Source: an uncultured Lachnospiraceae bacterium | GTDB taxonomy: Bacteria > Bacillota > Clostridia > Lachnospirales > Lachnospiraceae | DNA: 64,000 bases | Direction: 5' to 3' | Assembly: GCA_905233955.1 (NCBI GenBank) | Contig: CAJOFQ010000004.1 | Coordinates: 38,417-102,416, forward strand | Part shown: one piece after another, positions 1 through 64,000 of the stretch | Layout of the letters: each line of letters begins with the position of its first letter | Numbering within the stretch: the first letter of the stretch is position 1 | Made by a program: the position numbers and the translations under genes | Notes under the pieces: generated by a model | What the model was told of the DNA's origin: nothing | What the model saw: only the letters and a program-made list of their open reading frames with translations | Database searches by the model: none

Positions 1-698
1 CTGCACAAATTACTGAGCGGGGGCACCTTCCGATAATAGTTGGAGGAACCGGGTTTTATATACAAGCCCTGCTGTATGATATTGATTTTAAGGAAGAGGA
101 TGCAGACAGAAGCTACAGAAAAGAGCTTGAGGAGGAAGCAAAAAAGAATGGCAATGAGTCCTTGTATAAAAGGCTTGTTGAAATTGACAGTGCTTCCGCC
201 CAAAAGATCCACCCTAACAATACAAAAAGGCTGATTCGGGCTTTGGAATACTTCCATCTTACGGGGGAGCCTATCTCAGGGCATAATGAGCTTATGCGAA
301 GAAAAGATTCTCCCTATTCTTTTTGCTATTTTGTGCTGTATAAGGACAGGGAAAAATTATACGAGAATATTGAAAAACGGGTAGATGGCATGATGGAGCA
401 GGGGTTTTTGCAGGAGGTAGAAGCTCTGAAAAAATCAGGCGTGACTAGAAGGATGACATCCATGCAGGGACTGGGTTACAGGGAATTGTATGATTATCTT
501 GAGGGAAAATATCCTTTAGAAGAGGCGCTTAGACTGATAAAAAGAAACACCAGACATTTCGCAAAGCGTCAGCTTACCTGGTTTAAAAGAGAAAGAGATG
601 TCATATGGGTGAATAAGGATGACTATAAGGATAATGATGAACTTGTTTCATATATGTGTGAAATAATACATGATAAAATCGGATGGGAGAGGCGTTAA
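1..698 (+). CDS. miaA: tRNA dimethylallyltransferase MiaA (5' truncated by window edge)
   Basis: Transfers a dimethylallyl group to N6 of A37 in tRNAs that read UNN codons. The reading frame is open from base 3, and the ORF-track start at 162 is only an internal TTG. The visible part begins at the family motif IVGGTGFYIQALLYDIDF, followed by HPNNTKRLIRALEY and MQGLGYRELYDYL, both typical of MiaA. About 230 of roughly 310 residues are present; the P-loop lies upstream of the window. The stop TAA shares its last base with the ATG of the next gene. In Firmicutes miaA often neighbours the PLP enzyme found here, which supports the call. Confidence 0.95.
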   Translation, partial: AQITERGHLPIIVGGTGFYIQALLYDIDFKEEDADRSYRKELEEEAKKNGNESLYKRLVEIDSASAQKIHPNNTKRLIRALEYFHLTGEPISGHNELMRRKDSPYSFCYFVLYKDREKLYENIEKRVDGMMEQGFLQEVEALKKSGVTRRMTSMQGLGYRELYDYLEGKYPLEEALRLIKRNTRHFAKRQLTWFKRERDVIWVNKDDYKDNDELVSYMCEIIHDKIGWERR

Positions 699-1963
699 TG
701 GACTGGTATCAAAAGCTTGGAATATCGGAAAAGGTTCAAAAGCTCGGCGAGGAAAGCGAAGCAAGACTTAGGGAACGATTTTATAAAATTGACAGGATAG
801 CTGAAGAAAATCAGTTAAAGGTTTTGAATGCGTTTCAGACAAATAAGGTTTCAACTGAGCACTTTTGCGGTACTACGGGATATGGATACAATGATAGTGG
901 AAGGGATACTCTGGAGGCAGTATATGCTGCAGCCTTTGACGCAGAGGCAGCCCTTGTCAGACCCCAGATAACCTGTGGTACCCATGCATTGGCAGTAGCT
1001 TTATCAGCTAACACCAGACCTGGTGATGAAATATTTTCCCCGGTAGGCCGGCCTTATGATACATTAGAGGAGGTTATAGGAATACGCCCTTCCAGGGGCT
1101 CTCTTGCGGAATATGGAATAACATATGCCCAGGCGGATCTTAAGGCTGACGGAAGCTTTGATTACGAAGCTATACGAAGCAGGATCAACGAGCGGACAAA
1201 GCTTGTTACAATACAGCGTTCCAGGGGTTATGCCAGCCGCCCGTCTCTTTCAGTTGAAAAAATTGGGGAGCTGATTTCTTTTATCAGAGGTATAAAACCG
1301 GAAGTGATCATCATGGTTGACAATTGCTATGGAGAATTTGTTGAGACAAAAGAACCGATATCCGTTGGAGCGGATATGATAGTAGGATCACTTATTAAGA
1401 ATCCCGGAGGAGGACTGGCACCTATCGGAGGCTACATAGCCGGGAAAAAAGAATGTATAGAAAATGCGGCTGTGCGGCTTACATCACCGGGTCTGGGAAG
1501 AGAAGTCGGTGCGTCATTAGATGTATTAAGAAGCCTGTATCAGGGATTCTTTTTAGCGCCTGTAGTTACTGCACAGGCAGTAAAGGGAGCAATATTCGCG
1601 GCTGATATAATGGAACACATTGGATTTAAGGCATATCCTGCTTCTGATGAGGAGCGGTGTGATATCATAGAGTCAGTGGAATTCGGGACTGCAGAAGGCT
1701 TGTGTGCCTTTTGTGAGGGAATCCAGCAGGCTGCGCCGGTGGATAGCTTTTTGAAGCCTGTGCCATGGGATATGCCCGGTTACGATGATCAGGTAATAAT
1801 GGCAGCAGGGGCCTTTATCGCCGGTTCTTCTATCGAGCTGTCTTGTGATGGGCCTTTGAGAGAGCCGTTTTTGGCATTTTTCCAGGGCGGACTTACCTTT
1901 TGGCATGCAAAATACGGTATCCTTGCCGGGGTTCAAAATCTTTATAACGCCTCACTTGTTTAG
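698..1963 (+). CDS. Methionine gamma-lyase family PLP enzyme (YnbB / 'aluminium resistance' family)
   Basis: A fold-type I PLP enzyme of about 421 residues, in the family that includes B. subtilis YnbB. The exact substrate is not established for the family. The likely PLP lysine is in VGSLIKNPGGGLAP, and RPQITCGTHALA matches the cofactor-phosphate loop region. The ORF track starts at 683, but ATG 698 has GGGAGAGG at the right distance and overlaps the miaA stop (TAATG), so I prefer it. That overlap suggests translational coupling with miaA. Length is normal for the family. Confidence 0.85.
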   Translation: MDWYQKLGISEKVQKLGEESEARLRERFYKIDRIAEENQLKVLNAFQTNKVSTEHFCGTTGYGYNDSGRDTLEAVYAAAFDAEAALVRPQITCGTHALAVALSANTRPGDEIFSPVGRPYDTLEEVIGIRPSRGSLAEYGITYAQADLKADGSFDYEAIRSRINERTKLVTIQRSRGYASRPSLSVEKIGELISFIRGIKPEVIIMVDNCYGEFVETKEPISVGADMIVGSLIKNPGGGLAPIGGYIAGKKECIENAAVRLTSPGLGREVGASLDVLRSLYQGFFLAPVVTAQAVKGAIFAADIMEHIGFKAYPASDEERCDIIESVEFGTAEGLCAFCEGIQQAAPVDSFLKPVPWDMPGYDDQVIMAAGAFIAGSSIELSCDGPLREPFLAFFQGGLTFWHAKYGILAGVQNLYNASLV

Positions 1964-1984
1964 AAAAAACACTTATGATAGAAT
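1956..1984 (+). promoter_or_regulatory. Predicted sigma-A promoter for the radC-mre operon
   Basis: TTGTTT, a 17-bp spacer and TAGAAT. The -35 box overlaps the end of the preceding gene. It is the only good candidate in the 77-bp gap before radC. Inferred from consensus only. Confidence 0.5.
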
Positions 1985-2040
1985 AAACTGATATTCTTTT
2001 CATCAGATTTGCCCACGAGAAGAGTAGAAAGGGCATACTT

Positions 2041-2745
2041 ATGAAGAGAAATGACAAAAAAAGACAGCGTAGCAAGGCATGGGACGGATGCCTGCTTCCC
2101 GGCGACAAGGCCAGGCGCCTGGGGCTTGAAAGCCTTAGTGATTCGGAGCTTGTAGCTCTGATCATACGAAGCGGAACCAGGACCAAAACAGCTTTGCAGT
2201 TGGCTTCTGAGATTTTAGCCATCGGCGATCGCCAGCTAATGAACCTTTACCAGCTTAGCGTGAATGACATGCTTGGTATTGAAGGGGTTGGCGAGGCTAA
2301 GGCCCTCCAGTTGAAGGCCGTTGCGGAGCTTTCTAAGCGTATTGCTTCCTCCAGGCGGGTAACGGGCATTTGTGTTGAGAATCCTGCGACCATTGCGGAT
2401 TATTACATGGAGAGCATGAGACATGAGAAGCAGGAGCGATTCGTGGTTGCGCTTTTTGACAGCAAGGGTCACTTCATAGCTGATTCCGTTGTAACACAAG
2501 GCACAGTCAGATATGCTGTCTTTTCACCGCGGGAGGTATTTGCTTTTGCGGTATCTCACATGGCGAGCTTTCTTGTGGTTTTGCATAACCATCCAAGTGG
2601 GAATTGTGACCCCAGCGCGGAGGATGACAAGGCTACAGTGCGCATTGCCAAATGCGGCAAATTAATGGAGATATCACTTCTGGACCATATTATTATTGGG
2701 GACAATACTTATTACAGCTATCGTGAAAATGGACTGCTGGATTAG
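2041..2745 (+). CDS. radC: RadC family JAB/MPN-domain protein
   Basis: A 234-residue UPF0758/RadC protein. Residues about 15-95 form a helix-hairpin-helix region (MLGIEGVGEAKALQLKAV). The C-terminal JAB domain carries the metal-binding signature HNHPSGNCDPSAEDD, so a metal-dependent hydrolase fold is expected. The original DNA-repair role is disputed and the cellular function is unknown. It is the first gene of the shape operon, 15 bases before mreB, as in many Clostridia and Bacilli. Confidence 0.92.
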   Translation: MKRNDKKRQRSKAWDGCLLPGDKARRLGLESLSDSELVALIIRSGTRTKTALQLASEILAIGDRQLMNLYQLSVNDMLGIEGVGEAKALQLKAVAELSKRIASSRRVTGICVENPATIADYYMESMRHEKQERFVVALFDSKGHFIADSVVTQGTVRYAVFSPREVFAFAVSHMASFLVVLHNHPSGNCDPSAEDDKATVRIAKCGKLMEISLLDHIIIGDNTYYSYRENGLLD

Positions 2746-2760
2746 ATCGGAGGTAGGAAT

Positions 2761-3774
2761 ATGGCAGGCGGTTATGGTATTGATATGGGTACGGGCAATC
2801 TAAAGATAGTTGACCGTGCTTCTGGTGAGATTACTAATGAGAAGAACACAATAGCCATAGTTGACAAAGACCAGATGTATGCATATGGCGACGAGGCATA
2901 TGCAATGTTTGAAAAGGCTCCGGAATCCATAGAAGTTTCATTCCCTATTCATGGCGGAGTAATTGCGGAATTTGATAATATGCAGACCATGCTTCTGGAG
3001 GTTTTGGAGCACAAGGTAGGTGCCAGACTCAAGGGTTCAGATATAGTTGTGGCTGTTCCCACAGATATTACTGAGGTTGAGAAAAAGGCCTTTTACGATA
3101 TTTTTGCCAAGACCAGGATCAAGGCACATTCTATCAGTCTGTGTGAGAAGCCATTGGCTGATGCTTTGGGCATGGGCATGGATATTACAGAGCCTACAGG
3201 AGTAATGGTAGTTGATATTGGTGCAGATACTACAGAGATTTCTGTAATCTCTCTTGGGGGACTGGTTTTATCCGAATTAAAATCCTTTGGCGGTAACAGA
3301 ATGGATGAGTCCATTGTTACCTACATGAAGCGCAGATATAATCTTGTGATCGGACAAAAAACCGCCAAATCATTAAAAGAGAGCATAGGCTCTGCCATCA
3401 ACCGCGTTACGGATTCCAAAACCGTAGTTGGACGGGATGTGGTAAGCGGCCTTCCAATCGAGATGGAAGTAACAGGGGAGGTTGTTTACGAGGGAATTCG
3501 TGATGATCTTGACAACATAGCTACCTCTGTGAAGATGATCCTGGAAAAGGTTCCGCCGGAGCTTGCCAGGGATATAGTTCATTCAGGAATCTATCTGTCA
3601 GGAGGCAGCAGCAGAATTCCGGATCTGGCGGAGTATTTTTCCAGCCTTACCAATATCAATGTCAATGTTGCAGAGAATGGTGATGAGGCTGTAGTTCGCG
3701 GACTGAACCGCATACTGACAGATGACAAATTTTCACGGTTTGGATACAGCATGAAATCGAGGATATTCAGTTAG
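2761..3774 (+). CDS. mreB: Rod shape-determining actin homologue MreB
   Basis: A 337-residue cytoplasmic actin-like ATPase that forms membrane-associated filaments guiding the elongasome. The phosphate-1 loop is GIDMGTGNLKIV (GIDLGTAN is more usual), phosphate-2 is VVDIGADTTEISVIS, and the adenosine motif is IYLSGGSSRIPDL. The Shine-Dalgarno GGAGG lies 7-8 bases upstream. The stop codon directly abuts the ATG of mreC. It could be an Mbl-type paralogue, but the mreCD neighbours favour MreB. Confidence 0.95.
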   Translation: MAGGYGIDMGTGNLKIVDRASGEITNEKNTIAIVDKDQMYAYGDEAYAMFEKAPESIEVSFPIHGGVIAEFDNMQTMLLEVLEHKVGARLKGSDIVVAVPTDITEVEKKAFYDIFAKTRIKAHSISLCEKPLADALGMGMDITEPTGVMVVDIGADTTEISVISLGGLVLSELKSFGGNRMDESIVTYMKRRYNLVIGQKTAKSLKESIGSAINRVTDSKTVVGRDVVSGLPIEMEVTGEVVYEGIRDDLDNIATSVKMILEKVPPELARDIVHSGIYLSGGSSRIPDLAEYFSSLTNINVNVAENGDEAVVRGLNRILTDDKFSRFGYSMKSRIFS

Positions 3775-4632
3775 ATGAACAGACGCGGCAGCAGAACGAC
3801 TATACCCGGCAATTTCATACTTATTACACTGACTATAATCTGCATAGTATTGCTGTTTATTAACTATGCCACAGGCTTTACAGGAGGCCCTCTGGTAACA
3901 ATTTCCAACTATATCTTTGTTCCTATGCAGAGGGGCATTGATTTCATAGGAGGCTCTATTGCATCGACCAATGAGGACGCCAAGACCAAAGCGGAGCTTC
4001 TGGAGGAGAATGCTGCTCTTCGTGATCAGGTGGATGAGCTTACCAACAGACTGACCAATACCCAGCTTCAGCAGACTGAGCTTGATGAATTGCTGACGCT
4101 GTATGACCTGGATTCCACCTACAAGGAATACAAGACCACAGGGGCTCATGTCATAGCCAGGGGTACCAGCAACTGGTTTTCTACTTTTACCATTGATAAG
4201 GGTACATCAGAGGGTATCAAAAAGGACATGAATGTCATAGCAGGCAGCGGATTAGTCGGAATTGTTACTCAGGCAGGCAGACATTATTCCACAGTAAGAA
4301 CTGTAATAGATGATACCAATAATGTCAGCGCCATGGTTTTAGATACAGACGACAATTGTATTATTTCCGGAAGCCTCAAGATGATGACTGAATCCGGCAT
4401 GATAGAGATCAGTTCCCTGGAGGATGAAGATGATGTTGTGAAAACCGGTGACGCTATTGTCACCAGTAATATCAGCGACAAATATCTGCCTGGTATTCTG
4501 GTGGGATATGTGGGAGAATTGGATAATGATGCCAACGGCCTTACCAAATCCGGCACCATGACTCCTGTAGTGGATTTTAAGCATCTTAAGGATGTTTTGG
4601 TTATTCTGGAAACAAAGGAGATAAGCGACTGA
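3775..4632 (+). CDS. mreC: Rod shape-determining protein MreC
   Basis: A 285-residue bitopic membrane protein that links MreB to the periplasmic-side PBP and RodA machinery. There is one N-terminal membrane segment (about residues 13-32), then a coiled coil (about 63-105, AELLEENAALRDQVDELTNR), then the beta-rich MreC core with GSGLVGIVTQAG and ITSNISDKYLPGILVGYV, which are strong family signatures. It starts immediately after the mreB stop and shares one base with the mreD start, so the three are tightly coupled. Confidence 0.93.
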   Translation: MNRRGSRTTIPGNFILITLTIICIVLLFINYATGFTGGPLVTISNYIFVPMQRGIDFIGGSIASTNEDAKTKAELLEENAALRDQVDELTNRLTNTQLQQTELDELLTLYDLDSTYKEYKTTGAHVIARGTSNWFSTFTIDKGTSEGIKKDMNVIAGSGLVGIVTQAGRHYSTVRTVIDDTNNVSAMVLDTDDNCIISGSLKMMTESGMIEISSLEDEDDVVKTGDAIVTSNISDKYLPGILVGYVGELDNDANGLTKSGTMTPVVDFKHLKDVLVILETKEISD

Positions 4633-5195
4633 TGCAGCAGACGGTTTACAAATATTTGATCCGGTCAGCTATTGCCGTTTTCGGTGCTTTGTATATTGGG
4701 TTTTTGCTTCAGACCAGTTTTTTTCCCAGAATAGCTCTGGCGGGTGTGACCCCTAATATCATACTCATAGTAACTTCTATGTTTGGTTTTCTTCTGGGAG
4801 CCAAATACGGTATGATAACGGGTTTCCTGGGAGGTCTGCTTCTGGATATTTTCTGCGGTTCTTCATTTGGAATGTACGCGCTTATGTATCTGTATGTGGG
4901 ATCCTTAAATGGAGCTCTTGCCAAGATATATTACGGTGACGATATTAAGCTGCCATTATTTCTGATAGGCGGAAGCGATTTTCTGCTTGGCATGACTATA
5001 TATCTGTCTCAGTTTTTGATGCGCAACCGCAGCGATGCGGGATTTTATATAACCAATATTATAGTTCCGGAGATGGTTTATACAGTTCTTGTTGCAATCT
5101 TTTTATATTTTCCACTCAGATGGGTATGCAGCTGGGTAGATCAGGGCGGAGAACGAACAAATCGCAGTGTAAGAGGGGTCAGAGAGCTTGGCTGA
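4632..5195 (+). CDS. mreD: Rod shape-determining membrane protein MreD
   Basis: A 187-residue integral membrane protein with about five hydrophobic segments, the expected size and topology for MreD. GFLGGLLLDIFCGSSFGMYAL matches the conserved G(L)xxD..(G)..G region of the family. Its ATG overlaps the mreC TGA, and its own end overlaps the TTG start of the PBP gene by 8 bases. Confidence 0.9.
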   Translation: MQQTVYKYLIRSAIAVFGALYIGFLLQTSFFPRIALAGVTPNIILIVTSMFGFLLGAKYGMITGFLGGLLLDIFCGSSFGMYALMYLYVGSLNGALAKIYYGDDIKLPLFLIGGSDFLLGMTIYLSQFLMRNRSDAGFYITNIIVPEMVYTVLVAIFLYFPLRWVCSWVDQGGERTNRSVRGVRELG

Positions 5196-8025
5196 CTTTT
5201 TAGATAGAATAAAAGAATATTTACTGGGATCCAGAATAACGGCTTTGTCCTTTGTGATAACTGCTTTTTCCATGATACTCGTGGGGCGATTATTTGTGCT
5301 GCAAATAGTTCGTGGCGAGGATTATCAGAATCATTATGATCTGTTGGTGGAGAAAACCGAGAATATAGATGCCACCAGAGGCAGTATCTATGACCGCAAT
5401 GGAATCTGTCTTGCCAGCAATGAGCTTGCGTTTGCTGTTACCATTGAGGATAGCGGCACCTATCAAAGCGATTCTGATAAGAACAAAGCTTTATCGGAGA
5501 TTCTGTACGAGGTGATCTCTCACATTCAGAATAATGGCGATGAGATAGATAAGGATTTTGGGATTTTTATTAATTCCTCAGGTGAATATGAGTTTGTGGA
5601 TTCAGGAACTTCTTTACAGAGGTTTCGCGCTGATATATTCGGGCATGCCAAGATCAGCCAGCTTGAATACAATACCCGTCTTAAGCTCAATGAAGCCAAA
5701 GCAAGTGCTGATGATATAATGGAGTACCTTACTGATAAGCGCTTTGGGATACCGAAAAAGTATCCAAAAGAGATGAGGTACGCGATTGCGGTCATCCGTT
5801 ATAACATGAATAAAAACTACTATCAAAAATATATCGCCACTACTATTGCTTCTAATGTAAGCAATAAGACTGTGGCCTATATCAAGGAGAACCAGAACGA
5901 GCTTACAGGTGTAGACATAGAAGAAAAATCAGTCAGAACTTACGCCGACAGCGAAGCATTTTCCAGTATTATTGGTTATACAGGAACTATCTCAACAGAC
6001 GAATATAATGAACTGTCCAAGGATGATGACACATATACCCTGAACGATACCATCGGCAAGGCAGGAATTGAGCAGTACATGAACAAATACCTGCGGGGGA
6101 AAAAGGGTTCCCAGACGGTGTATGTAGACAGTGTAGGCAACCTTATCGAGACGACTGATCATACGGATCCTGTCACAGGCAAGGATGTATATCTGTCCAT
6201 AGATGCCAGCCTTCAAAAAAGGGTATACAGTCTCCTGGAGAAGGAAATCGCCGGTATACTCCTGCAGAAGATAGTCAACGCCAAAACCACAGCTAAAACT
6301 GCCAAAGCATCTGATATTACCATTCCTGTTTATGATGTCTATTATGCGCTGGTGGGCAACAGTGTAATTGACATCAGACATTTTACCGAACCTGATGCGA
6401 CGGAGCTTGAGAAGCAGGTACAGGCGGCATTTGATGGCAAAAAACAGGTCGTCATGGACACTTTAGGGTCTATGCTTACTTCACAGGAGCCGGTTATATA
6501 TAAGGATTTATCTGAGGAATATCAGGCTTATTCTACATACATTGTAAAAAAGCTCAAGGACGAAGATGTAATTTTAAGGGATCAGATAGATACCGATGAC
6601 GAGATCCAGAAAAAGTGGACCTCTGAAGAAGCAAGCGTTAATGAATACATCAGGTACTGTATCGAGCAGGACTGGGTGGATATAACTGCCTTTACCGAGC
6701 AGTCTGAATATGTCGACACTGACGAGCTTTACAATAATCTTGCAGCCTATATTATCGACAGATTCAGCAATGACAATGGATTTGACAAATTAATCTACAA
6801 GAATGCCATTTTGGAGGATCTGGTTCGCGGTAATCAGCTCTGTGCGATAATGTTTGACCAGGGAGTTCTGGAATGGGACGAAGAGACCAGGAACGCCCTT
6901 GCAGATGGCAGAAGAGGTGCATATGACTTCATAAGAAGCTGTATATCCTCCCGTTCTATTACGCCGGGACAGTTGGCGTTGGAGCCTTGTTCAGGTTCAT
7001 GTGTGATGATAGACACTAAGACGGGAGAGCTTCTGGCCTGTGTAACATATCCCGGCTATGACAGTAATCTTTTATCTAATGCCAGAGATTCGTCATATTA
7101 TGTGTCACTTAATACTAATTTATCTAATCCTCTTTATAACAATGCTACCCAGCAGAGGACGGCCCCGGGATCTACATTTAAGATGTGCTCGGCTATGGCC
7201 GGGTTATCCGAAAGGGTGATTACTACCGCAACCCAGATTGTGGATTTAGGGGAATATGACAAGGTCTCTAACCATCCAAAATGCTGGATATATCCGTCAT
7301 CACACGGTTCGCTTAATGTTGCCGAAGCCATACAGCATTCCTGCAACTACTTTTTTTACGAGGTGGGCTTCAGGCTTGCAGGCGGAGGCGGATATAATGA
7401 TGCCAGGGGCATATCCAGATTGCAGAAGTACGCCAATCTCTTAGGACTTGATCAGAAGACCGGAATAGAGATTGAGGAGAATACATCCTCCATAGCTACG
7501 GAATATCCGGTAATGGCTGCAATAGGCCAGTCTAATAACAATATTACCACCATTGCTCTGGCAAGATATGTTACGGCAATAGCATCCAGTGGAACGGTGT
7601 ATAAATTATCGCTTTTGGATCATGTTCAGAATGCCAAGGGTAAAACCGTCAAAGAATACGGTCCCAAGGTCAAGACCAACATCGGTATACTAAATGCCGG
7701 TGAGTGGGGTGCTATTCACTCAGGAATGCGCTCTGTGGCAGAGGATCTTAGCAGTTTTAACAATTTCTCTGTAGAGGTTGCAGGCAAAACAGGAACCGCC
7801 GAGGTTAATAACCATCCAAACCACGCATTGTTTGTAGGATACGCGCCCTACGACAATCCCAGAGTGGCTCTTGCTACCAGGATAGCATTTGGTTACACAT
7901 CTCACAATGCAGCGGATATATCAAGACATTTTCTGGGAGTGTATTTTGGAGATGAGGCATCCATAGAATATGCTGATTCGGATGAGACCAGAGGCGTGAC
8001 TACAAGCGGTTCGGTAACAGATTAA
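5188..8025 (+). CDS. mrdA: Elongasome transpeptidase PBP2, long form with inserted linker
   Basis: A class B penicillin-binding protein that cross-links sidewall peptidoglycan with RodA. It starts at TTG 5188, overlapping mreD; GGGGTC/GAGAG lies just upstream. There is one membrane anchor (about 17-40), then a pedestal domain with ATRGSIYDRNG. Transpeptidase motifs are SxxK (STFK, Ser about 662), SxN (SCN, about 718) and KTG (KTGTAEV, about 867). At 945 residues it exceeds the usual 600-720. The excess is an acidic stretch of about 240-260 residues between DVYLSIDASLQK (about 332) and VMIDTKTGELLA (about 605), normally a few dozen residues. SpoVD/FtsI is less likely given the mre-rodA context. 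Confidence 0.93.
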   Translation: MADFLDRIKEYLLGSRITALSFVITAFSMILVGRLFVLQIVRGEDYQNHYDLLVEKTENIDATRGSIYDRNGICLASNELAFAVTIEDSGTYQSDSDKNKALSEILYEVISHIQNNGDEIDKDFGIFINSSGEYEFVDSGTSLQRFRADIFGHAKISQLEYNTRLKLNEAKASADDIMEYLTDKRFGIPKKYPKEMRYAIAVIRYNMNKNYYQKYIATTIASNVSNKTVAYIKENQNELTGVDIEEKSVRTYADSEAFSSIIGYTGTISTDEYNELSKDDDTYTLNDTIGKAGIEQYMNKYLRGKKGSQTVYVDSVGNLIETTDHTDPVTGKDVYLSIDASLQKRVYSLLEKEIAGILLQKIVNAKTTAKTAKASDITIPVYDVYYALVGNSVIDIRHFTEPDATELEKQVQAAFDGKKQVVMDTLGSMLTSQEPVIYKDLSEEYQAYSTYIVKKLKDEDVILRDQIDTDDEIQKKWTSEEASVNEYIRYCIEQDWVDITAFTEQSEYVDTDELYNNLAAYIIDRFSNDNGFDKLIYKNAILEDLVRGNQLCAIMFDQGVLEWDEETRNALADGRRGAYDFIRSCISSRSITPGQLALEPCSGSCVMIDTKTGELLACVTYPGYDSNLLSNARDSSYYVSLNTNLSNPLYNNATQQRTAPGSTFKMCSAMAGLSERVITTATQIVDLGEYDKVSNHPKCWIYPSSHGSLNVAEAIQHSCNYFFYEVGFRLAGGGGYNDARGISRLQKYANLLGLDQKTGIEIEENTSSIATEYPVMAAIGQSNNNITTIALARYVTAIASSGTVYKLSLLDHVQNAKGKTVKEYGPKVKTNIGILNAGEWGAIHSGMRSVAEDLSSFNNFSVEVAGKTGTAEVNNHPNHALFVGYAPYDNPRVALATRIAFGYTSHNAADISRHFLGVYFGDEASIEYADSDETRGVTTSGSVTD

Positions 8026-8057
8026 AGCCGTTATGTTCCAGATAGAAGGAGCGGTAT

Positions 8058-8759
8058 ATGATAGATGCATGTACGATCAAGAGCAATTCTTATGGTCTTA
8101 CACTTGTTTTGAGCCAGGAGGCGGATTTCGAGACTATGATCCGGGAGGTCTGTGCAAAGTTTGCGGAGGCCAAGCATTTTTTTGGTAAGACCGATCTCAT
8201 ACTAAGAGTGGAGGGCAGAGAGCTTACAGGCCAGCAAATGGCTGTCCTGGCTGAAGCAATTGAGCTGAATTCCATGATACATATTATCCTGATAGACGAG
8301 AAAGATGAACTTAAGGATGTCAGGATGGCAGAGAGGAAAGACCGGTTTTATTTTGAAGAGTATTACAAGAACGCCAAGATCATCCCTTCAACAGTAAAAA
8401 AGGACGAGACAGTTGAATCGGATGGAAGCATTTTGATACTTGGTGATGTCAAGAAGAATTCTACTGTGACCGCCAGAGGCAATGTGGTGGTTTGCGGCGA
8501 AGTGTGCGGTAATGTACACGCAGGCTGTGAAGGAGAAAAAGGATGTTTCGTTGTAGCTAATTCCTTCAAGAGTGCTAAGGTACAAATTGCGGATATCAGC
8601 GGCGATTTTACCAGCGGAAAAAGAAAGCTTTTCAGTCGCAGCAGTCAGTTCGAACCTTATGCCGTTGTTTTATGGGAGGGAGTTCTCCTGCATGAACCGT
8701 TGTCCAATGGAATAGTAAAACAGGTGGTAAATCGCGAAGATGATCAGCACATTTCGTAA
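8058..8759 (+). CDS. minC: Septum-site inhibitor MinC homologue, degenerate MinD-binding motif
   Basis: MinC blocks FtsZ assembly and is normally brought to the membrane by MinD. The 233 residues contain an N-terminal FtsZ-binding-like domain (1-110) and a C-terminal beta-helix recognisable from SILILGDVKKNSTVTARGNV and CGEVCGNVHAGCEG. The RSGQ motif that precedes this helix in standard MinC and contacts MinD is replaced by ESDGS. minD and minE, which usually follow in Clostridia, are missing: rodA starts inside the end of this gene (20-base overlap). GAAGGAG precedes the ATG. See findings. Confidence 0.85.
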   Translation: MIDACTIKSNSYGLTLVLSQEADFETMIREVCAKFAEAKHFFGKTDLILRVEGRELTGQQMAVLAEAIELNSMIHIILIDEKDELKDVRMAERKDRFYFEEYYKNAKIIPSTVKKDETVESDGSILILGDVKKNSTVTARGNVVVCGEVCGNVHAGCEGEKGCFVVANSFKSAKVQIADISGDFTSGKRKLFSRSSQFEPYAVVLWEGVLLHEPLSNGIVKQVVNREDDQHIS

Positions 8760-9891
8760 TTACAAACTTAAAAACTACAATTTGCTTTTGATAGGAGCCG
8801 TATTTGGGCTTACTATGATAGGTATCTTTGTCATTGGAAGCGCGAATGAAAGCTATTTTAACCGCCAGATACTGGGAATGGTTATTGGGCTTATTGTGAT
8901 GGTTATTGTATCGCTGATAGATTTTGAGTTTGTCCTTCAGTTTCATTATTTATATTACGCGCTGACTTTGGTAATACTGTTTCTTCCGCTGATCTTTGGA
9001 GATGAAGGAAGGCTTGGGGGAAGAAGATGGATTGATCTGGGGTTTATCAGATTCCAGCCATCTGAGCTGGCCAAGGTTTTGCTGGTATTGTTTTTTGCCA
9101 AATTTTTTATGATTTATCAGGAGCATATCAATAAAAAGCACATGCTTTTTCTGATTGCTGTTTTGGCGGCAATACCTCTGCTACTTATTTTAAAGGAGCC
9201 CGATCTTTCCACGACTATAGTTACTTTTTTGATTGTTTCTGCCATGGTCTTTACGGCGGGATTGTCATATAAGATTGTGGGATGGGTTTTAGGCCTTTCG
9301 ATTCCTGCGGTAAGTATATTTTTATTTCTTGTCAGCCGGGACGGGCAGACGATACTGAAGCCGTATCAGGGACGAAGAATCCTTGCATGGCTTCATCCGG
9401 AAGATTATCCTTCAGATGCGTACCAGCAGATGAATTCCATAATGGCTGTTGGCTCAGGACAGTTATTCGGCAAAGGTCTCTACAATGATGCGGCTGATTC
9501 TGTAAAAAATGGTAATTATATATCCGAGCCGCAGACAGATTTTATTTTTGCTGTGGCAGGAGAAGAGCTGGGATTTGTCGGATCCTTCATTATAGTTTTG
9601 CTGCTCCTTATAATATCATTAGAGTGCTTGAAAATGGCAAGGCACGCCAGGGATCTTTCAGGCCAGCTTATCTGTGTTGGAATGGCGTCTCTGATAGGAT
9701 TTCAGAGCTTTGTAAATATATGTGTTGTAACAGGTATGATGCCTAATACCGGTTTGCCGCTTCCGTTTGTAAGCTACGGTCTTACATCACTTGTTACGCT
9801 GTATTTAGGGATAGGTTTTGTCCTCAATGTGGGGTTGCAGGCAAAAAAACGCTATTCAGGGGGAAATGTTGAAATAGATTGGGGGGAATAA
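8740..9891 (+). CDS. rodA: SEDS peptidoglycan glycosyltransferase RodA
   Basis: A 383-residue polytopic membrane enzyme that polymerises lipid II glycan strands for sidewall growth with PBP2. The family signatures are RRWIDLGFIRFQPSELAKV, EPDLSTT, FAVAGEELGFVGS and GMMPNTGLPLPFVSYG. About ten membrane segments are evident. It could be FtsW, but pairing with mreBCD and PBP2 makes RodA the better call. It overlaps minC by 20 bases and is followed with no gap by mgsA. Confidence 0.93.
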   Translation: MISTFRNYKLKNYNLLLIGAVFGLTMIGIFVIGSANESYFNRQILGMVIGLIVMVIVSLIDFEFVLQFHYLYYALTLVILFLPLIFGDEGRLGGRRWIDLGFIRFQPSELAKVLLVLFFAKFFMIYQEHINKKHMLFLIAVLAAIPLLLILKEPDLSTTIVTFLIVSAMVFTAGLSYKIVGWVLGLSIPAVSIFLFLVSRDGQTILKPYQGRRILAWLHPEDYPSDAYQQMNSIMAVGSGQLFGKGLYNDAADSVKNGNYISEPQTDFIFAVAGEELGFVGSFIIVLLLLIISLECLKMARHARDLSGQLICVGMASLIGFQSFVNICVVTGMMPNTGLPLPFVSYGLTSLVTLYLGIGFVLNVGLQAKKRYSGGNVEIDWGE

Positions 9892-10287
9892 ATGAATATT
9901 GGTTTGGTTGCGCATGATGCCAAGAAAAAATTGATGCAGAATTTTTGTATTGCATACAGAGGAATTTTAAGTCGTCATGATATTTATGCCACAGGAACCA
10001 CTGGCAGATTGGTGGAAGAGGCAACTGGCATTAATGTTCGAAAATATCTGTCCGGTCATCTGGGAGGTACACAGCAGCTTGGAGCCAAGATCGAGCACAA
10101 TGAGATTGATCTTGTAATATTCTTAAGGGATGCAGTTACCGCCAAGGCACATGAGCCGGATGTGAACAACATAGTAAGATTGTGCGATGCACATAATATA
10201 CCTTTGGCTACAAATCTTGCTACAGCAGAGTTATTGATATTGTCTTTGGATCGGGGAGATTTTGAGTGGCGTGAGATGTACAAATAA
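9892..10287 (+). CDS. mgsA: Methylglyoxal synthase
   Basis: Converts dihydroxyacetone phosphate to methylglyoxal and phosphate, a glycolytic bypass. The 131 residues match MgsA throughout: a phosphate-binding ATGTTGRLVEEATG, LSGHLGGTQQLGA with the conserved Gly-Gly segment, and FLRDAVTAKAHEPDVN containing the catalytic Asp region. The ATG directly follows the rodA stop (TAAATG). Co-location of mgsA with rodA is common in Clostridia. Confidence 0.95.
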   Translation: MNIGLVAHDAKKKLMQNFCIAYRGILSRHDIYATGTTGRLVEEATGINVRKYLSGHLGGTQQLGAKIEHNEIDLVIFLRDAVTAKAHEPDVNNIVRLCDAHNIPLATNLATAELLILSLDRGDFEWREMYK

Positions 10288-11257
10288 TAAAAAAATAATT
10301 TCTTTGGCCTTAGCATGTCTTGTAATGGTTTATTCTTTGGCTGGATGCGGTCAGAAGGCTGATCCTAATGCTTATAGGATCTATGAATCAAGTTATTACT
10401 ATGACATAACAGAGGCGGCCTTTGTTGAAGAAACTCCTTTGTTTGCCGAAGATTTATGTATTCCTGACAGTGAGAATATCGGGATTAAAAAGGTTGATTC
10501 TTCGCTTGCCAAATCAGGAGCGGTTTTTAATAACACCTCCAGAAAAACCATATATTCAAAAAAGATTTATGACAAGGTATATCCGGCCAGCACTACCAAG
10601 ATACTTACAGCTTATATTGCTATCCGTTATGGTAACCTGGATGAGATTTATACTGTAAGTGAGCATGCCTGCGATCAGACATATGATTCTTCCGTGGCAG
10701 GGCTCTCTCCCGGGGATAAGATCACTCTCAGAGATCTTTTGTTCGGACTTATTCTTGCCAGCGGTAATGATGCTGCGATTGCGATTGCAGAAGGAATTGA
10801 TGGGGATGAGAAAACCTTTGTAGAAAGGATGAACAAGGTTGCTAAAAAGCTCGGAGCCACAGATTCACATTTTGTAACGCCAAACGGACTGCATGACGAG
10901 GATCATTACACAACAGCTTATGACATGTATTTGATTTTTTCGGCTGCCCTTGGCGAAAAGGAATTTTACACAATCCTATCGACTCCGGAGTATACTGCCA
11001 GATTTTCTGCGGCAGACAATTCCGTCAAGGAAAAACAATGGAAATCCACCAACAGCTATATAACCGGAGAAAGGACAGCTCCTGACGGGATAACTGTCAT
11101 AGGAGGTAAGACAGGTACTACCGGTGCTGCAGGCTATTGTCTTGTTATGTTATCAGAGAACAGCAACAAGGATCAGATAATATCTATGGTTTTTGACGCT
11201 GAAAACCGCTATAATCTGTACGATTTGATGAATCAGCTGTTATCCAAAGCGGGTTAG
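10271..11257 (+). CDS. Lipoprotein D-alanyl-D-alanine carboxypeptidase (DacA/PBP5-like)
   Basis: Trims the terminal D-Ala of peptidoglycan pentapeptides outside the membrane. The serine-peptidase motifs are all present: SxxK (YPASTTKIL), SGN (ASGNDAAIAIAEG) and KTG (GGKTGTTGAAG). The N-terminus is a lipoprotein signal with lipobox YSLAGC. At about 328 residues it has only the catalytic domain, without the C-terminal beta domain and amphipathic anchor of PBP5; the lipid anchor would replace these. GTG 10271 sits 12 bases after GGGGAG and is preferred to the ORF-track TTG at 10262. It overlaps mgsA by 17 bases. Confidence 0.88.
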   Translation: MRCTNNKKIISLALACLVMVYSLAGCGQKADPNAYRIYESSYYYDITEAAFVEETPLFAEDLCIPDSENIGIKKVDSSLAKSGAVFNNTSRKTIYSKKIYDKVYPASTTKILTAYIAIRYGNLDEIYTVSEHACDQTYDSSVAGLSPGDKITLRDLLFGLILASGNDAAIAIAEGIDGDEKTFVERMNKVAKKLGATDSHFVTPNGLHDEDHYTTAYDMYLIFSAALGEKEFYTILSTPEYTARFSAADNSVKEKQWKSTNSYITGERTAPDGITVIGGKTGTTGAAGYCLVMLSENSNKDQIISMVFDAENRYNLYDLMNQLLSKAG

Positions 11258-11276
11258 ATGACATTACAATTGTACC

Positions 11277-11305
11277 TTGAGTTTTGTATGCTAATATCTT
11301 ATAAT
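11277..11305 (+). promoter_or_regulatory. Predicted sigma-A promoter for the P-loop gene
   Basis: TTGAGT, 17-bp spacer and a perfect TATAAT, 59 bases before the start of the following gene. Consensus match only. Confidence 0.65.
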
Positions 11306-11364
11306 GTACCGGAAGGACTTATTGTTCTGTTTTTAAAATAATACGATACCAGGAGGGCAATATT

Positions 11365-11787
11365 ATGGTTGAAATCATTGCAGGCGACAGGGGAAAAGGA
11401 AAGACAAGACATTTATTAGATCGTATACATGAGGATGTTAAGAGTGCCGCAGGCGACATTATTTACATCGACAAGAGTCAGAAACACATGTATGAGTTGA
11501 CTTCCAGGGTCAGGCTCATTAACATGGCGGATTATACGATTTCTTCCACTGATGAGTTTTTAGGCTTTTTAAGTGGAGCTATCTCCCAGAACAGTGATAT
11601 AGAAGAGATAGCATTAGATAGTTTTCTTACGATTGCCTACATTGATTCCACAGAAGAGCTTACCCGGGCTATTGAGAAGCTGGATGTCATCTCAGAGAAA
11701 TTCAACATTAAGTTTGTATTGTGCATTTCCAAGGATGAGGTTGAGATGTCAGAAAGTGTTAAGGCCAAGGTAGTTATAACACTGTAA
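11365..11787 (+). CDS. Small P-loop protein of unknown function
   Basis: 140 residues with a clear N-terminal Walker A motif (AGDRGKGKTRHLL) and a possible Walker B-like strand (IEEIALDSFL). No other domain is recognisable. Its size and hydrophilic character suggest a soluble ATP/GTP-binding protein. The start is supported by AGGAGG 9 bases upstream of the ATG, and the gene has its own promoter. It sits between the shape operon and htpG. I do not recognise a named family with confidence. Confidence 0.75.
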   Translation: MVEIIAGDRGKGKTRHLLDRIHEDVKSAAGDIIYIDKSQKHMYELTSRVRLINMADYTISSTDEFLGFLSGAISQNSDIEEIALDSFLTIAYIDSTEELTRAIEKLDVISEKFNIKFVLCISKDEVEMSESVKAKVVITL

Positions 11788-11817
11788 CATATTTCCAATA
11801 TAAGTTGAAGATGATTA

Positions 11818-11844
11818 TTAGCACTCAATTTATTTGAGTGCTAA
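11818..11844 (+). promoter_or_regulatory. CIRCE operator (HrcA binding site) upstream of htpG
   Basis: TTAGCACTC, nine bases (AATTTATTT) and GAGTGCTAA: a perfect inverted repeat matching the CIRCE consensus. It ends 7 bases before the -35 box of the htpG promoter. A second copy lies before hrcA in this window. Confidence 0.95.
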
Positions 11845-11851
11845 TTTTTTA

Positions 11852-11880
11852 TTGACTTTTCTAATTTGTGGGAGTAAAAT
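11852..11880 (+). promoter_or_regulatory. Predicted sigma-A promoter of htpG
   Basis: TTGACT, 17-bp spacer and TAAAAT. The predicted transcript start (about 11887) lies upstream of the htpG Shine-Dalgarno GGAGG at 11906. The CIRCE operator is just upstream rather than over or after the promoter. Confidence 0.7.
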
Positions 11881-11920
11881 GGGTACCGGATTGAAAAACA
11901 TGTTTGGAGGTATGATAGTT

Positions 11921-14017
11921 ATGGCACAAACAAAAGGTACTTTATCAATAACCAGCGAAAATATATTTCCTGTTATTAAAAAATGGCTGTATTCCGATCA
12001 TGATATTTTCCTGAGAGAGCTGATTTCTAACGGTTGTGACGCAATTACAAAGTTAAAAAAGCTTGACATGATGGGCGAGTACGAGCTGCCGGAGGATTAC
12101 AAGCCTCGTATAGTAGTTACTGTTAACCCTGAAGACAAGACCCTTACTGTAGCAGATAATGGTCTTGGAATGACTGCTGATGAGGTTAATGAATATATTA
12201 ATCAGATAGCTTTTTCGGGAGCTACGGATTTCCTCGAGAAATACAAGGACAAGGCCAGTGAAGATCAGATCATAGGACACTTTGGACTGGGATTTTATTC
12301 TGCCTTCATGGTAGCTGATTATGTACATATAGATACCCGTTCCTACAAAGAGGGGGAGTCTGCAGTTCACTGGGAGTGCGACGGCGGCACATCTTATGTT
12401 ATGGATGAGACCGAGCGTGAGGATGTGGGAACTACCATCACTCTTAAGCTTAATGAGGATTGTCTGGAATTCTCGAATGAATACCGTATCAGAGAGGTTC
12501 TTGAGAAATACTGTTCGTTCATGCCGGTAGAGATATTCTTAGAGAAGGCCAACGCCGAAGAACAGTATGAGACCATAGATGCCGAGGACAGAAGGGACTC
12601 TGATACTGTAATAGAAGAGATCCACGAGGAGGCAAAATATGAAGAGCAGGAGGACGAGGACGGCAATAAAAAGCAGGTAGAGGTTTCCCCTGCTAAGGAG
12701 AAGCTTAAGATCGTAAAAAGACCTGTTCCGGTTAATGATATTAATCCCCTTTGGGCCAAGAACCCAAGTGAGTGCAGCGATGACGAATACAAGGAGTTCT
12801 ATCGCAAGGTATTCATGGATTTCAAGGAACCGCTGTTCTGGATACATCTGAATATGGACTATCCATTTAATCTTAAGGGCATCCTTTATTTCCCTAAGAT
12901 TAACACGGAATACGATTCAATTGAGGGAACGATCAAGCTCTACAATAATCAGGTATTTATAGCAGATAATATCAAGGAAGTGATTCCTGAATTTTTGATG
13001 CTGTTAAAGGGCGTAATTGATTGTCCGGATCTGCCGCTTAATGTTTCAAGGAGCGCTCTTCAGAATGACGGATTTGTTACCAAGATATCTGATTACATTA
13101 CCAAGAAGGTTGCGGACAAGCTTTCAGGCATGTGCAAGACTGACAAGGAGTCCTACGAGAAATACTGGGATGATATAAGTCCTTTCATCAAATACGGATG
13201 TCTTAGAGACAACAAGTTCTGTGACAGAATGAATGATTACATCCTGTTCAAGGACATATATGACGAGTACAAGACTCTTCCGGAGCTGTTAGTTAAGGAA
13301 GAGAAGGACGAAAGCGAGGACAAGGAAGACAAGCCTGAGATACTGGATGCGAATGGCAACCCTATATCTTCAGATGATTCCGGTGATGATAATTCCGAAG
13401 AGCCTAAGGATGAACGCAAGGTAGTATATTATGTGACTGATTTGGTTCAGCAGGGACAGTATATCTCCATGTTCAAGGAACAGAAGATGAACGCTGTTAT
13501 CCTGGATCATAATATTGATACCAGCTTTATTACCCAGCTTGAGCAGCGTAATGAGCAGTATCGTTTTTGCAGGATTGACGGTGATATCACGGATGGTCTC
13601 GTAGAAGAAGCAGAGGGTACCGAGGAGGATACCAAGTCTCTTTCGGAAGTATTCAAGAAATACTTATCCAATGACAAGCTTACTATTAAGGCGGAAAAGC
13701 TCAAGGATGAAGCTATCTCTTCTGTTTTGACTGTAAAAGAGGAATCCAGGAGAATGGCTGACATGATGAAGATGTACTCGATGTCAGGTATGGGAGGAAT
13801 GGATGCCAATTTATTCCCTCAGGATGAGACACTTATATTAAACATTGCTCATCCCCTGGTACAATTCCTTCTGGACAATCCTGATGGAGAGGGAGCGGAT
13901 AAGATCTGTCATCAACTGTACGATCTTGCAAGAATACAGAATGCTCCACTTGCTCCGGAGGATATGAAAGCTTTTGTAGCTAGAAGCAATGATATCATGA
14001 TGCTTCTTACAAAATAA
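11921..14017 (+). CDS. htpG: Hsp90 chaperone HtpG with acidic insertions
   Basis: ATP-dependent cytosolic chaperone. ATPase (GHKL) motifs: ELISNGCDAITKL, VADNGLGMT and IGHFGLGFYSAFMVAD. The middle domain has LNVSRSALQND, the C-terminus a dimerisation region. ATG 11921 lies 10 bases after GGAGG; ORF-track start 11834 is upstream of the promoter and not used. The 698 residues exceed the usual 620-640. The extra length is two charged segments: about 208-252 (Glu/Asp/Lys-rich, like a eukaryotic Hsp90 linker) and about 457-500 (Asp/Glu/Ser-rich). It is monocistronic between a CIRCE promoter and a terminator. Confidence 0.95.
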   Translation: MAQTKGTLSITSENIFPVIKKWLYSDHDIFLRELISNGCDAITKLKKLDMMGEYELPEDYKPRIVVTVNPEDKTLTVADNGLGMTADEVNEYINQIAFSGATDFLEKYKDKASEDQIIGHFGLGFYSAFMVADYVHIDTRSYKEGESAVHWECDGGTSYVMDETEREDVGTTITLKLNEDCLEFSNEYRIREVLEKYCSFMPVEIFLEKANAEEQYETIDAEDRRDSDTVIEEIHEEAKYEEQEDEDGNKKQVEVSPAKEKLKIVKRPVPVNDINPLWAKNPSECSDDEYKEFYRKVFMDFKEPLFWIHLNMDYPFNLKGILYFPKINTEYDSIEGTIKLYNNQVFIADNIKEVIPEFLMLLKGVIDCPDLPLNVSRSALQNDGFVTKISDYITKKVADKLSGMCKTDKESYEKYWDDISPFIKYGCLRDNKFCDRMNDYILFKDIYDEYKTLPELLVKEEKDESEDKEDKPEILDANGNPISSDDSGDDNSEEPKDERKVVYYVTDLVQQGQYISMFKEQKMNAVILDHNIDTSFITQLEQRNEQYRFCRIDGDITDGLVEEAEGTEEDTKSLSEVFKKYLSNDKLTIKAEKLKDEAISSVLTVKEESRRMADMMKMYSMSGMGGMDANLFPQDETLILNIAHPLVQFLLDNPDGEGADKICHQLYDLARIQNAPLAPEDMKAFVARSNDIMMLLTK

Positions 14018-14035
14018 GCATTAACTGTTCTTTAG

Positions 14036-14065
14036 AGACAGGTGTCACATGGCACCTGTCTTTTT
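14036..14065 (+). terminator. Rho-independent terminator of htpG
   Basis: AGACAGGTG pairs with CACCTGTCT around a short loop and is followed by TTTTT, 18 bases after the htpG stop. Confidence 0.88.
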
Positions 14066-14096
14066 GTGCATAAATTGTGCATAAATGCGCTAAAAT

Positions 14097-14125
14097 TTGC
14101 GACTATCAGTCATTTGTGTTATAGT
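14097..14125 (+). promoter_or_regulatory. Predicted sigma-A promoter for the DegV-purA genes
   Basis: TTGCGA, 17-bp spacer and TATAGT, 52 bases before the DegV start and just after the htpG terminator. Confidence 0.6.
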
Positions 14126-14177
14126 AGTTAAGTTATGGTAGAAGATGAATTGAACGAAGAAAGGCAAGATACTGTTT

Positions 14178-15056
14178 ATGAGCAGGGTAGCGATTCTGAC
14201 TGATTCTAACAGCGGTATATCCCAGGATGAAGCTAAAAAGCTTGGAATATATGTGCTGCCAACCCCATTTTATATTAATGACAAGCTGTATTATGAGGGA
14301 GTGAATCTGACTTCCGACAAGTTTTATAAATTGCAGGAAAAGGGAGCTGATATCAAGACATCTATGCCCATTGTCGGGGATGTGATGGATATGTGGAACA
14401 AGCTCTTAGAAGAATATGACGAGGTTATATATATTCCGCTGTCCAGCGGTCTTTCAGCTTCATGTCAGACAGCGATTAACATGGCTTCGGAGGAGCCTTA
14501 TTGTGACAGAGTATTTGTTGTTAACAACCAGAGAATCTCTGTAACCATGAAGCTTTCAGTACTTGAAGCCAAGCACCTTGCTGATGAGAAAAAGACTGGA
14601 GAGCAGATTCGGGAATATCTTGAGAAGACAAAATTTGATTCATCAATTTATCTGATGGTTAATACGCTGGATTATCTGAAAAAAGGAGGCAGGATTACGC
14701 CTGCTGCAGCAGCGATAGGCTCACTGCTGCGTATCAAGCCGGTGCTTCAGATACAGGGTGAGAAGCTGGATGCTTACGCCAAAGCCAGAACTGTTAAGCA
14801 GGCGGGAGAGGTTATGATAGAAGCCATAACCAAGGATCTTTCCGAGAGATTTAACGATCCGGATGCCAGGGACAGTATTATTGCAATGGCATATACCAGG
14901 GATACAGAACAAGCTGAGATTATAAGGGAAGAAGTAATGCGAAGATTTCCTGGTAAGAGTGTCGTTCTGGAACCATTATCCCTTGTGGTAGCCTGTCACA
15001 CAGGTCCGGGTGCTATTGGAATGACGGCTTCAAAGAGTCTTATAGAGGAGATATAA
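14178..15056 (+). CDS. DegV family fatty-acid-binding protein
   Basis: DegV/FakB-family proteins bind a fatty acid and, with a FakA kinase, present it for phosphorylation. The 292 residues contain the family landmarks ILTDSNSGIS at the N-terminus, LPTPFYIND, IPLSSGLSASCQTA and the C-terminal CHTGPGAIGM. No FakA kinase is encoded in this window, so a partner would have to be elsewhere. It is followed 13 bases later by purA, so the two may be cotranscribed. Confidence 0.9.
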   Translation: MSRVAILTDSNSGISQDEAKKLGIYVLPTPFYINDKLYYEGVNLTSDKFYKLQEKGADIKTSMPIVGDVMDMWNKLLEEYDEVIYIPLSSGLSASCQTAINMASEEPYCDRVFVVNNQRISVTMKLSVLEAKHLADEKKTGEQIREYLEKTKFDSSIYLMVNTLDYLKKGGRITPAAAAIGSLLRIKPVLQIQGEKLDAYAKARTVKQAGEVMIEAITKDLSERFNDPDARDSIIAMAYTRDTEQAEIIREEVMRRFPGKSVVLEPLSLVVACHTGPGAIGMTASKSLIEEI

Positions 15057-15069
15057 CGGAGGATTACAA

Positions 15070-16353
15070 ATGGTAAAAGCAGTAGTAGGAGCTAACTGGG
15101 GTGATGAGGGCAAGGGCAAGATCACCGATATGCTTTCGGAATCAGCGGATATCATAGTCAGATTCCAGGGCGGAGCAAATGCCGGACATACTATTGTCAA
15201 TGACTATGGTACATTTGCTCTTCACACTCTTCCATCAGGAGTTTTTTACGGTCATACCACCAGCGTTATTGCAAATGGAGTAGCGCTTAATATACCGGTA
15301 CTCGCCAAGGAGATACAATCCATAGTTGACCGTGGAGTTCCTATGCCCAGGATACTTGTGTCAGATAGAGCCCAGATGGTTATGCCCTATCACATTTTAT
15401 TTGATGAATATGAAGAAGAACGCCTGGGCAAGGCTTCGTTTGGTTCCACAAAGTCAGGAATTGCACCATTCTATTCAGACAAGTTCGCCAAGATAGGCTA
15501 CCAGGTCAGTGAGCTTTTTGATGAGGAGCTGCTTAAGGACAAAATCCACCGCACTTGTGAGCAGAAGAATGTTCTGTTGGAGCATCTTTATCATAAGCCT
15601 CTGATTGACGAGAAGGAATTGTTCAATACATTGATCTCTTATCGCAAAATGATAGAGCCATATGTATGTGATGTTTCTGCATTTTTATGGAATGCAATCA
15701 AAGAAGGCAAGGAGATACTGCTGGAGGGACAGCTTGGTACATTAAAGGATCCTGACCATGGCATCTATCCCATGGTAACATCCTCTTCAACCCTGGCAGG
15801 TTATGGGGCTGTGGGAGCCGGTATTCCTCCATACAGTATTGAAAAGGTTGTTACCGTAGTCAAAGCGTATTCATCAGCCGTAGGAGCTGGAGCATTTGTA
15901 AGCGAGATACTGGATGAAACCGAAGCTGAGGAGCTGCGCAAGAGGGGCGGCAACGCAGGAGAATATGGAGCTACTACCGGTCGTCCAAGGCGTATGGGAT
16001 GGTTTGACTGCGTTGCTACCAGATATGGCTGCAGGCTTCAGGGAACTACAGATGTTGCGTTTACAGTTTTGGATGTTCTGGGTTATCTGGACAAGATTCC
16101 GGTATGCGTGGGCTATGAAGTGGATGGCCAGGAAATCAAGGATTTTCCTGTTACACATCTTTTAGAGAAGGCCAAGCCCATTCTGGTGGAGTTGGATGGC
16201 TGGAAATGTGATATTACCGGGATCAGTGAATATGATAAATTGCCGGAGAATTGCCGTAAATATATTGAATTTATTGAGGAACATATAGGTTTTCCCATAA
16301 CGATGGTTTCAAACGGACCAAAGCGCAGTGACATAATATACCGCAACATATAA
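15070..16353 (+). CDS. purA: Adenylosuccinate synthetase
   Basis: Condenses IMP and aspartate using GTP, the first committed step to AMP. The 427-residue protein has the GTP-binding GANWGDEGKGKITD loop at the start, RFQGGANAGHTIV, the effector-type segment GSTKSGIAPFYSDK, and EGQLGTLKDPDHGIYP. Length is standard. GGAGG lies 8 bases upstream of the ATG. It shows no purine riboswitch or long leader; the intergenic gap is only 13 bases. Confidence 0.96.
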   Translation: MVKAVVGANWGDEGKGKITDMLSESADIIVRFQGGANAGHTIVNDYGTFALHTLPSGVFYGHTTSVIANGVALNIPVLAKEIQSIVDRGVPMPRILVSDRAQMVMPYHILFDEYEEERLGKASFGSTKSGIAPFYSDKFAKIGYQVSELFDEELLKDKIHRTCEQKNVLLEHLYHKPLIDEKELFNTLISYRKMIEPYVCDVSAFLWNAIKEGKEILLEGQLGTLKDPDHGIYPMVTSSSTLAGYGAVGAGIPPYSIEKVVTVVKAYSSAVGAGAFVSEILDETEAEELRKRGGNAGEYGATTGRPRRMGWFDCVATRYGCRLQGTTDVAFTVLDVLGYLDKIPVCVGYEVDGQEIKDFPVTHLLEKAKPILVELDGWKCDITGISEYDKLPENCRKYIEFIEEHIGFPITMVSNGPKRSDIIYRNI

Positions 16354-16367
16354 GAAGCAGGAATAAA

Positions 16368-17537
16368 ATGGTTGAAGTCAAGAATCTCACAAAAAAATAC
16401 AGTGGACACACAGCAGTGGATGATATTTCATTTACGCTGCTTCCCGGGAAGATATATGGTCTGTTAGGACCGAATGGAGCCGGTAAATCCACTACTATGA
16501 ATATGATGACCGGATATATTGCTCCGGGTGGCGGAACAGTGGAAGTAGACGGTCATGATATATACAAGGATGGCAAGGCTGCACGAAGCAGGATTGGATA
16601 TCTGCCGGAGAATCCGCCTCTTTATCAGGATATGACGGTCCATGAATATCTGGTTTTTGTAGCAGAATTAAAGGGAATGGACAAATCCCAAAGGCTCGTA
16701 GCAGTAGAAGCTGTTATGGAGGATGCCGGGGTTTTGGATGTGGCTGATAAGCTGATCCGTTCCCTTTCCAAGGGGTACAGACAGCGGGTAGGCTTCGCCG
16801 GAGCCATTATTAACGATCCGGCAGTTGTTATTCTGGATGAGCCGACAGTTGGCCTGGATCCCAAGCAGATTCTGGAATTTCGAGACAGAATACGAAGCCT
16901 GGGCGAAGAACATATAGTGCTCTTATCCTCGCATATTCTCTCTGAGATATCCGCTGTATGCGATCATGTGTTCATAATCAACAAGGGCAAGCTCATTGTA
17001 GATGATGATGTATCAAATCTCGACAAATATGTCAACAGTGACAGGCGCATTACGATATCTGTTAAGAGCTCCGAAGAAGATGTAGTTTTGGTATTAGGTG
17101 ATCTGGAAGGCATAAAGGATGTATTCTGCGGCGAGGAGAAGGACGGGGTTCTGGAGCTTGATATTACCGCGGCTGCAGACAATTCTGACATAACTGAGCA
17201 GATTTCGCTTGCGTTAATGGAGCACAGGATCCCAATACTGGGGATGAAGGAAGAAAAGGGTTCGCTGGAGCAGATATTTTTGGAGATTACCCAGGAGGAT
17301 CCTGCAGCCGCGGAGGAAGCGGAATCTGAAACAGAAACCGGAGAGTCCGAAGAAGAAACCAACGAATCTGAAACAGAAACCGAAGAATCCGAAGAAGAAA
17401 CCAACGAATCTGAAACAAAAACCGAAGAATCTGAAGAAGAAACCAACGAATCTGAAACAAAAACCGAAGAATCTGAAGAGGAAGCCGGGGAAGAATCGGA
17501 TAAGGGGGACGATGAGGTGACGGAGGAAGAGAAATGA
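16368..17537 (+). CDS. ABC transporter ATP-binding protein (GldA-like) with acidic repeat tail
   Basis: ATPase of an ABC-2 type exporter. The nucleotide-binding domain (1-220) has Walker A GPNGAGKSTT, the signature LSKGYRQRVGFA and Walker B VVILDEPTVGLD. An accessory domain follows (about 225-305). The last 70 residues are a nearly pure Glu/Ser/Thr tail made of four 14-residue repeats. The gene ends in an ATGA overlap with the permease gene. The pairing with a GldF-GldG-like partner suggests the GldA branch, which is widespread outside gliding bacteria; substrate unknown. Confidence 0.9.
   Translation: MVEVKNLTKKYSGHTAVDDISFTLLPGKIYGLLGPNGAGKSTTMNMMTGYIAPGGGTVEVDGHDIYKDGKAARSRIGYLPENPPLYQDMTVHEYLVFVAELKGMDKSQRLVAVEAVMEDAGVLDVADKLIRSLSKGYRQRVGFAGAIINDPAVVILDEPTVGLDPKQILEFRDRIRSLGEEHIVLLSSHILSEISAVCDHVFIINKGKLIVDDDVSNLDKYVNSDRRITISVKSSEEDVVLVLGDLEGIKDVFCGEEKDGVLELDITAAADNSDITEQISLALMEHRIPILGMKEEKGSLEQIFLEITQEDPAAAEEAESETETGESEEETNESETETEESEEETNESETKTEESEEETNESETKTEESEEEAGEESDKGDDEVTEEEK
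17322..17489 (+). repeat. Four tandem 42-bp repeats inside the ABC ATPase gene
   Basis: Four in-frame copies of a 42-bp unit starting GAATCTGAAACA, at 17322, 17364, 17406 and 17448. They encode ESETETxESEEETN-type 14-mers. Copies differ by only a few bases; copy 4 decays at its end. This is a coding minisatellite and could vary in copy number. Confidence 0.92.
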
Positions 17538-19681
17538 TTGCTATATGCAAGCGGGAGTTTGCCTCCTTATTCAATAATGTAATAGGATGGCTATTTGTAG
17601 GCGTTATGGTGGCAATGTACGGATTGTACTTCTTTCTGTACAACATGCTGTACGGTCTGCCACAGATATCACATACGCTTTCAGCCGTAACCTTCCTGTT
17701 TCTGATAGCAGTTCCGGTGCTTACCATGCGTATACTCTCAGAAGACAGACGCAACAGGACAGATCAGCTGATCATGACTGCCCCTGTATCCACATGGCAG
17801 ATAGTCCTGGGCAAGTATCTGGCGCTGGTTTTGGTTTTTGCCATACCTGTATGTCTGATGGCAGTATCTCCATTGATACTGGGATTATTTGGAGAAGCGA
17901 ATTACACCGGAAGCTTCCTGGCGTTGCTGGGTTTTGTATTATATGGTCTTCTTACTTTATCGGTTGGACTTTTTGTTTCATCACTGACTGAAAGTGTGGT
18001 TATATCTGCAATAGTATCTTTTGTACTTTTATTTCTCGGGTATATGATGCCGTCCATAACCGGTGCGGTATTTCCGGATGGAGGGATTATTCCAACCATT
18101 TTAGGAGCTTATGATTTCATTACGCCCATGGACGATCTGTCTGACGGAAGTCTTAATTTAAGAAGTATAATATACTATGTTTCTGTCACAGGATTGTTTT
18201 TATTTGGAACGGTGCAATCCATTGAAAAGCGCCGATGGAGTGTGAGTGTCAGAAAGCTTTCAGGATCGGTTTTTTCCATAACTACTATAGCTGTAGTGTG
18301 TGCTGCAGTAGCGGGAGTTAATGCGCTGGCATTACAAATTCCGGATTCACAGGCCATCATTGACATGACGGCGGAAAAATATTTTTCACTTACAAAGGAC
18401 ACTGTCAAATTTCTCAAGGATTATTCTGAGGATGTAACTATTTATGTGGTTGGAACCAAAAAATCAGTCAAGGAATCATCAGTCGAGATACCCAAGACTC
18501 TCAAGCGATACCATGAAGCCAACCCGCGTATTAAGATCAGTTATGTTAATATATCCAAAAATCCTACATTTCTTGCTTCTTATGACGCAGAGGGCGAGCA
18601 GGAAGGCAGTCTTATAGTAGTAAGTGACAAGCGCAGCAAGGTTATCCCGGTGTCGGATATTTATCCCAGTGAGATTGACTACACTACTTATTCACAAACT
18701 GTTACCGGATATGATGGCGAAGGCCAGATCACCAGTGCGCTTCAATATGTATCCACGGATGATGTTCCTGTGGTGTACATTTTGGAGGGTCACGATGAGC
18801 TGGCTATTGGCGAAGATTTTATGGATGTACTGGAGAAATCCAATTACGAGATAAAACAGTTGTCATTCCTGAAGGAAGAGGCAGTTCCTGAGGATTCTGC
18901 CGCGCTTATCATCAATGGCGTGCAGTCGGATCTCTCCGATGATGATGTTAAAAAAGTAGTTGACTATATCAATGATGGAGGAAGCGTTCTTGCGTCAATG
19001 GATTTTCTTCAGATGGATAACCTTGCCAGATACAAAGGGATCCTGTCAGAATATGGAATAACACCTGTAGAGGGTGTGGTCGCGGAGTTAGACAAGGACT
19101 ATTATTATCAGAATCCATATTATTTACTGCCGGAAGTAGAAGTATCAGACGCAACGGATGGCTTGGAAGGAAAGTCTTCGATTTTTTCACCTTTTTCGGT
19201 AGGTCTGGAATATAATGAGGATAATGATAATACATATACAAAACTGTTTGTGACTTCTGATAAGGCCACTTCCAAAAAGGGTTACGGTTCTGCCGAGGAA
19301 ATGGCAAAGGTCGCGTCTGTACAAACAGAGGTTACAAAGGATCCCGGGGACCCTGACGGACCATTTTCCGTAGGTCTTCTTACAGAGACAAAAAAAGGCG
19401 GCAAAATCATAGTATTAGGTTCCGCGTATCTGCTTACAGACGCGTCGGATGCAATGGTGTCATATCGCAATTCCAGATTATTTGATTCTATGATGAAGGT
19501 TCTTGTACCCGATCTGGAGAATGAAAATGGTGTGATAATACCAGTTAAAAAATATGACGAGACGAGGCTTACAGTAAACACCAATGCGGCTCAGATGTAC
19601 GGGTTTATTTTTATAGTTCTGTTGCCGGTGTCTTGTCTTGTTGCAGGAGTAGTAATCTGGTCAAAACGACGCAGGAGGTAA
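17534..19681 (+). CDS. Fused ABC-2 permease and GldG-like auxiliary protein
   Basis: A 715-residue membrane protein. Residues 1-235 are an ABC-2 permease (GldF-like) with about six membrane segments and [21 protein letters not shown], typical of this family. From about 255 a further membrane helix leads into a large external domain like the GldG/ABC_transp_aux family ([41 protein letters not shown]), ending with a C-terminal membrane helix and RRRR. GldF and GldG are usually separate proteins; here they are fused. It overlaps the ATPase gene by 4 bases (ATGA). Transport substrate unknown. Confidence 0.85.
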
Positions 19682-19685
19682 TATA

Positions 19686-20246
19686 ATGACATTATTTGAA
19701 CAATGGGAAGATTTAGCTTACGACACAAAAACCAGAACCAGAGAGCAGATAGATGCTTTTTGGAAGGATTATTTTGAAAAAGAAAAAAATATTTATGATT
19801 CTCTTCTCAATAATCCGGAGGAAGAGGTAAAGGGAACAGTGCCCCAACTGGCAGAAAAGTATAATGTTTCTGTGGTTGAGATGACAGGCTTTTTAGATGG
19901 AATCAACGACAGCCTGGTAGAACAAAATCCCCTTAAGACCATGGATGAGAATACGGTAGTCTCTTTGAATTTTGATAATGAGAGATTGTACAGGAATATG
20001 ATAGATGCTGATGCCGAGTGGCTGTATGGTCTTCCGCAGTGGGATGATATCTTAGGTGCGGATAATAAAAAGGCGATCTTTTTAGATCAGAAAAAATCAC
20101 ACACGGTTCATGTTTTGAAAATAGGAAGAAACGAGCCTTGTCCTTGCGGCAGCGGTAAGAAATATAAGTTCTGCCATGGCAAAAAGGGAGCAGAACCGTT
20201 GTCTGAGGATGTTATTGAACGGTGGAAAGGAGAACATAATGGATAA
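19686..20246 (+). CDS. SEC-C motif protein
   Basis: 186 residues. The C-terminus is a textbook SEC-C zinc-binding motif, [17 protein letters not shown], as found at the end of SecA and in many stand-alone proteins. The N-terminal 140 residues are acidic and helical with no domain I can name. AGGAGG lies 8 bases before the ATG. The end overlaps the start of thrS by 8 bases. Function unknown; a ribosome- or SecB/SecA-related role is conceivable from the motif alone. Confidence 0.85.
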
Positions 20247-22041
20247 CAAAGAATTTTACAGTCAGGTATACAGGCATTCCCTTGCTCATGTTCTGGCCAA
20301 GGCAGTTCTGGAATTGTACGGCGCAGACAAGGTACAATATGCCATAGGACCGCAGATTTCTGATGGCTTTTATTATGATTTCCTTTTGCCTGTAAATCTT
20401 ACAAATGATGATTTCAAGCAAATTGAAGATAAGATGCGCGAGATATTGAAGCGCAAAGAGGATTGGACAGTAGAGGAGATTTCCAAGGCGGATGCCCTTG
20501 AGCTGTTTAAGGGACAGAAATTCAAACAGGAGATCATATCTGATCTGCCGGATGATGAGACTATCACTATATATCGTACAGGAGATGATTTTGTGGATTT
20601 GTGCAGAGGTCCCCATGTCTCTAATTCTCAGGAATTACTGGGAGCTGCCTTCCAGATCAAATCTGTTTCCGGCGCATACTGGCGCGGTGACGAGAATAGG
20701 GACCAGCTTCAGAGGATATATGTATATGCTTTCGAGAATAAAAAGGATTTAAAGGCTCACCTTCAGTTTATTAAGGAGGCAATGGAACGGGATCACAAGA
20801 AGCTTGGTCCTCAGATGGGGCTTTTTATGTTTGATGAAAGCGCGCCGGGGATGCCTTATTGGCTTCCCAGAGGCTGGAAGCTTTATAATGCCCTGTTGGA
20901 TTTTTGGAGGACTATTCATGAAAGACATGGATATCAGGAGATTTCAGGTCCTATAATCAACAATCGCTATCTGTGGAAGACTTCAGGACATTGGGCTCAC
21001 TATGTAGATAATATGTTCATAATCCCGGGACATGATGAAGAAGGTAATATGGACATCGAAACACAAGACACATATGCTGCCAAGCCTATGAATTGCCCTA
21101 ACGCTATCAATGTCTACAGAAACAGCCTGCGCTCATATCGGGAGCTGCCCTTTAGGATTTCCCAGGTGGATGTTATTCACCGCAAGGAAAAATCCGGAGA
21201 GTTGAACGGCCTGTTTCGTGTTCAGGCATTTCGACAGGATGACGCGCACACTCTTCTTACAGAGGAACAGATAGCGGATGAAATGGCCGATATCATGGAT
21301 ATAGCTGATGAGATATATGGTACCTTTGGACTTACCTATGAGGTAGAATTGTCCACCCGCCCGGATGACTTTATGGGAGATATTGAGGTCTGGAATGACG
21401 CGGAAGCGGCATTGAAGCGGATATTGGACAACCGTTTCGGTGAAGGCAATTATGAGGTCAATGAGGGGGATGGCGCATTTTATGGCCCTAAGATTGATAT
21501 AAAAATGCGGGATGCTTTGGGAAGAGAGTGGCAGACAGGCACCATACAATTGGATTTCCAGCTGCCATTGAACTTTGATCTTAAGTATGTGGCTGATGAT
21601 GGTACCCACAAGAGACCGGTCATGATTCACAGGGCTATTTTTGGTTCCTTTGAGAGATTTATAGGAATTCTTACAGAGAATTACAAAGGTCTGTTCCCCT
21701 TCTGGATGTGTCCTTATCAGGTGGGAATAGTGCCGATACTTCCTGAACACAATGATTATGCCATGAAGGTTAAGGAAGCTCTTACTCAGGCTGGCATAAG
21801 AGCGGAAGCAGATCTTGCTTACCGCAACATGAAGGAAAAAATAAAGGGATTCCATGGAATGAAGGATCCTTATATAGTTATTCTTGGAGATAAGGAGATA
21901 GCTGATAACAGTGTATCTGTAACTATCCGCGGCAACAAAAAAATGAACGGTGTTCCACTGGATAGATTTATCGAGATTTGTAAAAAAATGAACAGTGAGC
22001 ATATGCAGACTCTCATTGAAAGCCAAGAGGCTTTGGGATAA
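20239..22041 (+). CDS. thrS: Threonyl-tRNA synthetase lacking the TGS domain
   Basis: Charges tRNA-Thr. The start is ATG 20239, after AAAGGAG; the ORF-track start at 20176 lies inside the SEC-C gene. Mature length is 600 residues against about 640 for the common form, and the protein begins almost directly at the editing domain ([12 protein letters not shown]). The N-terminal ubiquitin-like TGS domain is therefore absent. The editing site (LCRGPHV), class II motif 2 ([12 protein letters not shown]) and motif 3 region plus anticodon-binding domain are intact. There is no room for a T-box leader. It abuts the hydrolase gene (TAATG). Confidence 0.95.
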
Positions 22042-22865
22042 TGGTTGTTGACTCTGTATGTTTTGGCAGTAAGGCAGATGGGAAGGCCGTAAGAGGCAGG
22101 ATCTTCATCCCGGAGAACGGCAGCAGTATTCATCCAGCAGTGATAATATGTCACGGTTTCAGTATAAATTACATGAAGCTTTTGCATTATGGCGAAGAGA
22201 TGTGCAATGATGGTATATGCAGTGTAATGTTTGATTTCTGCGGTGGAGGCAATGAAGGTTCAAGTGATGGTTCCACCCTTGAGATGTCTGTTGTTACAGA
22301 GCAGGAAGATTTGTCGCTGGTTTTAAATGCTGTTATGTCGTATGATTATGTCGATAAGGACAATATCTTTCTCCTGGGAGAAAGTCAGGGCGGTTTTGTT
22401 GCTGCAATGATAGGATTAAAGAGGATCCGTGATATAGCAGGCCTTATTCTCTGGTATCCGGCATTTGCCATTCCTGATTATGTAAGGGATATGTGCAGGG
22501 AGGGAATACCTGAGGAATATGAGGTGTTTGGCACCAGAATAGGCAGAATTTACGCCGAGGATGCAATGAATCTGCATCCCTACGATGATATTCATAAATT
22601 CAAAAAACCTGTCTTAATTATTCATGGACAGCAAGATGATGTTATACCTGTATCCTATTCCCAAAGGGCAGCGGAGTGCTATCCTGATGTGGAATATACG
22701 GTAATCAAAAATGCCGGACATGGTTTTGAAGGGGATGACAGTGTTTACGCCAGGAAGCTTACAAGCGATTTTATCTTCAGGAAAGCTTCCCAAAATGACA
22801 AATATAATGGGTTATCGCTCATACAAAAAATCATGGCTTTCTTTGGCAGGGGACATAAGGGATGA
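22041..22865 (+). CDS. Alpha/beta hydrolase
   Basis: 274 residues with an alpha/beta hydrolase fold. The nucleophile elbow is LLGESQGGFVAA, the acid is probably in HGQQDDVIPVSYS, and the catalytic His is in KNAGHGFEGDD. The oxyanion segment is VIICHGFSINYMK. It resembles the dienelactone hydrolase/BAAT-like esterases, but the substrate cannot be set from sequence. The ATG overlaps the thrS stop codon. The C-terminal 25 residues end in a basic stretch (FFGRGHKG). Confidence 0.88.
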   Translation: MVVDSVCFGSKADGKAVRGRIFIPENGSSIHPAVIICHGFSINYMKLLHYGEEMCNDGICSVMFDFCGGGNEGSSDGSTLEMSVVTEQEDLSLVLNAVMSYDYVDKDNIFLLGESQGGFVAAMIGLKRIRDIAGLILWYPAFAIPDYVRDMCREGIPEEYEVFGTRIGRIYAEDAMNLHPYDDIHKFKKPVLIIHGQQDDVIPVSYSQRAAECYPDVEYTVIKNAGHGFEGDDSVYARKLTSDFIFRKASQNDKYNGLSLIQKIMAFFGRGHKG

Positions 22866-22907
22866 CAAAGGAGTTACGCCATTACACATTCTTATAAGGT
22901 GGGAAAT

Positions 22908-23099
22908 ATGGATAACAGCTATTTTGTGGCGGAAATAATGAAGGGAAGGCGTAGAAAAGCGTTACTTATCGAACTTGAAGGACGGGAAACTATTGAAGAG
23001 GTAGTTAAGCGTAATTATGGGGAAGATACCGTGGTAGTTCAATACAGAGTACCTACCATGGAAGAGATGATTCTTATGAAGCGGGGGATGATAACTTGA
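22908..23099 (+). CDS. Small conserved-looking protein coupled to the GGDEF/EAL gene
   Basis: A 63-residue hydrophilic protein with a basic N-terminal part (MKGRRRKALLIELEG) and an amphipathic C-terminus. I do not recognise a family. ATG 22908 follows AAGGTGGG at a normal distance and is preferred to GTG 22899. Its TGA overlaps the TTG start of the 1183-residue signalling gene (TTGA), so the two are probably translationally coupled. A role with that protein is inference from the overlap. Confidence 0.65.
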   Translation: MDNSYFVAEIMKGRRRKALLIELEGRETIEEVVKRNYGEDTVVVQYRVPTMEEMILMKRGMIT

Positions 23100-26000
23100 G
23101 AAAAAAAGATCCTATGACGGGTCTTATGACTAAGGATGCTTTTATCGAAAGCGCCAGGCTGCGCCTTGAGTCCGGGGAGGTCTGTGCTGATGATTTATCC
23201 TGTGTCTACTTTGATATTAAGGCCTTTAAGCTTTTTTATGCAAGGAATAATTTTGATAGAGGGTATGAGTGCTTGTCATCAATTGGACATATGATCGAGG
23301 ATGTCTTTAAGGGGGATGATATCTGCAGATCGTCTAATGATCACTTTATAGTGCTTACAAGCCGCGAAGGGCTTTCCCAGCGCGTTCTTTTGGTGCAGGA
23401 AAAGGTTCATAACGAATGGAAGCATACAGGTCTTGAGCTGACAGCCGGAAGCTATGAGCTTAAAGACGGATATACTGATATGGCGACTGTGTGCAGTAAT
23501 GCCAAAATGGCATGCAAGAGCGCTGAAAAAAATGGTGATGGTTTCTCCGTATATGATGGTGCTCTTGAAAGGTCCATACGGTTAAAACAATATGTGATAC
23601 ATCACTTTGATGAAGCGATAGATTGTGGTCATATCATAGTCTATTATCAGCCGATCATGCATGTTTTAAAACAGCGGTTATGCGGTTATGAAGCCCTTGC
23701 AAGGTGGAATTCACCCGAGTATGGAATCCTTATGCCTGAAGATTTTCTGGACACCCTGAAGGAGGCTAAACAGGTTCATCGTCTGGATGCATACATGATC
23801 AGAATGGTTTGCAAGGATCTAAGGCTTTCTACTGACGAGGGGCTTTCTGTGGTTCCGGTATCGCTGAATCTTTCCAGACAGGATTTTGTCATGTCGGATA
23901 TGCTGGAGGTTGTAAAGCGCGCAACAGATGAATTTGGAATAGATAAGCAATATCTCCGTTTTGAGCTTTCAGAAGGAATGCTCTCTGAGGACAGGGAGGA
24001 TATGCTGTCTGAGATGCGTCGCTTCCGCAAGGCAGGATACATGCTTGGGATGGATGATTTTGGTGGAAAGGCATCTTCACTTCATATTCTCAAGGATATG
24101 CCTTTTGATTCATTAAAGATTGACAGCAGCTTCGTTAAGGGAACAGATGACCCGATCAGATCCAGGATCATATTGAAGAATATGATGAATATGGCCAAGG
24201 AATTGGGCATAGAGACCATGATGAGCGGCATAGATGATGAAAGCATAGTAGATTTCATCAAGCAGATAGGCTGTGAAAAATTCCAGGGCAATCTGTATGG
24301 AAGCCCCATGACTCTCGACAAGGATAAGCATATTAGCCTGGATCCTGAAAATGATTTTGAAAGGGATTATTATGATGCTATAGGACGGGTTAATATCCTT
24401 TCTCAAACACCCCTCAAGACAGGGTGGTCTCATCAGGAAGAGGATGCTGCTATTTTAAATCTGCTTCCTCTTGCAATTATGGAATTTGACAGGAAATCAT
24501 TTAATTTTCTCATGTCAAATGACAATTTCAAGTCAATTTTTTCGTCATTTGGAATGGATGGCGACGACGATCCGCAAAGTATATTTAATAACACAAGACT
24601 TACCATGTCCACACAGTTCAGGTCTTTGGCGGAGCGCTGTATTTATACGGGCACTGAATGTGTTCAGGATTTTGTGACGGATGCGGGCTATCACAGGTTA
24701 GTAATGCGCTGTGTATCCTACAATGGTGAAAATGACAGCGGAGCTGTTCTAGCTATTGTCGAGCGAATGTCTGAGGATGATCCTAACGAACGCGCGTCAA
24801 AAATGGACAACGCCATGCGATTCTTGTATTCACTTTATTCCAGGGTGGATTTAATAAGCGCGGATGGCAGCTCTATGGATAATATCTATATAGATACATC
24901 CAGATATAATAATCCGATATTAGGCAGAGATGCTAATGAGACAATTTTAAAATTCACTCAACAGAATATCTATGTTGAGGATATGCAAAAATGTCTCGAT
25001 TTTCTGAATCTTAATACCATGGAAGACCGCCTTGCGGATGTAGGCGGCAGATATATGGTGGATTATTTCAGAACCAGGGATGCAAAGGGCAACTACGACT
25101 GGCTGATGTACATGATAGTGCCGGTTGTGTCAGATAAAAAGACAATTTATGTATTGTGCTCAAGAGGTATTGATGCTGAGAGAATGCGCAGGTTGCCTGA
25201 GATTTCCCAGAGTGGCGCTGAGTATTATGATATGCCGAGCAATCCTGTATATCTCATTCTTGCCAGCAGTGCTTTTACCAGGATGCTGGAGTACGGTTCA
25301 TTTGATGAATTTTTGCGTAATTCATTCTTTGTAGAGGGAGATCTTACTTCTAATCTTATTTTAAGCCTGCATTTAGGCAAGCAGCAGGTTATGGACGATT
25401 CCAACATGGGGCATATGGGCATACCCTACGATGAAGTGATAAGGGAGATGATCACAGGTTCCGCAGTAGAATCCGACAAAGATAAGGTCAAGCCCTTCTT
25501 TGACAGAGACAGGTTATTGTCAGCTTATAAGGATGGACAGATAAGTTCTAATATTGAGTATCTCAGACTGCCTGACAGCGGAAGTGAGCATCCCAGATAT
25601 ATGAATGCCAGCTATCAGATACGGGAGGCATCTGACGGGCATATTCATATCTATATTTTGACCTTTGATGTGGATGATTACAGACGGACTAATGAGACCA
25701 TTCACAGGCTGGCTGAGAGGGATACTTTAACAGGGCTTTATAACCGCAGCACATCAGGAGCGATGTTCGATGGAATTCTTAATGATGAAACCACCGAAAC
25801 GGCTGCACTTATTATTCTTGACCTGGATAATTTCAAACAGATCAACGACAGGTACGGCCATGATTGCGGCGATAAGATATTAAAGGATGCTTCGTCCAGA
25901 ATGTCCGAGCTGTTTGACAGATTCGGATATGTGGCAAGAATAGGCGGAGATGAGTTTTTAGCAGTAGTAAAGAATCTTTCCGGTGAATATATTGATGAGA

Positions 26001-26647
26001 TTCTGCAGGGCTTTACCAATGAGACAAAGCTTGTAGACTACCACGGTAAATCTATAGTTTATACCATGTCAATAGGTTATGCTCTGTTTCCGGGGCATGG
26101 AGAAGAATACAATACTTTGTATCAGAGGGCTGATATGGCTCTTTACGCTGTCAAGATGCATGGACGCAATTCCTACAGATGCTTTGCCGAGGGTATGGAG
26201 AATCTGAACCGCTCCCAGCTTGGCTTTAATAAGAACTCTATATCAGAAGAAATGCCGGGAGGCTTTTTGGTATACAGAAACAACGATAACCTGGACATTG
26301 TTTTTGCCAATCAGCGGCTTATCAACATTTTTGGGTGCAGGACAATGGAGGAATTCAGGCTCTTTACAGGAAACAGTTTCAGAGGCTGTGTCTATGAAGA
26401 GGACTGGAAATTTATCCAGGAATGCATAGACCGTCAGGTCAATGAGTATGACGGCTACGATTATGTTCAATACAGAGCCAGGACAAAAGACGGCAAGATA
26501 AAATATATCGAAGACTATGGCAGATTATACCATGCAGAGAACGGTGAAGAGCTGTTTTATGTATTTATGCTGGATCTGGAGGAGAAGGAACGGAATTACG
26601 GTCATGTCATAGAACAATTTGGAATGATCCGATCCAAGGGTTTATGA
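23096..26647 (+). CDS. Multidomain GGDEF-EAL-GGDEF-PAS cyclic-di-GMP signalling protein
   Basis: 1183 residues, no membrane helices seen. The N-terminal GGDEF-like domain (1-160) is degenerate (SSNDHF replaces GGDEF). The EAL domain (165-410) keeps EAL (about 199), LNLSRQ, FELSE, MDDFGG and LKIDSS, but the AEGVE segment with the general-base Glu reads MSGID, so hydrolysis is doubtful. A long sensory region (PAS-like) spans 450-850. A second GGDEF domain follows (LTGLYNRS about 877, intact GGDEF about 950). Its inhibitory RxxD site reads RFGY, so product inhibition may be lost. A PAS domain ends the protein (1060-1175). Start TTG 23096 overlaps the small upstream gene. Confidence 0.9.
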   Translation: MRKKDPMTGLMTKDAFIESARLRLESGEVCADDLSCVYFDIKAFKLFYARNNFDRGYECLSSIGHMIEDVFKGDDICRSSNDHFIVLTSREGLSQRVLLVQEKVHNEWKHTGLELTAGSYELKDGYTDMATVCSNAKMACKSAEKNGDGFSVYDGALERSIRLKQYVIHHFDEAIDCGHIIVYYQPIMHVLKQRLCGYEALARWNSPEYGILMPEDFLDTLKEAKQVHRLDAYMIRMVCKDLRLSTDEGLSVVPVSLNLSRQDFVMSDMLEVVKRATDEFGIDKQYLRFELSEGMLSEDREDMLSEMRRFRKAGYMLGMDDFGGKASSLHILKDMPFDSLKIDSSFVKGTDDPIRSRIILKNMMNMAKELGIETMMSGIDDESIVDFIKQIGCEKFQGNLYGSPMTLDKDKHISLDPENDFERDYYDAIGRVNILSQTPLKTGWSHQEEDAAILNLLPLAIMEFDRKSFNFLMSNDNFKSIFSSFGMDGDDDPQSIFNNTRLTMSTQFRSLAERCIYTGTECVQDFVTDAGYHRLVMRCVSYNGENDSGAVLAIVERMSEDDPNERASKMDNAMRFLYSLYSRVDLISADGSSMDNIYIDTSRYNNPILGRDANETILKFTQQNIYVEDMQKCLDFLNLNTMEDRLADVGGRYMVDYFRTRDAKGNYDWLMYMIVPVVSDKKTIYVLCSRGIDAERMRRLPEISQSGAEYYDMPSNPVYLILASSAFTRMLEYGSFDEFLRNSFFVEGDLTSNLILSLHLGKQQVMDDSNMGHMGIPYDEVIREMITGSAVESDKDKVKPFFDRDRLLSAYKDGQISSNIEYLRLPDSGSEHPRYMNASYQIREASDGHIHIYILTFDVDDYRRTNETIHRLAERDTLTGLYNRSTSGAMFDGILNDETTETAALIILDLDNFKQINDRYGHDCGDKILKDASSRMSELFDRFGYVARIGGDEFLAVVKNLSGEYIDEILQGFTNETKLVDYHGKSIVYTMSIGYALFPGHGEEYNTLYQRADMALYAVKMHGRNSYRCFAEGMENLNRSQLGFNKNSISEEMPGGFLVYRNNDNLDIVFANQRLINIFGCRTMEEFRLFTGNSFRGCVYEEDWKFIQECIDRQVNEYDGYDYVQYRARTKDGKIKYIEDYGRLYHAENGEELFYVFMLDLEEKERNYGHVIEQFGMIRSKGL

Positions 26648-27931
26648 GGTTATACTGTTAATCTGCTCAAAGAATCCGGGGAATGATATGTTAACGCAGT
26701 CACTGTTATCAAGTGTTGTGACCCCTTCTGCTCCAAGGGCTGCTATGGCAAAGGACATAGCTATTCTATGATCCGAAGCGGTGCGAATAAGGCCGCCTCT
26801 AAGGGGCTTTCCGCCGTGTATGATCATTCCATCATCACATGGAGTTACATCAGCACCCATATTTGTAAGGTTGTCGGTAATAAGGCTTATACGATCGGAC
26901 TCTTTTACTTTTAATTCTGATGCATCGCGGATAGTGGTCGTTCCTTCTGCGAAGGCTGACAGAACCGCTATTACAGGCAGCTCATCAATAAGTGCAGGGA
27001 TAATGTCCCCTGAAATTACAGTTCCATGTAGATTTGAATGGCTTACAGTAATATCAGCCGTCTCTTCACCTGATACAAGGCGTTTGTTTTCTATGGTGAG
27101 ATTGGCGCCCATTTCCTTGAGAACGGTTATTATTCCGGCACGGGTAGGATTGATATTGACATTTTGGATTGTAAGCTGGCCATGGGGAACTAACAAACCT
27201 GCTGCTATAAAATAGGCAGCAGAGGATATGTCTCCCGGTATATGAATGTCGGAAGCGTTTAACATATTTCCCGGGTGCAGGGTTACAGTATTGCCATCGG
27301 TTGTAATGTCCGCCCCCAGTGCTTTTAACATTCTTTCTGAATGATCTCTCGATAGTGAGGGTTCAACAACTGTGGTATCGCCATTGGCATACAGTCCTGC
27401 GAATAGGATACATGATTTAACCTGGGCTGAAGCCACAGGTGAATTCCATGTAATTCCATTAAGCTCTTTGCCGCCATCTATGATAAGAGGTGCGCAATTA
27501 TTGTCATTTTCTGAATGAATACCGGCGCCCATTTTGGTCAGAGGATCAATTATCCTCTTCATGGGGCGCTTTTGGATAGAGGCGTCTCCGCTGATAACTG
27601 ATGAGAAGGGCATCGCTGATAGTATCCCCGACAGGAGCCGAAGCGTTGTACCGCTGTTTTTTACATCGAGAGTTCCATTGGGCGCACAAAGACCATTAAG
27701 GCCTTTTCCGTGGATAATCACATTTTCTGCTTCTTTTTCGATTTTAATCCCCATCTGCCTGAAGCAATCTATAGTCGCCGCACAGTCAGCACCGTCTAAA
27801 AAACCGCTAAGACGGGTCTGACCCTTGGATATGGCACCTAACATTACGCCACGGTGAGATATGGATTTGTCTCCGGGTACAGTGATGACTCCATTTATGT
27901 TACTTTTCTTTAATATGTCTATGGTATTCAT
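26642..27931 (-). CDS. aroA: 3-phosphoshikimate 1-carboxyvinyltransferase (EPSP synthase)
   Basis: Sixth step of the shikimate pathway: transfers enolpyruvate from PEP to shikimate 3-phosphate. The 429-residue protein has PGDKSISHRGVMLGA, KNSGTTLRLLSG, SRDHSERML, KVKESDRISL and SDHRIAMSFAIAAL, all diagnostic. It is the last gene of the minus-strand aroF-tyrA-aroA operon, 6 bases after tyrA. Its 3' end overlaps the convergent GGDEF/EAL gene by 6 bases, leaving no room for a separate terminator. Confidence 0.97.
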   Translation of the reverse strand: MNTIDILKKSNINGVITVPGDKSISHRGVMLGAISKGQTRLSGFLDGADCAATIDCFRQMGIKIEKEAENVIIHGKGLNGLCAPNGTLDVKNSGTTLRLLSGILSAMPFSSVISGDASIQKRPMKRIIDPLTKMGAGIHSENDNNCAPLIIDGGKELNGITWNSPVASAQVKSCILFAGLYANGDTTVVEPSLSRDHSERMLKALGADITTDGNTVTLHPGNMLNASDIHIPGDISSAAYFIAAGLLVPHGQLTIQNVNINPTRAGIITVLKEMGANLTIENKRLVSGEETADITVSHSNLHGTVISGDIIPALIDELPVIAVLSAFAEGTTTIRDASELKVKESDRISLITDNLTNMGADVTPCDDGMIIHGGKPLRGGLIRTASDHRIAMSFAIAALGAEGVTTLDNSDCVNISFPGFFEQINSITS

Positions 27932-27937
27932 AATATT

Positions 27938-29032
27938 TCAGCTTCGATGATGTACTCTGTAACCTCTTTTTTCCAGCAATTCAGTTGCCTCAGTTCTGGA
28001 ATTGTTATCATACAGTTCGAGGTGCAAAACTCCATCTTCAAATTCCCTGTTATGTATGATACCAATGTTTTTGATGCTTATATTGGCAAGTGCCAGGGTA
28101 GTGGCAACAGAGGCTATCTGGCCTGCCTCATCCTCCAGATCCAGGAAGAAATCATAGGTCTGGGGAAGAATTGATCCCTTGGGTATGGGCATTGAATCCC
28201 GATAGTCCTTGGATTCCTGGAAAAATGAATTTAACTTATCGGGATCCCCGTCATTGATAAGTTTTTTGGCAAATCTTAGGGTATCTTCGTAGGAACTAAG
28301 CGTAGCAAGCAATTCATCCTTGTTATCCATGCATATATTCTGCCACATTACCGGTGATGAGGAAGCTATACGGGTTATGTCCTTGAAGCCGCCTGCTGCT
28401 ATGGTTCTCATAAACCCATCATCAGTGTCGCAGTCATGTACATATTTGACCAATGATGCGGCAATAATATGAGGCAGATGACTTATGGCTGCCGTGGCAT
28501 GATCGTGGAGCTTTGGGGAGGCTTTTAATGTGATTGCTCCCAGAGATGAGATAAAGCCGGCAAATTCTTTAAAGCGCTTCGGATCGATCTCGTCATTTTC
28601 CGTAAGAATATAGTAGGCGTTCTCCAGCAGCATAGCCAAAGAGTTACTGTATCCGTCCTTTTCAGAGCCTGTCATAGGGTGTCCGCCTATGAATTGTGAC
28701 GACAGACCCAGCATTTTGGCCTTGCTTTCAATCCCACCCTTAACACTGCCAATATCAGTAATAAGAGTTGTCTTGGGAACGATGGGGGCCAGCTTGCATA
28801 AATACTCAATATTGTTTCCAACAGGAGCGCACAGGAAAATAATATCGCTTTTGGCAAGTTCTTCTAATGGAAGAAAATCCCTGTTTGAGATGACTTCGTC
28901 ATTAAAAGCATCCTGCAGAGTCGAAGCATGGGAGGCATGTCCATATAGCTTTATTTCAGGATGATATTTTTTGATGGCCTTTGCAATGCTGCCGCCTATT
29001 AGTCCTAACCCGATAAAGCTGATGCTCGTCAT
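27938..29032 (-). CDS. tyrA: Prephenate dehydrogenase with C-terminal ACT domain
   Basis: Oxidatively decarboxylates prephenate to 4-hydroxyphenylpyruvate for tyrosine synthesis. The N-terminal Rossmann fold starts GLGLIGGSIAKAI; FIGGHPMTGSEKDGY and AAISHLPHIIAASL are catalytic-domain signatures. Residues about 295-364 form an ACT domain (DEAGQIASVATTLALANISI), which predicts feedback control by an amino acid, likely tyrosine. 364 residues, normal. It lies between aroF (11 bases) and aroA (6 bases). Confidence 0.95.
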   Translation of the reverse strand: MTSISFIGLGLIGGSIAKAIKKYHPEIKLYGHASHASTLQDAFNDEVISNRDFLPLEELAKSDIIFLCAPVGNNIEYLCKLAPIVPKTTLITDIGSVKGGIESKAKMLGLSSQFIGGHPMTGSEKDGYSNSLAMLLENAYYILTENDEIDPKRFKEFAGFISSLGAITLKASPKLHDHATAAISHLPHIIAASLVKYVHDCDTDDGFMRTIAAGGFKDITRIASSSPVMWQNICMDNKDELLATLSSYEDTLRFAKKLINDGDPDKLNSFFQESKDYRDSMPIPKGSILPQTYDFFLDLEDEAGQIASVATTLALANISIKNIGIIHNREFEDGVLHLELYDNNSRTEATELLEKRGYRVHHRS

Positions 29033-29043
29033 TGTTAAGCTCC

Positions 29044-30057
29044 TTAAATATTTCGGCCTGCAAGAGATATAAAGGGCTTAAGCTCCTGCATGGTGTTATC
29101 AAACTGTTCAAATGTCAAAGACTGCGGACCGTCAGAAAGTGCATGCTCGGGATCGTTGTGAACCTCTATCATAACACCGTCGGCTCCGCAGGCAATGGCA
29201 GCTTTCGCTAATGGCGCTACATAGGACCTTACGCCTGTAGCGTGTGATGGATCTACTATAACTGGCAGGTGGGTTCTTTCCTTTAGAACCGGAACCGCCG
29301 CAAGATCCAGTGTGTTGCGGGTTGCAGTCTCAAAGGTTCGTATACCCCTCTCACAAAGGGCGATCTTAGTATTTCCTTCGGACATAATGTATTCTGCAGC
29401 ATTCAACCATTCATCAATGGTTGCGCTCATCCCGCGCTTCAGCAATACAGGCAGGGAGGACTTGCCAACCTCCTTAAGAAGCTCGAAATTCTGCATGTTA
29501 CGGGCTCCAACCTGAAGCATGTCAACATAGCGGACCGCTGCCTCAATTGCATGGGCACTGGTTACCTCACATATTGTTGCAAGACCTGTCTCATCCGAGG
29601 CCGCCTTAAGGTAACGCAGTCCTTCTTCCTCAAGTCCCTGGAAGGAATAGGGCGAAGTCCTGGGCTTGTATGCGCCGCCGCGCAGTATAGTTGCACCGGA
29701 GGCCTTGACACTTTTGGCAATTACCATCATCTGTTCTTCGGATTCAACTGCACATGGACCTGCCATAATGGTTATATTGTCGGGACCGATATGTGTGTTC
29801 TTTACAGCAAAACCGGATGCTTCGGGATGGAATTTGCGATTAGCCAGCTTATAGCTTTCTGTAACCGGAATTACACGGTCGATATAAGGAGATGCCTTAA
29901 GTCTGTCAATATCCAGGCGGGATTTGTCTCCGACTACGCCAACAATAGTAACCTCAGTACCCTTCGAAACATGAGTCTGAAGTCCTTCCTTTTCAATGTT
30001 TGCAACAACTGCTGACAGGCCGCTGTCGCCGGTGTTAGGTTTTAATACCAGAATCAT
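29044..30057 (-). CDS. aroF: 3-deoxy-7-phosphoheptulonate synthase (class I-beta DAHP synthase)
   Basis: Entry step of aromatic biosynthesis, condensing PEP with erythrose 4-phosphate. 337 residues: an N-terminal ferredoxin-like regulatory domain (1-75, MILVLKPNTG) typical of the I-beta type, then the barrel with AGPCAVESEEQM, RGGAYKPRTSPYSFQG, GARNMQNFELL and VDPSHATG. AAGGAGG stands upstream of the ATG, and a promoter is visible further up. First gene of the operon. Confidence 0.95.
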   Translation of the reverse strand: MILVLKPNTGDSGLSAVVANIEKEGLQTHVSKGTEVTIVGVVGDKSRLDIDRLKASPYIDRVIPVTESYKLANRKFHPEASGFAVKNTHIGPDNITIMAGPCAVESEEQMMVIAKSVKASGATILRGGAYKPRTSPYSFQGLEEEGLRYLKAASDETGLATICEVTSAHAIEAAVRYVDMLQVGARNMQNFELLKEVGKSSLPVLLKRGMSATIDEWLNAAEYIMSEGNTKIALCERGIRTFETATRNTLDLAAVPVLKERTHLPVIVDPSHATGVRSYVAPLAKAAIACGADGVMIEVHNDPEHALSDGPQSLTFEQFDNTMQELKPFISLAGRNI

Positions 30058-30106
30058 GCCCTTTCGTGCCTCCTTTTAACTTTGATTGCAATTTGTATAA
30101 TTTGAT

Positions 30107-30135
30107 ATGATAGCCATTTTTGAGGCTTTTGTAAA
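30107..30135 (-). promoter_or_regulatory. Predicted sigma-A promoter of the aroF-tyrA-aroA operon
   Basis: Read on the minus strand: TTTACA, 17-bp spacer, TATCAT, about 50 bases before the aroF start. Confidence 0.6.
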
Positions 30136-30177
30136 GTTATAGACCCAGTTAGTGAATAATTATCATGTATGGCAACC

Positions 30178-30206
30178 TTGTTTTTAATGGGGAGATATTG
30201 TATTAT
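30178..30206 (+). promoter_or_regulatory. Possible promoter of the EF-G-like gene
   Basis: TTGTTT, 17-bp spacer and TATTAT. The -10 is good, the -35 weak. It is followed by two near-identical 14-base direct repeats in the leader (30205 and 30234). Confidence 0.45.
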
Positions 30207-30281
30207 GAGATGGTGCGTTGTCTTGAATTGAATATGAGATGGCGCGTACGGTAACTACTGTTTCATATAGGGGGATTGTTT

Positions 30282-32372
30282 ATGAAGGTATACACAACTG
30301 ATAAGATCCGCAATGTTGCGCTTTTCGGTCACTCAGGCTGTGGTAAGACATCATTAGTGGAGGCAATGGCATATCTGGCAGGCATGACTACACGCCCCGG
30401 TAAGCCGTCTGAGGGGAACACGATCAGTGATTTTGACAAGCAGGAGACTGCCAGGGAGATATCTATCAACACAAGTGTTATTCCAATAGAATGGGATGAC
30501 TGCAAGGTTAATATTCTGGATACTCCGGGATCTCTGGATTTTATAGGCGAGGTTGAGGAAGCTGCATCTGCAGCGGATGCAGCTATTATTGTTGTTTCCG
30601 GCAAGAACGGTGTAGAAAGCGGCACAAGGCGCGCATGGAAGATGTGTGAGAAATACCACCTTCCCAGAATAGTCTTCGTAACAGAGATGGATATTGATGA
30701 CGCTTCATATCGTCAGGTTGTGGAGGATCTTCAGGATCTTTATGGCAAAAAGATCGCTCCTTTCCATCTTCCTATACGCAAGGATGGCCAGTTTGTAGGC
30801 TATGTTAATGTTATCCAGCAGCGTGCCAAGGCATGGAAGCAGGATGGAACGGTAGAACCCTGCGATATACCCGATTATTCCAAAGAGAATCTGGAGATGT
30901 GCAGGGAAGCTTTGATGGAATCTGTTGCAGAAACCAGTGAAGAGTTCATGGACAGATATTTCGGAGGAGAAGAATTCTCCGAGGATGAGATAAGGCAGGC
31001 TCTTCGTGCGAATGTGGCAGAGGGCTCCATTGTACCTGTGCTTATGGGTTCTAATATTCTGTGCAGGGGAATGTTTACACTTATGGTGGATGTAATAAAA
31101 TATCTGCCATCCCCTGAGAACCGCAAATGCACAGGCATAGACGCCAAATCCAACGAGACATTTGAGGCGAACTACGATTTCTCCAAGCCCAAATCCGCAT
31201 ATGTATTCAAGACAATAGTGGATCCTTTCGTAGGAAAATATTCTCTTATTAAGGTTAATTCCGGAGTTTTGAAGACTGATGATGTCCTTTTCAACCATCA
31301 CAAGGATTCAGAAGAGAAGATTGGAAAGCTTTATGTACTTACAGGTTCAAAGGCTGAAGAGGTGAAGGAGCTTCATGCTGGCGACATTGGCGCTTTATCA
31401 AAGCTTAACAAAGTAGCCACAACCGATTCTCTTTCCACCAAGGCTCATCCTATTGTGTATATCCGCGCAGGAATTCCTGTTCCTTACACATGCATGCGCT
31501 ACAGCGTTACTAAAAAGGGCGATGAGGACAAGGCAGCTACTTCATTACAGCGTCTGGCACAGGAGGATCTGACCATCCGCATAGAGAACGACAGCGCTAA
31601 TCACCAGACACTGGTATATGGAATCTCTGAGCAGCATCTGGAAGTAGTCACAGCCAAGCTTATGGACAAATACAAGGTTGAGATCAAGCTCGAAGAGCCC
31701 AGAATAGCATATAAAGAGACTATACTTGGCAAGACTGATGTAGAATACAAATACAAAAAACAGTCCGGAGGCCATGGGCAGTATGGTCATGTTAAGCTTC
31801 ATCTGGGACCTTCAGGTGATCAGGAGGAGCCTTTTGTATTCAGTGAATCCGTTGTAGGCGGCTCAGTTCCCAAGAATTATTTCCCTGCAGTAGAAAAGGG
31901 TATTTCAGAGGCAGTGCTTTCAGGTCCTTTGGCAGCTTATCCTGTAGTGGGGCTTTCAGCAGAGCTTTTTGACGGATCATATCATCCGGTGGATTCTTCC
32001 GAGCAGGCCTTCAAGACGGCTGCCAGAATGGCTATTAAAAAGGGAATCATGGATGCTAACCCGATTCTGTTAGAGCCAATCGCTTCATTAAAGGTAGAAG
32101 TACCTGACGCTAACACAGGAGATGTAATGGGTGATCTTAATAAGCGTCGTGCCAGGGTTATGGGACTAAATCCTACTAATGACGGCAATCAGGTAATAGA
32201 AGCCGAGGTTCCCTTCAAGGAGTTAAATGGCTATGGTACTACACTCAGGTCTCTGACAGGCGGCAATGGTGAGTATTCATATGAGTTCCTGAAATACCAG
32301 CAGGCTCCAAGAGAGGTTCAGGAGGCTGAGGTTGAAGCCAGAAAAGATATGATAGGCAGGGACGAGGTTTAA
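30282..32372 (+). CDS. Elongation factor G-like GTPase (EF-G paralogue)
   Basis: A 696-residue translational GTPase with EF-G domain order. G1 is GHSGCGKTS and G3 is DTPGSLDF; G4, normally NKMD, reads TEMD here. Domain IV/V signatures include GHGQYGHVKLHL, AYPVVGLSAELFDGSYHPVDSSE and MGDLNKRRARVMGL. It belongs to the divergent EF-G-like group found in many bacteria beside canonical fusA, which usually sits with rpsL/rpsG; those are not here. The start is ATG 30282 after GGGGGA; TTG 30276 is less likely. Exact role unknown. Confidence 0.88.
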   Translation: MKVYTTDKIRNVALFGHSGCGKTSLVEAMAYLAGMTTRPGKPSEGNTISDFDKQETAREISINTSVIPIEWDDCKVNILDTPGSLDFIGEVEEAASAADAAIIVVSGKNGVESGTRRAWKMCEKYHLPRIVFVTEMDIDDASYRQVVEDLQDLYGKKIAPFHLPIRKDGQFVGYVNVIQQRAKAWKQDGTVEPCDIPDYSKENLEMCREALMESVAETSEEFMDRYFGGEEFSEDEIRQALRANVAEGSIVPVLMGSNILCRGMFTLMVDVIKYLPSPENRKCTGIDAKSNETFEANYDFSKPKSAYVFKTIVDPFVGKYSLIKVNSGVLKTDDVLFNHHKDSEEKIGKLYVLTGSKAEEVKELHAGDIGALSKLNKVATTDSLSTKAHPIVYIRAGIPVPYTCMRYSVTKKGDEDKAATSLQRLAQEDLTIRIENDSANHQTLVYGISEQHLEVVTAKLMDKYKVEIKLEEPRIAYKETILGKTDVEYKYKKQSGGHGQYGHVKLHLGPSGDQEEPFVFSESVVGGSVPKNYFPAVEKGISEAVLSGPLAAYPVVGLSAELFDGSYHPVDSSEQAFKTAARMAIKKGIMDANPILLEPIASLKVEVPDANTGDVMGDLNKRRARVMGLNPTNDGNQVIEAEVPFKELNGYGTTLRSLTGGNGEYSYEFLKYQQAPREVQEAEVEARKDMIGRDEV

Positions 32373-32388
32373 TTATTACGCTCAAATC

Positions 32389-32496
32389 TTAAGGAAACGC
32401 TGATTAAAGCGTTTCCTGCGCGAAAATCGCAGCGCGAAGCGCATTCCTATGCGATTTTCTGTGCATCTCTTTAAGGAAATACTGAATTTTCCTTAA
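32389..32496. repeat. 108-bp palindromic element, MITE-like, with three hairpins
   Basis: Bounded by 9-base inverted ends TTAAGGAAA / TTTCCTTAA. Inside are three stem-loops: 32392-32417 (AGGAAACGC/GCGTTTCCT), 32422-32459 (GAAAATCGCA/TGCGATTTTC, with a nested GCGCGAAGCGC) and 32470-32497 (TTTAAGGAAA/TTTCCTTAAA). None is followed by a T-run, so it is not a plain terminator. It fills the gap between the EF-G-like gene and the hrcA promoter. Classification as a MITE or REP-like element is inference. Confidence 0.6.
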
Positions 32497-32505
32497 ATAA
32501 AAGGG

Positions 32506-32534
32506 TTGACAAATGACGAATGGGGTGCTAAATT
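32506..32534 (+). promoter_or_regulatory. Predicted sigma-A promoter of hrcA-grpE-dnaK-dnaJ
   Basis: Perfect TTGACA, 17-bp spacer, TAAATT. The CIRCE operator begins 14 bases after the -10, so bound HrcA would cover the transcription start. Confidence 0.75.
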
Positions 32535-32548
32535 ATGTTTTGGACATA

Positions 32549-32575
32549 TTAGCACTCCATTTTATTGAGTGCTAA
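32549..32575 (+). promoter_or_regulatory. CIRCE operator of the hrcA-dnaK operon
   Basis: TTAGCACTC, nine bases (CATTTTATT), GAGTGCTAA: a perfect CIRCE, 29 bases before the hrcA start. An extra half-site-like GGTGCTAA occurs over the -10 region. Confidence 0.97.
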
Positions 32576-32604
32576 TAACGAAAAACAGTACGGAGACGAA
32601 TCAG

Positions 32605-33639
32605 ATGGAAGAGTTGGACGAGAGAAAGGTCAAAATCCTGAATGCAGTTATCCAGACCTACCTGGATACAGGCGAACCGGTGGGTTCGCGAACCATTTCC
32701 AAAAATTCCGATCTTAATCTCAGTTCTGCTACGATTCGCAATGAGATGTCCGATCTGGAGGAGCTTGGCTATATTATTCAGCCGCATACTTCGGCGGGGC
32801 GTATTCCTTCTGACAAGGGATACCGGTTTTATGTGGATCAGTTGATAGAACAGAAGGATGCTGAAGTTGAAGAATTCAAGGAGCTGATGCTTGAAAAGAC
32901 GGAGAAGATGGAGAAGGTTCTTCGTCAGGTTGTAAAGACTCTTGCAGTTAATACACAGTACGCGTCCATTATCTCCGCACCGGCTATTCGCAGCAATCGT
33001 GTAAAATTTGTTCAGTTATCTGCTGTTGATGAGGATCATGTGCTTTCTGTAGTAGTTATGGATGGTAATCTGGTCAAAAACAAGATGATCGAGCTTGCTG
33101 AGCCGTTGGATAATGAAGAGCTTCTGAAGCTCAATATGCTTTTAAATACCAATCTTAATGGCTTGACAGTCGACGATATCAACCTGGCTCTTATCACCAG
33201 GATGAAGGGGCAGGCCGGTGAATTTGAGGGTATCATAGAAGAGGTTCTGGCAACAGTAGCAGATACCATAGAACAGGATGAGGAGCTTAAGATCTACACC
33301 AGCGGCGCTACGAATATCTTCAAGTATCCGGAGCTGGCGGATTCGAGAAGGGCAAGCGAATTCATCTCCACCTTTGAAGAAAAGGATGCTCTTAAGGAAC
33401 TTTTGTCAGGAGCTTCCGAGGACGATACAGGGACCGGTATTCAAGTGTATATAGGCGATGAGTCCCATATTCAGACCATGAAGGATTGTTCGGTGGTTAC
33501 AGCGACTTATGAGCTGGGAGAGGGTGTAAGAGGCACCATAGGAATTATAGGTCCCAAGAGGATGGATTATAAGAATGTTATGAGTAATCTTAACCATTTG
33601 AGACGGGAGCTTGATAAGGTTCTTCGTACAGAAAAATAG
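32605..33639 (+). CDS. hrcA: Heat-inducible transcription repressor HrcA
   Basis: Binds CIRCE and represses class I heat-shock genes. 344 residues: an N-terminal winged-helix domain (ERKVKILNAVIQTYLDTGEPVGSRTI, SSATIRNEMSDLEELG, HTSAGRIPSDKGYRFYV) followed by GAF-like and dimerisation regions ending in GTIGIIGPKRMDYKNV. The start is ATG 32605 (after CGGAGA), downstream of the CIRCE; the ORF-track start at 32569 lies inside the operator. First gene of the operon, so it is autoregulated. Confidence 0.97.
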   Translation: MEELDERKVKILNAVIQTYLDTGEPVGSRTISKNSDLNLSSATIRNEMSDLEELGYIIQPHTSAGRIPSDKGYRFYVDQLIEQKDAEVEEFKELMLEKTEKMEKVLRQVVKTLAVNTQYASIISAPAIRSNRVKFVQLSAVDEDHVLSVVVMDGNLVKNKMIELAEPLDNEELLKLNMLLNTNLNGLTVDDINLALITRMKGQAGEFEGIIEEVLATVADTIEQDEELKIYTSGATNIFKYPELADSRRASEFISTFEEKDALKELLSGASEDDTGTGIQVYIGDESHIQTMKDCSVVTATYELGEGVRGTIGIIGPKRMDYKNVMSNLNHLRRELDKVLRTEK

Positions 33640-33749
33640 AGCCTGGTACTGTTCAATGAACACGAAGTGTGAATTGATGACAGCACTGGCATCCGACGAC
33701 AGAGTAAGTCAGATATTACTTGCAGTAATATAAGGAGGAAGGTGATCAC

Positions 33750-34451
33750 TTGGAAGAGAATTTTGATACAAAGGATGAAGAAATAGTCACAGAGGACTCC
33801 AGGGAAGAGAAAGCTTTGGAGGATATACAGGGGGATGAGTCCAGGGAAGCTGAGGAAACATCCGACGATGAAAAGGGTGCAGAGAGTGAAGAGGATGATA
33901 TGACAGAAGCGTCAGAGGATGAAGCAGATGAGGCTTCCAGTGAGACGCCGGAAGATTCTGAGGAGGAAGATAAGGCCCAAGGAGGCAAGATAAAAAAAGG
34001 CTTCTTCCAGAAGAAGGATAAGAGAGTCGAGCAGATAGCCAATCTGCAGGATCGCATAAAGAGGCAGATGGCTGAGTTTGAGAACTTCCGCAAGCGCTCC
34101 GAGAAGGAAAAATCCCAGATGTATGATATGGGAGCAAAGTCCATGCTGGAGAAGATTCTCCCGGTGGTTGACAGCTTTGAAAGAGGCTTTGACGGCAGGG
34201 ACGAGGAGCAGGATGATCCCTTTGCAGAAGGCATGAGAATGGTTTTCAAGCAATTGATGACAGCTCTTGAGGATGCAGGTGTGAAGGAAATTGAAGCCAT
34301 GGGAGCTCAGTTTGATCCGGAGGTTCACAATGCAGTAATGCATGTTGATGATGATCAGTATGGAGAGAACGAGATAGTGGAAGTGCTCCAAAAGGGGTAC
34401 ACATACCACGACAGTGTTATCAGACATTCCATGGTAAAAGTAGCAAATTAG
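33750..34451 (+). CDS. grpE: Nucleotide exchange factor GrpE
   Basis: Releases ADP from DnaK. 233 residues: the first 90 are very acidic and low-complexity, then a basic junction (KKGFFQKKDKR), the long dimerising coiled coil (IKRQMAEFENFRKRSEKEK) and the C-terminal beta domain with GVKEIEAMGAQFDPEVHNAVMHV. The start is TTG 33750, 7 bases after AAGGAGGAAGG, the best site in the gap. The 110-base gap after hrcA contains an ATATTACT/AGTAATAT hairpin just before the Shine-Dalgarno. Confidence 0.95.
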   Translation: MEENFDTKDEEIVTEDSREEKALEDIQGDESREAEETSDDEKGAESEEDDMTEASEDEADEASSETPEDSEEEDKAQGGKIKKGFFQKKDKRVEQIANLQDRIKRQMAEFENFRKRSEKEKSQMYDMGAKSMLEKILPVVDSFERGFDGRDEEQDDPFAEGMRMVFKQLMTALEDAGVKEIEAMGAQFDPEVHNAVMHVDDDQYGENEIVEVLQKGYTYHDSVIRHSMVKVAN

Positions 34452-34477
34452 CCTGTTTTCGAACAGTAATAGAATAA

Positions 34478-36385
<1,908 letters not shown>

Positions 36386-36394
36386 TAGATTATT

Positions 36395-37564
36395 ATGTCA
36401 GATTCCAAAAGAGATTATTACGAAGTCCTGGGCGTTGATAAAAACGCCGATGAGGCAGCATTAAAAAAAGCATACAGACAGCTTGCGAAGAAATATCACC
36501 CTGATATGCATCCGGGAGACAAGGAAGCTGAGGCTAAGTTTAAGGAGGCTTCAGAGGCTTACGCAGTTCTTTCTGATCCTGAAAAGCGCAGCAGGTATGA
36601 CCAGTTTGGTCATGCTGCGTTTGAAGGCGGAGCAGGTCAGGCCGGGGGCTTTGATTTCTCCGGAATGGATTTTTCGGATATTTTTGGAGATATATTCGGA
36701 GATTTCTTTGGAGGAGGTCACAGCCGCAGGGCCAGTAACGGACCGATGCGGGGTGCCCATGTTCGTACTTCAGTCCGCATCACCTTTGAAGAGGCGGCGT
36801 TTGGATGTACGAAGGAGATTGAGCTTGTTATAAAGGACGAGTGTGCTACATGCCACGGCAGCGGAGCTAAGCCTGGTACCAGTAAGGTTCGCTGTTCAAA
36901 ATGCGGCGGCAAGGGACGGGTAGTTATGACCCAGCAGTCGTTTTTCGGAACAGTACAGAATGTTACCACCTGTCCTGACTGTCAGGGAACAGGTGAAATC
37001 ATCAAAGAAAAATGCCCTGATTGCATGGGAACCGGTTATATTTCTCGCAAAAAGAGGATTGAGATCAATATCCCTGCGGGAATAGACGACGGCCAATCTG
37101 TACGGATCAGGGAAAAGGGAGAACCCGGTGTCAATGGTGGGCCCAGGGGAGATCTTCTGGTTGAGGTGAGAGTTGCTTCTCATCCAATATTCCAGAGAAG
37201 AGATTACGATATTTTCTCATCAGCACCTATTTCCTTTGCACAGGCAGCGTTAGGCGGCGAGGCTATCATAGATACCCTGGATGGCAAGGTAAGCTATGAG
37301 GTCAAGCCCGGAACCCAGACAGATACCAGAATACGCCTTAGGGGCAAGGGAGTTCCTACTCTGCGTAATAAGAATGTACGGGGTGATCATTATGTCACCT
37401 TAGTGGTTCAGGTACCGACATCGTTGAATGCCAAGGCAAAAGAGGCTTTGAGAAGCTTTGACCAGGAGACGGGCAATACCTTAAAGGGTGCCACAGGTGT
37501 CAAACAGGAGAAGCGAAAAAAGGGCTTTGGAGAAAAGATACGGGACGCATTTGATGATTTGTAA
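36395..37564 (+). CDS. dnaJ: Hsp40 co-chaperone DnaJ
   Basis: Stimulates DnaK ATPase and delivers substrates. 389 residues: a J domain with the HPD motif ([10 protein letters not shown]), a Gly/Phe-rich linker ([19 protein letters not shown]), four zinc-binding CxxCxGxG repeats ([32 protein letters not shown]) and the C-terminal substrate-binding domains. Type I DnaJ, complete. Last gene of the operon; a strong terminator follows. Confidence 0.98.
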
Positions 37565-37571
37565 ACAACAC

Positions 37572-37609
37572 AAAATCCGCTTTGCACACAGCAAGGCGGA
37601 TTTTCTTAT
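37572..37609 (+). terminator. Rho-independent terminator of the dnaK operon
   Basis: AAAATCCGCTTTGC pairs with GCAAGGCGGATTTT around ACACA (one wobble), followed by CTTATA. The A-run before the stem means it may act in both directions. Confidence 0.85.
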
Positions 37610-37624
37610 ATTGATTCACAATCA

Positions 37625-37653
37625 TTGCATGAGCCGTCTAAATAGTTTATAAT
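37625..37653 (+). promoter_or_regulatory. Predicted sigma-A promoter of the DUF5717/DUF5716 gene cluster
   Basis: TTGCAT, 17-bp spacer and perfect TATAAT, directly after the dnaJ terminator. It indicates that the four-gene cluster is transcribed separately from the heat-shock operon. Confidence 0.7.
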
Positions 37654-37694
37654 TGTCAGGAATAAATCTGTTTCAAGGCGTATAGGAGTCTGCT

Positions 37695-40600
37695 GTGCGT
37701 AAGAAGATATGGCGGATGGCGGAGGATCATTTCGACATCGCAATTCCCAAGTTAAGATTTTATGAAGAACAGATAGAGCTGGAGGCGGTTGCAGGAGAAC
37801 CGTTTCGCAGCAGTTTTTTGATTGAAAGCACCAATACTGTATCATTACGGGGAGTATGCTATTGCTCGAACCCCTTTATTCGAATATTGTCCCCCCAATT
37901 TGAGGGAGCATCTGTTGAGATTTTTTTTGAAGCCGTTGGCAGCCATTTCAGGGACGGTGAAGCTATCAGCGGAGAGTTTGATATTGTAACGGCAGGTTAT
38001 GAGGAGAAGCTTCCGTTTATTATCCACTACAAGAGAAGCTATCCTGCCTCTTCTGTAGGACCGATAGACTCTGATGAGCAGTTTGCCCGTTTGTGCAGGG
38101 AACACTGGAATGAAGCTATGCAGCTCTTTTTCTCAGACAGGATCAAGCCTTTTATAGACTCTCTGCCTATAGAGCGCAGGCTTTGCTATAAGGGTTTTTC
38201 TTCAGGAGCTCCGACCTCTGCCAATCTGGAATCGTACCTTGTAGAAACAGGTGCCAAGGAGCGTGCTATTTTTAGCATAGATGAGAGTAACAGAGATTAT
38301 TATGGCATCAATGAGAATCAGCGGGAGACGATAGATATTACCAGAAGTAACTGGGGCAACATTGAGATACGCGCCAAGGTTGATGCTGATTTTATCACCC
38401 TGGACCAGAAGTTTATTACGGCTGATTTTTTCATGGGAAGCCACATGCAGCTTTCCTGGTATATACATGTTAACCGTCTGCATGCAGGCAAGAATTTTGC
38501 CTGTATATCATTGGAATCAGAAAGCTGCTCCCAAGAGATCCATATCATGGCGACAAGGGATGCTCAGGGAGAGGGGTTTATTCCGGCTTCAAGGCTTTCC
38601 GGCAAGCGCCTTATAGAGCTTACAAATTGCTATGAAGAATACAGATTCGAAAAAATATCATCCCAGGAGTGGTCTGGCGAGACTGTGCGCATCTTAGATC
38701 AGCTTATCGAAGATGATGGTAAGAACCTTATGTATCATCTGATGAAGGCACATGCTCTGATAGTTGGCCGCAGCAAGCAGGAAGCACTGTGGATTATTCA
38801 GCAGCTGCGCAGAGATATTGAGGATCGTAAGACCACAGAGTGGGCTTATCTTTTGTATCTTTGTACACTTATCGAGAAGGAAGAGTCTTACATTGAGAGG
38901 CTGGTTCATGAGATAGAGCTTATATACCGTGAGCAGTCTGATAATCCGATTATATTCTGGTTTTTACTCTTTTTAAGAGAAGAATACATAGATGATTATA
39001 AGCGTCGTATTACTGATATCAAACGGTGGATGATGGATGGAGAAAATTCACCATTTTATTATGTGGAGGCTTGTTATCTGCTCAGGCAGGAACCGTTTTT
39101 ATTAACATATTTTGATCAGTTTTCCATCAGGATCCTAAGATGGATGATCCGCCATGGACAGTTGACACAGGCGCTGGCTGATCAGATATCATATATTCTC
39201 GAGGGTGAGAGGACATTTCAAAAGCCGGTTTTTGATCTGGCAAGAAGCGCTTTTGATGTATACCCTACTGATGCATTTTTGACGAATATTGTTGCGTACC
39301 TGCTTCGCAGTCATCAATACGGACAAGAATATCTTACATGGTATGACAGGGCTATCAGAGCCGAGATGAGATTTACCGGACTGTATGAGGCATATATTTT
39401 ATCTTTGCCGTCGGATTACGGCGGTATGCTTCCCCAGATGGTAGTGATGTATTTTCGTTATCAGAATACCCTGCCGTCTGAAAAAAAGGCCTTTGTCTAT
39501 GCCAATGTGATCCTTCATCGCAAGGAACAGGTAAGGATATACGAGCAGTACATCAGGCATATGGAGGAATTTGCCCTGGATATGGCCAGAAAGGGCCGCA
39601 TAGATGATAACCTCGCCATAATATATCAGCACATATTTTTGGACAGAGGCATCATTGACGATGAAATAGCCGATCAGATGGGTGAGCTATTATTTTATGA
39701 CAAGGTTTTTGGCCTGGATTCGGATATAGTCCGTGTTTATGTATATCAGGAACAGCTTGCATCGCCTGTTGTGGGAGCTGTTGAAAATCACAAGGCCTAT
39801 GTTCCTGTGTATTCCAGGAATTATCAGGTGTTTTTGGAGGATTCAAAGGGTCATCTGACATGTGACCGGGGGTCTTACTATACGGAACATCTGATGCAGC
39901 CCGGGCGGGTATATCGCAGGCTTTATGAAATGGCTTCTTCGCGGCTTTCGTATTTTTTGTATGATCTGAACCAGAGAAGCTCCCAGGATGAACTGTATTC
40001 AGTTGATATACCCGACATTGAGGAATTTCTTCTGTCAGACAGGGTTGATCTTGAATATAAGCAGCAGATGTACCCGATGCTGATATCTTATTTGAATGCC
40101 AATGGACACCGAGATGAGATAGATAAGCATTTTTTGTCATTGAGCAATTTCGAGGATCTGGACGCCGCTACGCTGTCGTATATTATTGAGCTGTATATTA
40201 ATTCGGGTGATGATGAAAAAGCCTTTGAACTGGTTAAAAAATATAACGCATCCGAAGTAGAGGGCAAATTGCTTCTGGAGCTTTGTACTAATATCATAGC
40301 AAATGACGGGGAGCATGCGGATGATTTTCTTCTAGGTCTTTGCTGCAGGCTGATGCGCAGATATCTGTCATCTGAGGAAACCATTACATATTTGAACAGG
40401 TATTTTATCGGCGAGACAGAGGATATGCTGATGCTTTGGCAATTTGCTGCTGCCAGGAACCTGGAGACCAGAGCTCTTGAGGAGAGGATCCTTACACAGA
40501 TGCTGTTTACGGAGAATCTGGATATATCCAGTGAACCCGTATATTCAGCCTATCTGGCGCATCATCCCAACCGCAAGGTTAAGGATGCGTACGCGACATT

Positions 40601-41234
40601 TTTTTCCAGAAAGTATATTTCAGGGGCCAGGGATATTCCGGAGAGAGTTTTTTCGGACATTCTTATGTGTGCCAGATCAGATATCCCTCTTAATGACAGC
40701 ATGAGACTGGCGTTGATGATGTACCTTTCAAAACAGAAGGATCTGGACGATAATACATTTTCTGTTTTGGATACCCTGATGGGAGAGTATGTTTTGTCAG
40801 GGGTATATTTCCCTTTCTTCAAGGATTTGGACCGCAGGCTCATTATAAAATATCATTTATATGATAAGACCTTTGTTGAGTATCAAGGCAAGGCCAAAGA
40901 GCATCTGGCAGTTATCTTCAGCAAGAACGAGGGAGCAGATGAAGTTTTAGATATGCCAGAGGTATATCCGGGCATATATGTCAAGGTATTCGTGCTGTTT
41001 TTTGGCGACAAGCTGTCATATCAGATTGTTGACGCTACAGCTCATGATAATATCCGCAAGGAAGAGGAGCTGACTAATACGCGTATCATTGAAGAGAATA
41101 ACGCAAGTAAATACGAGAGGCTTAACGCTATGGCCAATGCTTTCCTGTATTCCAATGAGAAGCGTTTGATCGAGGAAATGAAAGATTATCAGCGCCTTGA
41201 GACGGCGACGGGTCAGCTTTTTTCCATGTTATAG
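37695..41234 (+). CDS. Giant helical-repeat protein, DUF5717-like
   Basis: 1179 residues, start GTG 37695 after TAGGAG. No signal peptide or membrane helix is evident. The first 320 residues look like two beta-sandwich (Ig-like) domains: LRFYEEQIELEAVAGEPFRS with GVCYCSNPFIRI, and later NWGNIEIRAKVDADFITLDQ with MQLSWYIHVNRLHAGKNFA. From about 335 on, helices in repeat-like pairs dominate (LIEDDGKNLMYHLMKAHALI, YLNRYFIGETEDMLMLWQ), suggesting an alpha-solenoid. I match it from memory to DUF5717, a Lachnospiraceae family with no known function. It heads a four-gene cluster with a divergent Hsp70-like protein. Confidence 0.8.
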   Translation: MRKKIWRMAEDHFDIAIPKLRFYEEQIELEAVAGEPFRSSFLIESTNTVSLRGVCYCSNPFIRILSPQFEGASVEIFFEAVGSHFRDGEAISGEFDIVTAGYEEKLPFIIHYKRSYPASSVGPIDSDEQFARLCREHWNEAMQLFFSDRIKPFIDSLPIERRLCYKGFSSGAPTSANLESYLVETGAKERAIFSIDESNRDYYGINENQRETIDITRSNWGNIEIRAKVDADFITLDQKFITADFFMGSHMQLSWYIHVNRLHAGKNFACISLESESCSQEIHIMATRDAQGEGFIPASRLSGKRLIELTNCYEEYRFEKISSQEWSGETVRILDQLIEDDGKNLMYHLMKAHALIVGRSKQEALWIIQQLRRDIEDRKTTEWAYLLYLCTLIEKEESYIERLVHEIELIYREQSDNPIIFWFLLFLREEYIDDYKRRITDIKRWMMDGENSPFYYVEACYLLRQEPFLLTYFDQFSIRILRWMIRHGQLTQALADQISYILEGERTFQKPVFDLARSAFDVYPTDAFLTNIVAYLLRSHQYGQEYLTWYDRAIRAEMRFTGLYEAYILSLPSDYGGMLPQMVVMYFRYQNTLPSEKKAFVYANVILHRKEQVRIYEQYIRHMEEFALDMARKGRIDDNLAIIYQHIFLDRGIIDDEIADQMGELLFYDKVFGLDSDIVRVYVYQEQLASPVVGAVENHKAYVPVYSRNYQVFLEDSKGHLTCDRGSYYTEHLMQPGRVYRRLYEMASSRLSYFLYDLNQRSSQDELYSVDIPDIEEFLLSDRVDLEYKQQMYPMLISYLNANGHRDEIDKHFLSLSNFEDLDAATLSYIIELYINSGDDEKAFELVKKYNASEVEGKLLLELCTNIIANDGEHADDFLLGLCCRLMRRYLSSEETITYLNRYFIGETEDMLMLWQFAAARNLETRALEERILTQMLFTENLDISSEPVYSAYLAHHPNRKVKDAYATFFSRKYISGARDIPERVFSDILMCARSDIPLNDSMRLALMMYLSKQKDLDDNTFSVLDTLMGEYVLSGVYFPFFKDLDRRLIIKYHLYDKTFVEYQGKAKEHLAVIFSKNEGADEVLDMPEVYPGIYVKVFVLFFGDKLSYQIVDATAHDNIRKEEELTNTRIIEENNASKYERLNAMANAFLYSNEKRLIEEMKDYQRLETATGQLFSML

Positions 41235-41268
41235 GGCCGTTAAAATACTATTTAAGGATATTTGATAA

Positions 41269-42504
41269 ATGGAAGATAACAGAACTAACGGAGTATATCT
41301 GGGAATAGATATAGACGATAAGTCAACTATTTTCAGTTACTATAAAAAGGGACAGGATGAACCAATTACACTTTCCACTGTTATGGGAAGTGAGGTGTAC
41401 CAGATACCCACATTTCTGGCCAAAAAAAGAGGCGTAGGACAGTGGTTTTTCGGTAACGACGCCATAAGGCAGACGCAGCTTTCTCTGGCAGTAGGTGTAG
41501 ATAATCTTTTAGAAAAAGCGAGAAAAAAGGAATATGTTTTTTTAGATACAGAAGAATATCCTGCTGAGGAGCTTTTGGTTATCTACCTGAAAAAACTGCT
41601 GCTTATGCCGGGACGGGATCTTGATACACATTTGTCAAAGCTGGTTATTTCAGTAGAGACACTGGATGAAAGAACCATAAGTCTTTTTACGGTGGCATCT
41701 ACCCGTATAGGGCTTGCTCCTGACCAGCTTTTGCTGATTGATCACAGGGAGAGCTTTTACTATTACGCCCTGTCTCAGGATCCCCAGTTATACCTTCATG
41801 ATGTAGCTTTGTATGACTACTCCCAGAGCCAGTTAAAATCGTGTATATTAAAGCGCAATGCAGCTACAAGGCCTCAGGTTATCAATCTCCAATATCATAA
41901 TCTGGGTGCGATTAATTTCGACAAGGACAAATCCTTTGACGATATGATAAGAAAGGGCTTTGCCGGGGAGATAATTTCGTCAGTGTACCTGATTGGAGAC
42001 GGCTTCGATGGTGATTGGATGAAGCAGTCTCTAAAGAGGCTCTGTCAGGGAAGAAGAGTCTTCATGGGCAAAAACCTCTATTCCAAAGGGGCGTGCTATG
42101 CAGGCATGGTCAAGGACGGTATTAAGGAATGGCCGTTTGTCTATATTGGGGATAATGATCTCAAGGTCAATCTATCTTTGAAGGTGATTGATAAAAATGA
42201 AATGAATTTTATCACTCTTATATCAGCAGGTGACAGCTGGTATGATGCCCATGGCGAATGTGAGGTTATCCTGGACGGCTCCCCTGAGTTTGAATGTTGG
42301 ATACAAAGTCCTGATTCAAGGCGGGCCCAGGTGGATACCATTGAGCTTTTGGGGCTTCCTGAAAGGGAGAACAGGACAACCAGGCTCAGAATCACAGCAA
42401 AACCGGTTTCAGACAGAGAAATCAAGCTATCAGTGCAGGATATTGGATTTGGTGAGCTGGTGCCTGCCTCGGGTATGGTTTGGGAAAAGGTTTTTGGAAT
42501 ATAA
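41269..42504 (+). CDS. Divergent Hsp70/actin-fold protein, DUF5716-like
   Basis: 411 residues. The order of Hsp70 landmarks is preserved in altered form. YLGIDIDDKSTIFSYY (9-25) sits where DnaK has [29 protein letters not shown] parallels the [11 protein letters not shown] helix. VALYDYSQSQLKSCIL (179-194) parallels phosphate-2 [14 protein letters not shown] but lacks its glycines. VYLIGDGFDGDWM parallels [11 protein letters not shown]. The C-terminal 120 residues are beta-rich and REIKLSVQDIGFGE resembles [13 protein letters not shown] of the substrate-binding domain. I infer a divergent Hsp70 homologue with a doubtful ATPase. The name DUF5716 is from memory. Follows its giant partner by 34 bases. 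Confidence 0.75.
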   Translation: MEDNRTNGVYLGIDIDDKSTIFSYYKKGQDEPITLSTVMGSEVYQIPTFLAKKRGVGQWFFGNDAIRQTQLSLAVGVDNLLEKARKKEYVFLDTEEYPAEELLVIYLKKLLLMPGRDLDTHLSKLVISVETLDERTISLFTVASTRIGLAPDQLLLIDHRESFYYYALSQDPQLYLHDVALYDYSQSQLKSCILKRNAATRPQVINLQYHNLGAINFDKDKSFDDMIRKGFAGEIISSVYLIGDGFDGDWMKQSLKRLCQGRRVFMGKNLYSKGACYAGMVKDGIKEWPFVYIGDNDLKVNLSLKVIDKNEMNFITLISAGDSWYDAHGECEVILDGSPEFECWIQSPDSRRAQVDTIELLGLPERENRTTRLRITAKPVSDREIKLSVQDIGFGELVPASGMVWEKVFGI

Positions 42505-42513
42505 GGGACTGTT

Positions 42514-43341
42514 ATGGGAGAATTGATCTTATGCAGCCGTCCAATTGCGGCGGCGCCGTTTTACATAGAAGAGCTCTCTGTTAATCTGTATTCTCTTGAG
42601 GAATTATCATACTATATCTTTCATAATGTCTATTTACTTAATTCGGATTTTATGTCTGTTGAGCTGTGCCAGTGGATAGGCCAGGAGCTTGATATGAGGG
42701 ATCTGTCAGATGAGCTTAGGGAGATGATAAGGGACAATGTTCCTCTTCATATCTTTGTGGCGAGGCTTTTAAATGCCAGCGGTTACCTGGCAGCAGGGGA
42801 GATCCGTGATACGGTAGATATTATAGCTGCCTTTGAGAATAAAAGTGATGCTGAAAGGAAGAAAATCCGCGCGGACAGATTGCTTGAGAGAAAGAGGATA
42901 CTTGAGGCGGTTTTTGAATATGAGCATTTGCTGACTTCCGAGGATAACATTGGAGAGAGGCTTTTAGGAGATATATGGCATAATTTAGGAACAGCATATG
43001 CCAGGCTTTTTTTCTTCGAGGAATCTGCGGAATGCTTTGAGAAGGCATATAAAAAGAATCGCAGGAGACAGTCTTTAAGGTCCTTTTTATTTGCGAAGCT
43101 ATGTCTGAACGATAGACAGGGATTTGACGATACAGTCGCCAGGCTTATGCTCTCTTCGCAGGATGCGCAGGGAATTGTATCCGAGGTGGAGCATGTTTTT
43201 GAGTCTACAGAGATAAAAAGATTTTCTGACGAATTGGATCACATGCGCAGCCAGTACAGCGAGCAGAGCGCATATATGAAACATTTGGAAAACATTTTAG
43301 TTCATTGGGAAGATGATTATTTGAACATCCAGAAGCTATGA
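42514..43341 (+). CDS. Helical protein with TPR-like segment, third gene of the Hsp70-like cluster
   Basis: 275 residues, cytoplasmic by appearance. The middle contains a TPR-like unit, WHNLGTAYARLFFFEESAECFEKAYK, followed by further helices rich in charged residues. The N-terminus (RPIAAAPFYIEELSVNLYSLEELSYYIFHN) is distinctive but unknown to me. AAGGGA precedes the ATG. It overlaps the next gene by 4 bases (ATGA). Function unknown; a scaffold or adaptor for its neighbours is an inference from the TPR and operon. Confidence 0.75.
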   Translation: MGELILCSRPIAAAPFYIEELSVNLYSLEELSYYIFHNVYLLNSDFMSVELCQWIGQELDMRDLSDELREMIRDNVPLHIFVARLLNASGYLAAGEIRDTVDIIAAFENKSDAERKKIRADRLLERKRILEAVFEYEHLLTSEDNIGERLLGDIWHNLGTAYARLFFFEESAECFEKAYKKNRRRQSLRSFLFAKLCLNDRQGFDDTVARLMLSSQDAQGIVSEVEHVFESTEIKRFSDELDHMRSQYSEQSAYMKHLENILVHWEDDYLNIQKL

Positions 43342-44531
43342 TATTTTTCGGAAAAAGAAAGCGTAAAAGACAGGAAGAACTGGATGCCTCTTTTAAAGAG
43401 GTTATGGATGAGATTCAAAGGATAGATGACTGGGAGAATCCAAAGAGATTACAGCACTATATTTTGGATTCCTGCGAACAGATCATAGCCCAGACCAAAG
43501 CCTTGGAGAAGCAGAAGGCACAGTATCGGGTGCTGAATAATTACCTTACAGATATTCGGAAAATAGAATCTCTTAACCAGATCCAGTCAAAACGGCTTTC
43601 AGAGGTTGCAAAAAAGGTTTCTGACACGGCAAAATCCAGAGAAGACTACGCCAAAGTCACCCACAGGCTCAACGACGAGCAATATATCCTGCTCAGGGAG
43701 AATGACGAATTTCTTCCGGGTGAGATTCGGCAGATGCAGGCTGATGAGACATATCAATTTAATCTGAAAAAGGATATCCGTCTTCTGGAAGCCACCAAAA
43801 GCGAGCATGAGATAGAACGGGAGAATAATTCCAGAACGCTTTCGATGCTTAGAAAGATTGCCATTCTCCTGCTGGGAGCGTGTGCTTCCATGGTTCTGCT
43901 GTTTACACTGTTACAGTTTACAATGGATGTGGATATGACGCTGGCATCACTGCTGTTATTGCTGGTTATGGTGCTGTTTGTCATGTATCTTTTCTTTAAG
44001 AATTCCCATATTGTCCGTCAGAACAGGCGCAGCATAAATGAGATCAATAAGACCATTTCATTATTGAATGTTGCGAGAATGAAGTATGCGAATGTTACGG
44101 GGGCTATAGGTTATTTACAGAGGAAGTATCACATCAAGACTTCATATGAGTTAAATTATCTGTGGGATGCTTATATGGAGGAGAGGCGCATAAGAGATAA
44201 AAACCGCCAGGATAATGAGGATTACAAATTCTTTTATCGCAAGCTTGCAAAACAGCTTGACGATCTTGAACTCAATGACAGTGATATCTGGCTATCCCAG
44301 TCGGCGGCCTTGATTTCATCAGATGAGATGAAAAAGGTAAAAGAAAACCTAAGTGAAAGAAAGAGCAAGCTGCGTGAACAGATAGAGGAAAATACCCGTG
44401 TCATAGGTCAGGAAAGGGATGAGGTTTCAAGACTTATGAGAGAACACGATTACTATCCGCCGGAGATAGTGGAGATAATTGCTTCTGTGGATCGTATGTG
44501 TGGATTGAATGTCAATTATTATTTCAGATAG
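43338..44531 (+). CDS. Membrane coiled-coil protein, fourth gene of the Hsp70-like cluster
   Basis: 397 residues. A basic start ([12 protein letters not shown]) leads into a long predicted coiled coil (about 10-165). Two membrane helices follow in tandem (about 172-195 and 200-223, [20 protein letters not shown] and [20 protein letters not shown]), then a second coiled-coil region to the C-terminus. Both termini should face the same side, likely the cytoplasm. Start ATG overlaps the preceding stop. It would anchor the cluster's soluble proteins to the membrane; that role is inference. Confidence 0.75.
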
Positions 44532-44542
44532 AAGGAGGCAAC

Positions 44543-45997
44543 ATGAAGACAAGAACCCGGTATGCACCGTCTCCGACAGGACGCATGCATGTAGGTAATT
44601 TAAGGACGGCGTTGTATGCGTATTTAATAGCCAGACACGACGGAGGAGATTTCATTCTGCGAATTGAGGATACTGACAGGGAGAGGTATGTTCCTGAAGC
44701 AGAGGAGATTATTTATCGTACCTTGGAAAAGGCGGGAATGGATTGGGATGAAGGTCCCGGCAAGGAAGGATCTGTGGGGCCATATATTCAGAGCAAGCGA
44801 CAGGAAGCCGGAATCTATATGGAGTATGCTGAAAAGCTTGTAGAAAAGGGCGAGGCATATTATTGTTTTTGTGACAAAGAGCGTCTGGAGGGACTTAAGA
44901 GGAATGTCGCCGGCAAGGAGATATCCGTTTATGACAAGCACTGCCTTGGACTATCCAAAGAAGAGGTTCAAGAGAACCTTGACAAGGGGATGCCATTTGT
45001 AATCAGGCAGAACAATCCCACAGAGGGAACTACTACATTTACTGATATTATTTATGGTGATATTACCGTTGATAATGCAGAACTGGATGATATGATCCTT
45101 ATTAAATCGGATGGTTTTCCTACATACAATTTTGCTAATGTGGTGGATGATCATCTTATGGGGATCACCCATGTGGTCAGAGGCAACGAATATCTGTCTT
45201 CTTCTCCAAAATACAACAGGCTTTATGAAGCTTTTGGATGGGAGGTTCCCGTCTATATTCATTGTCCTTTGATAACTAACGAGGAGCATCAGAAACTGTC
45301 AAAGCGCAGTGGTCATTCATCATTCGAAGACCTGTGTGACCAGGGTTACCTGCCCGAGACTATAGTTAACTTTGTCGCATTGTTAGGATGGTCTCCGGAG
45401 GACAATCAGGAAATAATGTCCCTGGAGGAGCTGATCAACAGATTTGACTATCATCATGTTAACAAAGCCCCCGCTGTATTTGACATAACAAAATTGTCCT
45501 GGATGAATAGTGAGTACATTAAGACGATGGATCCGGATGATTTTTATGATATGGCCATGGAACCTATAAGGAAGGTAGTATCAAGGGATGTGGATACAAG
45601 AAGCATCGCCAGGATGGTTCAAAGCCGTATCTCCACTGTGAACGACATAGCTGATCTGATCGATTTCATAGAGGAAGTACCCGAATATGACAGCCAGATC
45701 TATGTCCATAAAAAAATGAAGACCACAAAGGAGAATTCTCTTACAATCCTTGGTGAGATACTTCCGGTTTTATCCGAAACAGACGACTATTCCAATGATG
45801 CGCTCTACAGTCTTCTGGTATCCTTCGCAAAGGATAAAGGGTATAAAAATGGTACGGTTTTATGGCCCATAAGAACCGCATTATCGGGCAAACAAACCAC
45901 GCCGGGAGGTGCTACTGAGCTGTTGGAGCTTCTGGGTAAGGAAGAGTCTCTAAAGCGAATAGAAGCGGCAGTTAAAAAGCTTGAGGAAGAAATATGA
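44543..45997 (+). CDS. gltX: Glutamyl-tRNA synthetase
   Basis: Charges tRNA-Glu (and possibly tRNA-Gln if GatCAB is present elsewhere). 484 residues. The class I HIGH-type motif is in [17 protein letters not shown] and the KMSKS-type motif is KLSKRSG. ATG 44543 follows AAGGAGG; the ORF-track start at 44498 lies in the preceding gene. Adjacent to the cluster above with an 11-base gap, so it may share its transcript. Ends in an ATGA overlap with the helicase gene. Confidence 0.96.
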
Positions 45998-47904
45998 CAG
46001 ACGACTTACAGCAACAGGCTATACATCATGTAAGGGGGCCTTGCATAACCATTGCAGGCCCCGGGGCCGGCAAGACCTTTGTTCTGATCAGAAGGATTGC
46101 ATATCTGACAGAAAGCTGTCGGATACCGCCATCACAGCTTCTTGTGATAACCTTTTCAAGGGCGGCGGCCATAGAGCTTCGTGAACGATATCAAAAGGCT
46201 GTACGGCCGGAATTTTCAGGCGTTACATTTGCTACATTTCATTCTTTTTTCTTTCATATTCTTTGCAAATTCGGCAACTTTACCACCCAGAGCTTATTAG
46301 ATACCCAGACAAGACAGTATATTTTAAAGAGTGCGTGTGAAAAAGCCAATATTACGGACGCAGGCAGAGCAGGCTTTTACGGCCGTACAGCTTCGGAAAT
46401 CAGCTATATTAAAAATTCAGGTGTTTCCTGCGACGAATACGAACCAGCCGAGCTTACCAGGGAGGAATTAAAAGCGATTTTCTTTTATTATGAGCAGAAA
46501 AAGGATGAACTGGAAAAAATTGATTTCGATGATATGCTGATAAAAACCTACGAATTACTTAGAAATGATCCGGGAGTTCTTGATACTTACAGGAGCAAAT
46601 ACAGCTATATTCTGGCTGATGAAGCGCAGGATACTAATGAAATTCAGTATAACATTTTAAAAATGCTGGCCATGCCCTTAAATAATCTTTTTTTGGTGGG
46701 GGATGATGATCAGGCGATTTATTCATTCAGAGGAGCCATGCCGAAGCTTCTGCTTAATTTTACATCAGATTACCCTGACGCGAAAAAGGTTGTACTGTCC
46801 AGGAATTACAGATGCGACAGAGAAATAGTAAGAAAAGGACTTAAGCTGATAAAAAACAATACCGAAAGGTTTGAAAAACAGCTCAGCTCCGCCAGCAGGC
46901 TGGAAGGGAGTATAAGATACCTTCCCCACGCCGGTTATAAGGATGAGGCAGAGGACATAATAAGGCGCATAATAAGGCAAAAGGAGATAAAACCATTAGA
47001 AAAAATAGCTGTTCTTTACAGAAACAATGAGACTGCGCGAACACTGATAACGGAAGCGGAAAACCGCGGATTTTACATTAATGGAAAAAAGCATCACTAT
47101 AACTGGTTTGATTCAGAAACAGTAAGGATTGTAGAAGCGTATTTTTACGCTTTAATTACTGAAAAACAAGATTATATAATACAGATTATGAATGTGCCGC
47201 AGAGATATCTGCCAAGAAAGGGTCTTGAAGATAGTACTGTGGATTACAATCGCTGGAAGAAATATTTTATAAACGATAATGATGTAATAAATCGTATATC
47301 GGGCTTTGAAAGAGAACTGAAAATGATGAAAAATCTTCCGAGTTATGCAGTTGTAGCTTACATTATGTACACTCTGAATGTAAAAGGTTATCTGGAAAAA
47401 AATAACAGCTTTGATGAAAAAGCTCTGTCAAAGCTGTTAGAAATAGCGGAAAGTATTCCGGATAAAAAGAGATTTATCAAGGCAATAGATGGCCATAGAA
47501 TGAAAAAGGAAAAAGACACGGAAGAAACAAGCGAGGCAAACAGGCTGTATTGTTATACATTTCATGGATCAAAGGGTCTGGAATTCGACCATGTGTATAT
47601 TATCGACGCTAATGAAAGCATAACGCCGTCCAGATATGCCACTACTCTCCGGGCAATAGAAGAAGAGCGCAGACTGTTTTATGTGGCTATGACCCGGGCG
47701 AAGCATTCACTGACCATATCCGCCATAACGCGCAGGGGTAAGGAGATATTATATCCTTCACGATTCATCAGGGAAATTGCCGATGATCAGGAATCAGCTT
47801 CATTAACCAGCTCCTCAAATACTTCAGACACCAGGCGTGCTTCCTCGTCTGATTCGATATTATCAATGACAGGGCTTCCGTCCTCAAGCTCAAAATATCT
47901 GTAG
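45994..47904 (+). CDS. UvrD/PcrA-like superfamily 1 helicase, short form
   Basis: ATP-dependent 3'-5' DNA helicase. Motif [15 protein letters not shown], Ia [73 protein letters not shown] and [17 protein letters not shown] are all present, so it should be active. At 636 residues it is shorter than PcrA/UvrD (about 720-750) with reduced 1B/2B domains. The last 39 codons read antisense through the DUF1292 gene and give a Ser-rich tail ([14 protein letters not shown]) that does not look like a helicase. Confidence 0.9.
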
Positions 47905-48095
47905 AGCAAAATACCAAGATCTTCGAGAAAATCGCCGTTGTCATCTACAGGCATCAGAGCGATATAGTCGCTTCCGTCTACTTCGAAAATGACTACTATC
48001 TCACAATCCATCTCTGAATCATCGTCTAAAGTGATGGTTACCATCACATCGGTATCGTTCTCATCAACAGGAAATATCTCTTCATTTGAACGCAT
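47787..48095 (-). CDS. DUF1292 family acidic protein
   Basis: 102 residues, strongly acidic (VDENDTDVMVTITLDDDSEMDCEIVVIFEVDGSDYIALMPVDD), matching the DUF1292/YrzB family of unknown function. The start is the internal ATG (RSNEEIFPVDEND follows), with GGGAG six bases upstream; the ORF track begins 14 codons earlier. Its 3' part overlaps the convergent helicase gene by 118 bases. It is divergent from the GH13 gene. Confidence 0.85.
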   Translation of the reverse strand: MRSNEEIFPVDENDTDVMVTITLDDDSEMDCEIVVIFEVDGSDYIALMPVDDNGDFLEDLGILLYRYFELEDGSPVIDNIESDEEARLVSEVFEELVNEADS

Positions 48096-48193
48096 AATAG
48101 CTCCCTTCGGACATGCTGCATAGTAAAATGTACTCATATGATACCTGTTACCATAAAAAAAAGCAATGTATGATTAAAAAATGAGAAATAATA

Positions 48194-48202
48194 TGTTATA
48201 AT
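48194..48202 (+). promoter_or_regulatory. Extended -10 promoter of the GH13-like gene
   Basis: TGTTATAAT, that is TG-N-TATAAT, 38 bases before the start codon. No good -35 box is seen, which fits the extended -10 class. Confidence 0.5.
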
Positions 48203-48239
48203 GGGTCTCGTGTATGCGCACTAGAGAGGCGGTTGTATT

Positions 48240-50078
48240 ATGAAAAAACAGATAACAATCGGTCATTTTACGAGATTTGGCGCAATAATTAAGGATAATA
48301 TAGCAGAATTTACCTTTGAGACTAAGACAGATCAGAGGGCGTTTATTCTGTTATATGACAGACACTCCAAAAAGCAGACTGCCAGGATTGCTGTTCCTGA
48401 AGATTATTCCATTGGCAGGGTTTATTCAATTCGCATAAGCGGATATTCCTGGGAGAGGCTGTGCTATCTTTTAGAGAAGGACGGCGATATCTGCATGGAC
48501 GAATATGCCTGCAGTGTTGTGGGCCGTGAGACATGGATGGATGAGAGCCGGTCCAAATCTAACTACAGGGTATATGGCGGATTCTGTCTGGGCGAATACA
48601 CCTGGAAGGAGACTCGAAAGGCTATTCTTCCGCAGGATATGGTACTTTACAAGCTCCATCTGCGTGGAATTACCATGCAGAACGGTTTGGGTACAGGCAA
48701 GAGGGGCAATTATAAGGGAATCATCCAAAAGCTCCCTCAGTGGAAGGAGCTTGGGATTACCTCCCTTGAATTTTTACCAATATATGACTTCGAAGAAATA
48801 AAATACCAGTTCCATTACAAGCTTGACGAGAACCGTAAGACTATGATGGTAGCTGAGGACCCCATCGGAACGAATTTCTGGGGATATGGTAAGGCTGATT
48901 ATTTTGCACCCAAGGCATCATATTTCGGTGCCAGGGATGCAGATATACATATGAAGCAGATGGTAGAAGCGATACATAATGCCGGGATGGAGATTATCAT
49001 GGAGATGTCTTTTGTACCGGGTATTAAGGAGGATCGCATTATAAATTGTCTGAGATACTGGGTTATGGAATACCACATTGATGGATTCCATTTGCTGGGT
49101 ATGGGTCTTCCGGTTGAACAGATAGCAGAAGATGCATTCTTGGGCAAGACCAAGATTTTTTATGATAATTTCCCTGAAGAGGTTCTGATGTCACAATCAC
49201 AGCCTGCGCATCTGTTTGTGACCAATGATGAATTTATTTATCCGCTCCGTAAGCTCCAGAATCACCTGGACGGCAGTATAGCTGAGCTGTCTAATTATTT
49301 AAGGAGACAGGGTAATGGTTACTCCTTTGTCAATTATGCTGCCAGTAATACGGGCTTTACCTTGTGGGATGCCTATTCCTATGGCGAAAAGCACAATGAC
49401 GGCAATGGTGAGGATAATTGTGATGGCAGCAATTACAATTGCAGTCATAATTACGGATGTGAAGGTCAGACAGCGAATCGCATCATAAACCGCAACCGTA
49501 TGACAGCGGTTAGGACTGCGCTATGTGCTGTTTTTACTGCACAGGGAGTGCCAATGATAATGGCAGGAGACGAGGCAGGAAATACTCAGTCTGGCAATAA
49601 TAATCCATACTGTCAGGACAATGAAGTTGGATGGGTTACATATTCCAGAAGGAAGCTTCCCAAGGAGCTGGCCAAATATGTAGCTAATCTTATCAAGTTC
49701 AGACGGGAACACAGCATATTGTCTAATCCCCTTCCCATGAAGATGAATGATTATAAGCACACAGGCATGCCGGATCTGTCTTATCATGGCAGACAGCCGT
49801 GGATAATGGGAATCGGAGAGGAAAAAAAGGCGCTCGGTATACTGTACAATTCTGCGTATGGAAGGGATCCCGAAGAAGAGGATGTCATGGTCTGTTTCAA
49901 TTTCTACTATGGCGAGGAATCCTTTGCACTTCCCAGGCTCAGGCAGAATCGCAAATGGTATTTTGTGACTAACTCAGGCCTTAATGAATGGATGCCTGAT
50001 GAAGAGCCTATGCAGGATCAGGGATATTGTGCGGTTCCGGGAGGAACTATAACCATACTCATTGGAAAGGAGCCTTGA
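48240..50078 (+). CDS. GH13 isoamylase/GlgX-like protein without catalytic residues (pseudoenzyme)
   Basis: 612 residues with an N-terminal beta domain (1-130), a GH13 barrel and a C-terminal beta domain. AGDEAGNTQSGNNNPYCQDNEVGW and the barrel start KLHLRGIT are clear debranching-enzyme signatures. The conserved GH13 regions are degraded: region I reads IIMEMSFVPG (usual DVVYNHT type), region II DGFHLLGMG (usual DGFRFD, so both the Arg and nucleophile Asp are lost), no GE-W acid/base segment (KIFYDNF), and region IV SNTGFTLWD (usual HDGFTL). The reading frame is intact. I infer a glycan-binding or regulatory pseudoenzyme rather than a hydrolase. Confidence 0.85.
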   Translation: MKKQITIGHFTRFGAIIKDNIAEFTFETKTDQRAFILLYDRHSKKQTARIAVPEDYSIGRVYSIRISGYSWERLCYLLEKDGDICMDEYACSVVGRETWMDESRSKSNYRVYGGFCLGEYTWKETRKAILPQDMVLYKLHLRGITMQNGLGTGKRGNYKGIIQKLPQWKELGITSLEFLPIYDFEEIKYQFHYKLDENRKTMMVAEDPIGTNFWGYGKADYFAPKASYFGARDADIHMKQMVEAIHNAGMEIIMEMSFVPGIKEDRIINCLRYWVMEYHIDGFHLLGMGLPVEQIAEDAFLGKTKIFYDNFPEEVLMSQSQPAHLFVTNDEFIYPLRKLQNHLDGSIAELSNYLRRQGNGYSFVNYAASNTGFTLWDAYSYGEKHNDGNGEDNCDGSNYNCSHNYGCEGQTANRIINRNRMTAVRTALCAVFTAQGVPMIMAGDEAGNTQSGNNNPYCQDNEVGWVTYSRRKLPKELAKYVANLIKFRREHSILSNPLPMKMNDYKHTGMPDLSYHGRQPWIMGIGEEKKALGILYNSAYGRDPEEEDVMVCFNFYYGEESFALPRLRQNRKWYFVTNSGLNEWMPDEEPMQDQGYCAVPGGTITILIGKEP

Positions 50079-50079
50079 A

Positions 50080-50691
50080 ATTATAATCTTAAACGCTTAT
50101 CGTCATTTTATGACAATTACGAATCACAGGAATCTGGTTAGAAAGCATTGCTTTGAGATGGGGCTTTTTTTTCAGGGGCTAACGCACGATCTTACAAAAT
50201 ATTCTCCTACGGAATTCATGGTAGGAGTCAAGTATTATCAGGGAGACAGGAGTCCGAATAATGCGGAGCGTGAGGCCACAGGCAAATCTCTGGCATGGCT
50301 GCATCATAAGGGACGGAACCGTCATCACCTGGAATACTGGATTGATTATAATCTGAACAAAGAAGACAGGGAGCATCCATTATGTGGCACCCAGATGCCT
50401 GTAAAGTATGTTGTGGAGATGTTTGCTGACCGTATGGCGGCTTGCAAGGTTTATCAGGGCAGCAGTTATACATCAAAAAATCCATGGAGATACTACAATA
50501 AGGGCAGGGAACATTATCTGCTTCATGAAAAGACCAGAAAACAGTTGGAGTTCATGTTGAAAATGCTGGCTGCACGGGGTGAGGACGAAACCTTTGCCTA
50601 CATTAGAAAACATATTTTACATAACGATGAAATGCCTCTGGTAAAAATATATAAAAGGATAAAAAGGCAGCAGCGTGCAGCTAATACATAG
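50080..50691 (+). CDS. DUF5662-like protein, probable ATT start
   Basis: About 203 residues, rich in His: FQGLTHDLTKYSPTEF and LHHKGRNRHHLEYWID suggest a metal-binding HD-like site. I match it from memory to DUF5662, function unknown. Start choice: the only strong Shine-Dalgarno (AAAGGAG, 50066-50072) is followed at 7 bases by an in-frame ATT at 50080. The ORF-track TTG 50062 lies before it and ATG 50110 is 37 bases away and would remove AYRHF, which I think is conserved. It follows the GH13 gene with 1 base between stop and start. Confidence 0.75.
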   Translation: MIILNAYRHFMTITNHRNLVRKHCFEMGLFFQGLTHDLTKYSPTEFMVGVKYYQGDRSPNNAEREATGKSLAWLHHKGRNRHHLEYWIDYNLNKEDREHPLCGTQMPVKYVVEMFADRMAACKVYQGSSYTSKNPWRYYNKGREHYLLHEKTRKQLEFMLKMLAARGEDETFAYIRKHILHNDEMPLVKIYKRIKRQQRAANT

Positions 50692-50740
50692 GCATTTCAT
50701 TCAGGAATAGTTTTATACATTGCAAAAAGAGGAGATCAAG

Positions 50741-51745
50741 ATGTCTGATGATAAACAGATACTGTATAGTGGTATGCAGGCTACTGGCAGCCTGACACTA
50801 GGCAATTATCTGGGAGCTTTAAAAAATTGGGTAAAAATGCATGAGGAATATGACTGTTATTATGGGGTGATGGATCTTCACTCCCTTACAGTGCGCCAGG
50901 ATCCTGTCAAATTCAGGCAGAACGCAAAAAAGCTTTATGCGCTGTATGTTGCGGCAGGCTTAGACCCCGAGATAAACTGTGTGTATTTTCAGTCGCATGT
51001 AAGCGCTCATGCCGAGCTGGCATGGATTCTGGATTGCTTTACATACATGGGTGAACTGTCACGAATGACACAGTTTAAGGACAAGGCCCAAAAGCATGAA
51101 GATAATGTTAATGCGGGTCTTTTCACATACCCTGTATTAATGGCTTCTGACATACTGTTGTACCAGGCGGCTGTGGTTCCTGTTGGAATTGACCAGAAAC
51201 AGCATCTGGAGATAACAAGGGATATTGCTGAGCGCTTTAATAACCTGTATGGAGATGTCTTTACAGTTCCCGAACCGTATTTTGGAGAGAATGGCGCCAA
51301 GGTAATGTCACTTGCCGATCCTTCCAAGAAGATGTCAAAATCCGATGAGAATCAGAATGCTGCAATTCTTCTGATTGATGACAGGGATACAATAATCCGC
51401 AAATTCAAGAGGGCAGTAACGGATTCAGACGCCGAGGTCAGGTATGATCCTGACACCAAGCCTGGTATCAGTAACCTCATGGAAATATATGGAAGTGTAA
51501 CAGATAAATCCTCAGAGGAAATCGAAAAAGAGTTCCAGGGCAAGGGATATGGCGATTTCAAACTGGCAGTAGGGGAGGCAGTTGCAGACGAATTAACTCC
51601 CCTGCAGCAAAAGTATGAGGAGCTTTTAGCTGACAAAACATACATAGAAGAGTGTATAAAGCGTAATGATGAAAAAGCACGCCGTGCAGCCACAAAGACC
51701 CTTCGCAAGGTAAGAAGAAAGGTTGGACTTACGGATCTGTCATGA
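50741..51745 (+). CDS. trpS: Tryptophanyl-tRNA synthetase
   Basis: Charges tRNA-Trp. 334 residues, class I. The HIGH-type motif is in GMQATGSLTLGNYLGAL, the KMSKS motif is KKMSKSDEN, and MASDILLYQAAVVPVGIDQKQH is a TrpRS signature. ATG 50741 follows AGAGGAG; the ORF-track TTG at 50720 is upstream of that site. Only 49 bases separate it from the previous gene, so there is no T-box. Confidence 0.96.
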   Translation: MSDDKQILYSGMQATGSLTLGNYLGALKNWVKMHEEYDCYYGVMDLHSLTVRQDPVKFRQNAKKLYALYVAAGLDPEINCVYFQSHVSAHAELAWILDCFTYMGELSRMTQFKDKAQKHEDNVNAGLFTYPVLMASDILLYQAAVVPVGIDQKQHLEITRDIAERFNNLYGDVFTVPEPYFGENGAKVMSLADPSKKMSKSDENQNAAILLIDDRDTIIRKFKRAVTDSDAEVRYDPDTKPGISNLMEIYGSVTDKSSEEIEKEFQGKGYGDFKLAVGEAVADELTPLQQKYEELLADKTYIEECIKRNDEKARRAATKTLRKVRRKVGLTDLS

Positions 51746-51781
51746 AAGCCTGGTGTGATGGTGCGTCAGTGAGCTTGCAGA

Positions 51782-52162
51782 CTAGAAGAATTGCTGACCC
51801 TTATATATGATGAATGCGCGCTCCAAAATATCAGCCATGGCGACATATTCACCTGTATGATCGGGAGTGTCGCATTCGACTTTTATCTGCTGGTTGGCAT
51901 CATGCATTAGCTGGCGTATATGGTGATTGTGGTCGTCCAGAAGTCGCTTCGCAAATGAGAAATCATTATTCTTCTCAAAATATTCACCGGGACGGGGCGT
52001 ATCTAAGAATTTGATAAAACGGGTATAGTATTCGATTATCCCAAGATTGCCATCGCTGTCCACCAGGAAATAGTACTTTCTGGAAAGCTGGTGACGCCAG
52101 AGGCTCTTAAAGGAAGTAACAGTACGCTTTTTATTATGATAAGAATATACAAGCTTTGCCAT
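51782..52162 (-). CDS. Hypothetical protein
   Basis: 126 residues, basic N-terminal half (KLVYSYHNKKRTVTSFKSLWRHQLS) and a DDHNHHIRQLMHDANQQ segment. No family recognised. The start is uncertain: ATG 52162 lacks a good Shine-Dalgarno, and GTG starts lie a few codons upstream in a TGTG-rich stretch. It is a lone minus-strand gene between trpS and thrC. Low hydrophobicity, probably cytosolic. Confidence 0.6.
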   Translation of the reverse strand: MAKLVYSYHNKKRTVTSFKSLWRHQLSRKYYFLVDSDGNLGIIEYYTRFIKFLDTPRPGEYFEKNNDFSFAKRLLDDHNHHIRQLMHDANQQIKVECDTPDHTGEYVAMADILERAFIIYKGQQFF

Positions 52163-52226
52163 TATCACACACTCACACAATACACACACTATACAAGGAA
52201 TATCCTATAACATAAAGTTACCATTA

Positions 52227-52254
52227 TTGAAAAATATATGCAATACCATAAATT
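52227..52254 (+). promoter_or_regulatory. Possible promoter of thrC
   Basis: TTGAAA, 16-bp spacer and TAAATT, 44 bases before the thrC start. Moderate match. Confidence 0.45.
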
Positions 52255-52297
52255 ACTTTTTTATGGTCGGTGAAACAATACATTTTGGAGGAAGAGT

Positions 52298-53785
52298 ATG
52301 GGTTTGACATATGTAAGTACCAGGGACAAAAATAATAAAGCCACAGCTTCCGAGGCAATATTGCAGGGACTGGCAGCAGATGGAGGGCTGTATGTACCGG
52401 AATATATTCCGAAGTATGCTAACAGTTGGAGAAGCTTATGCCGCAAGAGCTATCAGGAGATAGCATATGAGATAATGAGTCTTTTTCTTACGGATTTTTC
52501 AGAAGAGGAGCTAAAAAGCTGTATTAACAGAGCCTACGACAGTAAATTTGACGATCCATCGATAGCTCCTGTTCGAAAGGCGGATTCGTCCTTTTATATA
52601 GAACTGTTCCATGGCAGAACAATTGCCTTCAAGGATATGGCACTTTCGATATTGCCGCATCTTATGACAGCCTCTGCCAGGAAGAATAATGTTTCAAATG
52701 ATATTGTCATACTTACCGCTACCTCCGGAGACACAGGCAAGGCAGCACTGGAGGGCTTTGCAGGGGTGGAACAGACAAGGATAGTTGTGTTCTATCCTAA
52801 AAACGGAGTCAGTGCAATTCAGGAAAAGCAGATGTTGACTCAAAAGGGTGATAACACCCTTGTTGTGGGGATCCATGGTAATTTTGACGAGGCTCAGACA
52901 GGGGTAAAAAAGATATTCTCCGATACAGCCTTAAAAGAAAAAATGGATAAAGCCGGATTTTCTTTTTCCTCTGCTAATTCTATAAATATTGGAAGATTGG
53001 TTCCTCAAATTGTCTATTATGTGGCCAGCTATGTAAGACTGCTTGAGAGCGAAGAAATAATTGATGGCGAGCTTATAAATGTTACGGTTCCTACAGGAAA
53101 TTTTGGTAATATACTTGCTGCATATTACGCCAAGCAAATGGGGCTTCCAATAGATAAGCTAATATGTGCATCTAATGAGAATAAGGTGCTGTTTGATTTC
53201 TTCTCCACAGGAATATATAACAAGAATCGCAAGTTCGTCCTCACAAGCTCACCTTCAATGGACATACTTGTGTCCAGTAATCTTGAGCGGCTTATATATA
53301 AGATTGCGGGTGAAGACGATACAATGGACCGGGATTTGATGAATAAGCTTGTCAATGAAGGAGAATATGAGATTACTACCAATATGCGAAGCAAATTATC
53401 AGATTTCTATGGTAACTACGCGTCTGAAGAAGAGACCTTGAATACCATAAACAGGATATTTGAATCAGATAACTATGTTTTAGATCCGCACACAGCAGTT
53501 GCGGCATGTGTTTATGACAAATATCGCAAAGAGACGGGTGACACTAAAAAGACTCTTATAGCTTCGACTGCAAGTCCTTATAAGTTCACCAGAAGTGTAA
53601 TGAAGGCTATTAACAGGGATGATCCTTCAAAGAGCGACATTGAGCTTACGGATACACTTTATGAGGTTACCGGAGTGGATATACCTCCTGCAATTCAGGA
53701 GATAAAAGAAGCACCAATCAGGCATGATACACAGTGTGATGTGGAGGCTATGAAGAGTGTGGTGGAGGATTTTCTCGGGATTTGA
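52298..53785 (+). CDS. thrC: Threonine synthase
   Basis: PLP enzyme making threonine from O-phosphohomoserine. 495 residues, the longer fold-type II ThrC. The N-terminal YVSTRDKNNKATASEAILQGLAADGGLYVPE is characteristic; the PLP lysine is in GRTIAFKDMALS; ILTATSGDTGKAALEG and PTGNFGNILAAYYAK bind the cofactor and phosphate. GGAGGAAGAG lies directly upstream of the ATG. Followed by a bidirectional terminator. Confidence 0.96.
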   Translation: MGLTYVSTRDKNNKATASEAILQGLAADGGLYVPEYIPKYANSWRSLCRKSYQEIAYEIMSLFLTDFSEEELKSCINRAYDSKFDDPSIAPVRKADSSFYIELFHGRTIAFKDMALSILPHLMTASARKNNVSNDIVILTATSGDTGKAALEGFAGVEQTRIVVFYPKNGVSAIQEKQMLTQKGDNTLVVGIHGNFDEAQTGVKKIFSDTALKEKMDKAGFSFSSANSINIGRLVPQIVYYVASYVRLLESEEIIDGELINVTVPTGNFGNILAAYYAKQMGLPIDKLICASNENKVLFDFFSTGIYNKNRKFVLTSSPSMDILVSSNLERLIYKIAGEDDTMDRDLMNKLVNEGEYEITTNMRSKLSDFYGNYASEEETLNTINRIFESDNYVLDPHTAVAACVYDKYRKETGDTKKTLIASTASPYKFTRSVMKAINRDDPSKSDIELTDTLYEVTGVDIPPAIQEIKEAPIRHDTQCDVEAMKSVVEDFLGI

Positions 53786-53796
53786 TTATAAGGTGA

Positions 53797-53829
53797 AAAA
53801 AGGTCATGCCATCCGGCATGACCTTTTCT
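53797..53829. terminator. Bidirectional terminator between thrC and the signalling pair
   Basis: AAAAAGGTCATGCC pairs with GGCATGACCTTTT around ATCC. T-runs occur on both strands, serving thrC on the plus strand and the MshEN/CheX-like gene on the minus strand. Confidence 0.92.
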
Positions 53830-53853
53830 TTTACTATATACTGGTATCATAAA

Positions 53854-54735
53854 TCACATAGTCAATAACAAATATATAGTCCCGAAAGGATAGATCACAG
53901 GAATAACAAACGAATCGTCTGTAAGCTCCAAAACCGGTCCCTCTTCCTGAACAGGAGGATCAAGCGTCAATTCCTCAGAATACATATTGGACATGTTAAC
54001 TGAGAAAAGGCCATTGTGAAGATTGAGGAAATCCTCCAAAGAGGCCTCTACATATTCGTCGAATTCCGTAAAATCCATCTTGGCATAACGCGAAGCAAAA
54101 GCAATTGCTATCTCTTCGGTCATGTCCAGACTGGATGTGCAGTTAATAGGACCTGATATACGCTGTGTAACGCAGCAATTGATGTCATACTGCTTGCACG
54201 CGACAGGAGCAAGAGGAGTGAAATCCTCACCGATAAAGCGTATCAGATTGTTGAACACAAGATTCATATACATGAGCTCGTATTCAGAAATTTCCTTGCC
54301 GGCATCCTTGAAGAAGGATGTTAAAAGACGGCTGGTTGTTTCGGCAGTCTCATTAGATACAGAATCCTCGTTGAGCTGGCTCTCGTTCTGGTAGCCCACC
54401 ATAAGCTCCTCCAGCTCGCTGTTGGAGATACATCCCATATCAACCAGAGTCTGTCCCAACAGTAGATAATCAGGAATCTGCGTCTTAACTAATTCATCAA
54501 GCTGCTCGTCAAACAGATAATTGCGCTCGAGAGCTATTTCTCCGAAGCGTTTGTCCTCCCTGGTCTGCAGAAAACAAACCTCATCCACTTCTGCTGCTGT
54601 CATATATCCCATATGCATGGCCAAAGTCCCGAGCTTTATATGCGTATCGGCAAGCATACTGATAGCGGCTATCAAGTCGTTAGGTGCGACGGCATCGTGA
54701 TTTAGCAGATAGCTGCCAAAAAACTGTGCAAACAT
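53854..54735 (-). CDS. Tandem MshEN-type c-di-GMP-binding repeats fused to a CheX-like domain
   Basis: 293 residues. The N-terminus holds four 24-residue motifs at an exact 29-residue period (Gly 7, 36, 65, 94; Leu/Val 21, 50, 79, 108), for example KLGTLAMHMGYMTAAEVDEV and RFGEIALERNYLFDEQLDEL. This is the motif-spacer-motif layout of MshEN c-di-GMP receptor domains, here two in tandem. Residues 135-293 resemble the CheX/CheC phosphatase fold (EASLEDFLNLHNGLFSVNMS). Four bases separate it from the upstream CheY-like gene. I infer a c-di-GMP-responsive phosphatase or adaptor for that receiver. Confidence 0.75.
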   Translation of the reverse strand: MFAQFFGSYLLNHDAVAPNDLIAAISMLADTHIKLGTLAMHMGYMTAAEVDEVCFLQTREDKRFGEIALERNYLFDEQLDELVKTQIPDYLLLGQTLVDMGCISNSELEELMVGYQNESQLNEDSVSNETAETTSRLLTSFFKDAGKEISEYELMYMNLVFNNLIRFIGEDFTPLAPVACKQYDINCCVTQRISGPINCTSSLDMTEEIAIAFASRYAKMDFTEFDEYVEASLEDFLNLHNGLFSVNMSNMYSEELTLDPPVQEEGPVLELTDDSFVIPVIYPFGTIYLLLTM

Positions 54736-54738
54736 AGA

Positions 54739-55116
54739 TCATCTTCCCCCTAAATGCGATTCTAATACACTCTCAACCTGTGACGGATTCATCGGCTTCT
54801 GGATGAAGTCCCTGGCTCCGGCTTCGATAGCAGCTTTGAGCTGCATTTTGGTTCCAACAGACGAAACTATTATTATATCAGCCTTGTCATCAATAGCAAT
54901 GATGCCCTTGGTGGCTTCTATTCCATCTTTTTTAGGCATGACAATATCCAAAAACACCATGTCCGGATGAGTCTCCTGATACAGATCAATGGCCTCCTGT
55001 CCATTGGAAGCCTCAACAAAAGTAACATCCGGAGAATGTCTTAGAATTACATCTTTTAATTGTTTTCTGGCCAGAATGGAATCGTCACTGACCAAAATCG
55101 TGAGAGTATCAGACAT
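54739..55116 (-). CDS. Stand-alone CheY-like response regulator
   Basis: 125 residues, a single receiver domain. Acidic pocket SDDS (11-12), phosphoacceptor Asp57 in VFLDIVMPKKDG, switch Ser in IIVSSVG (85-86) and Lys107 in FIQKPM are all present. No output domain, so it acts by protein contact. AAAGGGG precedes the ATG. It is cotranscribed with the MshEN/CheX-like gene; no histidine kinase is encoded nearby. Confidence 0.93.
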   Translation of the reverse strand: MSDTLTILVSDDSILARKQLKDVILRHSPDVTFVEASNGQEAIDLYQETHPDMVFLDIVMPKKDGIEATKGIIAIDDKADIIIVSSVGTKMQLKAAIEAGARDFIQKPMNPSQVESVLESHLGGR

Positions 55117-55147
55117 TTAATCACCCCTTTAAAGCGTTATTACCCCC

Positions 55148-55176
55148 ATATTACACTAAGTAAATGAAATAATCAA
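55148..55176 (-). promoter_or_regulatory. Predicted sigma-A promoter of the CheY-like/MshEN pair
   Basis: On the minus strand: TTGATT, 17-bp spacer, TAATAT, 32 bases before the start of the receiver gene. Confidence 0.5.
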
Positions 55177-55201
55177 ATATTTTAAGAAAATACTTAAAAA
55201 A

Positions 55202-56569
55202 TTACCTCTCATCTATAGGAATGTAGTTGCGATGAGGAGTAGCAGCCATATAAGCCGGTCTCATTATCTTATCATCATGGCAGATCTCCTCCATTCGATG
55301 AGCTGACCACCCGGCGATCCTGGCTATGGCGAACAGAGGGGTGTAGAGTTCCATGGGAAGACCCAGCATATGATAAGCAAAACCGCTATAGAAATCCACA
55401 TTGGCGCTGACGCCCTTATATATGCGGCGCTCCTCGGCGATTATCTGCGGAGCAAGCCTTTCTACGGTCCGATAGAGGTTGTATTCTTTTTCGTATCCTT
55501 TTTCTGCTGCAAGCTGGCCTACAAAGTATTTGAAGGTTCTGGCTCTTGGATCGGATTTGGAATATACTGCATGTCCTATACCGTAGATCAGCCCTGATTT
55601 ATCGAAGGCTTCTTTGTGCAGTATGGCACGCAGATAATCAGCAATGGCGTCTTCATCCTCCCAGTTGCGGACATGCTTTTTCAGATCGGCAAACATCTTC
55701 ACATTCATGATGTTGGCACCGCCGTGCTTCGGCCCCTTCAGCGAACCCAGAGCTGCCGCAATAGCGGAATATGTGTCTGTTCCGGATGAAGATACCAGAT
55801 GAGTTGTGAAACTGGAATTGTTACCTCCGCCGTGCTCCATATGAAGAATCAGTGCCACATCTAAGAGCTTTGCCTCAAGCGGTGAAAAATAGGAGTCATG
55901 TCTGAGACAGTGTAAAATGTTTTCAGCAGTGGAATAAGTGCTTACAGGTCTGTGAATTACAAGGCTCTTGCCCTTGTGATAATACCTGTATGCGTGATAT
56001 CCGTATACCGACATCAGAGGGAACATGGCTATCAGCTCAAGACACTGACGCAGGACATTGGCCTCGTCGGTGCGGTCGGGATTGTCGTCATAGGAGTACA
56101 TGGATAATACACATCTGGCCAGCGTGTTCATCATGTTGTTAGAAGGCTTTTTCATAATGATATCACGCACAAAGTTGCGGGGGAGTACCCTGTAGCGGCT
56201 TAGAATGTCTTTAAGCTCGGACAGCTCGTCCCTGTTGGGAAGCTTTCCGAATAGCAGGAGATATGTACATTCTTCGAAACCAAAATGGTCATTAAAATCC
56301 TGATTGCGGATAAGCTCTTCGATGTTATATCCCCTGTAATATAGTTCTCCGTCAATGGGGATACGCTCACCATCCTGTCCATCGCGAAAAGCGTTGATTT
56401 CGGATATGTTTGTAATACCCACCAGCACTCCGGCACCGGTTATATCACGCAATCCGCGTTTTACATCGTACTTGTTATATAACTTTGGGTCGATGTAGGA
56501 TGCCTCTTTTGCAAGCTTGGAAAGGCGGACAATATCATCCGTTATCTTGCTGAATGATGTCTTGGGCAT
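55202..56569 (-). CDS. Citrate synthase
   Basis: Condenses oxaloacetate with acetyl-CoA. The start at 56569 (after GAGGAGG) gives 455 residues; the ORF-track N-terminal extension is untranslated leader. The active-site His region is LHMEHGGGNNSSFTTHLV, and GPKHGGANIMNVKMF and GIGHAVYSKSDPRA carry the second His and substrate contacts. YRGYNIEELI is typical of the family. Likely supplies 2-oxoglutarate for glutamate synthesis in an anaerobe; that is inference. Monocistronic, divergent from pckA. Confidence 0.94.
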   Translation of the reverse strand: MPKTSFSKITDDIVRLSKLAKEASYIDPKLYNKYDVKRGLRDITGAGVLVGITNISEINAFRDGQDGERIPIDGELYYRGYNIEELIRNQDFNDHFGFEECTYLLLFGKLPNRDELSELKDILSRYRVLPRNFVRDIIMKKPSNNMMNTLARCVLSMYSYDDNPDRTDEANVLRQCLELIAMFPLMSVYGYHAYRYYHKGKSLVIHRPVSTYSTAENILHCLRHDSYFSPLEAKLLDVALILHMEHGGGNNSSFTTHLVSSSGTDTYSAIAAALGSLKGPKHGGANIMNVKMFADLKKHVRNWEDEDAIADYLRAILHKEAFDKSGLIYGIGHAVYSKSDPRARTFKYFVGQLAAEKGYEKEYNLYRTVERLAPQIIAEERRIYKGVSANVDFYSGFAYHMLGLPMELYTPLFAIARIAGWSAHRMEEICHDDKIMRPAYMAATPHRNYIPIDER

Positions 56570-56718
56570 GGGACACCTCCTCAATTTATAGCTTAAATGT
56601 ACAATCAACTGCACCATGTTACCATAAGTTGTGCATATTAGCAAGGGCACTACCAGATGTAGAAAAGTGTGAAAAATAACCGTAAAATAAGAGCCTGCTC
56701 ATATACAGTATCCTTTCA

Positions 56719-56748
56719 TTGACAAAGATTATAATAATAAAGTAAAAT
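56719..56748 (+). promoter_or_regulatory. Predicted sigma-A promoter of pckA
   Basis: Perfect TTGACA, 18-bp spacer and TAAAAT, 38 bases before the pckA start. Confidence 0.65.
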
Positions 56749-56786
56749 GGTGAGGTTAAAAACATAACTATTTAAGGAGGTTAACT

Positions 56787-58490
56787 ATGGCAACAAAGGC
56801 AATGTATCCCATTAGTGAAATCGGAAAGGGGAAGGTGGGCTTTTCAAAGACAAGATCCATCATTGAAGCTCCTTTTTATGGAAACAATGTAATTAAGATC
56901 AACACGCTTCGTGAGGCGTATCGTCTTGCAAGTGAATCTCCTGGAACCATAGTTACCGATATGCCTATAAAGGATGCTGAGACAATAGGATTAGAGAGGG
57001 ATTCCAAGGTACTTCTGTTTAACGATGGCGCTGTAGTAGGGCGTTATGCTGTAGCCAGAAGAATCAAGGGTCAGCCCGGTGTGGATGAAGAAAAGCTCGA
57101 TAAGGTCGTAATGTCTGCGATATATGAGAGCCGTTGGAAGACAATGTATCATGCTGAATGTGTTATCGGTCTGGATCCCGAATTCATGGTAAGAGCTCAT
57201 CTGCTTATCCCGGAGGGTGAAGAGAATCTGCTGTATAACTGGATGCTTAATTTCCAGTACATTAACGAGAAATATGCCAAAATGTACCGCGAATCTTTGC
57301 CTGTAGGAAATGGCAACGAGCCTGACATCTATATTTTCTCAGATCCTCAGTGGACTCCTATTGCTTTGCCGGATGTAGATTACTCATGCTTGTCAGATCC
57401 CCAGACACTTTGCTATTTCGATACAGATCACAACTGCGCAGCTATCCTTGGTATGCGTTACTTTGGTGAGCACAAGAAGGGTACCCTTACAATCGCCTGG
57501 GCTATTGCCAACCGCAATGGTTATGCTTCCTGCCACGGCGGACAGAAGGAGTATACCCTTGATGATGGCAGCAAGTTTGTAGCTAGTGTTTATGGTTTGT
57601 CAGGTTCAGGCAAGTCTACACTGACACATGCCAAGCATGATGGCAAGTATCCTTCCATCAAGGTGCTCCATGACGATGCTTTTGTTATCAATACAGACAC
57701 ATGCTCATCAATAGCCCTGGAACCTACATATTTCGACAAGACCAATGATTATCCTACAGGCTGCCCGGATAATGAATATCTGCTTACTGTACAGAACTGT
57801 TCAGCTACGATGGACGAGGATGGCAAGATTCAGATAGTTACAGAGGACATCAGAAATGGTAATGGACGGGCCATCAAATCCAAGCTTTGGAGTCCTAACA
57901 GGGTTGACAAGATTGATGCTCCGGTAAATGCTATATTCTGGATCATGAAGGATCCTACACTGCCTCCGGTATTAAAGCTTAAGGGCGCTGCTCTGGCATC
58001 TGTTATGGGTGCAACCCTTGCTACCAAGACCTCCACAGCAGAGAGAGTCAAGGCAGGTACTGATCTTAATGCTATCCGCATAGTACCATATGCTAATCCT
58101 TTCAGAACATATCCTCTTTCACATGATTACGACAAGTTCAAGAAGCTTATCGGTGAGAAGAATGTTGCATGCTACATCGTTAATACCGGAGATTTCATGG
58201 ACAAGAAGGTTCAAAAGGAAGACACCCTTGGAATCCTTGAAGCAGTAGTTGAGAATCGTGCTTCATTCAAGCAGTGGGGACCTTTTGAAGATATTGAGAT
58301 CATGGAATGGGATGGCTTTGTACCTGATCTTACTGACAAGGATTACATCAAGGCTCTTGATAACGCCATGAAATCAAGGCTTTCGGCTGTTGAAGGATTC
58401 CGCGATGATAACGAAGGCTATGACGCCCTTCCGCAGGAAGCCTTAGACGCTATGAAGAAGCTGGTAGACGAAGTAGAGTCGCTTTCGTAA
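56787..58490 (+). CDS. pckA: Phosphoenolpyruvate carboxykinase (ATP)
   Basis: Interconverts oxaloacetate + ATP and PEP + CO2 + ADP. In fermenting anaerobes it can run toward oxaloacetate. 567 residues. The P-loop is SVYGLSGSGKSTLTHAKH, the metal/phosphate region LHDDAFVINTD, and FRTYPLSHDYDKF contributes to the active site. AAGGAGG precedes the ATG. It heads a run of plus-strand genes (pckA, GH1, DUF975, pyk, rlmD) with short gaps, placing PEP carboxykinase and pyruvate kinase in one likely transcript. Confidence 0.94.
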   Translation: MATKAMYPISEIGKGKVGFSKTRSIIEAPFYGNNVIKINTLREAYRLASESPGTIVTDMPIKDAETIGLERDSKVLLFNDGAVVGRYAVARRIKGQPGVDEEKLDKVVMSAIYESRWKTMYHAECVIGLDPEFMVRAHLLIPEGEENLLYNWMLNFQYINEKYAKMYRESLPVGNGNEPDIYIFSDPQWTPIALPDVDYSCLSDPQTLCYFDTDHNCAAILGMRYFGEHKKGTLTIAWAIANRNGYASCHGGQKEYTLDDGSKFVASVYGLSGSGKSTLTHAKHDGKYPSIKVLHDDAFVINTDTCSSIALEPTYFDKTNDYPTGCPDNEYLLTVQNCSATMDEDGKIQIVTEDIRNGNGRAIKSKLWSPNRVDKIDAPVNAIFWIMKDPTLPPVLKLKGAALASVMGATLATKTSTAERVKAGTDLNAIRIVPYANPFRTYPLSHDYDKFKKLIGEKNVACYIVNTGDFMDKKVQKEDTLGILEAVVENRASFKQWGPFEDIEIMEWDGFVPDLTDKDYIKALDNAMKSRLSAVEGFRDDNEGYDALPQEALDAMKKLVDEVESLS

Positions 58491-58497
58491 TTATTAA

Positions 58498-59982
<1,485 letters not shown>

Positions 59983-60009
59983 CACGAGTATTATAGGAGG
60001 ATGTTTGTT

Positions 60010-61098
60010 ATGTGGACAATTAATCAGGTTAAAGCCAGGGGAAGGGTATGCTTTCAGCGAAACTATTGGAAGGCTGTACTTGTTGCACTCGTTATTTCAT
60101 TGATAGGCGGAATGCAGGGGAGCAAGGCAGTAAGTTCAGTCCTGACGCTGTGTATTAACCCCTTTGTTAACATGAGTACATCCTCCCTAGATCATCCGGA
60201 TGAGATTCGCGGACCGGAAGGGTATGCCTTCGATTTTGACGATGATTACAATTACAATATCGGGGATGATTTTGGAAGCTACATAGAAGGTGAGAATCCT
60301 TTCTCCATAGGCAATTCCTTTGGAAACACCAACAGGTGGACAGGGATGGCGCTTGGGGTAATTGTAATCCTGGCAATGCTGTTTTTCCTGGTTTTTGCGG
60401 TGGTTCTTGTGGTGTCAGTTCTAGTAGATGTATTTTTCAAAAATCCGCTTTTTGTGGGAACCCAGAGATTCTTTATTCATAATCTGACATCAGATGGAAT
60501 GGTTGGGGACATGGGCTTTGGCTTTGACCGCAGCTACAGGAACCAGGTCAAAAACATGTTTTTGAGGGATTTATATACCCTTGGCTGGTCGCTTTTGTTT
60601 GTTATTCCGGGAATTTATAAATCCTATGAATACAGGATGATACCTTATCTTATGGCGGAATATCCCCAGATGAGCAAAGAGCAGGTTTTTTATACCAGTA
60701 AATATCTTATGCATGGCAATAAGTGGAGGTCATTTCTGTTCGATCTGTCATTCATAGGATGGTGGTTGGTGTCCATTATAACATTTGGTATAGTCGGTTT
60801 GTTCTATGTGAATCCATATTATGTCTCATCCTGTGCAGCACTGTATGAGGCATTGAAGGCTATTAAGGGAATTCCGGATTTTGATCGTGATATCAATGTA
60901 CAGGCAGAGACAGTCTCATCAGAGGATGTTTCAGAACCAGTCTTTTCAGAAGAGACTTCAGAGACCGTTTCATCAGAGAAAGCTTCTGAGCCTGTCAGTG
61001 GTTCTAATTTTGTTATGATGGACGCTCCTGCACAGCAGGATGACAATTCCACAAATGCCTCTGATCAGGAGGATGATAACGATGGGAGGATCATATGA
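60010..61098 (+). CDS. DUF975 family membrane protein
   Basis: 362 residues with about five to six hydrophobic segments, a Lys/Arg-rich start (NQVKARGRVCFQRNYWKAVL) and LYTLGWSLLFVIPGIYKSYEYRMIPYLMAEYP, the DUF975 signature. Function unknown. The start is ATG 60010, nine bases after AGGAGG; the ORF-track ATG 60001 directly abuts that site. The C-terminal 65 residues form a Ser/Glu/Thr-rich hydrophilic tail with SSE(x)SEPV-type repeats. Overlaps pyk by 4 bases. Confidence 0.85.
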   Translation: MWTINQVKARGRVCFQRNYWKAVLVALVISLIGGMQGSKAVSSVLTLCINPFVNMSTSSLDHPDEIRGPEGYAFDFDDDYNYNIGDDFGSYIEGENPFSIGNSFGNTNRWTGMALGVIVILAMLFFLVFAVVLVVSVLVDVFFKNPLFVGTQRFFIHNLTSDGMVGDMGFGFDRSYRNQVKNMFLRDLYTLGWSLLFVIPGIYKSYEYRMIPYLMAEYPQMSKEQVFYTSKYLMHGNKWRSFLFDLSFIGWWLVSIITFGIVGLFYVNPYYVSSCAALYEALKAIKGIPDFDRDINVQAETVSSEDVSEPVFSEETSETVSSEKASEPVSGSNFVMMDAPAQQDDNSTNASDQEDDNDGRII

Positions 61099-62507
61099 GA
61101 AAGACTAAGATCATAGCTACAATCGGACCGGCTTCTGAGTCAGAGGAGATGATCAGAAAGCTGGCATTGGCTGGCATGAATGTTGCCAGATTGAATTTTT
61201 CCCATGGAACATACGAGCAGCATCAGGTCAAGATTGACAGGATAAAAAAGGTTCGCGAAGAATTAGATCTTCCAATCGCCATTATGCTCGATACCAAGGG
61301 ACCGGAGTATCGTATTGGAGGCTTTGTCAATGGCAGAGTTACATTGAATGAGGGGGATGTTTTTTCATTTACTTCAGAGAAAATCGAAGGTGATGAGCAC
61401 AGAGTTTCAGTCAATTACTCTGATCTTCCCAAAGAGCTGTCTATAGGTGATACCATTCTCCTTAATAATGGTCTGATGAATTTTAAAGTTACGGCCATTG
61501 AAGGAAATGACATTATTACTGAGGTAATTATAGGAGGGGAGTTATCCAACAAAAAGAGCATGAGCTTCCCCGGCAAGGTATTAAAACAGGTTTACCTGTC
61601 TGAGCAGGACAAGTCGGATCTTCTGTTTGGAATAGAGCAGGGTGTTGATTTTGTGGCTTGCTCGTTTGTGTCGGTGCGTCAGGATATAGCCGATATTAAG
61701 GATTTCATCACAGAGCACGGAGGCAAGGATATTGACCTCATTGCCAAGATTGAGAATCAGTCAGGCTGTGACCATATTGAAGAGATCTGCGAGATTTGTG
61801 ACGGTGTAATGGTTGCCCGCGGTGACATGGGTGTGGAGATCTCTTTGGAGAAGCTTCCTGCTATTCAAAAGGAACTTATTACCAAATGTCGCCTTTTGGG
61901 CAAAAGAGTTATTACTGCCACAGAGATGCTGGAGTCGATGATCCATAATCCCAGGCCAACAAGGGCAGAGGCTTCGGATGTGGCCAATGCAGTTTATGAT
62001 GGTACTTCAGCAGTTATGCTTTCAGGGGAGACCGCTGCCGGTTCATATCCTGAGGAAGCAGTCAGGACTATGTCTGCCATTTGTGAAGCAACTGAGAATG
62101 AGATCAATTACAAGCGCCGTTTCCATGAATATGCGTTCCTGATTCAAAATGAAGTAGATGCAATATCTCATTCCACATGCTCCATGGCTATAGATCTGGG
62201 AGCAAAGACCATAGTCGCAAGTTCACTTTCAGGTATGACTACCCGCATGGTCTCAAGATTCCGTCCGCCTATGGATATTATAGGTCTTACGACCAGTGAG
62301 GAGACTAGGCGTAAGCTGGCTCTTTCATGGGGAGTTATTCCTATTCTGGCTGAGATGTATCCATCTACCGATGTATTGTTCTTCGGGGCAAAAAAGGTTG
62401 CGGAGTCAGTATTTAACTTGAAAAAGGGTGACAAAATTGTTATTACCGGAGGTGTTACCAATGGTGCGACCGGCAATACTTCACTTATTAAGATAGAGAC
62501 AATGTAA
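61095..62507 (+). CDS. pyk: Pyruvate kinase
   Basis: Last step of glycolysis, PEP + ADP to pyruvate + ATP. 470 residues, without the extra C-terminal PEP-utiliser domain of Bacillus-type enzymes. RKTKIIATIGPAS, MLDTKGPEYRIG, IAKIENQSG, MVARGDMGVEI and the signature ITATEMLESMI are present. Start ATG overlaps the DUF975 stop (ATGA). Confidence 0.97.
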   Translation: MRKTKIIATIGPASESEEMIRKLALAGMNVARLNFSHGTYEQHQVKIDRIKKVREELDLPIAIMLDTKGPEYRIGGFVNGRVTLNEGDVFSFTSEKIEGDEHRVSVNYSDLPKELSIGDTILLNNGLMNFKVTAIEGNDIITEVIIGGELSNKKSMSFPGKVLKQVYLSEQDKSDLLFGIEQGVDFVACSFVSVRQDIADIKDFITEHGGKDIDLIAKIENQSGCDHIEEICEICDGVMVARGDMGVEISLEKLPAIQKELITKCRLLGKRVITATEMLESMIHNPRPTRAEASDVANAVYDGTSAVMLSGETAAGSYPEEAVRTMSAICEATENEINYKRRFHEYAFLIQNEVDAISHSTCSMAIDLGAKTIVASSLSGMTTRMVSRFRPPMDIIGLTTSEETRRKLALSWGVIPILAEMYPSTDVLFFGAKKVAESVFNLKKGDKIVITGGVTNGATGNTSLIKIETM

Positions 62508-62526
62508 CAGAAAAAGGATTATTAGT

Positions 62527-64000
62527 GTGATCAAAAAACATCAGGAAGTAACAGGATTTGTAGAAAAGGTACTGTTTCCCAATGTAGGTATTGTTGATGT
62601 TTGCGATAATGATGATCATATCAAGGTCAGAGTCAAGGATGTTCTAAAAGGCCAGAGAATCAGGCTGTACATCACCAGAAAGAAAAATGAACGATACGAG
62701 GGTCGTCTGATTGAAGTCATGGAGCCATCTGTGGCAGAAACTGTCAGCGACCCTTGTTGTCATTATCCCCAGTGTGGAGGATGCCTGTATCAGACTGTAG
62801 ATTATGATACGCAGTTAAAATGGAAGCAGGAGCAAATAGAGCAGCTTTTGGCGCCCGTGATAGGTCAGGATATCTATAACAGTGCTTATGAGGGAATAGC
62901 AAGAAGCCCATATACCAGGGGTTATCGCAACAAGATGGAGCTTACCTTCGGAGATAGCAAAAAGGGTGGCCAGCTTGCCCTTGGTATGCATAAAAGAGGG
63001 GCATTTTATGATATATTATCCACTACGGAATGCAGGCTGATGGATGAGGACATGAGGAATATCCAGAGGCTTACACTGGAGTATTTCAAGGATAAGGATA
63101 TTCCCTATTATCACAAGAGATCCCACACGGGATATCTGAGACATTTGTTAATAAGAAAAGCCCATACAACAGGTCAGATACTAATAGATCTGGTGACATC
63201 CACACAAAATGCTTCTTTTAATGACAGAATAAGTGAAGAATGTCTTTTAAAGGAATGGATGAATACAATTCTGTCGTCTGACTACGAAGGGGTTATAACA
63301 GGTGTATTACACACTGTTAATGACAGACTGGCTGACATTATCGAGGACCAGGGGACATCTATTCTCTACGGCCGGGATTTTTTTCAGGAAAAACTATTGG
63401 GATTGACATTTAATATTAGCCCATTTTCTTTTTTTCAGACTAATTCTTATGGGGCAGAGGAATTGTACAGCCTTGTCAGAAGGTGGCTTAAGGACGAGGC
63501 ATCCCGGGCAGGAGTTGAAGCATTTGACAGAGTTTTTGATTTATACAGCGGCACAGGGACAATTTCCCAGATTATATCCGAGTCTGTCAGAGAAGCAACA
63601 GGCGTAGAGATTGTCAGCGAAGCAGTTGAGGCTGCGAAAAGCAACGCAAGCTATAATGGAATTAGCAATTGTTCTTTTATTGCGGGAGATGTATTAAAGG
63701 TTCTTGACGACATGACCGAACCCCCTGATTGTATTATTTTGGATCCACCCAGGGAAGGAATTAATCCCAAGGCGCTTACAAAGATCATAAATTATGGAAC
63801 GGATTATATTATATATATTTCCTGCAAGGCCACAAGTCTCGCCAGGGAATTGCCGACTTTTATGGAGCATGGGTATTTGGTCAGGAGAATAGCCATGGTT
63901 GATCTTTTTCCCTTTACCACGGGGGTTGAGACTGTGTGCCTCTTGAGCAACCGAAAACCTGACTCATATGTGCACCTGAATCTGAAGATGGAAGACTACT
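62527..64000 (+). CDS. rlmD: 23S rRNA (uracil-5-)-methyltransferase RlmD/RumA type (3' truncated by window edge)
   Basis: S-adenosylmethionine-dependent m5U methyltransferase. Frame open from GTG 62527 to the end and missing from the ORF track because no stop is reached. After an N-terminal TRAM-like domain, the iron-sulfur cluster motif CCHYPQCGGCLYQ appears, then FSFFQTNSYGAEELY, the SAM motif DLYSGTGTISQI, ILDPPREGINP and the catalytic Cys in YISCKATSLARE. After the normal end (TGVETVCLLS) the frame continues, implying a C-terminal extension. Which uridine is modified cannot be told. Confidence 0.9.
   Translation, partial: MIKKHQEVTGFVEKVLFPNVGIVDVCDNDDHIKVRVKDVLKGQRIRLYITRKKNERYEGRLIEVMEPSVAETVSDPCCHYPQCGGCLYQTVDYDTQLKWKQEQIEQLLAPVIGQDIYNSAYEGIARSPYTRGYRNKMELTFGDSKKGGQLALGMHKRGAFYDILSTTECRLMDEDMRNIQRLTLEYFKDKDIPYYHKRSHTGYLRHLLIRKAHTTGQILIDLVTSTQNASFNDRISEECLLKEWMNTILSSDYEGVITGVLHTVNDRLADIIEDQGTSILYGRDFFQEKLLGLTFNISPFSFFQTNSYGAEELYSLVRRWLKDEASRAGVEAFDRVFDLYSGTGTISQIISESVREATGVEIVSEAVEAAKSNASYNGISNCSFIAGDVLKVLDDMTEPPDCIILDPPREGINPKALTKIINYGTDYIIYISCKATSLARELPTFMEHGYLVRRIAMVDLFPFTTGVETVCLLSNRKPDSYVHLNLKMEDY

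Follow-up and report, generated by a model that had tools for sequence, protein, structure and literature searches.

A two-gene unit on the minus strand of the window (the whole stretch of DNA analysed, 64,000 nucleotides) encodes a stand-alone CheY-type receiver and a 293-amino-acid (aa) partner protein that joins an array of MshEN motifs to a CheX-like domain. The preliminary description had already proposed this architecture, which is upheld by the predicted folds and by the near-constant pairing of the two genes. The module occurs widely in gut and rumen Clostridia. We propose that the partner is a phosphatase of the paired receiver that is controlled by c-di-GMP and operates on the CheA pathway, a reading that we consider roughly evenly balanced. 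The broader form of this proposal, that in a module spread across the Clostridia the rate at which a dedicated CheY is dephosphorylated is set directly by c-di-GMP, which is thereby wired into the CheA pathway at the receiver, is put forward tentatively.

Organization of the locus

The ORF check placed the receiver gene first and the partner gene second on the minus strand (Table 1). The stop codon of the former (54739-54741) and the ATG of the latter (54735) are separated by 3 bases, which corrects the gap of 4 bases given earlier. A SigA-like site equivalent to that in the window lies 5' of the receiver gene in 18/20 homologous loci tested; no SigD-like (flagellar) site was found in the 20 upstream regions tested, so SigD control of the unit was rejected. 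Downstream, the unit is followed by a hairpin that it has in common with the convergent threonine synthase gene; this hairpin, called from the plus strand, has a T-run on both strands by inspection. Control of the unit by a c-di-GMP riboswitch was rejected as well because the window contains no Rfam match anywhere.

In most loci, the neighbouring genes are housekeeping genes rather than chemotaxis genes, and the neighbours encoding threonine synthase and citrate synthase are lineage-specific. The possibility that the pair belongs to a larger operon conserved in the window's clade was rejected given that, across the Clostridia, only the pair recurs. Judged by gene context (housekeeping neighbours and a SigA-like promoter only), the unit does not qualify as a component of flagellar chemotaxis, although it co-occurs strongly with CheA and, in L118, lies in one operon with a CheA-like kinase gene.

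Table 1. Features of the two-gene unit and its flanks (window positions)
Feature	Position	Strand	Details
Receiver gene	54739..55116	-	stand-alone CheY-type, 125 aa; Pfam Response_reg 1.9e-23
Phospho-acceptor D57 codon	54946..54948	-	invariant 71/71
Partner gene	53854..54735	-	293 aa: four MshEN motifs, linker, CheX-like domain
MshEN motif 1, residues 5-28	54652..54723	-	G7 conserved; no Arg/Lys, no Gln; predicted structural repeat
MshEN motif 2, residues 34-57	54565..54636	-	half of predicted c-di-GMP site: K34, L35, G36, V50, Q57
MshEN motif 3, residues 63-86	54478..54549	-	other half of predicted site: R63, F64, G65, L79, Q86
MshEN motif 4, residues 92-115	54391..54462	-	no Arg/Lys, Tyr replaces Gln; predicted structural repeat
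CheX-like domain, about residues 150-292	53860..54288	-	Foldseek to CheX structures
D235-x-x-N238, counterpart of CheX ExxN dyad	54022..54033	-	profile alignment to Borrelia CheX
Promoter-like site TTGATT-N17-TAATAT	55148..55176	-	5' of receiver gene; SigA-like
Terminator-like hairpin	53798..53827	.	between unit and convergent threonine synthase gene

Pairing, gene order and fusion

The presence of a receiver gene next to the homologues of the partner had been set beforehand as a test of the module, and the outcome was clear: the receiver lies directly upstream in 74/74 homologous loci from public genomes (45-85% identity). In more distant relatives, from the Lachnospiraceae and other Clostridia, the receiver is found downstream of the partner, and in six genomes, both are encoded by one ORF of 432-467 aa. 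The 67-row set for the wider Clostridia comprises 35 receiver-first, 22 receiver-second, 6 fused and 4 lone partners, so that 63/67 tree rows are paired or fused. On the quick tree of these 67 rows, the four-state arrangement requires 7 changes, with the fused state on two separate branches. The natural MshEN-CheX-receiver fusions (L079-L084, six Lachnospiraceae genomes) would make useful single-chain test proteins.

Receivers with the window arrangement form one clade (support 100/99), and the canonical CheY of the window's genome groups beside the window-type receivers rather than the downstream-type ones (95/83). There are hints, in an alignment whose 125 columns cannot prove it, that the partner may have been recruited more than once.

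The CheX-like domain

The AlphaFold2 model of the full-length 293-aa protein (pLDDT 90, pTM 0.81) has a CheX fold in its C-terminal half: 13 CheX or CheX-like chains head the Foldseek list, and the matches to the CheX structures 3hm4, 1squ and 3hzh reach E-values down to 6e-9, with TM-scores by target of 0.72-0.78. The family profile A2 matches Borrelia CheX (3hzh_B) with an E-value of 0.0064. Because the window protein scores 20.9 bits, below the Pfam CheX gathering threshold of 27 bits, we class the domain, by fold and homology, as CheX-like rather than CheX. The relatives L079, L086, L087 and L119 exceed the Pfam cut-off, and together with the predicted fold they bear out the original assignment of a CheX/CheC-like domain.

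Residue by residue, the family profile aligns D235 with E96, which we take to be the number of the dyad Glu in Borrelia CheX, and N238 with N99. The latter is the catalytic Asn of that enzyme (PMC3035606). Both D235 and N238 are present in each of the 74 window-clade sequences that cover them (74/74), down to 45% identity, and N238 is also invariant in the diverse 24-row alignment. Hence, in the window's clade, the Asn of the ExxN dyad is kept and the Glu is replaced by an invariant Asp; outside this clade, nearly all relatives have the full ExxN, often within a complete DxxxExxN signature. At position 231, the window protein has Ala where canonical relatives have Asp. On the tree, two changes between Glu and Asp at the dyad acid are sufficient, one in the window's clade and one in L131. 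The L131 protein (L131:4886-5824, minus strand), with its independent Glu-to-Asp change, is from genome G062, in which neither CheA nor FliM/FliN was found.

The acid of the dyad is required in the characterised CheZ and CheC/CheX/FliY enzymes (PMC3035606), so with Asp in place of the required Glu, the activity of the window's clade may be weak or lost. The domain could then act as a coincidence detector that binds the phospho-receiver without catalysis, the complex being an effector for which c-di-GMP and the phospho-receiver are both required. The Asp fixed in the window's clade and the Ala at position 231 would fit such a detector. However, the invariance of D235 and N238 down to 45% identity implies that the dyad is apparently still in use, and an Asp serves as the acid in CheZ and in HisKA_3 kinases, albeit with a different spacing to the amide (PMC3510030). 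We therefore regard the non-catalytic detector as unlikely. The strict conservation of the two residues suggests that the window's clade is still catalytic, and phosphatase activity of its CheX-like domain is likely, though not certain.

The receiver and the CheA pathway

The receiver is of the CheY type: the acidic pair D11 and D12, the phospho-acceptor D57, the switch S85 and K107 are invariant in 71/71 rows, and the phospho-acceptor Asp is present in all receivers inspected, including the fused and swapped ones. Its nearest solved structure is Thermotoga CheY (1tmy, 5.6e-25). Since the closest structures are CheYs of Thermotoga, a species with CheX and CheC, the receiver resembles a CheX/CheC substrate. 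It shares 41% identity and the same active site with the canonical CheY-type protein of the same genome (G000 C40:4090-4422), which is encoded beside a FliM/FliN-family (FliY-like) gene; the module receivers of the window arrangement form a clade of their own. In the receiver-first units inspected, the residue that follows the Ser/Thr switch (residue 86, window 54859-54861) is Ser; receiver-second units, fused units and canonical CheY have Ala at this place, a difference that may bear on phosphatase recognition.

The module is present in 68/200 Lachnospiraceae genomes. It is strongly associated with CheA (66/68 genomes with the module vs 37/132 without it; odds ratio 85), and among 392 Clostridia, CheA occurs in 23/23 genomes with a full-length match vs 135/369 others; these co-occurrence figures are uncorrected for phylogeny and inflated by shared ancestry, so that the association is partly phylogenetic. 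Genome G316, with a PilB-like partial match, was left out of the Clostridia count. For FliM/FliN in the Lachnospiraceae, the corresponding numbers are 62/68 and 40/132 (odds ratio 24). Five Lachnospiraceae genomes encode CheA and lack FliM/FliN, and four of these (4/5) carry the module; all four have a T2SSE-family ATPase match, strong and PilB-sized in three of them and on a contig edge in the fourth.

In L118, the partner and receiver genes are followed by a gene for a CBS-Hpt-HATPase kinase, the ATPase domain of which matches CheA models. This CheA-like protein (L118:2615-4549, minus strand) has an N-terminal CBS-like region, Hpt and HATPase domains and apparently no CheW-like domain, and is a candidate for the dedicated kinase of the pair. 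In L119 (6255-9942), a transposase-like ORF (7615-9072, minus strand) breaks this kinase gene in two. In the sister genome G155 (L132; same genus, 93% complete), the pair is present and neither CheA nor FliM/FliN was found, which could reflect either an assembly gap or a recent loss of motility.

The genome of the window encodes CheA and, in addition to the unit, has a CheX-family match of the CheC-like kind close to CheA and one of the FliY-like kind within the flagellar cluster. Given that a canonical CheY, CheA and a CheC-like match are already in place, the unit represents an extra CheY with a putative phosphatase of its own. The wiring could, in principle, be reversed, such that the receiver would be the input to the CheX domain, which would act in turn on the canonical CheY of the flagellar switch; the receiver occupies the place of a regulatory domain in the fused forms, and the position of the canonical CheY gene beside the FliY-like gene would also fit. 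Nevertheless, we find this quite unlikely: the CheX-family proteins already encoded in the genome, the retention of the module in genomes without FliM/FliN and the resemblance of the receiver to a CheX/CheC substrate all argue against it.

The MshEN array

The N-terminal half of the partner consists of four MshEN motifs of 24+5 residues. At lag 29, the profile similarity averages 0.55, compared to -0.87 (sd 0.18) in shuffles, and none of the 5000 shuffles reaches this value; lag 58 is as high as lag 29, and no other lag from 8 to 60 comes near either. The window sequence alone also exceeds all 5000 shuffles. The exact 29-residue period noticed at the outset is therefore real, and the glycines at residues 7, 36, 65 and 94 are conserved and located as claimed, G94 of motif 4 being lost in distant relatives. 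The NCBIfam model NF053729 (c-di-GMP-binding domain, MshE-related) matches the window protein at 51 bits (cut-off 38) and all family members tested (50/50), and the N-terminal profile matches the solved structures of Thermus PilF (2e-7) and MshE (0.002).

Because the whole-chain fold search returned the CheX half only, the N-terminus was folded separately. The resulting AlphaFold2 model (pLDDT 89.5) has the four-helix MshEN_N fold, and its top PDB match in Foldseek is 5htl, MshE with c-di-GMP, with an rmsd of 0.9 A for 52 columns and a probability of 0.99. The E-value of this match is only 1.0, as the domain is short and all-helical, and we take the match as support rather than proof by itself; with it, the MshEN fold, prediction of which had been set beforehand as a test, was recovered. 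Two sub-threshold matches overlap this region. The Pfam Fumarase C-terminus, found in 50/50 members, was rejected, its likeness to these helical hairpins being put down to chance, since MshEN accounts for the period, for the contact residues and for the fold; the other match, to DUF4388, overlaps the MshEN repeats.

The preliminary description had proposed tandem MshEN c-di-GMP receptors. The motifs stand, but two receptors do not: judged against the crystal-structure contacts in PMC5013675, the contact residues are retained only in the central pair of motifs, so a single site is predicted. In motifs 2 and 3, the Lys/Arg, Gly and Gln are present in 99-100% of 75 sequences (G36, Q57, K/R34, F64, G65 and Q86, 75/75 each; R/K63, 74/75), and G36, Q57, F64, G65 and Q86 are invariant in the diverse 24-sequence alignment, down to 22% identity. 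In motifs 1 and 4, the Lys/Arg is found in 0% and the Gln in 0-3% of the 75 sequences; a binding arrangement of two MshEN domains (1+2 and 3+4) was rejected accordingly. In the AlphaFold models, the first helix is short in motifs 2 (35-41) and 3 (64-70) and long in motifs 1 (2-12) and 4 (89-99), and helix 2-12 is unbroken in both the full-length and the N-terminal models; an unbroken, long first helix is reported to clash with the ligand (PMC5013675).

Motifs 2 and 3 conform to the two-motif MshEN form, (R/K)LG...LxxxLxxQ with a 5-residue spacer, with deviations in the predicted site at V50, C54 and N72, of which V50 and C54 take the place of the two Leu residues stacking on guanine 1. The published relaxed MshEN pattern misses the window sequence and matches 40/75 family members and 6/20000 shuffles of the window protein. 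A Lys in the first motif position, which the window protein has, permits very high affinity for c-di-GMP, and binding is abolished when both Gln residues are changed (PMC11731258). Altogether, the residue patterns predict one c-di-GMP site, built by motifs 2 and 3 and flanked by two degenerate motifs.

In L085, L092 and L098, the MshEN contact residues are lost and the CheX residues are retained, so that c-di-GMP control is not indispensable; in L093, the MshEN array is absent altogether, leaving only the CheX half and the receiver. Three of these four are still paired with a receiver. We read these patterns as evidence that the CheX-receiver pair is the core of the module and c-di-GMP sensing a dispensable layer. 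L085 (1009-1923, minus strand), closely related to the window's clade, has other residues at the MshEN contacts (S34, P36, C57, D63, R65, E86); it keeps the CheX dyad and the receiver and is a natural candidate for a c-di-GMP-blind variant. That the array is, in general, only a structural or protein-docking platform of an ordinary CheX/CheY pair, without c-di-GMP binding, as these four loci and the non-binding MshEN homologue XpsE (PMC5013675) might indicate, is very unlikely, since the Gly, Arg/Lys and Gln lost in XpsE are kept in the window protein and in nearly all its relatives.

Proposed mode of action

Under the reading that we favour, a c-di-GMP-controlled phosphatase of the paired receiver, the two genes would form one signalling unit. 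The receiver would take up its phosphate on D57, with the chemosensory kinase CheA as the most likely donor, and the CheX-like domain of the partner would bind the phospho-receiver and dephosphorylate it; N238 would position the water for attack, and D235 would pair with K107 of the receiver. Binding of c-di-GMP at the site formed by motifs 2 and 3 might alter how active the CheX domain is or how it is oriented, such that the cellular level of c-di-GMP would set the lifetime of receiver phosphorylation. The output of the receiver could be a motility machine (the flagellum or, in flagella-less species, a type IV pilus), or else the receiver might serve as a phosphate sink for CheA.

Links between c-di-GMP and chemotaxis are known mainly via motors, receptors and pili. 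If the proposal is correct, c-di-GMP enters the CheA pathway at the receiver and not through the motor, the receptor or gene expression, and a sensor-bearing phosphatase tied to its receiver, whether through gene order or through fusion, would form a minimal and testable hub of two systems. The natural variants, with Glu or Asp in the dyad, with MshEN lost or with the receiver fused, make the mechanism directly testable. Among the Lachnospiraceae of gut and rumen, in which the module occurs widely, protein effectors of c-di-GMP are little described.

Relation to known systems

The MshEN domain of Vibrio cholerae MshE and the GSPII domains of Thermus PilF likewise consist of two 24-residue motifs with a 5-residue spacer and Gly/Gln contacts (PMC5013675; PMC11731258). 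The predicted N-terminal fold lies within 0.9 A of MshE with c-di-GMP, and the high-affinity GSPII-B of PilF shares the Lys at motif position 1. Unlike these proteins, the window protein has four motifs in exact register, of which only the middle pair is complete, and lacks both the ATPase and the alpha/beta MshEN_C subdomain before the output domain. With CheX/CheC/FliY (Borrelia CheX 3hzh, Thermotoga CheX 1squ), it shares the fold, the dyad Asn, a Pro ~22 residues later and a CheY-type partner; it differs in the Asp for Glu of the window's clade, in the fused N-terminal sensor array and in its location beside a dedicated second CheY, away from chemotaxis genes.

The combination of MshEN and CheX in one protein was named in 2016 (PMC5013675, Supplementary Table 4); the main text of that paper mentions neither a pairing with a receiver nor a fusion, an association with CheA or a function for it. 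The conserved pair, the fusion and the link to CheA appear to be undescribed in the open-licence literature.

As for the ligand, the genome of the window contains 16 GGDEF matches, and c-di-GMP is therefore available. The large GGDEF/EAL protein mentioned in the preliminary description is indeed encoded in the window (23096-26647, plus strand); this 1183-aa protein contains EAL, two GGDEF stretches and PAS, and the order in which EAL precedes GGDEF is unusual.
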